Below are positions 1 to 37,569 of a stretch of 37,569 nucleotides of DNA, in pieces. A program made the translations under genes and the position numbers. Numbering within the stretch: position 1 is the stretch's first letter; each line of letters opens with the position of its first letter. This DNA is from Oscillospiraceae bacterium (GTDB lineage Bacteria > Bacillota > Clostridia > Oscillospirales > Acutalibacteraceae): positions 1 through 37,569 of the forward strand of contig WQWM01000021.1 in assembly GCA_009785335.1 (NCBI GenBank). Direction: 5' to 3'. A model generated the notes under the pieces. It was not told the origin of the DNA. It did no database searches and saw only the letters and a program-made list of their open reading frames with translations.

Positions 1-36
1 AGCGTTCGCAAAGTAGGTAACTTAACGGCTTTTTAG

Positions 37-73
37 GGGTCATAGCAGATAAAACTGCTATGGCTCTTTTTTT
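37..73 (+). terminator. Rho-independent terminator of an unseen upstream gene
   Basis: Perfect 8-bp arms CATAGCAG (41-48) and CTGCTATG (55-62) close a 6-nt loop. The stem extends by weaker pairs to about 37, and seven T follow at 67-73. It probably ends a transcript that enters from the left of the window. Confidence 0.8.
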
Positions 74-150
74 AATTCTATGCAGTCGCTTTGCAAATGT
101 TGCAAAAATTCAGTTCTACGCCTGTCCAGAAATGCATAAGTATAAAACTT

Positions 151-185
151 GGGTGTATCCGCACCATGTATCTAGGGTGTATCCG
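151..185. repeat. Two direct copies of GGGTGTATCCG, iteron-like
   Basis: The 11-mer GGGTGTATCCG occurs at 151-161 and 175-185, with starts 24 bp apart, or about two helical turns. It lies in non-coding DNA ahead of mobilization-type genes. Two copies are too few to call an origin. A protein-binding site is an inference. Confidence 0.45.
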
Positions 186-277
186 TTAATCACGACACCA
201 CAAAATAAATACCCGAAAAATAGCCCGTCCTAGTTATTCTCTCAACCCCTTGAAACATCTATATATTTATCTATTTT

Positions 278-350
278 CCCATGTTGTGTGTGCGGGGTCT
301 CGGCTAGATTTTGATTAAATCAACCCGAGACCCCGCACACACAACATGGG
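278..350. repeat. Perfect 26-bp inverted repeat, possible oriT/origin hairpin
   Basis: The left arm at 278-303 (begins CCCATGTTGTG, ends GTCTCGG) is the exact reverse complement of 325-350. The 21-nt spacer holds a smaller TTGATT/AATCAA hairpin. No U-run follows, so it is a poor terminator. Because it lies just upstream of a replication-relaxation gene and a VirD4-like coupling ATPase, an oriT or replication hairpin is the best guess. Arms this long without mismatch suggest recent origin or selection. Confidence 0.8.
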
Positions 351-360
351 AATACAAGTC

Positions 361-504
361 GGTAGAAATAAATTTAATATAAAGATGAGGGGGAGAGAAG
401 ATAGGAAGGGTAGTCGGTGGTATAGGATAAGTTAGAGGAAGAATAAATTGTGTAGTAGTAGATGTAGTTGGTGGTGTGATGTGTGGAATTGGTGGAGAGA
501 GATG
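361..504 (+). other. C-depleted G/A/T-only leader
   Basis: On the plus strand these 144 nt contain a single C (position 415). The stretch runs through the start region of the next gene. Such an RNA would have little stable Watson-Crick structure. No convincing promoter or ribosome site stands out. The function is unknown. Confidence 0.7.
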
Positions 505-1097
505 CCGAGATTTTCAGGGAGCTAGAGCGTTGGCGCGTTGTGTTGGGTAGGCACGTGGTAGAGCTTGCGGGGTTCACAGGGTTAAAAGCGTGTCAGCGAA
601 GAATGCGCAAGCTGGTGGAAGCAGGTTTCGTGGAGCGCAAAAGGGTGCTGTATGGGGTGCCTGGCATATACACGAATACGCACAAAGCCAAGCTAGTGGC
701 CAGTTTGCCAAAGCATAGCGCAAAAATCCGCATTGAGCAAATCCCACATGATATAGCGGTGCTAGACACAGCCATTTATCTGCATAAGAAAAAGGGCATT
801 GCATTCTCGGATATGGTCACAGAAAAGCAGTTGCATGGACTAGATGGCTTTGGTGTGCGCAAACATAGACCAGACTTTGTGATTAACCACAATGGCAAAA
901 GCCACTGCGTGGAAGTGGAATTATCACTCAAAGCAAAGGCAAGATTTGAGAGCATTATTCAAGCCAATTTCATGGATTACGATAGCCAAATTTGGGTTGT
1001 ACCCGACAAGCTATGTAGGATATACCAGATACTTGCGGAAAATCGCAAGCGATACAATAACATTCATATTTTAGAATTACAGGAGGTTCAACAATGA
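483..1097 (+). CDS. Replication-relaxation family winged-helix protein
   Basis: The 204-aa product begins with a winged-helix-like region (about residues 1-60: an ERDAEIFRELERW start, then a recognition-helix-like LKACQRRMRKLVEAGFVER). A restriction-fold-like C-terminal part follows, with RPDFVINHNGKSHCVEVELS around 135-155. This is the pattern of the replication-relaxation family found on Gram-positive plasmids and integrative elements beside coupling ATPases. Start: an in-frame stop at 477-479 forces initiation at or after GTG 483, and the ribosome site is weak. Its stop overlaps an ATG at 1094 (ATGA), so it is probably translationally coupled to the TraD-like gene. Family assignment is from pattern recognition only. 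Confidence 0.65.
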   Translation: MELVERDAEIFRELERWRVVLGRHVVELAGFTGLKACQRRMRKLVEAGFVERKRVLYGVPGIYTNTHKAKLVASLPKHSAKIRIEQIPHDIAVLDTAIYLHKKKGIAFSDMVTEKQLHGLDGFGVRKHRPDFVINHNGKSHCVEVELSLKAKARFESIIQANFMDYDSQIWVVPDKLCRIYQILAENRKRYNNIHILELQEVQQ

Positions 1098-1115
1098 ACA
1101 ATTTTATACAACGGA

Positions 1116-2495
1116 ATGGGCAACCATTCCAATACTATTTTTGCGGTTGTTATCTTAATCGCAACCAGTTTTATTGCAATTGAGCATATAAAATCCCGCA
1201 GACTAAGGAAGTTCTTCAACTTTCACAAGGAGTTTAAGCGCATGCTAAAGAGCAGGAAACAGCGAAAGCCCACTCCCCAAACTGGCACGCTGGTTGGCTA
1301 TTCTGGCAGGCGCGAGGTATATATTCCTGATGACGCAAAGCATGTGTTTGTGTGTGGCACAACAGGTGCAGGAAAAACCGTGGCACTGTCCAATTTCATC
1401 AAAAATGCAATCGACAACGACTTGCCTGCCCTCATCATTGATGGTAAAGGTGACATGGGAGCAGGCTCATTGCTCGACATCACAAATACACTGAACAACG
1501 GCAAGAAAAAAGTCTATGTGGTTAATCTTTCAGACCCAACAAATTCAGATAAATACAATCCATTTTTCGGGGCGAATAGTGCAATGGCTACAGATATGCT
1601 CATCAATATGACGGATTGGTCAGAGGAACACTACAAGCTCAACGCCGAGCGATACATACAGCGCATTTTGCAGTTGATGGAATTGGGGCAGTTTAGTCTT
1701 TCATTTCGCAAAATCATCAAGTGCATGAAGCCAGATAACTTCACCAAACTAAGCAATCACTTACTTGAAAAAGAGCTGATTTCCAAGCAAGAGCATATAG
1801 AAAATCTCGACTTACTCAAAACCAGTGGGAAAATTGCGCAAAGCTCGGTGGCTAGATTTAGCACAATAGCAGAGAGCCATGCGGGGAAAATCCTGTCCGA
1901 CAAGGGCATCAATATAGCGCAAACATTGAAAGAAAATGCTATAATCCTGTTCATTCTCAATCCTATGCTGTACCCCGAACTTAGCCCCGCATTCGGCAGA
2001 CTGGTGCTGATTGACAGCAAAATCGCCATTGGGGAGCTGTTTCACAACAAAATCAACCGCACATTTTTTATTCTGGACGAAATTAGTACTTATGCTACAA
2101 CTGCCCTCACCGATTTAGTCAATAAATCCCGAAGTGCAAATGTGACTTGCATTTTAGCAACGCAGAGTTTGAGCGATTTAGATTTTGCAGTCAATGAATC
2201 CTACAAAGAACAGGTGATAGAAAATTGCAATAATTATCTTGTATTGCGCCAAAACAGCGGTGTAAATGCCGAACATTGGGCAAATGTGCTAGGCACAAGA
2301 GCAACATTTGACGCAACCTATCAGCTACAGCAACAAGGTCATGATGTTTCCCAAACAGGTCTTGGGAGCATGAGACAAACCAGAGAATTTTTCTATCACC
2401 CAGACGAGATAAAAACACTTGGCACAGGGCAAGGGATTTTTCTTTCTCGTGATAATGGCTACCACAATGCAATCAAGATACACAAACCATTTTAG
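1116..2495 (+). CDS. VirD4/TraD-like type IV coupling ATPase
   Basis: The 459-aa product has an N-terminal membrane segment (about 8-24) and a basic stretch to 52. Walker A GTTGAGKT is at 81-88 and Walker B FFILDE at 317-322. A TraD-type ILATQSLSDLD motif lies near 346-356. Such proteins are hexameric pumps that deliver DNA, with its relaxase, to a conjugation channel; no channel genes are visible here. Start problem: the only strong ribosome site (AGGAGG, 1081-1086) serves ATG 1094, which is out of frame and hits a stop after 29 codons. ATG 1116 is in frame but has no good site. One T fewer in the T-run 1102-1105 would join the 1094 start to this frame. Confidence 0.8.
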   Translation: MGNHSNTIFAVVILIATSFIAIEHIKSRRLRKFFNFHKEFKRMLKSRKQRKPTPQTGTLVGYSGRREVYIPDDAKHVFVCGTTGAGKTVALSNFIKNAIDNDLPALIIDGKGDMGAGSLLDITNTLNNGKKKVYVVNLSDPTNSDKYNPFFGANSAMATDMLINMTDWSEEHYKLNAERYIQRILQLMELGQFSLSFRKIIKCMKPDNFTKLSNHLLEKELISKQEHIENLDLLKTSGKIAQSSVARFSTIAESHAGKILSDKGINIAQTLKENAIILFILNPMLYPELSPAFGRLVLIDSKIAIGELFHNKINRTFFILDEISTYATTALTDLVNKSRSANVTCILATQSLSDLDFAVNESYKEQVIENCNNYLVLRQNSGVNAEHWANVLGTRATFDATYQLQQQGHDVSQTGLGSMRQTREFFYHPDEIKTLGTGQGIFLSRDNGYHNAIKIHKPF

Positions 2496-2506
2496 GGGGA
2501 TTTTGC

Positions 2507-3403
2507 ATGGAAATATTGAAACAATTGGGCATAAAATCGGGCTTATTTCTGCGCTCAAATTGGGCATATATCATTTGGTTTGCATTGCATTATTTACTAG
2601 CTGTGGCGGTATTGACTGGCTTTGTGGAGCATGAATGGCAAGCCTATTTGTGGGCGGGGATTTTCTATGCGGTGTCCATTGGGATTGCACTTTCACCAGT
2701 CGGCGAAGCAATTCTGCGAAGATTACAGGGCGCAAATCCCATCCAAACCGAACAAGATGAGAACTATTTAATGCCCCTGTTTGAAGAAGTCTATGCCGAA
2801 GCTCTAGAGCAAACGCCATCACTGCACAAAGGCATCAAGCTCTACATTTCAGAAGAAAAGATAATCAATGGCTATGCCATGGGCAGAAAGACCGTAGTGC
2901 TAACCCGCGGGGCGATTGAGAGTTTTTCAAGGGCTGAACTCAAAGGGATATTGGCGCACGAGTTCGGTCATATGGCAAACGGTGACACCAAAGCGGGCTT
3001 AATGACGGTGATAGGCAACAGCGTGTTTTCGCTGATTATTTTAGCTTGTAAAATCATCATGTGGGCGGTCAATATTTTGGTTTCACTGGTAACGGAGCAG
3101 TATATCGGCGTTAATATCATTCATTTTGTTATACGCTTAATTTTCGATTACAGCGTGGTTGCGTTCCTGTTTGCAGGTAATGTGATACTTTCGCTCAACA
3201 GCCGTTACAGTGAGTTCTTAGCTGATGATTATGCCCGAAAACTAGGCTATGGCGAGGAGCTAAAGCGTGGGCTATATCTCCTTAACAAGCTGAACATGGG
3301 TGGTCGCAGGAGCGTTCGGGATTGGCTCATGGCCAGCCATCCGCACACGCCTGCACGTATTAAACGACTGGAACGGAAGTTGGAGCTGGAGAAGGTACAG
3401 TAA
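2507..3403 (+). CDS. M48 family (HtpX-like) membrane metalloprotease
   Basis: The 298-aa product has two membrane segments at about 21-40 and 47-63. The zinc motif HEFGH is at 151-155, followed by a hydrophobic pair around 165-195 and 205-232. The third zinc ligand is probably E236 in SRYSEFLADDYA. HtpX-type enzymes cleave misfolded or selected membrane proteins with the active site facing the cytoplasm. A good ribosome site (AGGGGGA, 2494-2500) precedes ATG 2507, only 11 bp after the coupling-ATPase gene, so the two are probably one operon. An M48 protease beside a conjugation ATPase may serve element entry or quality control; that is inference. Confidence 0.85.
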   Translation: MEILKQLGIKSGLFLRSNWAYIIWFALHYLLAVAVLTGFVEHEWQAYLWAGIFYAVSIGIALSPVGEAILRRLQGANPIQTEQDENYLMPLFEEVYAEALEQTPSLHKGIKLYISEEKIINGYAMGRKTVVLTRGAIESFSRAELKGILAHEFGHMANGDTKAGLMTVIGNSVFSLIILACKIIMWAVNILVSLVTEQYIGVNIIHFVIRLIFDYSVVAFLFAGNVILSLNSRYSEFLADDYARKLGYGEELKRGLYLLNKLNMGGRRSVRDWLMASHPHTPARIKRLERKLELEKVQ

Positions 3404-3466
3404 CCCATCAAAAATTCTCTCGCTCATTTACTCATATATTTACAAATCAATGTTCTAAGATAAGTT

Positions 3467-3546
3467 AACATACGTTGCGTTTCCCAAGTCAAGGTCATAA
3501 ACCTATAGGGTTGGTTTTGACATTGGTGCAACGTATGTTTTTTTAT
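3467..3546 (+). terminator. Long nested hairpin ending in a U-run
   Basis: Outer arms AACATACGTTGC (3467-3478) and GCAACGTATGTT (3528-3539) pair perfectly. Inside, CCAAGTCAA faces TTGACATTGG with one bulge, and an AACCTA/TAGGGTT hairpin sits at the tip. T residues run from 3538 to 3544. It follows the M48 gene and can terminate it, but at ~73 nt it is unusually long and ordered and could be a stable small RNA or a miniature element. Confidence 0.65.
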
Positions 3547-3582
3547 GGTGCAGAACATTGACAAGTAAATTATGAGGAAAAA

Positions 3583-3867
3583 ATGAGAAAGGAAGTGAAT
3601 TTTATGGATAAGAAAAAGCGAATAGAACAATACAAAGTAATAGGCAAGCAAGCCAAATCTGAGAGGGTAAAATGGCTTCAACGTTTGACGCAGGCAGAAC
3701 AAAAAATGATTATTGAATATGAACTACAAAACCACAACTGCCCAATTGTATGGAATATAGCTGCGGTGATAAACAAGTTTGAACACATTTTCACGGTTAG
3801 CGTAATTTTGGAATCCTGGGAAGAACATATTAGAAAGCGGCAATTAAGTCGCTTTTTCTGTGGTTAA
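3583..3867 (+). CDS. Small lysine-rich protein, function unknown
   Basis: The 94-aa charged product is not recognised. It has a basic N-terminal helix (KKKRIEQYKVIGKQAKSERV), a middle region ending LTQAEQKMIIEYELQNHNC, and a hydrophobic patch WNIAAVINKFEHIFTVSVIL. Two starts are plausible: ATG 3583, with GAGG at 3574-3577, and ATG 3604, with GGAAGTG just upstream. The second would give 87 aa. It is flanked by terminators on both sides, so it is a single-gene unit within the accessory region. Confidence 0.5.
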   Translation: MRKEVNFMDKKKRIEQYKVIGKQAKSERVKWLQRLTQAEQKMIIEYELQNHNCPIVWNIAAVINKFEHIFTVSVILESWEEHIRKRQLSRFFCG

Positions 3868-3921
3868 GGGCATTAGCCACAATACGCCCTTGCCCCCTTA
3901 ATTGACAGCATGCAGGCAAAG

Positions 3922-3966
3922 AAAAATACCATGCAGGGCTACAATGCCTAGCGTGGTATTTTTTGT
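3922..3966 (+). terminator. Rho-independent terminator
   Basis: Arms AAAAATACCA (3922-3931) and TGGTATTTTT (3954-3963) flank a partly paired GC-rich loop. The A-run in one arm and T-run in the other suit termination in both directions. It ends the small gene at 3583-3867. Confidence 0.75.
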
Positions 3967-4065
3967 GTGATTGCGTAAAATGGAACAAGGGGGCGAAAAC
4001 AAATTTTCTGATTGCAATCTATTGCTTTCGGTGATATACTATGAGTAGCGATATTCGGTAAAAAT

Positions 4066-4095
4066 TTGATATTATTTTAGCGAATAACATATACT
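4066..4095 (+). promoter_or_regulatory. Sigma-A promoter of the HEPN/MNT pair
   Basis: TTGATA (4066-4071), an 18-bp spacer and TATACT (4090-4095) lie here, with a second TATACT overlapping at 4095-4100. The first gene begins at 4122, so the leader is about 15-20 nt. Confidence 0.7.
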
Positions 4096-4121
4096 ATACT
4101 TTAAGAAGCGGAGGGATTGTT

Positions 4122-4517
4122 TTGACAAATCTTGAACTAATGAATTTTTGGATTGAAAGTTCAGAAGATGATTATAAAACAATGAAAGATTTACATTCTA
4201 CCAACAATAATGCTTGGGCGTTGTTTATCGGTCATTTAGTGATTGAAAAGCTGATGAAAGCGTTGTATGCAAAAACGAATGCAGAAAAACCTCATGCACC
4301 CAAAACGCATAATTTAATCACCCTCATAGATAGTTGCAACGTAGAGGTAGACCAAGCAAAGAACGCTATGTTGGCGGTAATCAATACATTTAACATTAGC
4401 GCACGATATGATAGCTACAAAAAGGACTTCAAAGCAAAGGCTACAACTGAATATACCACTCAACAGATAAAGAATATTGAGGAGATGAGAACATGGCTAA
4501 CACAGCTGTTAACGTAG
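4122..4517 (+). CDS. HEPN domain protein (partner of MNT)
   Basis: The 131-aa all-helical product matches the HEPN pattern: WIESSEDDYKTMKDLH, then WALFIGHLVIEKLMKALYAK, then APKTHNLITLID, ending with ISARYDSYKKDF. The start is TTG 4122 behind GGAGGG. The reading frame overlaps the next gene by 25 bp, so the two are translationally coupled. The toxic RX4-6H RNase motif of many HEPN toxins is not visible; the ARYDSY segment has no histidine at the right distance. It may therefore resemble HI0074-type HEPN partners of a minimal nucleotidyltransferase more than an active RNase. Order (HEPN first) and small size are typical of type VII-like modules. Confidence 0.8.
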   Translation: MTNLELMNFWIESSEDDYKTMKDLHSTNNNAWALFIGHLVIEKLMKALYAKTNAEKPHAPKTHNLITLIDSCNVEVDQAKNAMLAVINTFNISARYDSYKKDFKAKATTEYTTQQIKNIEEMRTWLTQLLT

Positions 4518-4822
4518 ATATTTTAGAAACGATAACAAATTATATTAGTGAAATAAAGAAGCACTATAAAGTTGATTCGATTGTTTTGTTTGGCTCATAC
4601 GCTCACGGAACAAATCACGAAGACAGCGACATAGATATTGCCGTAATTTCAAGCGACATTACGGATGTTTTTGATGACATGGCCAAACTGATGAGCTTGA
4701 CTTGGGGCATAAACACAAAAATAGAGCCACATCCGATTAAAACTGAAAACTTTAGAAAAGACAACGACCCTTTTATAGACGAAATCATTCAAACAGGCAT
4801 ACAGATTTATGCCGCCGCATAA
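4493..4822 (+). CDS. MNT minimal nucleotidyltransferase (antitoxin-like)
   Basis: The 109-aa product has the diagnostic nucleotidyltransferase motif GSX10DXD: GS in LFGSYAHG, then DSDIDIAV about residues 45-50. In HEPN/MNT modules this enzyme adds AMP groups to the HEPN toxin and silences it; in HI0073/HI0074-type pairs the target is unknown. ATG 4493 follows GAGGAGATGAG, inside the end of the HEPN gene. No separate promoter is seen. The pair lies at the right edge of the accessory region, where such modules often stabilise mobile elements. Confidence 0.82.
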   Translation: MANTAVNVDILETITNYISEIKKHYKVDSIVLFGSYAHGTNHEDSDIDIAVISSDITDVFDDMAKLMSLTWGINTKIEPHPIKTENFRKDNDPFIDEIIQTGIQIYAAA

Positions 4823-5022
4823 TGAACTGTCGCTATGGCTATACCAATAGGGTTCTCACGCAGAGAGGACACCACCCACAAGGGGCAGTGTCCCACCTGC
4901 ACAAAAACACGTCCAGTCCATCACGCGACTGTTACTAAAGTAACTTGCTAATAGGGGGAATATCTGCCCCCTGCGTTAGATAGAGAGTTTGAATTATTTT
5001 ATAAAAAACTGCCCAATCCCTC
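4823..5022. other. Non-coding right flank of the accessory region
   Basis: No gene is seen. Two small dyads occur: GTTACTaaAGTAAC (4931-4944), and AGGGGG (4953-4958) facing CCCCCT (4967-4972). The second lacks a T-run, so it is not a clear terminator. These could be recombinase-arm or end sequences of the element, which is speculation. Confidence 0.35.
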
Positions 5023-5051
5023 TTGACAAGCGGGTTCGGACAAGGTATAAT
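5023..5051 (+). promoter_or_regulatory. Perfect consensus promoter facing the tRNA fragments
   Basis: TTGACA (5023-5028), exactly 17 bp, TATAAT (5046-5051). This strength is typical of stable-RNA genes. Downstream there is no ORF, only ~190 nt without a recognised gene and then two tRNA 3' halves. It may be the promoter of a former tRNA operon or of an unrecognised RNA. Confidence 0.75.
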
Positions 5052-5238
5052 AGAAGTAACAATTTCAGAGAGTTGTGAAGAAATTCCTAATCATTCGGTC
5101 GCTTTGGTCACAATATCAGCATGTCGCAAAAAGACAAGCTATTGCATGCAAGTAGCGCAAGATTAGAATGACAGGCATTTTAACGGTTTGATATGGTTGC
5201 TGAAGTTGGAATTTGTACAAAGTGGCGAGGTTTCTTAT

Positions 5239-5283
5239 CTGAAAATCCTTGTGTCACTGGTTCGATTCCAGTTGAAGGCACCA
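5239..5283 (+). pseudogene. tRNA-Phe 3' half (attachment-site-like remnant)
   Basis: From 5239 the sequence reads as the 3' half of tRNA-Phe. It has anticodon loop CTGAAAA (5239-5245, anticodon GAA), 3' stem TCCTT, variable loop GTGTC, T-arm ACTGG-TTCGATT-CCAGT (5256-5272), acceptor strand TGAAGGC, A73 and CCA (5281-5283). The required 5' partners (GCCTTCA acceptor, AAGGA stem) are absent upstream. Homology begins at the anticodon loop, a common crossover site of tyrosine recombinases, so this is most simply an att remnant. Confidence 0.75.
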
Positions 5284-5332
5284 AATCACTTCAAATTTGG
5301 TAGGGGCAAAACAAAGCAACGCTTAGAGGCAC

Positions 5333-5377
5333 TTTGTAATCAGCAGGTCGGGGGTTCGAATCCGTCTGCAGGCTCCA
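5333..5377 (+). pseudogene. tRNA-Thr 3' half (attachment-site-like remnant)
   Basis: TTTGTAA (5333-5339, anticodon TGT) is followed by TCAGC, AGGTC, the T-arm with TTCGAAT (5355-5361), acceptor TGCAGGC, T73 and CCA (5375-5377). The 5' stem GCTGA and acceptor GCCTGCA are missing. One T-stem pair (5352/5364) is G-G. Like the Phe fragment it is exactly 45 nt from anticodon loop to CCA. Confidence 0.72.
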
Positions 5378-5437
5378 GCACCTGCGGTGCGGCTCTCTCG
5401 CGCATTTGTTGAGGTAAATGCGTGAGCGAGCGGCCCG
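5378..5437 (+). repeat. Two hairpins after the tRNA fragments
   Basis: GCACCTGCGGTGC (5378-5390) is a small hairpin that recurs right after proS (6988-7000). Then a larger stem-loop pairs CGCGCATTT (about 5399-5407) with AAATGCGTG, flanked by GAGCGAG pairing. It is a divergent member of the ACGCACTCA hairpin family seen at 7077, 9183, 15293 and 15472. Confidence 0.5.
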
Positions 5438-5492
5438 CGTAAAAGTTTCGTCTAATGAGATTGGCATCTGCGAGGCTTCAGCCGCTTCGTGT

Positions 5493-5522
5493 GTCCTACG
5501 CCAGGTTGCGTAGGACTTCTTT
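5493..5522 (+). terminator. Terminator/attenuator just upstream of proS
   Basis: Perfect 9-bp arms GTCCTACGC (5493-5501) and GCGTAGGAC (5508-5516) are followed by TTCTTT. It lies 33 bp before the proS start. No T-box consensus (AGGGTGGNACCGCG) is seen in the leader, so it more likely ends upstream transcription than acts as a T-box terminator. Confidence 0.65.
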
Positions 5523-5554
5523 GTATAATCAATTAGGCTACAAGGAGATAAATC

Positions 5555-6988
5555 ATGGCAGAGAAAAAAATGGTTGAAGCCATCACCAGCATGGAAGATA
5601 ATTTTTCGCAGTGGTACACCGACGTGGTGCACAAAGCCGAACTAGTACGTCACAGCGGCGTGCGCGGCTGCATGTATGTGCAGCCCTATGGCACTGCGCT
5701 TTGGGAGAATATTCGCAACGAACTTGATGCCCGCTTTAAGGCGACCGGGCACGAAAACGTGATGCTACCCATGTTTATTCCCGAAAGCCTGCTGCAAAAA
5801 GAAAAAGACCACGTGGAAGGCTTTGCGCCTGAGGTCGCGTGGGTGACCCATGGCGGCAGCGAAAAGCTCACCGAGCGGCTGTGCATTCGCCCCACCAGCG
5901 AAGTGCTGTTTTGCGATTACTATGCCGGCATTGTGCAAAGCTGGCGCGATCTGCCCAAGCTGTATAATCAATGGGCAAGCGTGTGCCGTTGGGAGAAAAC
6001 CACCCGGCCGTTTTTGCGTACCCTTGAGTTCTATTGGCAAGAGGGCCACACCCTGCACGAAACAGCAGAGGAAGCCCAAGCTGAAACCGAGCAAATGCTC
6101 AATGTTTATGCTGATTTTGCCGAGCAGCACCTCGCCATGCCTGTCATCAAAGGCCGCAAAACAGACAAAGAAAAATTTGCTGGCGCTGTGGCAACCTATA
6201 CGATTGAGGCGCTCATGCACGATGGGCAGGCGCTGCAAGCGGGCACATCGCACTATTTTGGCGATGGCTTCACCCGCGCGTTTGACATCAACTTCACCGG
6301 TCGCAGCGGCAAAGTGGAATATCCTCACCAAACGAGCTGGGGCATGAGCACACGCATCATTGGCGGAATTATCATGACCCACGGCGACAACAGCGGCTTG
6401 GTGATGCCGCCCAAAGTTGCACCCGTGCAAGTGATTGTGCTGCCCATTGCACAGCACAAACCCGGGGTAATTGAAGGCGCAAATGCCATTGCCGACAGCC
6501 TAAAGGATATCGCGCGCGTGAAAGTGGATGCCAGCGATAACTCGCCCGGCTGGAAATTTGCCCAGTGGGAGATGAAAGGCGTGCCGTTGCGCGTGGAGTG
6601 CGGCCCGCGCGACTTGGAAGCTGGCACTTGTGTGGTGGTGATGCGCCACAACCGTGAGAAAATCACTGTGAACATCTCTGATTTGCCCATGCAAATTCCC
6701 GTGCTGTTGCAGCAGGTGCACGATGGATTATACCAAAAAGCATTGGCGCACCGCGAAGAAATGACGCACACGGCCACTACGCTTGAAGAAATTTGCAGCA
6801 TCGCCAAAACCAAGCCGGGTTTCATCAAAGCCATGTGGTGCGGTGATTTGGCCTGCGAAATGCAACTGAAAGAACAAGCTGGCGTCACCAGCCGCTGCAT
6901 CCCGTTTGAGCAGGAGAAAATTGCTGACAGCTGCATTTGTTGCGGCAAGCCTGCGAAGGAGATGGTCTACTGGGGCCGGGCGTATTAG
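5555..6988 (+). CDS. proS: Prolyl-tRNA synthetase, eukaryote/archaea-type
   Basis: The 477-aa product charges tRNA-Pro with proline in the cytoplasm. The class II core is plain: a motif-1 region around VMLPMFIPESLL, the RPTSEVLFCDYYAGIVQSWRDLP block, and motif 2 RPFLRTLEFYWQEGHT. The QTSWGMSTRIIGGIIMTHGD segment is motif-3 like. No INS editing insertion is present, and the C-terminal domain carries paired cysteines (CGDLAC, CICCGK) near 430-470, typical of the ProS type 3 zinc-like tail. ATG 5555 follows AAGGAGATAAATC. It stands alone between a terminator-like hairpin and the 7077 terminator. Confidence 0.97.
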   Translation: MAEKKMVEAITSMEDNFSQWYTDVVHKAELVRHSGVRGCMYVQPYGTALWENIRNELDARFKATGHENVMLPMFIPESLLQKEKDHVEGFAPEVAWVTHGGSEKLTERLCIRPTSEVLFCDYYAGIVQSWRDLPKLYNQWASVCRWEKTTRPFLRTLEFYWQEGHTLHETAEEAQAETEQMLNVYADFAEQHLAMPVIKGRKTDKEKFAGAVATYTIEALMHDGQALQAGTSHYFGDGFTRAFDINFTGRSGKVEYPHQTSWGMSTRIIGGIIMTHGDNSGLVMPPKVAPVQVIVLPIAQHKPGVIEGANAIADSLKDIARVKVDASDNSPGWKFAQWEMKGVPLRVECGPRDLEAGTCVVVMRHNREKITVNISDLPMQIPVLLQQVHDGLYQKALAHREEMTHTATTLEEICSIAKTKPGFIKAMWCGDLACEMQLKEQAGVTSRCIPFEQEKIADSCICCGKPAKEMVYWGRAY

Positions 6989-7076
6989 CACCTGCGGTGC
7001 ACGCAAGTCGCTTCGCTGTGCATTAATCTCGTTAGATCAACAGTCAACGCCCTGCGCCTATTTGCTCGCATAAAAA

Positions 7077-7112
7077 ACACGCACTCACAGCTTATGGGTG
7101 CGTGTAAATTTA
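7077..7112 (+). terminator. Terminator, ACGCACTCA hairpin family
   Basis: ACACGCAC (7077-7084) pairs with GTGCGTGT (7098-7105). There is an A-run before it and AAATTTATTT after it. It can serve proS. Confidence 0.65.
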
Positions 7113-7125
7113 TTTCAAAAAACGC

Positions 7126-7186
7126 TTGACATTGACGCTGCGTAAACGATTATACTATAGTTATCGCATCAATGCGAAATATAGTA
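7126..7186 (+). promoter_or_regulatory. MerR-type promoter with 19-bp spacer plus downstream dyad
   Basis: TTGACA (7126-7131) and TATACT (7151-7156) are 19 bp apart, the lengthened spacing typical of MerR-activated promoters. The spacer contains the dyad ACGC-T-GCGT. Overlapping the -10 and the start of the transcript is a second, nested dyad: TACTATA (7153-7159)/TATAGTA (7180-7186) with TCGCAT (7164-7169)/ATGCGA (7172-7177) inside. The operon's second gene encodes a MerR regulator, so autoregulation is likely. Confidence 0.7.
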
Positions 7187-7200
7187 ACTGGAGAAAATAC

Positions 7201-7845
7201 ATGAGAAAGAAATGGCAGAAGAAAGAAGCTCCCCCATTGCAGCAAGTTAGCGAAGCCTTTGGCCGCTTCGTCTATGGGCAATATGTTGTGCGCGAAACGG
7301 CGGTGAGCAATGAAGAAATCGCGTTTGACTGTGACGACGAAGAATTGCTGCGGGTGCGCGTACATGAAGACAGATATGACATGATAATTGATGGTGAAGT
7401 CATTTCTGCCGCAAACATGGGGGAATGGGAGATTGTTAAACAGCGCATTCTCGCAAAAAAAGAGCCGAACCGCGTACCTTTTCCGAAAGAAACAGCCGTT
7501 TATTCTAAGTGCGGCATGCGCTGCGACTTGTGTGTATACTACACTGGTGTCAGCGATGAATTTCGGGAAGAGTTGAAGCAAATCCACAGAAGCTTTTGGG
7601 ACGCGGAAGACTTCGGCGACGACATGAAGCTTTGCCCCGGCTGCCACAACAAAGACACCAGCAAATGCGACAAGCTCAAACATGCGCGCAAGCAAGGGCT
7701 ATCCTCCTGCCTGGAGTGCAAGAATTTTCCGTGCAGCGACTGCGGCCATATCAACATTCAGATTCACCCGCGCGAAGCTGGAAGTGTCGTTCCTGCGGAT
7801 GTGATCACATGGGCCTTGCTGCCTTATGTCGGCGGCCTAAACTAG
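7201..7845 (+). CDS. Cysteine-rich DUF3795-like protein
   Basis: The 214-aa product has an N-terminal half (1-95) that is an acidic domain not recognised. The C-terminal half has regularly spaced cysteines: SKCGMRCDLC, CPGCHNKDTSKC and SSCLECKNFPCSDC, the pattern of DUF3795 zinc-binding proteins. ATG 7201 lies behind CTGGAG; the longer frame from 7126 runs through the promoter and is rejected. It is the first gene of an operon with a MerR regulator (14 bp downstream) and a VOC protein, a grouping seen in small-molecule or antibiotic response loci. The biochemical role is unknown. Confidence 0.7.
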   Translation: MRKKWQKKEAPPLQQVSEAFGRFVYGQYVVRETAVSNEEIAFDCDDEELLRVRVHEDRYDMIIDGEVISAANMGEWEIVKQRILAKKEPNRVPFPKETAVYSKCGMRCDLCVYYTGVSDEFREELKQIHRSFWDAEDFGDDMKLCPGCHNKDTSKCDKLKHARKQGLSSCLECKNFPCSDCGHINIQIHPREAGSVVPADVITWALLPYVGGLN

Positions 7846-7858
7846 AAGGAGGAAGAAC

Positions 7859-8824
7859 ATGAACGAGCTAATCAGCATCCAAAGCCTAGCCAGCGAACTT
7901 GGTGTTTCCACCAGAACATTGCGGCACTATGAGGACGTGGGCTTGCTCACCAGCGTGCGCCCAGCGGACAAACAACAGCGATACTACACCGACGATGCCA
8001 TTGCGCGCATCCAACAAATTCGCATTTTGCGCAAAATGGAGATCCCCATCAAAGACATCATCAGCATTTATCAAAACGAAGAAACCACGAACATTATTGC
8101 GGTGTTCACGCAAAAAATTACATCGATCGATGAAAACATTGCCACGCTAACCGAGTTGCGCGCCATCGTCGAGGACTTCCGTCAGGAACTGCTCGCTCGG
8201 GGTATCACTAGCGCGAGTGACTTGCCTGCCTTGATTGACATCGCCGCAGAACACAAGCCCGTTGTGGTGCATGATAGCAATCACATGGAGCGGCTTGAAA
8301 CGGTGAGCGAAAAACGCAAACGAGAGCTGATTATCCGCTATGTTGACATGCGGCCCATGCGGGTGCTGTCGAGCTATTTGAAAGGCACGAACCGCACGAA
8401 AGCATGCAGCGAAGACGAGTTCATCGCAGAATATACTAAGCTAACTGGCAGCGATTACAGAGCCTATCACGGTGAAATCTTCGAAGGCGCGTCATCGCAT
8501 CGCGAGGGACATGTGCTCACGCGGAAAATTCCCCGCGATTGTGTCAATGACAGTCCTTACGAAGATTATATGTTGGACGGTTTGTTTATCGCAGAAACGA
8601 CAATTAATGGCCTTGAGGATGTGGGTGAAGTGTGGGACGCCATGAAAGAATGGCTAAGCGAATGTGATTATCTAGAGATTGACGATATTTCGGCTGGTGG
8701 CCAACGAGATTCGGTGTATGGCTGCGCAGCAATCACGGATGAAATTCATCAGTTGCTTGGTGATGTGGCTGATGTTTATAAATGGGATTTATTGATTCCA
8801 GTGAGGAGGAAACAACATGATTAA
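7859..8824 (+). CDS. MerR-family regulator with GyrI-like effector domain
   Basis: The 321-aa product has a MerR helix-turn-helix at about 5-72 (SIQSLASELGVSTRTLRHYEDVGLL, then RYYTDDAIARIQQI). A helical linker follows to ~150, and the C-terminal part is an effector-binding region (RYVDMRPMRVLSSYLKG onward) of the GyrI/BmrR type that binds small hydrophobic or cationic molecules. AGGAGGAAG precedes ATG 7859. The 19-bp-spacer promoter at 7126 is its likely target. The stop overlaps the next start by 8 bp, so the VOC gene is translationally coupled. The inducer cannot be read from the sequence. Confidence 0.85.
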   Translation: MNELISIQSLASELGVSTRTLRHYEDVGLLTSVRPADKQQRYYTDDAIARIQQIRILRKMEIPIKDIISIYQNEETTNIIAVFTQKITSIDENIATLTELRAIVEDFRQELLARGITSASDLPALIDIAAEHKPVVVHDSNHMERLETVSEKRKRELIIRYVDMRPMRVLSSYLKGTNRTKACSEDEFIAEYTKLTGSDYRAYHGEIFEGASSHREGHVLTRKIPRDCVNDSPYEDYMLDGLFIAETTINGLEDVGEVWDAMKEWLSECDYLEIDDISAGGQRDSVYGCAAITDEIHQLLGDVADVYKWDLLIPVRRKQHD

Positions 8825-9170
8825 GTTTGACGGTATACACATCACATCAAAAAATCCAAAGCGTTTGGGACGTTTTTACAGCGAGGTGTTGGGCTGGAAA
8901 ATGCTTGATGACAACCCCGAATTCGACAACGTTCGCTTTGCTGGTCGCGATGATGTTGAACCTGTGCTTTGGCTGTGGGACGAAAACAAGCATGGAAAAC
9001 TAAATGAAGGCGCGTTTTTCTTGGTGTTTAGTTGCCCAGACCCTGATGCAATGTATGAAAATTTGAAACAAAAAGGCGTTGTGCTTGACCCGCCAAGAAT
9101 GGCATCGTGGGGCGGCAAAGAACTTAAGGTGATTGACCCGGATGGGAATTCGCTTCTCATGGTAGAATGA
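8817..9170 (+). CDS. VOC (glyoxalase/bleomycin-resistance) family protein
   Basis: The 117-aa product is a single VOC module: FDGIHITSKNPKRLGRFYSEVLGWKM at the start, a middle strand FAGRDDVEPVLWLWDE, and the closing ELKVIDPDGNSLLMVE. VOC proteins bind a metal or sequester or modify drugs and aldehydes. As the last gene of a MerR-controlled operon it is more likely a small-molecule binding or resistance protein than glyoxalase I. Its ATG lies inside the end of the MerR gene, behind GAGGAGG. Confidence 0.85.
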   Translation: MIKFDGIHITSKNPKRLGRFYSEVLGWKMLDDNPEFDNVRFAGRDDVEPVLWLWDENKHGKLNEGAFFLVFSCPDPDAMYENLKQKGVVLDPPRMASWGGKELKVIDPDGNSLLMVE

Positions 9171-9182
9171 TCAAATAAAACA

Positions 9183-9213
9183 CACGCACCCATGAAAATG
9201 AGTGCGTGATTTT
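9183..9213 (+). terminator. Terminator, ACGCACTCA hairpin family
   Basis: CACGCAC (9183-9189) pairs with GTGCGTG (9202-9208) and ATTTTT follows. It ends the MerR operon. Confidence 0.75.
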
Positions 9214-9237
9214 TGTTGCGTGCAGGTTCTTACGTTT

Positions 9238-9383
9238 GCCACCCTCACCCCTCGCTACTCGGGGAGCTCCCTCCCGAGGAGGGAGCGGAGGATTGAGGAT
9301 ATAGCGACATCGTAGCTTTCGGCTGCAAGCCCACGCTCCCTCCTCGGGAGGGAGCTGACCGCCACGGGCGGGCTGAGGGTGGC
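9238..9383. repeat. MITE-like repeat with GCCACCCTCA ends
   Basis: Terminal inverted repeats GCCACCCTCA (9238-9247) and TGAGGGTGGC (9374-9383) bound a 146-bp GC-rich element. Internal mirror blocks include CTCCCTCC/GGAGGGAG pairs. A 37-bp minimal relative with the same ends is at 16754-16790. Both lie just past the 3' end of a minus-strand gene and could act as terminators. Confidence 0.7.
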
Positions 9384-9394
9384 GAACACAAAAG

Positions 9395-10159
9395 TTAAAG
9401 CTGCTCTTCATTTTTCGTGCGCGGCACGATTTTAATGATGGCTTCAAAGCCCCCAGCAGCCAGCCAAACCAGCCAACCGGGATGCCACAAGCCCCACCAA
9501 AAGCCAAAGTAGAAAAACAGCAGACTGGCCAGCCACCAAATGGGCACGGTCTCCAGCTTGTTGCGCAGGCCTTTGGCAAAGAAGACCTCAATGAAGCCAT
9601 ACATCACCGGCACGGCCAAGAAAATCATCCAGCCGGGATGCCACCAGCCGCCCAGCACGCCCAAGAATACATAAGCAATGCCGGCCAGCAGACCCACGGG
9701 CAGGTGCAAAAACCAACGTTTACGCACGTTTTCTGCCCATTCGTCGCTGTCATATTCCATTTCGCCGTTGACTTTCACTTTCACGCCGTCGCGCAGGCTC
9801 ACGTGCACTTCTTCGTCACCGTCAGTCACATGAATACCATTTTTCAGGCTAATGTGCACTTCGTCGCTGCCGTCTTTCACGTGAATGCCACCGAGACCGA
9901 TGTTCACATAATTACCCGACGTTGATTTTTCTTCGGCGGGGTCGCGGCGGGTGGGTTCATCGGTATACAATAGTTCATCCAGGGTGCAGCCGTAAAGTTT
10001 TGCCAGTTCAACGAGGTTGCTGGTGTCGGGCGAGCTTTCGGCACGCTCCCATTTACTCACGGCTTGGCGGCTAACGCCGATTTGTTCGGCCAGTTGCTCT
10101 TGCGAAAGGTTGTGCTTGCGGCGATATTCGTACAAGCGATTGGCGATATCAATGTTCAT
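9395..10159 (-). CDS. XRE regulator fused to a membrane domain
   Basis: The 254-aa product has a Cro/CI helix-turn-helix at 1-65 (LSQEQLAEQIGVSRQAVSKWERAESSPD). A region of three short repeats follows at about 85-135 (GGIHVKDGSDEVHISLK, NGIHVTDGDEEVHVSLR, DGVKVKVNG), probably a beta-solenoid turn array. The C-terminal part carries about four membrane segments rich in Trp/Gly, with twice-repeated WHPGW motifs. It probably reports a membrane or envelope signal directly to DNA. The repeat HVxDGxxEVHxSL is unusual. The start ATG has AAAGGAGA upstream. A promoter with extended -10 lies at 10195-10203. Confidence 0.85.
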   Translation of the reverse strand: MNIDIANRLYEYRRKHNLSQEQLAEQIGVSRQAVSKWERAESSPDTSNLVELAKLYGCTLDELLYTDEPTRRDPAEEKSTSGNYVNIGLGGIHVKDGSDEVHISLKNGIHVTDGDEEVHVSLRDGVKVKVNGEMEYDSDEWAENVRKRWFLHLPVGLLAGIAYVFLGVLGGWWHPGWMIFLAVPVMYGFIEVFFAKGLRNKLETVPIWWLASLLFFYFGFWWGLWHPGWLVWLAAGGFEAIIKIVPRTKNEEQL

Positions 10160-10194
10160 GTTGTGCTCTCCTTTTGTAAATTGATTGTACGCCT

Positions 10195-10259
10195 AGTATA
10201 GCAAAAATATGCGGTTGCGACCACCGTTTCTAGCTTTCAATCCCGCAACTATTAGTTGC
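10195..10259 (-). promoter_or_regulatory. Extended -10 promoter and upstream dyad of the XRE-membrane gene
   Basis: On the minus strand TGCTATACT (10203-10195) is an extended -10; the -35 is weak. Upstream is a perfect 7-bp dyad GCAACTA (10245-10251)/TAGTTGC (10253-10259), which may bind a regulator, possibly the HTH protein itself. Confidence 0.5.
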
Positions 10260-10314
10260 ATTGTTGCGACAAATGGGCGTTTTCGCTATATTTCAGGCGT
10301 TTTGCAGGCACAAA

Positions 10315-12087
10315 CTATGATTTTCGTTCGCCAATCTCGTGCACGTCTTTAATTTCAACTGAGCGAGCTTTTCCGCCTTCCAGCTCAAGAATAACCAATT
10401 CATTCTCGCCGTCGTTCAGCCATGCGCCGGGGATATACAGCGATTTCTGTGGGCCGATTTCCCAGTAGCGTCCCAAGTTGTGACCGTTCACCCACGCAAC
10501 GCCTTTGACCAAACCATCGTGATGCAGGAAGCAATCTTGCGCTTTTGCGACAAATTTGCCGCGCAAAAACACCGGTGCGTTGGGTTCTGCCAAATCTTGC
10601 ACGGGTGTAAAGCCAATTGCCTTTACATCGTCCAGCTCCATGGTGAACACATCAAAGTGGCTCATCAGCTGGAAATTGGCACGAATTTGCTGCGCCCCCT
10701 TGCGGTCATGCAATTTGGGACCATAATTCACACGCCCCATGGCTTCCACGAGCACGTCAACCTGCCCGCCATTCACCAACGAACCATCCACGCCAACGCT
10801 GCTGCCTGCATCATCGTTACGCCACAGGCGGCCTTTGTAGTTGCCATCCACAAACACGCTGGCACGGTCGGCCAGACCATCAACAAAAATGCTTAAGTCA
10901 TTGCTTTGCGGTGCTTTGAGCTGAGTGCGATAAAGAATCAGCCCCCAATTTTGCCCATAGTATTCCATGCTTTCGGGCTGCACGCTCTTGTGATGGGTGG
11001 CAATGTTGTCCAGCTGCTCAAACAGCAACGCTTGCTCGGTCAGTTCAACGTTGCCCACATGCTGCAGCGGCGCTTCTTCGGGCAGCGGCAAATCTGCGGG
11101 GTCAATGCCTTGGCGCTCCAACAGCACTTTTCGAATGGCATGATATTTTGGTGTGTAGCCGCCGTATTCATTCAGCGGCGCGTCGTCGTCATAGCTGGTG
11201 ACGGTGGGGGCATAGTGGTCGCCAAAATTTGCCCCAGCGTTGAAGCCAAAGTTGGTGCCACCATGGAACATGTAGAAATTCACGTAGCCGTTGTCATCAA
11301 GGATTTCATTGAGCGCTTCAATCACTTCGCCGCTGTCGCGCGCGTGGTGTTCGGTGCCCCAGTGATCAAACCAGCCGTTCCAGAACTCCATGCAAACCCA
11401 TGGGCCTTCGGGCTCAAACTTTCGCAGGCAATCAAAGTTTTCTTTGGCACGGCTGCCAAAGTTGGCTGTGGCGAGTATACCAGGCATTTTGCCGCCGGTT
11501 TGTGCGCTATCCCAGCCGCCGTCGCTGGTGAACAAGGGCACGTCAATGCCGCCGTCAAGCAAGCACTTGCGGCAAAACTCTAGGTATTCGTGATCATTGG
11601 CATAGCTGCCGTATTCATTCTCCACTTGCACCATGATGACATTGCCGCCGCGGGTGATTTGCAGCGGGGCAATCTGCGGCAGAAAGTGTTCGAAGAAGAT
11701 TTTCACGCGCTCTAAGTAGGGCGGATAGGCCACGCGCAGCCGCATGGCGGGGTCTTTCAGCAGCCATGGCGGCAGCCCGCCGAGATCCCATTCGCTGCAG
11801 ATGTAGGGCCCCGGACGCACGATGGCCCAAAGCCCAAGCTCTTGCGCAGTGCGCAGAAATTCAGCGATATCTAGGATACCCGAAAAATCGAACTTGCCGG
11901 GTTGCGGCTCGTGCAGGTTCCAGCACACATAGGTTTCCACGGTGTTTAGCCCAGCTGCTTTGAGCTTGGCCAAGCGGTCGCGCCAGTCTTGCGGCACGGT
12001 GCGAAAGTAGTGCATGGCACCGCTATATAGCGGAAAGTTTTCGCCATGCAGCAGGAATTTGCCTTGTTTGATTTCGAATGGTTGCAT
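10315..12087 (-). CDS. GH35 beta-galactosidase
   Basis: The 590-aa product has a catalytic TIM barrel in the first ~320 residues (YSGAMHYFRTVPQDWRDRL, NTVETYVCWNLHEPQPGKFDF, RPGPYICSEWDLGGLPPWLL). The acid/base is E158 in QVENEYG and the nucleophile E234 in CMEFWNGW. Jelly-roll domains follow, ending with GVAWVNGHNLGRYWEIGPQ. It releases terminal beta-galactose from oligosaccharides. No signal peptide is present, so it acts in the cytoplasm on imported glycans. The start at 12087 was chosen for the AGGAAA site upstream; the longer frame has no good site. Its neighbour is a sugar-activating fusion enzyme. Confidence 0.95.
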   Translation of the reverse strand: MQPFEIKQGKFLLHGENFPLYSGAMHYFRTVPQDWRDRLAKLKAAGLNTVETYVCWNLHEPQPGKFDFSGILDIAEFLRTAQELGLWAIVRPGPYICSEWDLGGLPPWLLKDPAMRLRVAYPPYLERVKIFFEHFLPQIAPLQITRGGNVIMVQVENEYGSYANDHEYLEFCRKCLLDGGIDVPLFTSDGGWDSAQTGGKMPGILATANFGSRAKENFDCLRKFEPEGPWVCMEFWNGWFDHWGTEHHARDSGEVIEALNEILDDNGYVNFYMFHGGTNFGFNAGANFGDHYAPTVTSYDDDAPLNEYGGYTPKYHAIRKVLLERQGIDPADLPLPEEAPLQHVGNVELTEQALLFEQLDNIATHHKSVQPESMEYYGQNWGLILYRTQLKAPQSNDLSIFVDGLADRASVFVDGNYKGRLWRNDDAGSSVGVDGSLVNGGQVDVLVEAMGRVNYGPKLHDRKGAQQIRANFQLMSHFDVFTMELDDVKAIGFTPVQDLAEPNAPVFLRGKFVAKAQDCFLHHDGLVKGVAWVNGHNLGRYWEIGPQKSLYIPGAWLNDGENELVILELEGGKARSVEIKDVHEIGERKS

Positions 12088-12101
12088 AGTTTTCCTTTCT
12101 T

Positions 12102-12124
12102 GCACCTTTTTTGAAAAAAAGATG
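12102..12124. repeat. A/T-run near-palindrome
   Basis: GCA-C-CTTTTTT faces AAAAAAAG-A-TGC around a short centre with one mismatch. It belongs to a family of A/T-run palindromes also seen at 22759, 32876 and 33031. It lies between the GH35 start and the end of the next gene and may be a bidirectional terminator. Confidence 0.5.
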
Positions 12125-12201
12125 CGCAAAAAACTTTTTTATCGCTTCGCTGTGTCCTATTCTGGGCACTGCGTTTGGCTTGTGCTTTACGCGGGGATGA
12201 A

Positions 12202-13308
12202 TTATATTCTGCGAATCGCAATGGGTATCGTGTTTTCGCTTGTCATCGTCACAACATAACCACCACCGCCTGCGCCAGTGAATTTCCACGCAGGCAAGTT
12301 AACTTGCAAGCTGGGTGGGAACATCGCGGGCAACAAGGCTTGCTGCGCCAGCCGGTTTGCATTGAGGGATTCGGCCAGCAGCACAACATCTTTTGTCAAA
12401 ATTGCCTGCCAAGTCATTTCAACTGCCTCGGCAAGGGCTGCGGCATGTTCACGCGTGAGCTGCATGCCCACGGCGGGGTCATAGCCCTGCGGACGTTCAA
12501 CTGTGGGATACAGCGCAATGTGTTGTTCCAGCCAAGCAAGGGTAGACTCGTCCGTGATTTGCTCAATTTGCTCAGGCCAATATGCGCCGATATAGTGCTG
12601 CCGTGTAAGGCCCGGCACACACAAACCAATGGCATCCTGTGCGCCGGAAATGTCGCGGCGTGCAAGGTCAACGCCGTTTTCATAACGAAAAGTCAGCTTA
12701 GCCAGCTGCTCAGACGACATGCTGGGCAGCGTGCCGCCAAATAGTTCCGCCAAGCGATTGCGCGTGCTGCCTGCCATGCCGCTGCGGGGCATGAAATCGT
12801 GCGTGGGTTCGACGGAAAGGCAAATGACACTGCCCGCATGCAGCGACGACACAAAGGGTTGGTCTAGCCATGCGCCGGCTAGCTCCACACGCCAGGGCAA
12901 ATGTTGCGCGCGCAATGCGGTGCTGTTGCGCTCGGGCAGCCCAGGCTCGGGCACACGTTGCAGCACGATATATTCCGCGCCAATTTGCTCGCATAGCCGC
13001 TGCTTTTCAGGCGTGTGGCCGTCGTGGTTGACGATGAAATAATCCGGCTTGAGGTCGTGCAGTTCGGGTGCGAAATCCAGCATGCCCACATCGCTGGAGA
13101 TAACCGCCCGCTGCACACAAGCGATATTTTGCACCATATACAGCCGTTCTTGTTCAGCGTTTTGCGGCGGGTGACCTTTCAGGTGCATCACAGTGGCATC
13201 GCTTGCCACACCCACGTGCAGTGCGCCGTATTGTGCTGCGGTGCGCAAAAAGGCAACATGCCCGCTGTGCAGCAGGTCAAAGCAGCCGGAAACGAATGCG
13301 GTTTTCAT
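12202..13308 (-). CDS. Cytidylyltransferase-GHMP kinase fusion
   Basis: The 368-aa product has a nucleotidyltransferase at residues 1-130 with SGCFDLLHSGH (HSGH at 14-17), plus IVNHDGHTPEKQ near 92-103. From ~138 a short GHMP-kinase-like domain begins with VELAGAWLDQPF, as in fucokinase or heptose-kinase N-termini. It has an altered ATP loop PRSGMAGSTRN (174-184) and ends with the family's closing motif FTGAGGGGYVV (343-353). It probably phosphorylates a sugar and attaches a nucleotide. Kinase plus nucleotidyl transfer is the logic of FKP or HldE, but the order and partners here differ. ATG 13308 follows AGAGG. It lies 21 bp after the lipoprotein gene. The substrate is unknown. Confidence 0.75.
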   Translation of the reverse strand: MKTAFVSGCFDLLHSGHVAFLRTAAQYGALHVGVASDATVMHLKGHPPQNAEQERLYMVQNIACVQRAVISSDVGMLDFAPELHDLKPDYFIVNHDGHTPEKQRLCEQIGAEYIVLQRVPEPGLPERNSTALRAQHLPWRVELAGAWLDQPFVSSLHAGSVICLSVEPTHDFMPRSGMAGSTRNRLAELFGGTLPSMSSEQLAKLTFRYENGVDLARRDISGAQDAIGLCVPGLTRQHYIGAYWPEQIEQITDESTLAWLEQHIALYPTVERPQGYDPAVGMQLTREHAAALAEAVEMTWQAILTKDVVLLAESLNANRLAQQALLPAMFPPSLQVNLPAWKFTGAGGGGYVVTMTSENTIPIAIRRI

Positions 13309-13329
13309 GGGCACCTCTTTGTTGATAGA

Positions 13330-13938
13330 TTACCAGCGCGGTGAATAAAATTGTGTGAACACCCAGTGATCGTTAATCAACTGGCGAGTTGCGGCACAGT
13401 GCTCCAACGCATCGTCCCACATCGCTCTCCATTGCAACTGATAGCTAACTTGAGTTTCGGTTTGCGCAACAATGCGAATATGATCAAGAAAAACACCCGA
13501 GCTACCCCAGCCACCAAGACAACGATGAAGCAATCCGTCATCATGGTTCATGTGCATGGGAAAACCGCGATAGTTCATGTATTCTTCAACCAGCTGCGGC
13601 GAAAAGTGCTCGTGCAAAGCGGCAACCAGTTCTTCAACGCTATTGAATTGCGGGTTGATGGCAAAGCGCCATGTGTATCCATCATATTCGATATCCGTAT
13701 CAGTAATATTCAGTGATGGACCTCTAACCGCGTAATCGAGCAATCTCCACGCAGGCATAAAAATCTCGTCAATTTCCGCTTCAGTCAGATAAACATACGC
13801 AAACGCAGTCGTTTCCTCTTGCGTGGTGGTGATGTATTCCGTGGTGAATTCTTCAGTGGTGGTTTCAACAGGCGCGACTGGCGCAGCACATGCGGCCAGC
13901 AGCAATGCTAAGACAACGAACAACAGCATAATTTTCAT
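13330..13938 (-). CDS. Small lipoprotein, function unknown
   Basis: The 202-aa product has a lipoprotein signal peptide, MKIMLLFVVLALLLAAC, with the lipobox ending at C17. A Thr/Glu-rich linker follows (TTTEEFTTEYITTTQEETT, about 26-44). The globular domain has WRLLDYAVRGPSLNITDTDIEY and VEELVAALHEHFSPQLVEEYMN. The protein is anchored to the outer face of the membrane. GGAGGGTC precedes ATG 13938; the longer upstream frame crosses a repeat element and is rejected. No family is recognised. It is the first gene of a likely two-gene unit with the nucleotidyltransferase-kinase fusion. Confidence 0.8.
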   Translation of the reverse strand: MKIMLLFVVLALLLAACAAPVAPVETTTEEFTTEYITTTQEETTAFAYVYLTEAEIDEIFMPAWRLLDYAVRGPSLNITDTDIEYDGYTWRFAINPQFNSVEELVAALHEHFSPQLVEEYMNYRGFPMHMNHDDGLLHRCLGGWGSSGVFLDHIRIVAQTETQVSYQLQWRAMWDDALEHCAATRQLINDHWVFTQFYSPRW

Positions 13939-13963
13939 GATGACCCTCCGTATTTGATTGATA

Positions 13964-14064
13964 TGCACCCCCACCTGCACGCCTGCGACGTGCTTTCCTC
14001 CCCCAATGCCCACCCCAAAAATGCAAGCATTTGCGGGGACCCCGGCGGGGGAGGCCTTGGCAAC
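13964..14064. repeat. Dispersed repeat, CACCCCCACC type (copy 1)
   Basis: The sequence begins CACCCCCACCTGCAC and ends GGGGGAGGCCTTGGCAAC. A second, shorter copy (61 bp) is at 22648-22708 with the same ends. The extra middle part here forms a hairpin, CCCC..ATGCAAGCAT..GGGG. More GC-rich palindromic sequence (AGTCGCCCCCACAGGGGG, TGTCGCGAAGCGACA) continues to about 14135. Confidence 0.6.
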
Positions 14065-14144
14065 AGCCGAAAGGTTGAGTTTCGCCAGAGTCGCCCCCAC
14101 AGGGGGAGATGTCGCGAAGCGACAGAGGGGGAACAAAAATAATG

Positions 14145-15086
14145 CTATGACAAAACAGCCTCAACATGCCCAACGCTTTCGCCTTTGTGGTTGCGCAACT
14201 CGGGGCGATAAAACTGCGGCAAACTTTCAGCCTCAGCTTGGCTAATCACGCCCATCCGCTGCAGAATCGCCAGTACAACCGGCGGCAGCACAGCCATGCA
14301 ACCGCTTTCAATTTTCACCGCAATGCCCATGGAACCATCCAACAGGCCAATGGCGAAATAAGCACTCGCACCGATTTTGCACACCAAGCGATCACCAAAG
14401 CGGCGTTGCAGCTCTGTCGTAAACCCACCGGGACGACACAACATGTCGGGGCGAGCAATCATCGCCTGCACGATATCAGGTGCCGCGGCAGGCAGACGGG
14501 CATAGCCCTGCGCGAAATTCACCAGCGGCAACGCATGCACGGGTGCACCGCAACCATCCAGCCCCATGATGATTTTTTCGGCAGGATAATCGCATAGCTG
14601 GGCAATCACACGGGTGATGCGCTGCTGATGCGGATGCGCGGGGTCGAGATAGCTGTCGAGCGGTTCGTTCATCGCCAATGCCGCCAATAACATGCCCGCA
14701 TGTTTGCCGCTGCAATTATTTTGCAACGGCGTGAGTTTTTCATACTCCACATGGGGCGAAAACGGCCGATGCGTGCCGCATTGCAGGTGCGTTTCGTCCA
14801 GCCCGGCGCGGGTGATTATGCTGCGCACCGCCTGGGTGTGCATGTCCTCCCCGCCATGCGAGGCGCACATTATTGCAAGTTCAGCTTGCTTGATGCCAAA
14901 GCACTGCAACGCCCCTGTTTGCTGCACCGCAATGGCCTGCATGGGTTTGGTGGATGACCGCGCGAAAGTGACCCGCTGGGCATTACCATGCTGCCACAGC
15001 AAACGGCCTGAGCTATCACACACGGCAACATGACCGTGGTGCTGCAAGTCAACAATTGCGCCGCGATATTCTTGCGCGATGAGCAT
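14145..15086 (-). CDS. L-asparaginase II family (AnsA-like, PF06089 type)
   Basis: The 313-aa product shows conserved blocks of the thermolabile asparaginase family: RSSTKPMQAIAV near the N-terminus, CASHGGEDMHTQAV, LQNNCSGKHAGML, GLDGCGAPVHALPL, and the late GSMGIAVKIESGCM. The predicted reaction is asparagine to aspartate plus ammonia, in the cytoplasm, as there is no signal peptide. The start at 15086 has AGAGGA upstream. The gene runs divergently from tRNA-Trp. Some members of this family may act on other amides, so substrate is an inference. Confidence 0.85.
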   Translation of the reverse strand: MLIAQEYRGAIVDLQHHGHVAVCDSSGRLLWQHGNAQRVTFARSSTKPMQAIAVQQTGALQCFGIKQAELAIMCASHGGEDMHTQAVRSIITRAGLDETHLQCGTHRPFSPHVEYEKLTPLQNNCSGKHAGMLLAALAMNEPLDSYLDPAHPHQQRITRVIAQLCDYPAEKIIMGLDGCGAPVHALPLVNFAQGYARLPAAAPDIVQAMIARPDMLCRPGGFTTELQRRFGDRLVCKIGASAYFAIGLLDGSMGIAVKIESGCMAVLPPVVLAILQRMGVISQAEAESLPQFYRPELRNHKGESVGHVEAVLS

Positions 15087-15155
15087 GGCTTGTCCTCTCT
15101 GGTTTGTTTTATATAGTATAGCACACAGCTGCGAACTTAGCAAGAAAAATTTTGC

Positions 15156-15184
15156 TTGACAATTTCCGCGCGCTGTGTTATACT
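15156..15184 (+). promoter_or_regulatory. Promoter of tRNA-Trp
   Basis: TTGACA (15156-15161), 17 bp, TATACT (15179-15184). The tRNA begins 10 nt later. Confidence 0.85.
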
Positions 15185-15193
15185 ATGTGGGAT

Positions 15194-15269
15194 AGGGGTA
15201 TAGCTCAGTTGGTAGAGCAGCGGTCTCCAAAACCGCGTGCCGAGGGTTCAAATCCTTCTGCCCCTGCCA
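15194..15269 (+). tRNA. tRNA-Trp (anticodon CCA)
   Basis: The 76-nt cloverleaf is complete. Acceptor AGGGGTA (15194-15200) pairs with TGCCCCT; the D-arm is GCTCAGTTGGTAGAGC; the anticodon loop CTCCAAA lies between GGT/ACC pairs; the T-loop is TTCAAAT. G73 and an encoded CCA end at 15269. Confidence 0.96.
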
Positions 15270-15292
15270 GCGGCGAGTCGCCGCTCACAGTT

Positions 15293-15325
15293 CGCGCATT
15301 CACTTTTGTGGATGCGTGATTTTTA
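15293..15325 (+). terminator. Terminator of tRNA-Trp, ACGCACTCA hairpin family
   Basis: CGCGCATTCAC (15293-15303) pairs with GTGGATGCGTG (15308-15318), with one weak pair, followed by ATTTTTATT. Confidence 0.75.
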
Positions 15326-15327
15326 TT

Positions 15328-15454
15328 CCCGCGAGAGGGTTGCATCTTTTTTATTCAATGCTTACACGCCTGCGGCGAGCACCCTCGCGCGCAGGCTTTT
15401 CATTTCGCCTAACAATGCGGCCCGCGATAGGGTTGCATCTTTTTTTATTCAATG
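15328..15454. repeat. Duplicated GCGAGAGGGTTGCATC-T-run sequence
   Basis: A ~33-nt sequence ending in a T-run and ATTCAATG occurs at 15328-15360 and again at 15421-15454 with few changes. Between them ACCCTCGCGC pairs with the first GCGAGAGGGT. A relative (AGAGAGGGTTTCATC plus T-run) is part of the terminator at 32948-32994. These look like copied terminator parts. Confidence 0.5.
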
Positions 15455-15471
15455 GTTACAGCGCAAAAAAT

Positions 15472-15502
15472 CACGCACTCACGTTTGTGGGTGCGTGTGC
15501 TT
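15472..15502. terminator. Terminator, ACGCACTCA hairpin family
   Basis: CACGCACTCAC (15472-15482) pairs with GTGGGTGCGTG (15487-15497). An A-run precedes it, so it gives a U-run for the minus-strand XRE gene that ends at 15514. Confidence 0.7.
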
Positions 15503-15513
15503 TATACGACAAG

Positions 15514-16575
15514 TTAGGGCTGCTGCAATTGCCGTGCATTTTCTTTTAGCTTATCAAAGCATCTGCCAAAGCGTTCGTCACTGCGAACAAAATCAAATGC
15601 TGATTTCATCAGATGGTCTTCCCATAAAATCCAACACAGGTTGCGCGACGTGGGCCATGGGTAGTAGTTGTTACCTTCTTCGGTGGTCTGATCCATCTGA
15701 TGGGTGTGATGCATGGCATCTTGCGTCGCCAGTTCAACATGTTGCATAGTTTGCTCAGCATCACCCGCTTCGCAATACATTTCCGCAATGCAAACATGAT
15801 GAAAAGCACTGGTGATGTGGTTAACCTCTTCGCCGCAAATTTGGTTGGTTAGGTGCTCAATTTGCATGATCGCTTTGGACCATTCAATCTTCTGCGCAAT
15901 ATCCAGTGTGGCTTTTTGCATGTATTCTCCAATGAAATCGCAGAACATGATGGAGAAACGTTCAATGCGCATCACTTGGTTTTGCAGCCACTCCTCACCT
16001 TCCAACACATATTTAAGCGTCAGCTCCTGCGTGTAATACGCTTCGGCAGGCAACGAATACACAAGCTTTTTTGCTTGCTCCTTCATGTCCCACTTCACAT
16101 ATTGCCGAATGAGTAGCCACGTTGTCCACAATGTAATGGTCTGGTCTTTGCAGTATTCGATGACTTTTTCGCCAATTTGGATGATCTCGTCTTTGTCTTG
16201 CTCTGCATTTGCCGTGCACAATGCGTGCATCAAGTGGCTTTGCAAGTCAAAATTTTGCGGATACTCCTTCATCGCGTTGCGTGCGGCGGCAACCGCGCCT
16301 TGAGCATTGCCCGCGTTGAGCAAATTGCGGATATCGCGTCTGTGGGCTTTGGCGTTTTCTTCGGCAGCGATTTGTTGCGTGCCCAGCAGTTCATCAACCG
16401 TCACGTTGAAAAACACGGCGATATGCGGCAAAATTTCGATGTCAGGATAGTTCGCGCCGGTTTCCCAGCGGCTGACGGTTTGCGGCGACACATGGAAGAT
16501 ATCCGCCATTTGCTCTTGGGTTAGCTCGTGGCTGCGGCGCAATGCTTTGATTTTCGTGCTGAAATAAGTTGACAT
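15514..16575 (-). CDS. XRE regulator with helical (TPR-like) C-terminal domain
   Basis: The 353-aa product has a Cro/CI helix-turn-helix at 8-65 (LTQEQMADIFHVSPQTVSRWETGANYPDIEIL, then VDELLG). About 280 residues of paired helices follow, such as GNAQGAVAAARNAMKEYPQNFDLQ and DEIIQIGEKVIEYCKDQ, the TPR-like sensor layout of many Clostridia regulators. No membrane segment is present. GAGAGGTAACACC precedes ATG 16575. The signal and targets are not visible; nearby are tRNA-Trp downstream and the alpha-mannosidase gene upstream, separated by a terminator. Confidence 0.85.
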   Translation of the reverse strand: MSTYFSTKIKALRRSHELTQEQMADIFHVSPQTVSRWETGANYPDIEILPHIAVFFNVTVDELLGTQQIAAEENAKAHRRDIRNLLNAGNAQGAVAAARNAMKEYPQNFDLQSHLMHALCTANAEQDKDEIIQIGEKVIEYCKDQTITLWTTWLLIRQYVKWDMKEQAKKLVYSLPAEAYYTQELTLKYVLEGEEWLQNQVMRIERFSIMFCDFIGEYMQKATLDIAQKIEWSKAIMQIEHLTNQICGEEVNHITSAFHHVCIAEMYCEAGDAEQTMQHVELATQDAMHHTHQMDQTTEEGNNYYPWPTSRNLCWILWEDHLMKSAFDFVRSDERFGRCFDKLKENARQLQQP

Positions 16576-16671
16576 GGTGTTACCTCTCTCTTTATTGGGT
16601 TGCTCAAATTATACCCCAAGCGAGCGTTCGCGTCAAGCACGCATGCTGAGAGAGTTTATCACGCAAAACAA

Positions 16672-16699
16672 GAGACGGAATCAAGTTTGACTCCGTCTC
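16672..16699. terminator. Terminator hairpin after the GH38 gene
   Basis: GAGACGGA (16672-16679) pairs with TCCGTCTC (16692-16699), with TCAA/TTGA pairing inside. It lies between two minus-strand genes and would end GH38 transcription. Confidence 0.65.
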
Positions 16700-16753
16700 G
16701 ATTTATTCGCGTGGATTATAGCCAAAATTACTTGAGAATAATCTTACGCGCTT

Positions 16754-16790
16754 GCCACCCTCACCTCGCGCGACGCGAGGTGAGGGTGGC
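16754..16790. repeat. Minimal GCCACCCTCA palindrome
   Basis: Perfect 17-bp arms surround CGA: GCCACCCTCACCTCGCG (16754-16770) and its reverse complement (16774-16790). It has the same ends as the 146-bp element at 9238-9383, so it looks like an internally deleted copy. It lies 19 bp past the GH38 stop. Confidence 0.75.
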
Positions 16791-16809
16791 GAATGCAAAC
16801 TGTTTTCAC

Positions 16810-19740
16810 TTACACGTAGCGCACAATTTTCAGCTCAAACCCACGCAGATCGAGCTGCTCGGCGGCGGTGCCGCGGTCGTCTTCTTCCATCACGCCGGTG
16901 AAGCACTTGGCTTTGTACCCGGCAACACGCACTTCACCACTTTGCGGCTCGGCGCTGCTGTTATAAACCCGCAGCAGCAAGCCATTGCCGTCATCGGCGA
17001 TTTTCACGTGTTCCACCACGATATTTTCATTCGTGCTGGTGACTAACGGCGCAGTTTTCTTGGCCTTGCCATCACCCGTGCGCAAAATGGGGTTGTTGAG
17101 GAAATAAGCCTGTGCATACACATCGCTGCCCAGCGGGCCTTCGTGTGGATACAGCGCATACTCTAGCTCATGTGCACCTTGGTCAACGTTTTTGCCCGGG
17201 CCACCACGCGGCGAACGCAGCAGGTTAATATCCAAGTAGCCATTTTTGCAGCGGAAGCCATACTTGCTGTCGTTGATGAGCGTGACGCCGTAGTCGCCAT
17301 CGGTGAGGTCAACGAATTTTTGCCCGCTCACTTCGTATTGCGCTTTTTCGATTTTGTTGTTCTCGGTGGTGGCGCGCTCAATGTGGCCATAGGGGATGTT
17401 GAAGCTGGCTTTGTCGCCCATGGGCAAGTTAAAGCCCACGCGCAGCATGCAGTGCTTGCCGCGATGCTGGATTTTCGTGCGGAAGCGCAGCAGCGGGCTG
17501 CCGTCGGTGAGGTAAATCTCCTGCTGAATCACCGTGCCGCCAACTTTGAATTCTACCACTGCACAGGTGCGTGCACCTGAACTTATGGTGTAAAATTGCG
17601 TGCATTTGGCCGTTTGGTGCGGAAGCTTATAATAGCTGTGCGGATGAATGTCCCAGCAGTCGCCGATGTCATTGTAGAGGTTGAACACGTTCAGCGGGCC
17701 TTTGGCGATTTCGCGCCCGGCCTGTTTGTGAATGTATGACACAATCACACCATCGTGGAACACCACGCGGGCACAGTCATTTTCAATCACTTGCTTGCGC
17801 GATTTCGCATGGAAGTCGGCAACAAGGGGCGCTTTTTCCAGGTTCACTGCACCAAAGGCGGGAATTTCTACATAGCGCCAAGCACCGTTGGCTTTCATCA
17901 CGCCTTTGTAGGCATGGCTGTTGAGATTCACCGCTGCGTTGCCGCCATAAAGTTGCTCGGCGAGCTTGGCAATGCCGCTTTGCAGCTGCCGCACGATGAC
18001 CGCATAGCGTGCCTCGCATTCGTCATACACACGGCTGATGCTGCTGCCGGGCAAAATGTCGTGGAACTGATATAGCAGCACTTCTTGCCACAGTGTGTCG
18101 AGCTCTTCTTTGCTGATGGGCAGCTCTTCTTTTTTTGCTTGTGCAGCCAGCAATTCGTAATTGCGCAGCAAGAACTCACACTTGCGGTTGTATCGTTTCG
18201 TGCGGGCTTGCGTGGTGTAGCAGCCCTGGTGTTTTTCCAGATACAGCTCGCCTTGATGGGTGGCATAGTTGCCCTGATCTTCTTCGGCAAGTTTATCAAA
18301 CAGCACTTCGGTGTTTTCTTGTGTATATTTAGGCAGGCCTTTCACGTCGGCCATGCGGCGCGCGCGCTCAAGGTGCTCAAAGCCGGGGCCGCCGCCGCCA
18401 TCACCAACGCCAAACAACGATGCCGCACGGCGCGACACTTTACGCTCTTTGTAACGTTTTTCGCCTTTGGTCAGCTGATGCGGGCTTGCCGCAGCATTGT
18501 AGGTATCCTCCGGCAGCATGTGCGCCAGCACAGGTTCGCCGCCGTCAAGGCCTTTCCAGTGATAGGTATGGTAGGGGAAGGTATTCACGGTGTTCCAGCT
18601 GAGCTTTTGCGTGAGAAAGTAGGGCACATCCGCAAGCTGCATCACCTGCGGCCAGCATGCGCTGTAGCCAAAGCTGTCTACCAGCCACAGCACCTTAGGA
18701 TCAACATTAAATTCTTCGCGGAAGAATTTTTTGCCATAGTAGAACTGACGAATGAGCGATTCGCCGTTAATCAGGTTGCTGTCAGGCTCCACCCAGTTTG
18801 CGCCTTGAATATCCCAGCGGCCTTGCTTGTGCAGTTCTTTGATTTTGGCGTAAATCTCAGGGTACTGCTCTTTCATCCACAGATACAATTGCGCCTGCGA
18901 TGCACCGAAGATATATTCGGGATAGCGTTCGATGTTCATCATCTGGCTGGCGAAGGTGCGAGCACCTTTGCGCTTAGTTTCACGAATAGGCCACAGCCAC
19001 GCTAAATCCAAATGCGAATGCCCCTGTGCGCTGTATTCAAATGCATTGGGGTCATCGTTTTTCGTTTCTAGGTAGACTTGCAGGCCGCTGCCATCGCCGC
19101 TTGCCACAGCTTTTTGCACCGCCGCAAACACCTCTTGGCTATAGCTTGACTTCGGGTTGGCGTCATACACACCCAGCAGCACCGCGCAGTCGTAATATAA
19201 CTTGCGCTTGGCTTCGTCCACGCGCGCAACATGCAGTTGACGCAGCGTGAAGCGGTGAAACTTGGTGGCATGGCGGTTGCCAAACAGGTCATTGGCTGCC
19301 GCGTCAATCCAGAACTCCACCTGGCCATTTGCGTCCACAATGCCGCCACGGGGCAGCACCACGCGTTTGCCCATGTCGCCGGTGAATATATTTGTGACGC
19401 TTTTGCACAGCGTGATGCCCTGCAGATCTTCCCCGGCGGGCCCTACAATCAGCCCCTCGCCTGCAACATCCACCAAAAAGCGCAGATCGGGGTCATCATA
19501 GCGAATGTCCGCAGGCAGTTGCCCAGTCACATGCATCCAGGCGCAGTCAAACACTTCCTGCGCCCAAACATCGCCGATGTTGAGCTTGCGGTGCTTGCCG
19601 CTTTTGCGTTGTTCGAATGATACGGGCTCGCGGGTGTGCCACATGTCGCATTGCAGCGTGCCTAACGTTTGATAGGCTGCTTGCAGCAGCAGATTGAGGC
19701 TGTGTTGCAGACGTTTGCGTTCAATTGCTTGTTTAACCAT
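16810..19740 (-). CDS. GH38 alpha-mannosidase
   Basis: The 976-aa product has an N-terminal carbohydrate-binding-like domain (1-230). The GH38 barrel begins with GHSHLDLAWLWP (zinc ligands H241 and D245; H243 between them), and the nucleophile is D355 in WLVDSFGYS. A helical region has EVLLYQFHDILPGSSISRVYDE, and a large beta C-terminal domain ends in ELKIVRYV. It removes alpha-linked mannose from glycans. With no signal peptide it acts in the cytoplasm on imported oligosaccharides. GGAGGGAAAATC precedes the start at 19740. Length and domain order are typical of the bacterial family. Confidence 0.95.
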   Translation of the reverse strand: MVKQAIERKRLQHSLNLLLQAAYQTLGTLQCDMWHTREPVSFEQRKSGKHRKLNIGDVWAQEVFDCAWMHVTGQLPADIRYDDPDLRFLVDVAGEGLIVGPAGEDLQGITLCKSVTNIFTGDMGKRVVLPRGGIVDANGQVEFWIDAAANDLFGNRHATKFHRFTLRQLHVARVDEAKRKLYYDCAVLLGVYDANPKSSYSQEVFAAVQKAVASGDGSGLQVYLETKNDDPNAFEYSAQGHSHLDLAWLWPIRETKRKGARTFASQMMNIERYPEYIFGASQAQLYLWMKEQYPEIYAKIKELHKQGRWDIQGANWVEPDSNLINGESLIRQFYYGKKFFREEFNVDPKVLWLVDSFGYSACWPQVMQLADVPYFLTQKLSWNTVNTFPYHTYHWKGLDGGEPVLAHMLPEDTYNAAASPHQLTKGEKRYKERKVSRRAASLFGVGDGGGGPGFEHLERARRMADVKGLPKYTQENTEVLFDKLAEEDQGNYATHQGELYLEKHQGCYTTQARTKRYNRKCEFLLRNYELLAAQAKKEELPISKEELDTLWQEVLLYQFHDILPGSSISRVYDECEARYAVIVRQLQSGIAKLAEQLYGGNAAVNLNSHAYKGVMKANGAWRYVEIPAFGAVNLEKAPLVADFHAKSRKQVIENDCARVVFHDGVIVSYIHKQAGREIAKGPLNVFNLYNDIGDCWDIHPHSYYKLPHQTAKCTQFYTISSGARTCAVVEFKVGGTVIQQEIYLTDGSPLLRFRTKIQHRGKHCMLRVGFNLPMGDKASFNIPYGHIERATTENNKIEKAQYEVSGQKFVDLTDGDYGVTLINDSKYGFRCKNGYLDINLLRSPRGGPGKNVDQGAHELEYALYPHEGPLGSDVYAQAYFLNNPILRTGDGKAKKTAPLVTSTNENIVVEHVKIADDGNGLLLRVYNSSAEPQSGEVRVAGYKAKCFTGVMEEDDRGTAAEQLDLRGFELKIVRYV

Positions 19741-19786
19741 GATTTTCCCTCCAAAATTTTATTACTTTAAATATATTAATCGAATA

Positions 19787-19837
19787 GGCGCCCCCCTTGG
19801 GGGAGCTGGCACGCCAACGGCGTGACTAAGGGGGTTG
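19787..19837. repeat. GC-rich palindromic repeat
   Basis: CCCCCTT (19792-19798) faces AAGGGGG (19828-19834), with ACGCC..GGCGT inside. It lies between the divergent GH38 and rpsU genes. It is related in style, not sequence, to the other small repeats here. Confidence 0.5.
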
Positions 19838-19894
19838 CCTTAATTATACAATATCTGTACGCAAAATGCAAATATTATTTTCATCAAATTTTGC

Positions 19895-19923
19895 TTGACA
19901 AGCCCGTGCGTTTGCGTTATAAT
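19895..19923 (+). promoter_or_regulatory. Perfect consensus promoter of rpsU
   Basis: TTGACA (19895-19900), 17 bp, TATAAT (19918-19923). The leader to the start codon is about 50 nt. Confidence 0.88.
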
Positions 19924-19979
19924 AGAGTATGTTGTGCAAAAACAATCATCATCTGCTAGATGAGGGGAGGGAAACACCC

Positions 19980-20156
19980 ATGAGTACACTACGCGTGAAA
20001 GAAAACGAAAGCCTAGACAGCGCATTGCGTCGCTTCAAAAAGCAATCGTCCCGCGATGGTATCATCCAAGAAGTGCGCAAACGTGAGCACTACGAAAAAC
20101 CTTCGGTCAAGCGCAAAAAGAAATCCGAAGCTGCACGCAAGCGCAAATTCAAGTAA
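19980..20156 (+). CDS. rpsU: 30S ribosomal protein S21
   Basis: The 58-aa product [20 protein letters not shown] continues with a basic tail ([15 protein letters not shown]) and matches bacterial S21 in length and pattern. It sits on the small subunit near the 3' end of 16S rRNA and helps mRNA selection. GAGGGGAGGGAAA precedes ATG 19980; the earlier in-frame ATG 19929 would place a 17-residue non-conserved extension and is rejected. The gene is monocistronic, bounded by its own strong promoter and terminator. Confidence 0.95.
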
Positions 20157-20165
20157 CAACGAAGA

Positions 20166-20190
20166 GCCGCCCTGCTTGGGGCGGTTTTTT
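20166..20190 (+). terminator. Terminator of rpsU
   Basis: CCGCCC (20167-20172) pairs with GGGCGG (20179-20184), followed by six T. Confidence 0.9.
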
Positions 20191-20211
20191 GTTTGCAGGT
20201 TGTGCAGGCCC

Positions 20212-20283
20212 GTAGGGGCGAGCGTCCTCGCTCGCCCGCAGGATTTGATGAGGCTCACGGGCAACCGAGACGGTCGCCCCTAC
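20212..20283. repeat. MITE-like repeat with GTAGGGGCG ends
   Basis: Terminal inverted repeats GTAGGGGCG (20212-20220) and CGCCCCTAC (20275-20283) bound 72 bp. GCGAGCG..CGCTCGC forms a hairpin next to the left end. A second member is at 20417-20496, and a half element ending CGCCCCTAC is near 22544-22567. Confidence 0.75.
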
Positions 20284-20416
20284 ATGCTGACAAAAACGAC
20301 AGGAAAAATCATCGCTCCGCGAGTCTTTGTAAACCACCCCACGCCTGCAAGCGCACCCCTCCACAGAGGGGAATCGGGGCTTAAGAATATAACAACAGCA
20401 AATCTTTCGGCGAGAT

Positions 20417-20496
20417 GTAGGGGCGGATGCGAATCCGCCCGGGCAAAAATACTGGCTTAAGATGCTATCTCGGGCGGCTTGCAAGCCGCCCCTACA
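20417..20496. repeat. MITE-like repeat with TGTAGGGGCGG ends
   Basis: Perfect 11-bp inverted ends are TGTAGGGGCGG (20417-20427) and CCGCCCCTACA (20486-20496). Hairpins GGCGGATgcgAATCCGCC and GGCGGCTTGCAAGCCGCC lie inside each end. The 80-bp element has no coding capacity, so any mobility would need an outside transposase. Confidence 0.78.
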
Positions 20497-20615
20497 TGTT
20501 GATTTTAGGCACTGCGTATATTGGAATACACTCCCTACCAGAGGGGGGAAGCCGTCGCAGACGGCAGGGGGGTGGGGTGCGGAGCACCGAAGGTATGAGG
20601 GCGGTTTTTTGTTCG
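20497..20615. other. Repeat-filled DNA before the hydrolase promoter
   Basis: This holds further palindromes (GCCGTC/GACGGC near 20552-20564, GGTGCGGAGCACC near 20575-20588) and no gene. An open frame running through from 20462 is in phase with the hydrolase but has no ribosome site and repeat-like composition. I do not count it as coding. Confidence 0.5.
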
Positions 20616-20644
20616 TTGACAATCTCGCCCCTTTCCTATATAAT
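20616..20644 (+). promoter_or_regulatory. Promoter placing transcription start at the ATG (leaderless)
   Basis: TTGACA (20616-20621), 17 bp, TATAAT (20639-20644). The usual start point, about 7 nt downstream, is 20651, the A of the start codon. No Shine-Dalgarno sequence lies between. Confidence 0.75.
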
Positions 20645-20650
20645 ATAAGC

Positions 20651-22504
20651 ATGACCAAAAAAATCATTTCGGCAGTGCTAATGATCACTTTAATTGCTGC
20701 GCTGCCTGTTGCCGCCCATGCAAACGAACCCGCCGACCATACACCTGTCATCATCATACCAGGCTATGGCGGCAGCCACTTATACCTGCATCCCGAAAGC
20801 GACAACCCACAACAAATCTGGCCGCCCGTGGTTGACGGCGCGGTTGTGCGCTCCATTGCTGAGCTGTTGGGGCAGATTTTGCCGCAACTGATTGCCGACG
20901 CAGGGGGCAACGCCGATGAAGTTGTTGCGAGGCTGGGCGAACTCACACCCATGCTGGAAAACATTGCACTGGGACCAAACGGCTTGCCGTTATATCCCTC
21001 TGGACCGCGGCATGGCCACGCGCATGACTTTCGCTGGGATGTGATGCAGCAGCGCGGGCAAACCTATCAAAGCAACCAGCGCGCCATCGCGAACAATCTC
21101 GGTATACCGCACAGCCAAATCTATAAATTCGCTAACGACTGGCGGCTGAGCCACACCCAAACTGCCGCGCATTTGCACGAATTCATTGCACAGGTGATGG
21201 AAGACAGCGGGCACGATCGCGTGAATTTGATTGCGGTTAGCCATGGCGGACAGCAAGCGCTCACCTATTTGCACTTGCATGGCTCGCAATACCTTGATCG
21301 CGTGATACTGATAGCCCCCGCCATTCGCGGTTCACACGTGGCGGTTGACCTGCTGGAAAGCGACCACTTTGTGCTTAGCACTAACCTGTTTTTGCGGTTT
21401 ATCATGACCTATATTGAGCACGAAACCATCTTCATTCCGCACTTTCACCGCGTGGACACCGCACAACTCAGTGCCATTGCCATGCAGTTATTTCGCACTT
21501 ATCTGCAACCACTGGCCACACACTTCGGTTCGTTTTGGGACATCACAGCGCCCGAGCATTACGCCCGCCTGCGTGATGCCAAGCTTGACCCCGACGAGAA
21601 CGCCGACATCATTCGCCGCGCAAACATCATGCACAATGAAATCATGCCGCAAGCCGGCGAAATTTTGCGCAACGTGCAAGCAAGGGGCACCCGTGTGGCG
21701 ATTCTAGCTGGCACTAGCCTGCCCATCGTTGGCGGCAACAACATCAACAGCGATTTCGTCATTAATGTCAGTTCCACCACTGGAGCCCTTGCGCGTGAAC
21801 CCGGGCATGCGCCATTCAGCGGCAATTCTGTGCACATTTCGCCTGACGGACTGATTGACGCAAGCGATGCCTATCTACCCATGAACACCTGGTTTTTTTG
21901 CGGGCAATTCCACGCGCAAACCGCGCACGACCGTTATGCCCGCATGTTGACGAATTATCTGCTATTCAGCGATGCAATAGACGATGTGCACAGCGACCCT
22001 CGATTCCCGCAGTTTCGGCACTCCACCACCCCCATTGATGGCCTGAGTGTGCGCTTTGCGGGCATGGTGTGCGGGTTTTATGACAGCGACAGCGACTTGC
22101 TGTTGGTGCAAAATTTGTCGGATTTTGAAGTGACGCTGCTGAGCATCACCGCACATGGCTATGAGCTTTATGTGCCGCTGCCGGGGCGCATCACCCTGCG
22201 GCCGGGCGCAACCGTACGCCTGCGATTTGACGCACAAATACCCACACAGCGACAACCATTCAACCTTGATTTGGCATTCATTCGCGAGCTGCCTGTGCCC
22301 ACGCGCGAAATGCGTAACCTTGCCTTCACTGCTCTGCCTGCAGATGAAGAACTGCCTGCGCCACTGCGTTTTGCGGGCGAAGAGATCATCGCCGCACCAT
22401 TGCGGTTTGCCCCTGTGCAAGCGTTGATGATACTCATCACGCTAGGCGGCAGCCTTGCACTGGCTGGCATTGCGCTGGGGATTATCTATAAAAAGAGGGC
22501 GTAA
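20651..22504 (+). CDS. LCAT-like secreted, membrane-anchored alpha/beta hydrolase
   Basis: The 617-aa product has a signal peptide at 1-24 (cleavage near AHA). The lipase-fold opening TPVIIIPGYGGSHLYL is at 31-46, and an LCAT/PGAP1-type segment, KFANDWRLSHTQTAAHLHEFI, near 159-179. The nucleophile elbow AVSHGG has S197. A long C-terminal beta region ends in a membrane helix (ALMILITLGGSLALAGIALGIIY) and the basic tail KKRA. It is thus a lipase or acyltransferase-like enzyme held outside the cell by its C-terminus. The substrate is unknown. The consensus promoter abuts the ATG with no ribosome site, implying a leaderless transcript. Confidence 0.82.
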   Translation: MTKKIISAVLMITLIAALPVAAHANEPADHTPVIIIPGYGGSHLYLHPESDNPQQIWPPVVDGAVVRSIAELLGQILPQLIADAGGNADEVVARLGELTPMLENIALGPNGLPLYPSGPRHGHAHDFRWDVMQQRGQTYQSNQRAIANNLGIPHSQIYKFANDWRLSHTQTAAHLHEFIAQVMEDSGHDRVNLIAVSHGGQQALTYLHLHGSQYLDRVILIAPAIRGSHVAVDLLESDHFVLSTNLFLRFIMTYIEHETIFIPHFHRVDTAQLSAIAMQLFRTYLQPLATHFGSFWDITAPEHYARLRDAKLDPDENADIIRRANIMHNEIMPQAGEILRNVQARGTRVAILAGTSLPIVGGNNINSDFVINVSSTTGALAREPGHAPFSGNSVHISPDGLIDASDAYLPMNTWFFCGQFHAQTAHDRYARMLTNYLLFSDAIDDVHSDPRFPQFRHSTTPIDGLSVRFAGMVCGFYDSDSDLLLVQNLSDFEVTLLSITAHGYELYVPLPGRITLRPGATVRLRFDAQIPTQRQPFNLDLAFIRELPVPTREMRNLAFTALPADEELPAPLRFAGEEIIAAPLRFAPVQALMILITLGGSLALAGIALGIIYKKRA

Positions 22505-22543
22505 GAGCACCCTCTGCGCCTATAATAGTGAGATGAAGAAGTG

Positions 22544-22647
22544 CGGGCGAGCACAGCTCGCCCCTACGCGAATGCGGCCAAAGGCCGAACAAGCCTCATA
22601 AATTACCCACCGCGAAGCGGCATAGGTTTTTTGGGTTCTTTTTTACA
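22544..22647. repeat. Half GTAGGGGCG element and CCGCGAAGCGG repeat
   Basis: GGGCGAGCACAGCTCGCCCCTAC (about 22545-22567) is a hairpin ending like the GTAGGGGCG elements. From 22607 a CCACCGCGAAGCGGCATAGG sequence runs into a T-run and GGTTCTTTTTT. It recurs at 22732-22769 and, inverted, at 32876-32929. Confidence 0.55.
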
Positions 22648-22708
22648 CACCCCCACCTGCACGTCTGCGACGCGCTTTCCTCCCCCCGGAGGGGGAGGCC
22701 TTGGCAAC
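22648..22708. repeat. Dispersed repeat, CACCCCCACC type (copy 2)
   Basis: The ends match the repeat at 13964-14064 (CACCCCCACCTGCAC to GGAGGCCTTGGCAAC), but the middle is reduced to a CTCCCCCCGGAGGGGGAG palindrome. It lies between two copies of the CCGCGAAGCGGCATAGG sequence, as if it had inserted there. Confidence 0.6.
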
Positions 22709-22731
22709 ACCTACACATGTCTATAAAAATC

Positions 22732-22782
22732 CCCCGCGAAGCGGCATAGGTTTTTTTGGTTCTTTTTTTGCAAAAAAAGAAC
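22732..22782. terminator. CGCGAAGCGG repeat plus 24-bp A/T palindrome
   Basis: CCCGCGAAGCGGCATAGG leads into a perfect 24-bp palindrome, 22759-22782 (GTTC, seven T, GC, seven A, GAAC). It could terminate in both directions. It lies 19 bp before the rhamnulokinase start, and the AAAAGGAGAAC ribosome site follows directly. Confidence 0.6.
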
Positions 22783-22801
22783 AAGAAAAGGAGAACAACA
22801 C

Positions 22802-24160
22802 ATGAACTATTACCTTGCAGTTGATATCGGTGCGTCATCGGGACGGCACATGCTGGGCTGGCTGGAAAACGGCAAGCTGCAGCTGCGTGAAATTTATCGC
22901 TTTGATAATGGCTTTGAAGAACGCGACGGCAAACTCGTGTGGGATGCAGAACGGTTGTTTCAAAAAGTGGTGAATGGCCTGCGCCGCTGCAACACCATGG
23001 GTTGCACCCCTACTAGCATCGCTGTGGACACCTGGGGCGTGGACTACGTATTGCTGGACGACAAAATGAAAGAGCTGTGGCCTGCCCATGCCTACCGCGA
23101 CGCACGTGGTGCAAATGCACAGGCCGCCGTGCACGCTGTTGTTGCGCCAGAGCAGCTTTATGCCGCCACGGGCATTGCGCAAAACGACTTCAATACTATC
23201 TATCAGCTGTGGGACGACAAGCAAATCGGCCGCCTGGCCAAAGCCGCACACATGCTCATGCTGCCGGAATATCTGCATTGGCGGCTGACGGGCGAAATGC
23301 GCCGCGAATACACCATGGCCACCACCACAGGTCTGGTGAACGCCGCCACCGGCGACTGGGACTGGGACATCATCGCCGCGCTGGGTTATCCCAAGCAGCT
23401 GTTTGCACCACTGCATAAACCCGGCACGCCTGTGGGTGAGCTCAAGCCCGAAATCGCCAAGGAAGTCGGCTTTAGTTGCAAGGTGGTGTTGCCCGGCACA
23501 CATGATACAGCCAGTGCAGTTGCAGCTTGCCCTTGCGATGGCAACGCGCTTTACATCTCCAGCGGCACATGGAGCCTGATGGGCACCGAGCTTGACGCTC
23601 CCCTTTGCAGCGAAGAAGCACAGGCACATGGTTTTACCAATGAAGGCGGCGCAAATGGGAAAATCCGCCTGCTGCGTAACATCATGGGGCTGTGGATGCT
23701 GCAACAAATCAAACGTGAACACCCGCGGCAACTTCGCCGCTTTGAACACGTGATTGCCCTTGCACAAGCCAGCTCTTTCGTGGGCGAATTGGATGTGCGC
23801 GACGCGGCGTTCAACACGCCGCCAAGCATGACCGATGCCGTGCGTGCACAGTTAGGCGCGCCTGAGCTACCCTTGGGCGATGTGATTGCCGCCGTGTATC
23901 ACGGGCTGGCGCGATGCTATGCCGAAACCGCACGCGGCATTGAAGCACTCACCGGGCACAAGTATGATACGATATATATCATCGGCGGCGGCAGCCAAGA
24001 TGACCACCTCAACGCGCTGACGACACATTACAGCGGCAAGCGAATCGCCGCTGGCCCGGTTGAAGCCACGGCCATGGGTAACCTGCTTGCGCAGCTGATT
24101 GCCAACGGCGAAATCGCAAACTTCGACACAGGCCGCGCTTTGATTCGCGCGAGCACGTGA
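22802..24160 (+). CDS. rhaB: Rhamnulokinase
   Basis: The 452-aa FGGY kinase begins YYLAVDIGASSGRHMLGWLENG, the phosphate-1 loop that marks RhaB. It continues with IAVDTWGVDYVLLD, AYRDAR, QNDFNTIYQLW, PGTHDTASAVAACP, LYISSGTWSLMGTE, FTNEGG and IIGGGSQDDHLNALT. It phosphorylates L-rhamnulose to L-rhamnulose 1-phosphate in rhamnose catabolism. No rhamnose isomerase or aldolase is next to it, so the pathway genes must lie elsewhere. AAAAGGAGAAC lies upstream of ATG 22802. L-fuculokinase is less likely because the SSGTWSLMG/FTNEGG pair is RhaB-like. Confidence 0.9.
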   Translation: MNYYLAVDIGASSGRHMLGWLENGKLQLREIYRFDNGFEERDGKLVWDAERLFQKVVNGLRRCNTMGCTPTSIAVDTWGVDYVLLDDKMKELWPAHAYRDARGANAQAAVHAVVAPEQLYAATGIAQNDFNTIYQLWDDKQIGRLAKAAHMLMLPEYLHWRLTGEMRREYTMATTTGLVNAATGDWDWDIIAALGYPKQLFAPLHKPGTPVGELKPEIAKEVGFSCKVVLPGTHDTASAVAACPCDGNALYISSGTWSLMGTELDAPLCSEEAQAHGFTNEGGANGKIRLLRNIMGLWMLQQIKREHPRQLRRFEHVIALAQASSFVGELDVRDAAFNTPPSMTDAVRAQLGAPELPLGDVIAAVYHGLARCYAETARGIEALTGHKYDTIYIIGGGSQDDHLNALTTHYSGKRIAAGPVEATAMGNLLAQLIANGEIANFDTGRALIRAST

Positions 24161-24317
24161 CAAGGTATTTTCCTTTACACGTTCAATCTTTTGCGCAAAA
24201 TTTGTGGATAACGACACATAAAGGGCGCTTTGCGTTCCATGATGTGCCAGTTTTTTTGTGCATTGCTACAAAAATAGGTAATTTTCACAGCAAGGGCTAC
24301 CATTTTTGCCAAGAATA

Positions 24318-24326
24318 TGATATAAT
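24318..24326 (+). promoter_or_regulatory. Extended -10 promoter of the hydrolase-like gene
   Basis: TGATATAAT is an extended -10 with no clear -35. The gene starts at 24345 behind AAAGGAG. The remainder of 24161-24344 holds one consensus DnaA-box-like TGTGGATAA (24203-24211) and nothing else recognised. Confidence 0.6.
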
Positions 24327-24344
24327 ATAGCCAAAGGAGTTGCA

Positions 24345-25274
24345 ATGATCAAACGAACGCAAGGCACATTTCGCTCCACCACCGGGTTGGGCGATGTGTA
24401 TTACCGCTGCTGGTTCAGCGGGCGAAGAGCCTGCGGTGCCGTGCAGGTGATACACGGCTTGGCCGACCACGGCGAACGTTATGCCGATTTTGCACAAGCG
24501 CTCAACCAAGCAGGCTTTGATGTTTGGGCGATGGATTTACCCGGTCACGGTCAATCGGGCGATGAAAAACTGCCGGGCTTTTTCGGCAAAGAACATGGCC
24601 GCCAAAACTTGCTGCGCGACCTGCACCGCATGACCGAACTCATGCGCGACACCTATCCGCGTCAGCTGCCTATTTTCATTTTGGGGCAAGGCATGGGCTC
24701 CTTTTTAGCCCGCGACTATTGCCGCCGCAACAGCAAGGTGCTTGCGGGTGCTATTTTCTGCGGAACCGGCAGCCAAAACCCTGCCGCTCCTGCCACCGCC
24801 ACCCTAGCCAGGCTCATTGTTGCCATGCGCGGCGAACAATATGCAGCACCATTGTTACAAACCACCGCCTTTGGTACCTTTAACCATCGCTTTGAGCGAC
24901 GCACGCCAATGGACTGGCTCAACAGCGACCAAGACAAGGTAGATGAATATCTGGCTGATGTGCACTGCGCATTCTCCCCCACCGCACGTGGCATGCTTGA
25001 TTATTTTGCGCTGCAAAAAGCCGTGTGCGGCCAACGCTGGATTAGCTCCATGCCCTATCAATTTCCCATGCTGTTTTTGTCGGGTGCCGACGACCCCATG
25101 AGCGACTTTGGCCGCGGCACAGAACAAACCGCCGCTCGCCTGCGCAAAGCAGGTTGCAACCGCATCAAATGCCGCATATTCCCGGGCATGCGGCACGAAA
25201 TACTACAAGAATCGGAAAGGCAACTCGTGTACGACACCATTACCGAATGGCTGCTTGGCGTGTGTGAATGTTAA
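24345..25274 (+). CDS. Monoacylglycerol-lipase-like alpha/beta fold protein lacking the nucleophile
   Basis: The 309-aa product matches the serine aminopeptidase S33/lysophospholipase family: HGLADHGERYADFAQALNQAGF, then MDLPGHGQSG. The acid DDPMSDFG and the histidine GMRHEILQE are both present. At the nucleophile elbow, where relatives have GHSMGS, this protein reads GQGMGS (codons CAA GGC). Both the preceding His and the catalytic Ser are replaced while the rest of the fold is intact. It is therefore likely a non-catalytic binding or regulatory protein, or uses another residue. It shares a close spacing (28 bp) with the flavodoxin-like gene downstream. Confidence 0.85.
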   Translation: MIKRTQGTFRSTTGLGDVYYRCWFSGRRACGAVQVIHGLADHGERYADFAQALNQAGFDVWAMDLPGHGQSGDEKLPGFFGKEHGRQNLLRDLHRMTELMRDTYPRQLPIFILGQGMGSFLARDYCRRNSKVLAGAIFCGTGSQNPAAPATATLARLIVAMRGEQYAAPLLQTTAFGTFNHRFERRTPMDWLNSDQDKVDEYLADVHCAFSPTARGMLDYFALQKAVCGQRWISSMPYQFPMLFLSGADDPMSDFGRGTEQTAARLRKAGCNRIKCRIFPGMRHEILQESERQLVYDTITEWLLGVCEC

Positions 25275-25302
25275 GCAGCGTAACTGGAAAAGGAGAACTT
25301 GC

Positions 25303-25806
25303 ATGAAAACCCTGCTGATTTATCACAGCAACCGCCCCGCCGTGTGTGCCATGTGTGAGGCCGCGGCAAACGACGACGTTGATGTTCACCAGCTGCGCGT
25401 GCGCTATAAAAAACGCCCGCTCAGCGACTACTATCGCGCCATGGTTGGGCGCGGCATTCGTCTGGCTCCCTTGGACATCGATTTTTCAAAGTATAACCAC
25501 ATCATTTTGGTCGATTCGCTCAAGCTGCTCGCGCCCAGCGCGCAGTGCAATGAATTTCTCTATCGCTGTGACCTCACCGGCCACGCTGTCACCTGCATTG
25601 TGAGCAACAAGATGAAATTCTTTGGTCGTGCGCGTGCTGTGCTGCAGCGTCGTGTGCGGTTGGCAGGCGGCCATTGCCGCGATGTTGTTTGTCTTGCGCA
25701 CAGCGAGTTGGTCGCACATCCCGCAAGTTATTTTTGTGCCAGCCGTGCGCATATTCCCGCGCCGGCACCGGCAACCCCAACATTTCATCTGCAAGGAATG
25801 CCATGA
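25303..25806 (+). CDS. Flavodoxin-like protein, function unknown
   Basis: The 167-aa product starts MKTLLIYHSNRPAVCAMCE, a beta strand and short loop as in flavodoxin-fold proteins. YNHIILVDSLKLLAPSAQCNEFL lies around 64-86, and an Ala/Pro-rich tail ends ...TFHLQGMP. The FMN-phosphate loop TGxTG is not clear, so flavin binding is uncertain. AAAAGGAGAAC precedes ATG 25303. The stop TGA overlaps an ATG at 25803 (ATGA) that begins a copy of the first mutY codons, suggesting that mutY once followed directly. Confidence 0.6.
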   Translation: MKTLLIYHSNRPAVCAMCEAAANDDVDVHQLRVRYKKRPLSDYYRAMVGRGIRLAPLDIDFSKYNHIILVDSLKLLAPSAQCNEFLYRCDLTGHAVTCIVSNKMKFFGRARAVLQRRVRLAGGHCRDVVCLAHSELVAHPASYFCASRAHIPAPAPATPTFHLQGMP

Positions 25807-25814
25807 CCCACCAA
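25802..25814. repeat. Left copy of the 13-bp repeat flanking yefM-yoeB
   Basis: CATGACCCACCAA here equals 26448-26460, where it spans the mutY start codon and the first four codons (Met-Thr-His-Gln). The left copy also has a ribosome site (AAGGA) and an ATG, but reads only 10 codons before TGA. Confidence 0.85.
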
Positions 25815-25856
25815 ATCTTTCCTCTTGCCATGTGACGGCAGGGGGATTTTTTTTGC

Positions 25857-25895
25857 TTGACATGCATATGATAATATGGTACAATATATTGTACA
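25857..25895 (+). promoter_or_regulatory. yefM-yoeB promoter with overlapping operator palindromes
   Basis: TTGACA (25857-25862), 17 bp, TACAAT (25880-25885). A perfect 16-bp palindrome GTACAATATATTGTAC (25879-25894) covers the -10. The adjoining TTGTACAA contains TGTACA (25890-25895), the core reported for YefM operators in E. coli. Autorepression by YefM or YefM-YoeB is expected. Confidence 0.85.
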
Positions 25896-25911
25896 ACAAG
25901 GAGGTGACAAC

Positions 25912-26205
25912 ATGATAGCAGCCAATTACTCCACTGTTCGCGCACGCTTTAAAGATTATTTAGATCAAGTGGCGCAAGGCGAAACGGTGATTGTGACGCG
26001 CAAGAACCAGCAAAACGCACTCATCATAAATGTAGATGAGTTCAAACGCCAACTAGAAAAAGAGCGACGCAACGCTACCTATGATGCAATGATTGACCAC
26101 GCCTTGGCCGATGTTGCGGCGGGGAGAGTAACTGAAGTTGAAATCGATTTTAGCGATATCGAAGGCGAAGAAGAGGAGCTGGGGGATGCCTTTTTTATTC
26201 ACTGA
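25912..26205 (+). CDS. yefM: YefM/Phd family antitoxin
   Basis: The 97-aa product has the N-terminal DNA-binding part MIAANYSTVRARFKDYLDQV followed by GETVIVTRKNQQNALIINVDEFKR, a classic Phd/YefM layout. The C-terminal part is acidic (VEIDFSDIEGEEEEL), which wraps and blocks the toxin. AAGGAGGTGACAAC precedes ATG 25912; the longer frame from 25876 crosses the operator. The last 20 bp overlap the toxin gene, so expression is coupled, antitoxin first. Confidence 0.9.
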   Translation: MIAANYSTVRARFKDYLDQVAQGETVIVTRKNQQNALIINVDEFKRQLEKERRNATYDAMIDHALADVAAGRVTEVEIDFSDIEGEEEELGDAFFIH

Positions 26206-26446
26206 CAAAGCCATGGGGCAATACGACGAATGGGATGACATTGACCGCAAAACAAAAAAACGCATCAAGTTACTTCTGAAAGATATTCAACGCAACGGTT
26301 TGGCGCACGGCATTGGCAAACCTGAGCCTCTGCGTTATCAAAAAGGCTGGAGTCGTCGCATTGACGAGAAAAATCGTTTGGTTTATACGCAAGATGCAAA
26401 CAATACCATCATTATCGTTTCCTGCAAAGGGCACTACGAGGATTAA
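26186..26446 (+). CDS. yoeB: YoeB family ribosome-dependent mRNA interferase toxin
   Basis: The 86-aa product reads MPFLFTDKAMGQYDEWDDID, then LLKDIQRNGLAHGIGKPEPLRY, with the C-terminal catalytic strands RRIDEKNRLVYTQ and IIIVSCKGHYED. These keep the YoeB hallmark residues (E and R of DEKNRLVY, and the end H-Y). YoeB cuts mRNA in the ribosomal A site. GAGGAGCTGGGGG precedes ATG 26186 within the antitoxin gene. The stop is only 2 bp before mutY, whose GAGG site lies inside yoeB. Confidence 0.92.
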   Translation: MPFLFTDKAMGQYDEWDDIDRKTKKRIKLLLKDIQRNGLAHGIGKPEPLRYQKGWSRRIDEKNRLVYTQDANNTIIIVSCKGHYED

Positions 26447-26448
26447 AC

Positions 26449-27450
26449 ATGACCCACCAACAAACCCGCCAATTGGTCCATTGGTACGCGCAACACAAAC
26501 GCGACCTGCCATGGCGACACACCCGCGATCCCTATGCCATTTGGATAAGCGAAATTATGCTGCAACAAACGCGCGTGGAAGCCGTGAAAGGCTACTACGC
26601 GCGATTTTTGACGGCACTGCCTACCGTGCAGGATTTAGCGTGTGTTGATGACGACAAACTGCTAAAACTGTGGGAAGGCCTTGGCTATTATTCTCGTGCA
26701 CGCAATTTGAAAAAAGCCGCGCAGGTTATCGTGTGCGAACATAACAGCCAACTGCCCAACACACCCGCTCAATTGAAAACACTGCCCGGCATCGGCGACT
26801 ACACCGCTGGGGCGATCGCCTCGCTTGCATTTGACGTAGCCACACCCGCCATCGACGGCAATGTGCTGCGTGTGCTGGCTCGCCTGTGGGGAGACTACGC
26901 CGACATCACCCTGCCGCAAACCCGCCGTGAGTTCAGCACACGCGTGCAAGCTGCTATGCCAAGCGACTCGCCCGGCGTATTCAATCAAGCATTGATGGAA
27001 CTGGGCGCACTGGTGTGCATTCCACGCGGCAAGCCGCTTTGCACAAGCTGCCCATGGCATGACGATTGCATCGCTAGGCTGCAAAATCTTGCACATGAGC
27101 TACCCGTGAAGCCTGCGAAAAAGCCGCGGCGCATTGAGCAAAGACAATTGCTGATTCTGCGTTGCGGAGATAAACTCGCGTTGCGCAAGCGCCCTGACAA
27201 AGGCTTGCTTGCCGGGCTGTGGGAACTGCCTGAGTCCTTTGCGCTCTCCCCTGCCCTGGTGCTGCACGACGAAGATGCAGGCGCAGCTGTGCACATCTTC
27301 ACGCACATCGAATGGCACATGACAGCGCGGAAAATCACCTTGCACGAGCCATTGGATGATTGCTCGCTGGTGTGGGTGACGCAAGAAGAGCTGGCGCGGG
27401 ACTACGCGCTGCCGAGTGCGTTTGCGGGCTTCAGAAATGTGATGTTCTAG
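26449..27450 (+). CDS. mutY: A/G-specific adenine DNA glycosylase
   Basis: The 333-aa product removes adenine mispaired with 8-oxoguanine. Evidence: ISEIMLQQTRVEAV with catalytic E35, the helix-hairpin-helix LPGIGDYTAGAIASLAF (112-128), and the catalytic Asp in AIDGNVLRVLARLWG (D136). The iron-sulfur ligands C-x6-C-x2-C-x5-C lie in CIPRGKPLCTSCPWHDDC, and a C-terminal NUDIX-like 8-oxoG reader has GLLAGLWELP. No promoter fits in the 2-bp gap after yoeB, so it probably relies on the yefM promoter. A 13-bp duplicate of its start lies upstream of that module. Confidence 0.95.
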   Translation: MTHQQTRQLVHWYAQHKRDLPWRHTRDPYAIWISEIMLQQTRVEAVKGYYARFLTALPTVQDLACVDDDKLLKLWEGLGYYSRARNLKKAAQVIVCEHNSQLPNTPAQLKTLPGIGDYTAGAIASLAFDVATPAIDGNVLRVLARLWGDYADITLPQTRREFSTRVQAAMPSDSPGVFNQALMELGALVCIPRGKPLCTSCPWHDDCIARLQNLAHELPVKPAKKPRRIEQRQLLILRCGDKLALRKRPDKGLLAGLWELPESFALSPALVLHDEDAGAAVHIFTHIEWHMTARKITLHEPLDDCSLVWVTQEELARDYALPSAFAGFRNVMF

Positions 27451-27481
27451 TTGACTTTTGCGCGGTTTTGGTGTATACTAT
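27451..27481 (+). promoter_or_regulatory. Promoter of relB/dinJ-yafQ (and probably smc)
   Basis: TTGACT (27451-27456) begins at the base after the mutY stop. After 17 bp comes TATACT (27474-27479). Just downstream is an ACTAT-8-ATAGT dyad (27477-27494) that may be the antitoxin operator. Confidence 0.8.
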
Positions 27482-27516
27482 TAACATGGATAGTTATGTC
27501 AATAAGGAGTGTGCAT

Positions 27517-27780
27517 ATGTCAACCATTCAAGTTCACCAAGATGACCAATTGATATTGAACGATTTTGGCATGAATAGTGCCGAAGCGGTGCGGATGTTG
27601 CTGCGATTTGCACTACAAAACCATGAGCTTTTTTTAAAAATGCAGCAACAAGAAGAGGACGAGTTTTCTCGTTTGCGTCCCGAAACTCAACAGGCAGTGA
27701 TCGACGCGCGGTTGCGGCAGAATCTATTTGGTCCATATAAAACCGCACAAGAGGCCGTTGCTGCTATGCTGGAGGATTGA
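27517..27780 (+). CDS. RelB/DinJ-type antitoxin
   Basis: The 87-aa product has a short N-terminal strand STIQVHQDDQLILNDFGMNSAEAVRMLLRFAL, fitting the ribbon-helix-helix of RelB/DinJ antitoxins. A charged helical tail follows (QQQEEDEFSRLRPETQQAVIDARLR), typical of toxin-wrapping segments. AAGGAG precedes ATG 27517; the longer frame from 27451 includes the promoter. The toxin ATG lies 1 bp after the stop, so they are coupled. RelB versus DinJ cannot be settled by eye. Confidence 0.78.
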   Translation: MSTIQVHQDDQLILNDFGMNSAEAVRMLLRFALQNHELFLKMQQQEEDEFSRLRPETQQAVIDARLRQNLFGPYKTAQEAVAAMLED

Positions 27781-27781
27781 C

Positions 27782-28060
27782 ATGCTCGATATCCAGTTCA
27801 CCGCACAAATGAAGCGAAGTGTGAAAAAAATGCAAAAGCGCGGCAAAAATATAAACAAGCTAACACAGGTGCTTGCTTTGCTTGCCGTGCGAGAAGTCTT
27901 GCCTCCAAAATACAAAGACCATCAACTCAAGGGCAACATGAAGGATTGTCGCGAATGCCACATTGAACCAAACTGGCTGCTGAAATATCAAATTCATGAG
28001 GATGTGCTCATATTGCTTTGTGTAGACACAGGCACACACGATGACCTTTTCAAAGAATAG
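27782..28060 (+). CDS. yafQ: YafQ family mRNA interferase toxin
   Basis: The 92-aa RelE-superfamily product reads MLDIQFTAQMKRSVKKMQKRG, a middle LPPKYKDHQLKGNMKDCREC, and then HIEPNWLLKYQIHEDVLILLCVDTGTHDDLF. The DHQLKGN and CHIEPNWLL blocks, with the C-terminal TGTHDDLF, are YafQ signatures. YafQ cuts mRNA on the ribosome at in-frame AAA-purine sites in E. coli. Its stop is 12 bp before smc, with no terminator between. Confidence 0.9.
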   Translation: MLDIQFTAQMKRSVKKMQKRGKNINKLTQVLALLAVREVLPPKYKDHQLKGNMKDCRECHIEPNWLLKYQIHEDVLILLCVDTGTHDDLFKE

Positions 28061-28072
28061 GATATACATACT

Positions 28073-31000
28073 ATGCATCTTACCGCCCTAGAAATTCACG
28101 GATTTAAATCATTTCCCGATAAAACACGGCTGGACTTCGGTTCCGGCATCACTTGCGTGGTGGGGCCCAACGGCAGCGGAAAAAGCAACGTGAGCGACGC
28201 TGTGCGCTGGGTGCTTGGCGAGCAATCCACCAAGCAATTACGCGGAGCCCGAATGGAAGATGTCATCTTTAGTGGAACCATGGAACGCCGTGCACTGGGC
28301 CTTGCGGAGGTTACCCTGCACCTGGACAACCAAGATCGCCGCCTGCCCTGTGATGCCGATGCTGTGTCCGTCACCCGCAAGCTATATCGCTCGGGCGACA
28401 GCGACTATCTGATTAACGGCAAAAGCGTGCGCCTGAAAGACGTGCACGAGTTGTTCATGGACACTGGGCTGGGTCGCGATGGTTACTCATTGGTCGGACA
28501 AGGCCGCGTGGCTGAGCTGGTTGCCTCGCAGTCGCACAAGCGGCGCGAGATGCTGGAAGAAGCCGCAGGCATTTCGCAGTCACGCTATCGAAGAGAAGCT
28601 GCGCTGAAAAAACTCGCGCAAGCCGAAGAAAACCTTGTGCGCTTGCGGGACATTTTGCTGGAGCTGGAAGGCCGCGTGGAGCCGCTGCGCAATCAAAAAG
28701 AAAAAGCCGAAAAATTCCTCGTGCTGGCGGATGTGCGCCGCAAGCTGGAAATCGGCTTGGCGTTGCATACCATTGAGCAGTCTACCATTGCGCTGCGCGA
28801 GCAAGACCATAAAATCACCAAAGCGCAAGCAGAATATGATCATTGCCAGCAAGAGCTGGCAGCCTTTGAAGAAGAAATCAACGGGCTGTTAGCACAAATT
28901 GATGCACTGGCCGAGCAGCTGGACGAACTGCGCTTCCAGCGTGCCAATGTGGAACAGCAAGCCCTACGGCAGGAGGGTGAAATCAACGTGCTGCAAAACA
29001 CGCTTGAACACAACACCGCCGCCATTGAGCGCATTGCACGCGACCGCACACACACAGCAGATTCACAGCAGCAGCTTGAGGATGAAATGGATGCCGTGCT
29101 GACGGAAATTTCCTCGCTGCGGCGCGACATGGCAGGCAAACGCGAAACCTTGCTGAACATGGCCAAGCAAGCCGACGAACAGCAGGTCACCGGTCAAAAT
29201 TTACAAACGCAGGCCGATAGCCTTGCGCAACGCACGCATGAAATCGCCGAAGAAATTGCACAGCGCAACATTGCGCAGTCGGCGTCCGATAGTTCCATGG
29301 CGGAGCTCAACCAGCGCATTGAAACGCTTGAACAAACGGAGCAAAGCGGGCAAACGCTGATTCAAGAAAGTGAAGATGCTCTCGCACAAGCTAACGCGCT
29401 GCTGAACAAGCATCGCGAAGATGTAACCAGCGCACAAAACAGCCTGCAGGGTTACCAGCTGCGGGCCGAAAACCGTGCCGCCAAAGCCGAAGAAGCCCAA
29501 ACGCAACTCACCCGCATGCAAAATAATTTGGACCAAGCACGTGCCAAAGCAAAGATGCTGCGAGACCTTGAGCAGAACATGGAGGGCTACACCGGCGCGG
29601 TGCGTGCGGTGATGAAAGAAGCCCAGCGCGGCAACCTGCGTGGGCTGCACGGCACACTGAGCCAGCGCATTGATGTTGACGCGAAATACAGCGCAGCCAT
29701 TGAAACAGCACTGGGCGCAGCCCTGCAGTTTATTATCGCAGACACTGAGGCCGAGGCTAAACGCAGCATTGAATATTTGAAAAGAGCCGGAGCTGGACGT
29801 GCTACATTCCTGCCGCTCAATGCAATTAAAGCGCAGCCCTTCACCGAAAAAGGCCTAGATAACTGCGATGGTTTTGTGGCCATGGCCAGCGAGTTAGTGC
29901 GCACCGATGCGAAATATACGCAGGTGATTGCATCGCAGCTTGGCCGCATTGTGGTTGCTGAGGACATGGATAGTGCTATCGCCATGGCACGGCAATATAA
30001 CAACCGTTTGCGCATTGTGACCTTGGATGGGCAGGTCATTCACCCAGGCGGATCGATGACTGGTGGTTCACGCGGGCAAGGTGCGGGCATTCTTAGCCGC
30101 GCCAGCGAAATCGCTCGCCTGCAAAAAGACTGCGTTGAATTGGAGAAAAACCTCGCTGAGCAAGCCGAGCGCACGAAAAAGCTCACCGAAGAAGCCGCCG
30201 AAGCGCAAGCTGCCTGCACGGGTTTGCAGGGCGACTTAGCCCGTGCGCTGGAGGAAGTAATTCGCCAGGAAAGTGCCGTGCAGTCGCTCAGCACCCGTTT
30301 GACCGACCTGCATGCCGCACAAGATGATCGTGCCGGCGAAATCGCCGCCGCCAAGCAACGCATTACACAACTTGAACAAGCCCGCCAAATGAACGACGAA
30401 CAGGCGCAAGCGCTGCAAACAGATAAACATAAGCTCGAAGAACAGCATGTGCAACTGCTGGAGCAATTGCAAGCACTCACCCGCGAGCGCGAGATGCTCA
30501 GCCAAGGTGAAGCTACGCTGCGATTGGAGCTGCTAGCCGTAGAAAAAGACGTAGAATCCCGCGAAGAATTGGCAGCCGGGCTGCGCCAGCGCAAGCTTGG
30601 CCAAACCGGACACGACAACGAACTGCAAGCCGAGCAAGAGCAACTGGAACAAGCCAATCTTGACACGCAAGCGCAAATTGCTGCGCTGCAAACCAGCATT
30701 GTGCAGCTGCGCGAGCAAGCTGAGCAAGGCAAGCTGGCCGTGCAAGAACTCGCCGCCCAGCGCGAGCAACTACAAGCGCAGGCCGAAACACAACGTCGCG
30801 AAGAAAAGTTGCATCTTGAGCAACGCGAGAAATTCAGCGGCGACTTGGCACGCCAAGAAGAACGCCGCGCCGCTGCGCAGCATGCCCTAGATTCTGCCGC
30901 TGCCAAGCTCTACGATGACTATGAAATCACCCCGCGTGAAGCCGAGGTGCAGGGCTATACCCTCAGTGATCCCACCGCCGCTGGCATTGAACTGAACGAA

Positions 31001-31642
31001 GTGGCAGGCAAGATTCGCGCGCTGGGGCACATTAACGTGGGCGCGATTGAGGAATACAAAGAAGTGCGCGAACGCTACGATTTTCTAGGCCAGGAAGTGG
31101 CCGACATTGAGCAAAGCCGCGATGAACTCACCCGCATGATCGCCGAACTCACCGGCAAAATGAGCGAGCGCTTCCATGAGCATTTCGCGAAAATCAATCG
31201 CTATTTCGGGCAGACCTTCCAAGACCTCTTCGGCGGCGGACAAGCTGCGCTGGTGATGGACGAACCGCTGCACGTGCTGGAAAGTTCCATTGAAATTCGC
31301 GTGCAACCACCCGGCAAAAACGTGCAGAACATCGACCTGCTTTCGGGCGGCGAAAAAGGCCTTGCGGCCATTGCGTTGCTGTTTGCTATACTCAAAGCCA
31401 CGCCAGCTCCGTTTTGCATTTTCGACGAAGTTGAAGCCGCGCTTGACGATGTTAACGTCACGCGTTACGCCCGCTATGTGCGCCGCATGACGAAAAACAC
31501 GCAATTCATTCTCATTTCGCACCGCCGCGGCACGATGGAGGAAGCCGACGTGCTGTATGGCGTGACGATGCAAGAAGAAGGCGTGAGCAAGCTGCTTGAA
31601 ATGAAAACCAAAGAAATGGTGGGACAATTAGGACTAACATGA
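28073..31642 (+). CDS. smc: Chromosome segregation/condensin ATPase SMC
   Basis: The 1189-aa product has the full family length. The N-terminal head starts HLTALEIHGFKSFPDKT with Walker A GPNGSGKSN (31-39). Two long coiled coils flank a hinge around 520-670 (LRGLHGTLSQRIDVD to VIHPGGSMTGGS). The C-terminal head carries signature LLSGGEKGLAAIALLFAI and Walker B FCIFDEVEAALDD. It forms the SMC-ScpAB ring that compacts and segregates the chromosome. The signature has Gly where Ala is common after GGEK. The ribosome site is weak (AGGATA). With 12 bp after yafQ and no visible promoter, it probably is read from the toxin-antitoxin promoter. Confidence 0.97.
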   Translation: MHLTALEIHGFKSFPDKTRLDFGSGITCVVGPNGSGKSNVSDAVRWVLGEQSTKQLRGARMEDVIFSGTMERRALGLAEVTLHLDNQDRRLPCDADAVSVTRKLYRSGDSDYLINGKSVRLKDVHELFMDTGLGRDGYSLVGQGRVAELVASQSHKRREMLEEAAGISQSRYRREAALKKLAQAEENLVRLRDILLELEGRVEPLRNQKEKAEKFLVLADVRRKLEIGLALHTIEQSTIALREQDHKITKAQAEYDHCQQELAAFEEEINGLLAQIDALAEQLDELRFQRANVEQQALRQEGEINVLQNTLEHNTAAIERIARDRTHTADSQQQLEDEMDAVLTEISSLRRDMAGKRETLLNMAKQADEQQVTGQNLQTQADSLAQRTHEIAEEIAQRNIAQSASDSSMAELNQRIETLEQTEQSGQTLIQESEDALAQANALLNKHREDVTSAQNSLQGYQLRAENRAAKAEEAQTQLTRMQNNLDQARAKAKMLRDLEQNMEGYTGAVRAVMKEAQRGNLRGLHGTLSQRIDVDAKYSAAIETALGAALQFIIADTEAEAKRSIEYLKRAGAGRATFLPLNAIKAQPFTEKGLDNCDGFVAMASELVRTDAKYTQVIASQLGRIVVAEDMDSAIAMARQYNNRLRIVTLDGQVIHPGGSMTGGSRGQGAGILSRASEIARLQKDCVELEKNLAEQAERTKKLTEEAAEAQAACTGLQGDLARALEEVIRQESAVQSLSTRLTDLHAAQDDRAGEIAAAKQRITQLEQARQMNDEQAQALQTDKHKLEEQHVQLLEQLQALTREREMLSQGEATLRLELLAVEKDVESREELAAGLRQRKLGQTGHDNELQAEQEQLEQANLDTQAQIAALQTSIVQLREQAEQGKLAVQELAAQREQLQAQAETQRREEKLHLEQREKFSGDLARQEERRAAAQHALDSAAAKLYDDYEITPREAEVQGYTLSDPTAAGIELNEVAGKIRALGHINVGAIEEYKEVRERYDFLGQEVADIEQSRDELTRMIAELTGKMSERFHEHFAKINRYFGQTFQDLFGGGQAALVMDEPLHVLESSIEIRVQPPGKNVQNIDLLSGGEKGLAAIALLFAILKATPAPFCIFDEVEAALDDVNVTRYARYVRRMTKNTQFILISHRRGTMEEADVLYGVTMQEEGVSKLLEMKTKEMVGQLGLT

Positions 31643-32004
31643 TGAACATACCCGAATCGGCCGAAAATTATCTGGAAACTATCTACGTGCTGGGCAAAAA
31701 CGGCAAACCCGTGCGTGCCGTTGACATCGCCAACGCGCTGGGCTATAGCAAACCCAGCGTGAGCATCGCCTTGCGTAACCTGCGCGAAAACGGGCATGTT
31801 ATAGTAGACAGCGGGCGCATCAACTTAACCGAAAGCGGACTTGCCGTGGCCGAAAGTATGCATGAACGCCATATGGTGATTTCAGATTGGCTTATCTCTC
31901 TGGGCGTGGAGCCCACCACCGCGCATGCCGACGCTTGCAAGATTGAACACGTGCTGAGCGAGCAAAGTTTTGCGGCCATAAAATTTTTTTTGCAAAATGC
32001 TTGA
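31639..32004 (+). CDS. DtxR/MntR family metal-dependent repressor
   Basis: The 121-aa product has a winged helix in IPESAENYLETIYVLGKNGKPVRAVDIANALGYSKPSVSIALRNL (3-47). The metal-site segment HERHMVISDWLISLGVEPTTAHADACKIEHVLSEQSF (about 75-111) keeps the DACKIEH ligand pattern. It lacks the C-terminal SH3-like domain, as in short MntR-type repressors. Metal-loaded dimers bind DNA and shut off metal uptake. The start overlaps the smc stop (ATGA). Its stop TGA lies inside the -35 of the ZIP promoter. The metal (Mn, Fe or Zn) cannot be assigned. Confidence 0.9.
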   Translation: MMNIPESAENYLETIYVLGKNGKPVRAVDIANALGYSKPSVSIALRNLRENGHVIVDSGRINLTESGLAVAESMHERHMVISDWLISLGVEPTTAHADACKIEHVLSEQSFAAIKFFLQNA

Positions 32005-32052
32005 CAAACAAGTTAGTTTATGCTAATATGTAATTAGCGAAGACTAACTTGT
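32001..32052 (+). promoter_or_regulatory. ZIP promoter with two nested DtxR-type boxes
   Basis: TTGACA (32001-32006), 17 bp, TAATAT (32024-32029). A composite dyad spans 32008-32052: ACAAGTTAGT/ACTAACTTGT outside and GCTAAT/ATTAGC inside. Read as sites, it is two TTAG-N6-CTAA boxes placed as mirror images, one over the spacer and -10 and one downstream, fitting repression by the metal regulator encoded just before. Confidence 0.8.
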
Positions 32053-32071
32053 AAGGAGCGGAGAGTTTATC

Positions 32072-32869
32072 ATGCAATTTTTTATGGGTATACACATTCT
32101 TTGGTTGAGTGTTTTGGTCGGTGTGGTTGGCATGGGCACAGGCGGCATACTCAGTGCCATGTTAGGCAAAAAAAGCGAAAAAACAACTAGCGCATTGCTG
32201 GCATTGGCCGGCGGCGTGATGGTTGCCATTGTGCTGCTGGAACTCATTCCTGAGTCGCATGAATACGGCGGTGCGTTAACTGCTGTGCTGGGCTTGGTTA
32301 CAGGCGCAGCCGCGGTGTGGCTCAGCAGCTTTTTGCTCGATAAATTCACCGCCAAGCGCAAGGGCGTTGCACAACCGCTGCACGAAAACTTTGAGGAATA
32401 CTACCACATCAAACGGCGTAAAAGCATGCTGCGCACCGGCTTAGTGATGATGTTTGCCCTGGCTATCCATAACATTCCTGAGGGCATGGCGATGGGTGCC
32501 GCCGGTTCCCCCCCCGACAGTTCGCTGGGCTTTATCCTAGCGGTTATGCTCTTGCTGCACAATATTCCCGAAGGCATGGCCATGGCCTCGCCGCTCATTT
32601 CAGGCGGATTTGGCCGATTCAAAACCGTGCTGCTCACGCTGCTAACCGGTTTTACCACCCTGTTCGGCACGCTCATTGGCATGGGGCTGGGCGGAATCAG
32701 CGACTTTGCACTGGCGTTTTCCCTTGCCTTCGCAGGCGGCGCGATGCTCTATGTTGTCTTCGGCGAAATGCTGCCGCACGCCATCACCGCCACCAAAAGC
32801 CGCATGCCCACCATTGTGATGATGGCAGGCATTGTGCTGGGCTTTTTGATTACGCTGATACCCCATTAG
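32072..32869 (+). CDS. ZIP family divalent metal transporter
   Basis: The 265-aa membrane protein has about eight segments. The double signature HNIPEGMAMGAAG (middle) and LLHNIPEGMAMASPL is the ZIP metal pathway in helices 4 and 5. A short hydrophilic loop (AKRKGVAQPLHENFEEYYHIKRRK) lies between helices 3 and 4. ZIP proteins bring Zn, Fe or Mn into the cytoplasm. GTAAGGAGCGGAGAG precedes ATG 32072. The promoter carries DtxR-type boxes, so expression should rise when metal is scarce. Confidence 0.93.
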   Translation: MQFFMGIHILWLSVLVGVVGMGTGGILSAMLGKKSEKTTSALLALAGGVMVAIVLLELIPESHEYGGALTAVLGLVTGAAAVWLSSFLLDKFTAKRKGVAQPLHENFEEYYHIKRRKSMLRTGLVMMFALAIHNIPEGMAMGAAGSPPDSSLGFILAVMLLLHNIPEGMAMASPLISGGFGRFKTVLLTLLTGFTTLFGTLIGMGLGGISDFALAFSLAFAGGAMLYVVFGEMLPHAITATKSRMPTIVMMAGIVLGFLITLIPH

Positions 32870-32875
32870 TTTTCT

Positions 32876-32901
32876 GTTCTTTTTCTTGAAAGAAAAAGAA
32901 C
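32876..32901. terminator. 26-bp A/T palindrome after the ZIP gene
   Basis: GTTCTTTTTCTT (32876-32887) and AAGAAAAAGAAC (32890-32901) pair perfectly. The following AACTTTTCCCGCTTCGCGGTGG makes the unit an inverted copy of the CCGCGAAGCGG element near 22607-22782. Confidence 0.6.
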
Positions 32902-32947
32902 CAAAAAGAACTTTTCCCGCTTCGCGGTGGATGATTTAAGAAAAAAT

Positions 32948-32994
32948 GAAACCCTAACTTCCTGCCACGCAGAGAGAGGGTTTCATCTTTTTTT
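32948..32994 (+). terminator. Terminator of the ZIP gene
   Basis: GAAACCCT (32948-32955) pairs with AGGGTTTC (32977-32984), then ATC and seven T. Confidence 0.8.
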
Positions 32995-33029
32995 AATATC
33001 CATCGCCGAAGGCGACGAAAGTTTTTTGC

Positions 33030-33053
33030 GCTACTTTTTTTCAAAAAAGTAGC
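33030..33053 (-). terminator. A/T-run terminator of the DUF4830 gene
   Basis: GCTACTTTTTT and AAAAAAGTAGC pair around TC. It lies 3 bp past the stop of the minus-strand gene. Confidence 0.65.
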
Positions 33054-33055
33054 AT

Positions 33056-33553
33056 TTAGTCGAGTGCCGCAACCACCGCCGCAGGGCGTTCAAAGCCGTG
33101 CAGGAAACCACCTAGTTCCAGTGAGAGCACATCACCAGCGATGACCACGCCGCGATCGATGATGAGGTTTGCCTGCACCACGCCGCGTCGGCCTTCATAG
33201 CCCGGGTAATTGAGCACTTCGTAAGTCCAACGCTTCACGCGGCGGCCTTGGAAGTCGCTGAGGTCAAAGTTTTGCGCAAGCTGAATTTCGTTGTAGCGCG
33301 TGAATACTTCGTCAAATTCAGCGGGAATGATGATTTCGCTAACCTCAATGGGGTCGTCACTGATTTCCCAGCCAAATTGCTCAAGAAACGCTTGGCGTTC
33401 CTGCGCGGTGGAGGCCGCCGTGCGCATGGTGTTGCCCCCCGCTGTTAGGCTGCTGCCACGCGTGAGCAACAGCAGCGCGATAATCGCCGCAATCCCCGCA
33501 ACCGCCAGCACCACATTTTTCACTCTCTTTGAACGCACCGAATAAACAAACAT
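33056..33553 (-). CDS. DUF4830-like membrane-anchored protein
   Basis: The 165-aa product has a short cytoplasmic basic start (SVRSKRVKN), one membrane helix (VVLAVAGIAAIIALLLL, about 12-28), then an outside domain. That domain reads ERQAFLEQFGWEISDDPIEVSEIIIPAEFDEVFTRYNEIQLAQNFDLSDFQGRRVKRWTYEV and ends GDVLSLELGGFLHGFE. This is the pattern of DUF4830, a domain of unknown function in Clostridia. AAAGGTG precedes the start at 33553. A longer frame upstream runs into the repeat at 33572-33625 and is rejected. Confidence 0.75.
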   Translation of the reverse strand: MFVYSVRSKRVKNVVLAVAGIAAIIALLLLTRGSSLTAGGNTMRTAASTAQERQAFLEQFGWEISDDPIEVSEIIIPAEFDEVFTRYNEIQLAQNFDLSDFQGRRVKRWTYEVLNYPGYEGRRGVVQANLIIDRGVVIAGDVLSLELGGFLHGFERPAAVVAALD

Positions 33554-33571
33554 ATAAACCCACACCTTTCC

Positions 33572-33625
33572 GCATGTCAATGTCATCAATGCATGATATG
33601 CGGGCGGGGTGGGGTTTAGAAGTGC
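33572..33625. repeat. Left repeat flanking the AraC gene (R1)
   Basis: About 54 bp, containing GCATGTCAA, TGCATGATATGCG, GCGGGGTGGGG and TTAGAA, matches 34691-34744 in order and spacing with scattered differences. The two copies lie on either side of the AraC-family gene. Confidence 0.78.
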
Positions 33626-33641
33626 GTTTGCTGCTGATTGC

Positions 33642-34583
33642 TTATGCTTCCGCGATTGGTATATAGTTGAAATTCGTGTGCGGCGGGGTGTTATACTCGG
33701 CATGGCAGTGATATTCAATCTGCATATGCACATTAGGCTGCGGCTGATAGCCGTGCTCTTGCGCTGCTTGTTCTAGCATACCGAAATACTCCCAGCCGCC
33801 GTGGTTGCTTCTGCCAAAGAATGCGGCATCGGCTTGTTCGCTCACCCGCACGCGCAGCCAAAGGCCACCTGGTTGTGTGAGCAGGTCATATCGCTCATCT
33901 TGGCTAGCTGAATAGGTTTCCTGTGCAAACATGATGCCGCAAGCTTGCGCATCGTTGCCGTAATTGATGGAAATGCTGGCACTCCAGCCGGGGTTGATCA
34001 GCTCTCGTTTGGGCACATCGATGAGTTCCTCGCGATAGCGTGCAAGCACTTTGCCGATATCTGGCTCATCGCTGTTGTTGCTTGCATAACCCACACAACC
34101 AACCCAAACGACCTCAGGTCGTTCAATGATTTCACATTCCACGCCTTTGTGGATGATGGTGCGCACAACGGTTTCTACGTTTGAGATAAGCTTTCTGGAC
34201 ATGACAAATCCTCCCTTGATGTTCATTTGGATGGTGAGAGGATTGAACAATTTGAGTTGGTTTCTTTTCACATGAACTTTGGATGGTTTGAAGCCATGAA
34301 AGCGCGCAAAGGCGCGTGCAAAACTTTCTGGGGTTTCATAGCCATACTTTAGCGCTAGGTCAATCACGCGGCTTTTTGCGTCAATCAATTCTTGGCCAGC
34401 AACCGACAATCGCCTGTTTTTGATGTATTCCCGAACGGAAATTTGCGCGGCCACAAGAAACATTTTTTGCAGATAACCGCTGGAATAACCCACATGGTTT
34501 GCCACATCGTCAATCGTGATGGCGGCAAACAAATTATTCTCTATATAATTGATTGCCTGTTGCACGTCGTTAATCCAACTCAT
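33642..34583 (-). CDS. AraC-family regulator with GyrI-like effector domain
   Basis: The 313-aa product has two AraC helix-turn-helix units in the first ~105 residues (AAITIDDVANHVGYSSGYLQKMF, then DLALKYGYETPESFARAFARFHGFKPS). A linker follows, then a GyrI/effector-binding domain (IIERPEVVWVGCVGYASNN to MQIEYHCHAEYN). This Rob-like arrangement senses small molecules. GAGGTTGAAAAT precedes ATG 34583. The gene is flanked by direct repeats R1 and R2, so it may be an inserted or duplicated unit. Ligand and targets are unknown. Confidence 0.88.
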   Translation of the reverse strand: MSWINDVQQAINYIENNLFAAITIDDVANHVGYSSGYLQKMFLVAAQISVREYIKNRRLSVAGQELIDAKSRVIDLALKYGYETPESFARAFARFHGFKPSKVHVKRNQLKLFNPLTIQMNIKGGFVMSRKLISNVETVVRTIIHKGVECEIIERPEVVWVGCVGYASNNSDEPDIGKVLARYREELIDVPKRELINPGWSASISINYGNDAQACGIMFAQETYSASQDERYDLLTQPGGLWLRVRVSEQADAAFFGRSNHGGWEYFGMLEQAAQEHGYQPQPNVHMQIEYHCHAEYNTPPHTNFNYIPIAEA

Positions 34584-34676
34584 ATTTTCAACCTCACAAC
34601 ACAAAGCATAACACTCTTTTCAATGCTTGTCTTGACTTTTTGGGTTTTGATTTGTCCAAAACACTTGGGCGCGGTG

Positions 34677-34744
34677 CTAAAAATTCCTGCGCATGTCAAA
34701 CACACCAGTGCATGATATGCGAGCGGGGTGGGGCTTAGAAATGC
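34677..34744. repeat. Composite repeat R2: mreB tail copy plus AraC-flank repeat
   Basis: Positions 34677-34707 are identical over 31 bp to 35375-35405, which encode the last nine codons and stop of mreB; on the minus strand this copy still spells GVFDMRRNF-stop. Positions 34691-34744 match R1 at 33572-33625. R2 therefore joins both duplications. Confidence 0.88.
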
Positions 34745-34748
34745 ACAA

Positions 34749-34780
34749 AAAACAGCCCTCCATAATCAGAAGGCTGTTTT
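34749..34780 (-). terminator. Terminator of the small RNA
   Basis: AAAACAGCC (34749-34757) pairs with GGCTGTTTT (34772-34780). On the minus strand the hairpin is followed by a run of six T. Confidence 0.88.
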
Positions 34781-34790
34781 AATCATAGAA

Positions 34791-34884
34791 GGAATGGTGG
34801 CAGGTCCGGCGGTACCTGCATCTCTCGAGCCGAAGCTCTGTCCTACCAGCGGCGTGTGGAAGCCGTTGTCCACCTCACCATTCC
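34791..34884 (-). ncRNA. Structured small RNA, family not recognised
   Basis: The 9-bp closing stem GGAATGGTG (34791-34799)/CACCATTCC (34876-34884) encloses three hairpins. In minus-strand order they are GTGGA/TCCAC with an 8-nt loop; GAGC-TTCG-GCTC, a UUCG tetraloop closed by C-G; and GCAGGT/ACCTGC with an 8-nt loop. The two 8-nt loops carry complementary CGGC/GCCG, so a kissing contact is possible. A minus-strand promoter (34922-34951) and a U-run terminator (34749-34780) fit a stand-alone transcript of ~165 nt. It has no TTCGAAT T-arm, so it is not a tRNA, and it lacks the SRP RNA tip sequence. It lies between mreB and AraC in a repeat-bounded segment with a PBECR nuclease. Confidence 0.7.
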
Positions 34885-34921
34885 TGTACTATTTTACGCA
34901 CATTGACTTGCCCCTATACCT

Positions 34922-34951
34922 ATCTTACCACAAAAACGCACCCATTTGCAA
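34922..34951 (-). promoter_or_regulatory. Probable promoter of the small RNA
   Basis: On the minus strand TTGCAA (34951-34946), 18 bp, TAAGAT (34927-34922). Transcription would start near 34915, about 30 nt before the closing stem. It is moderate, not perfect. Confidence 0.55.
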
Positions 34952-34982
34952 GACTCAAATGTTCTTTTTCGTGTCATATCCG

Positions 34983-35357
34983 CTACATGTGCTCGGTGCT
35001 TTCATGTAATATTTCGTGTGTCACGAGATAACGTTGCAAGCGTGATTCCTTGATTTCCCAAAAAGAAATAATAGAATTTTTATAGCCACTATCATCTGTG
35101 CAGAGTCGAAGAACGATTTCACTCACTCGTTCAAAACGCTTTATCACCAATGCGGTGTTCTCATGCTTTGGGTCGCGCAAGATATAATCTGGCGATTGCA
35201 ATACTTCAGGCAGATGTGTCAAGCACCGTTCGTATACCTCGGCGCGTTTATCTCGAACATGTTGTGCACGATTATCAGTAAGAATGACTTCGTCCGTTGT
35301 TATTCCAGATGAGATTTTTTGAAAAAGTGCGACATCAATTTTCCCAATTAACTGCAT
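34983..35357 (-). CDS. PBECR-type (Barnase/EndoU/ColicinE5-RelE-like) nuclease
   Basis: The 124-aa product reads TTDEVILTDNRAQHVRDKRAEVYE, then LPEVLQSPDYILRDPKHENTALVIKRF, and VLRLCTDDSGYKNSIISFWEIKESRLQRYL. The ordered H (in RAQHV), DxxxxNT segment and NSIISFW fit the phage-borne PBECR nucleases related to RelE/colicin folds, predicted RNases. No antitoxin gene adjoins; the small RNA just downstream on the same strand is a candidate partner by position only. The start is 17 bp after the mreB stop, behind AGAGGGA at long spacing. The segment is bounded by 31-bp direct repeats. Confidence 0.62.
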   Translation of the reverse strand: MQLIGKIDVALFQKISSGITTDEVILTDNRAQHVRDKRAEVYERCLTHLPEVLQSPDYILRDPKHENTALVIKRFERVSEIVLRLCTDDSGYKNSIISFWEIKESRLQRYLVTHEILHESTEHM

Positions 35358-35374
35358 TTTCTTAATTATTCCCT

Positions 35375-36433
35375 CTAAAAATTCCTGCGCATGTCAAACA
35401 CACCAATGTCATCATCGGTGCGATAGAAATAGCCGTTTTCAGCCAAAATATCCGGCCGCTCCATGAGAATGCCCATGCCCAGTGCCACGCACTGCACAGG
35501 TTTTTCTGCCACATACACAGGCAGGCCGAGTTCTTGCTCTAGCATCACATCCAGGTCACGCAGCAGCGCGCCGCCGCCCGTGAGCATCACGCCTTGGTCA
35601 AAAATATCACCCGCCATTTCAGGCGGTGTTTCCTCTAGGGTTTCGGCAACCACATCCACAATGTCTGCCAAGTGCTCGCGCATGGCCAGATAAGCCTCGG
35701 TGGACGTCACCTCAAAACGCACAGGCAATCGGCTCAGATAATCTTGCCCACGCGCATAAATCGCAAGCTCAGCCGGGCGAATGCGCGCACAGCCCACTCG
35801 CTTTTTGATTTCCTCGGCCGTCAGCTGCCCAACCAGCACATTGCGTTCACGCCGCAGATATCGCGCGATGGAATCCTCAAGCACATTGCCCGCCACGCGA
35901 CGACTGCGCGAAACCGCCGTGCTGCCCATGGTGAACACGCCCACGTCGGTGGTGCCGCCGCCGATGTCCACTACAATTTGTCCGCCAAGCGGGTTGAGAT
36001 TCAAGCCAGCACCGAGAGCCGCTGCAAGGGGTTCGTCAACCAAGCAAGCGCGACCTGCACCGCAAGCCAAAGCAAGCTCGAGTATCGCGGCTTTCTCCAG
36101 TTCGGTGACGCCCGAGGGCATGCAAATCATCACAGACGGCTTGAACAAACGCCGCCCGCACAGCTTTTTCAGATAATGCGTAACGATGGTGTGCACCACA
36201 GTGAAGTCGCTAATCACGCCGTCACGCATGGGGTGCACCACACGCAAATTGCCGGGATTGGTACGTCCCAGCATTTTCACCGCAGCGTTGCCCAGCGCAA
36301 GAATATCTCCGGTTTTTGCATCAAGGGCGGCCACAGATGCCTCTTGCATCACAATGCCGCGCCCCTTCACATACACTTGGATGGAAGTTGTGCCAAGGTC
36401 AACGCCAATTTGCAGCCCGGCTATTGTGCTCAC
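35375..36433 (-). CDS. mreB: MreB/Mbl family actin-like cell-shape protein
   Basis: The 352-aa product has phosphate-1 loop IGVDLGTTSIQVYVKGRGIV, then HPMRDGVISDF, CMPSGVTELEKAA, EPLAAALGAGLNL, phosphate-2 VVDIGGGTTDVGVFTMG, GNVLEDSIARYLRRE, and LTGGGALLRDLD. It polymerises under the membrane and guides side-wall synthesis in rod-shaped cells. Start doubt: the frame opens at GTG 36433, but the ribosome site AGGAGG (36438-36433) overlaps that GTG. A start at correct spacing would fall on ATA (36424-36422), giving an N-terminus like typical MreB. The 3' end is duplicated at 34677-34707. The PBECR gene follows after 17 bp. Confidence 0.93.
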   Translation of the reverse strand: MSTIAGLQIGVDLGTTSIQVYVKGRGIVMQEASVAALDAKTGDILALGNAAVKMLGRTNPGNLRVVHPMRDGVISDFTVVHTIVTHYLKKLCGRRLFKPSVMICMPSGVTELEKAAILELALACGAGRACLVDEPLAAALGAGLNLNPLGGQIVVDIGGGTTDVGVFTMGSTAVSRSRRVAGNVLEDSIARYLRRERNVLVGQLTAEEIKKRVGCARIRPAELAIYARGQDYLSRLPVRFEVTSTEAYLAMREHLADIVDVVAETLEETPPEMAGDIFDQGVMLTGGGALLRDLDVMLEQELGLPVYVAEKPVQCVALGMGILMERPDILAENGYFYRTDDDIGVFDMRRNF

Positions 36434-36462
36434 CTCCTTGATAGGTTAAAAATGGTGGAGTC

Positions 36463-36831
36463 CTAACACATGATCATCCAATTAACGCCGAATTTATCGA
36501 CTAGCGAGAACATGAGCGCGGCATACTCGCACTTGCCGAGCGGCACATTGCACTTGATTGCATCAAGCATCAGCACATCGTACGCGTTTTGCACAAAATC
36601 CTCGCGACCCTTGCCCATGTCAAAAATAAACTGCATGTTGTTGCCAACCGCAACTTCGTCAGCATTCTCCATCAAGGAGATCGTCTGCCCACACACATTG
36701 ATTTCGGCGTGTTCAATGCCGCCATTTTCAAACGTGCCATAAATCTGGCCCGTTGTGCCGAAAGCAGTTTCATACAACTTCATCGCCTCGTGCGAGTTTT
36801 TGACGTACACTTGCATCATCGACCTGTTCAT
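36463..36831 (-). CDS. PhnB-like VOC protein (copy A)
   Basis: The 122-aa product has the VOC fold: MMQVYVKNSHEAMKLYETAFG, GIEHAEINVCGQTISLMENADE, MQFIFDMGKGREDFVQNAYDVL, and the closing ALMFSLVDKFGVNWMIMC. It resembles PhnB/3-demethylubiquinone methyltransferase-like VOC proteins, whose substrates are mostly unknown. AAAGGAGAGAAGAAT precedes ATG 36831. A longer frame adds a 12-residue MNLRKKAKGEKN unit that is really a copied ribosome-site cassette. It is paralogous to the next gene. Confidence 0.85.
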   Translation of the reverse strand: MNRSMMQVYVKNSHEAMKLYETAFGTTGQIYGTFENGGIEHAEINVCGQTISLMENADEVAVGNNMQFIFDMGKGREDFVQNAYDVLMLDAIKCNVPLGKCEYAALMFSLVDKFGVNWMIMC

Positions 36832-36923
36832 ATTCTTCTCTCCTTTAGCTTTTTTTCGCAGATTCATGTTCTTCTCTCCGTTCGCTTTTCCTAGATTTTC
36901 GCCGCTGTAGAGAATGCTTATTA
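36832..36923. repeat. Copied upstream cassette (left copy)
   Basis: A ~92-bp block upstream of VOC copy A matches 37355-37446, upstream of VOC copy B, with one or two differences. It includes a poly-A tract, AAAGGAGAG ribosome site and ATG on the minus strand. Confidence 0.85.
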
Positions 36924-36931
36924 GGCGTCAT

Positions 36932-37312
36932 TCAATAATCAACAAAAACGCACCAATTCACACCGTATTTATCAATGAGTCCAAACATTAGCGGACTGAA
37001 AAAGCATTCCCCTAGCGGAAAATTGATTTGAGCGTCTTCTTTGAGAACCTCGTAGGCTTTTTCTACGATGGCTTGTTTGCCGGAAGCGAAATGGAGATTG
37101 AATTGCATAATCGTACCAGTTATCAAATCCATATCCCTTGGCCATATTTCCTGTATAGCTATTACCTGTCCATACACATCTAGTTCGGCGTGCATATAGG
37201 TGCCGTCATCGTTTTTGTGTTCTGATACAAGTTTAGCATCAAACGCTTTTTGATAAAATTCAACTGCACCAATTCCTCGGACGCTTATTCCTAAAAATGA
37301 ACGATTTAACAC
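36932..37312 (-). CDS. PhnB-like VOC protein (copy B)
   Basis: The 126-aa product reads LNRSFLGISVRGIGAVEFYQKAF, HAELDVYGQVIAIQEIWP, MQFNLHFASGKQAIVEKAYEVL, and PLMFGLIDKYGVNWCVFVDY. The same ordered blocks occur in copy A, so the genes arose by duplication and then diverged. I choose GTG 37312, aligned with the copy A start and behind AAAAGGAAT. The longer frame from 37390 would add two tandem copies of MNLRKKTKGEKN that encode ribosome-site repeats. Role unknown. Confidence 0.82.
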   Translation of the reverse strand: MLNRSFLGISVRGIGAVEFYQKAFDAKLVSEHKNDDGTYMHAELDVYGQVIAIQEIWPRDMDLITGTIMQFNLHFASGKQAIVEKAYEVLKEDAQINFPLGECFFSPLMFGLIDKYGVNWCVFVDY

Positions 37313-37319
37313 ATTCCTT

Positions 37320-37446
37320 TTCTTCTCTCCTTTAGTTTTTTTTCGCAGATTCATGTTCTTCTCTCCTTTAGTTTTTTTTCGCAGATTCATGTTCTTCTCT
37401 CCGTTCGCTTTTCCTAGATTTTCGCCGCTGTAGAGAATGCTTATTA
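37320..37446. repeat. Tandem 36-bp ribosome-site/start units
   Basis: Two identical 36-bp units (37320-37355 and 37356-37391) are followed by a diverged third. On the minus strand each carries ATGAATCTGCG, a run of eight A, and CTAAAGGAGAG, so each supplies its own start codon and ribosome site in the same frame. The part 37355-37446 matches 36832-36923. Confidence 0.85.
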
Positions 37447-37569
37447 TCTACTACACAAACAAAATGGGTGTCCTTCTGTATCAAACAATGTGACGAAATG
37501 ATCGCCGCCATACTGCGCCGCGGCTTTGGTCGCGCCAAGCCGGATGGCTTCAACCACAGCGGATTGTAA
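37444..37569 (-). CDS. Glyoxalase-like VOC protein, C-terminal part (cut by window)
   Basis: The last 41 residues are visible: LQSAVVEAIRLGATKAAAQ, then GGDHFVTLFDTEGHPFCLCSR and the stop. The TLFDTEGHPFCLC ending is typical of Glyoxalase_6-like VOC domains. It is the third VOC gene in a row on this strand. The start lies beyond 37569. Confidence 0.75.
   Translation of the reverse strand, partial: LQSAVVEAIRLGATKAAAQYGGDHFVTLFDTEGHPFCLCSR

Follow-up and report, generated by a model that had tools for sequence, protein, structure and literature searches.

A 37,569-nucleotide stretch of an Oscillospiraceae genome (the window, by which we mean this whole stretch) carries a predicted nuclease gene and a structured RNA behind mreB, followed by a second copy of the last 31 bp of mreB itself. 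The arrangement raises the question of whether an element has integrated at this place, and of whether nuclease and RNA belong together as a functional unit beyond it.

A nuclease, an RNA and a repeated mreB tail

The order in the window is mreB, nuclease, RNA, intergenic segment, mreB tail copy, AraC gene, a second intergenic segment and the next gene (Table 1). The initial annotation had placed exactly one nuclease gene and one structured RNA between the two copies of the mreB tail, and the family searches bear this out: the interval holds one family-matching open reading frame on the minus strand, whose PF18810 (PBECR2) score lies above the curated cut-off of 27.1 bits, and one RNA that passes the gathering threshold of the skipping-rope family. 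As to the promoter and terminator that the RNA was thought to possess, the terminator is recognizable by its hairpin and T-run, whereas the promoter of the window copy is weak. In the close relative G002, TTGACA/TATAAT boxes stand between nuclease and RNA, and a hairpin similar to the window terminator lies 3' of the RNA. The window copy is an ordinary chromosomal member of its kind, perhaps a decaying one.

Table 1. Features of the locus behind mreB, in window coordinates.
Feature	Position	Strand	Evidence and remarks
mreB	35375..36433	minus	Pfam MreB_Mbl 3.1e-109; intact
PBECR2 (BECR-type) nuclease gene, 124 aa, stand-alone, presumed toxin	34983..35357	minus	PF18810, 39.4 bits
Skipping-rope RNA (RF02924), presumed RNA antitoxin	34792..34883	minus	cmscan 54.5 bits, gathering threshold 36.7
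Possible RNA promoter, TTGCAA-18-TAAGAT, weak	34922..34951	minus	8/12 consensus bases, own count
Intrinsic terminator behind RNA	34746..34778	minus	hairpin and T-run read from sequence
31-bp mreB tail, original copy	35375..35405	minus	last nine codons and stop of mreB
31-bp mreB tail, second copy, before AraC gene	34677..34707	minus	exact repeat; read as recombination scar
Intergenic segment 1, joined to mreB tail copy	34706..34738	minus	near-copy of segment 2, 30/33 bases identical
Intergenic segment 2, behind AraC gene	33565..33619	minus	similar segment behind the AraC gene in G010 and behind the RNA in G002
AraC-family gene	33642..34604	minus	HTH_18 5e-15; directly after mreB in G010 (locus L049)

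The claimed copy of the final nine codons and stop of mreB is exact over its 31 bp, and the resemblance extends to 33 of 34 bp when 34677-34710 is set against 35375-35408; about 3e-10 exact repeats of 31 bp would be expected by chance in a sequence of the window's length with equal base use. A search for relatives with mreB but no insert, proposed in the initial annotation, yielded G010, whose MreB is 97% identical and in which mreB is followed directly by the AraC gene, a short intergenic segment and the next gene; absence of the pair from this place means that it was gained or lost there. In G002 (MreB 95% identical) the order is mreB, nuclease, RNA, intergenic segment and next gene, with neither the AraC gene nor the 31-bp copy. 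As read from the locus comparison, TGATGACATTG and TTGACATGCG are common to the intergenic segment and the mreB tail. Since G002 lacks the copy, G010 has the AraC gene next to mreB and the window resembles a join of both, a recombination scar is the best reading of the repeat: with high probability, a G002-type arrangement became joined to a G010-type one within the short match between intergenic segment and mreB tail, and the tail was copied in the process. The exact crossover and the direction of change can be put forward from sequence comparison only tentatively, and the tail copy looks like a by-product of the join.

An attachment or recombination site carried by a mobile element, as initially suggested, would likewise account for an exact flanking repeat, for a pair that is polymorphic between relatives and for the sharp ends of many other copies of the cassette. 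It is nevertheless quite improbable, as G002 has nuclease and RNA behind mreB without the repeat, the intergenic segment is duplicated along with the repeat in the window, the open reading frame list of the interval between the 31-bp copies contains no recombinase-sized gene, and target-site repeats are missing around the other copies examined. We therefore rejected integration with a copied attachment site on the comparison of the window, G002 and G010, in favor of the recombination scar. Nor is the place specific: the special link to mreB does not hold, as among the relatives only G002 was seen to share it and the other copies examined lie elsewhere.

Those other copies indicate where the cassette ends. 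In many copy pairs (for example L227/L228, at 95.7%) the likeness begins about 63 bp ahead of the nuclease start and stops about 40 bp past the RNA, and among the 70 of 3653 pair matches listed nothing beyond these ends is common to such pairs; other pairs with longer common flanks probably represent the same locus. Eleven copies in the genus of G481 keep the ends, from the TTGACA of the presumed toxin to the terminator, in surroundings unlike the flanks of the query, RNA-only copies also occur in that genus, and Ruminococcus bicirculans 80/3 carries a clean cassette on NZ_HF545616. At the cassette ends of 13 copies, three of them RNA-only pieces and one (G194) aligning only from within the gene, an exact-match script returned only short matches as target-site repeats, and no terminal inverted repeats were noted by eye.

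Several further repeats were observed. Tandem arrays in which nuclease-RNA cassettes lie about 18 bp apart are found in G535:C37 (L301) and L222, and one tandem array repeats a 12-bp spacer. Beside one cassette (L218 3588-3705; G535:C5) stands a roughly 115-bp repeat that contains a palindrome, present in more than 10 copies over about 60 kb of one contig. In the window itself, two neighboring similar open reading frames on the minus strand (36463-36867 and 36932-37390) have a 97-bp repeat over their starts (36827-36923 and 37350-37446, 98% identical), the second frame with an extra tandem copy of the start. Finally, a second, weak skipping-rope match in the window's genome (G000:C20:19260-19346, locus L002; 37.8 bits) has TTGACA/TATAAT upstream and no PBECR match.

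Nuclease and RNA as a recurrent pair

The association of nuclease and RNA extends far beyond mreB. Across 148 relatives, including the window's genome, PBECR matches fall on 16 genes (17 rows with one gene split, counted by eye), and RF02924 is located just downstream at all 16, at one of them only after a rescan. Looking for the same RNA beside other PBECR genes, as the initial annotation had advised, we surveyed 391 genomes of the class, where 41 of 45 PBECR2 matches have RF02924 on their own strand 38-142 nt downstream; every pair within 3 kb in these genomes keeps this order. The RNA searches in both sets used stricter filters, by which weak matches were lost; upon rescanning the four misses, one RNA was recovered at 40.5 bits and one, in the right place, at 22.2 bits, for a total of 43 of 45 with one below threshold. 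The two remaining misses gave no RNA on rescan, one of them retaining the terminator and the other being a sub-cut-off match in a 724-aa frame. Neither PBECR2 nor RF02924 was found in 14 control genomes.

The pair was also recovered from other collections. Within a species-genome collection, the RNA is present at 77 of 79 PBECR2 loci (matches with E up to 0.1, the weakest at 24.5 bits at the expected place) and the other two loci end at contig ends; one of the two peptide patterns used in this search could favor RNA-bearing loci, as its codons also encode the -35 box of the RNA promoter. All three viral loci with PBECR2 have the RNA, the sole phage record found by protein shows PBECR2 followed by RNA (60.0 bits), and the same succession occurs on two plasmids, one of 10.6 kb from Fusobacterium nucleatum and one from F. 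animalis that contains a nearly identical stretch (60.8 bits). On these Fusobacterium plasmids (L305 2188-2430), a gene placed like an antitoxin gene lies one base before PBECR2; its annotated product, a hypothetical protein of some 80 aa, looks HTH-like.

When the search starts from the RNA, a PBECR match is found upstream in 27 of 38 IMG/VR viral instances, some of them near-identical, and in 58 of 103 genome instances, to which six that are PBECR-like by eye or frameshifted may be added; the HMM for the genome RNA loci was seeded from the same loci that it scored. Loss of the partners is lopsided, with 2 of 45 PBECR2 matches showing no trace of the RNA versus 33 of 74 RNAs without a PBECR2 match. 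By eye, the RNAs of L023, L137 and L149 lie close behind RelE/RelB-, ParE/RelE- and PIN-like toxin genes rather than PBECR2. In L135 and L148, from different genomes, RNAs without PBECR2 are preceded by what seems to be the same family of proteins of about 90 aa, and one of these two RNAs adjoins, downstream, a phage minor capsid gene.

Protein and RNA vary together. Over 50 modules, protein and RNA distances correlate with a Mantel r of 0.79, a value reached in none of 2000 permutations (50 of 58 profile-matched loci had a usable start, four proteins under 110 aa were dropped and four were added by hand). Furthermore, 10 of 12 comparisons made within genomes that harbor two different modules show the RNA to be like that of the same protein type at other places; a divergent G415 protein is involved in both failures. 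The open-licence literature matches listed contain no report of this pairing. The early hint of a toxin-like protein with an RNA partner has thus become a recurrent pair, for which we infer toxicity and neutralization, and the position of the PBECR2 gene, almost always directly before the skipping-rope RNA, suggests that the RNA is an antidote.

RNA structure, nuclease fold and phage head fusions

The skipping-rope RNA was reportedly first described by Weinberg and colleagues in 2017. The passages retrieved from the open-licence literature searched state no function for it, and its pseudoknot pk_1 is already displayed in the portion of the Rfam 14 article at hand (PMC7779021). We aligned 32 of 35 A-type RNAs, the window copy included, and excluded L138, L147 and L148 by hand as divergent or degenerate. 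Pairing in these sequences reaches 99.0% over the closing stem, two hairpins and the kissing helix, versus 80.5% when shuffled and 33-47% when slid, and the kissing helix by itself is 97.3% paired. Changes on both sides occur at all eight P1 pairs and at four of six kissing pairs, so that the stems, for which a covariation test had been called for, do covary, as does the kissing pseudoknot; two of the six kissing pairs are gaps in the window copy and two of its kin. Eight orphan RNAs in the alignment keep the structure (stems 142/144, kissing pairs 44/48), figures biased upward by the exclusion of the above three RNAs, none of which has a PBECR profile match upstream. Most variable bases belong to the P1 stem, the P3 region or the kissing loop.

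A promoter scoring at least 10/12 precedes the RNA in 78 of 80 loci, versus 3.7% of shuffles, and at 79 of the 80 a distance of 16-20 nt separates the end of the best-scoring site from the model start. The -35 box of this site falls within the last nuclease codons (LYK) at several loci.

On the protein side, Pfam matches of the window protein up to E=1 comprise PBECR2, PBECR3 and MuF_C only, and no ToxN match, which is a statement about sequence profiles and not about fold. Among the structural matches of its AlphaFold model (pLDDT 87), the best are entries of toxin-antitoxin, colicin D and CDI proteins; the 50 matches listed include no ToxN-like chain, which argues neither for nor against ToxN kinship. 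The BECR core, as characterized in the available part of Iyer et al. 2017 (PMC5512222), consists of a histidine in an N-terminal helix, four or five strands and an alcoholic residue in strand 4, and the model has these elements: helix 28-37 holds H33, strands span residues 58-61, 68-73, 80-86 and 95-102, and the last of them contains S95 and S98, the latter read from sequence. The window copy keeps H33, K73, R84 and S95, while H38-P39 is replaced by R38-A39, the sole such case among 68 in the alignment. The same portion of that source describes BECR enzymes as metal-independent RNases, and PBECR2 is a predicted RNase that probably cuts RNA. The window protein also matches PHROG 29609, a family without assigned function; PADLOC and NCBIfam gave no match, and the one PDB match by sequence profile (AcrIIA2, E 0.18) is at chance level.

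PBECR2 also occurs as part of larger proteins. An open frame of at least 200 aa precedes the nuclease at 11 of 79 genome loci and at two of three viral loci, and among these 13 long frames, ten were scanned; all ten fuse PBECR2 to a phage head domain, six to Phage_min_cap2 (PF06152) and four to Phage_Mu_F (PF04233), with the RNA still downstream. In nine of the 13 long fusions the linker codons contain a sigma70-like promoter scoring at least 10/12, versus 18% of synonymous-codon shuffles; if genuine, such a promoter would allow the toxin domain and the RNA to function additionally as a module of their own inside the capsid gene. The window copy, at 124 aa and solo, lacks the head domain that defines MuF polymorphic toxins together with a C-terminal toxin.

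The fusions to MuF and minor capsid proteins could mean that the RNA serves phage-head packaging and is tied to the nuclease only via the head protein. This is highly improbable in view of where the RNA is found: within 1 kb of only 2 of 47 PF06152 genes in the 391 genomes, one of them a PBECR2 fusion, which indicates that it follows the nuclease domain and not the capsid gene. At 55 of 79 genome loci the open frame before PBECR2 is shorter than 60 aa and leaves no capsid domain, and 53 of these 55 still have the RNA, the other two lying at contig ends. A capsid-linked packaging RNA was rejected on the PF06152 count.

The role of the RNA and known systems

We favor, with a probability of roughly 0.7, a model where PBECR2 and skipping-rope RNA constitute a two-part toxin/antidote module in which the RNA blocks the nuclease. 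PBECR2 would be a small metal-independent RNase of BECR fold; transcription of the RNA would start at a separate promoter that lies immediately after the nuclease gene and overlaps it in part, and would stop at the terminator. Folded into a compact pseudoknotted form, the RNA would bind and block the nuclease. In phages, where a head protein (MuF or minor capsid protein 2) carries the nuclease at its C-terminus, the RNA occupies the position of an immunity gene, and it would shield a lysogen or producing cell against the toxin that this cell itself encodes. The solo cassettes of chromosomes and plasmids, including the one behind mreB, would represent the detached module.

Other roles for the RNA account for part of these data. 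Conserved unpaired bases and near-obligate pairing fit any RNA-protein complex, including one where the RNA is a substrate, guide or activating cofactor of the nuclease; such a partnership is unlikely, considering that BECR enzymes are described as metal-independent RNases in the part of PMC5512222 consulted above, that no free variable guide segment is seen in the 32-sequence alignment and that RNA without nuclease is commoner than nuclease without RNA. The same surplus of RNAs without a PBECR2 match, together with the classification of RF02924 as sRNA by Rfam, would suit a trans-acting sRNA that is independent of the nuclease and simply accompanies it, a view rendered still less likely by the near-fixed order and spacing, by the covariation of RNA with protein type, also within genomes, and by the occurrence of the pair in three settings (chromosome, phage head gene and Fusobacterium plasmid). 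A type I system, where the RNA would be antisense to the nuclease mRNA, has in its favor that a small RNA adjoins a small toxin-like gene; it is very improbable, as the RNA lies downstream of the gene on the same strand and no more than 43 of 80 loci give the RNA a better duplex energy with its cognate mRNA than the non-cognate mean. The antisense reading was rejected for this lack of signal across the 80 loci.

Taken as a toxin/antidote module, the pair is best described as type III-like in principle and unlike type III in nuclease family and gene order. With ToxIN, CptIN and TenpIN it has in common an endoribonuclease toxin beside a pseudoknotted RNA, neutralization being proposed here. According to the available part of PMC5086642, type III antitoxin RNAs are tandem repeats upstream of the toxin with a terminator between the two; here, in contrast, the RNA is downstream, has its own promoter and is followed by the terminator, it is mostly single-copy with tandem copies in a minority, and the nuclease is of BECR type and by Pfam sequence profile outside the ToxN, CptN and TenpN families. 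The MuF polymorphic toxins of temperate phages, as presented in the accessible text of Jamet et al. 2017 (PMC5576092), are head proteins that end in a toxin domain and have a putative immunity determinant encoded immediately after them, and phage-fused PBECR2 has the same layout; the determinant here would be an RNA, whereas the immunity factors of characterized MuF toxins are proteins in the excerpt of PMC12226406 used. The PBECR domains of polyvalent proteins represent the same nuclease family and fold in the same solo and MuF- or portal-fused forms, and differ in that the consulted portion of Iyer et al. 2017 mentions no RNA partner for PBECR or BECR. Likewise, the RNA belongs to an existing family with a known pseudoknot, for which the literature passages found name no partner protein.

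The chances stand about even that the skipping-rope RNA is the RNA immunity factor of temperate-phage head RNase toxins, and that the detached cassette, a new class of RNA-neutralized toxin module, has spread in Clostridia and Fusobacteria to both chromosomes and plasmids. Overall, an RNA family without reported function gains a partner, a testable job and a link to phage head toxins; if the proposal is true, it would show that immunity to a polymorphic toxin can rest on RNA and that a toxin of the BECR fold can be neutralized by RNA.
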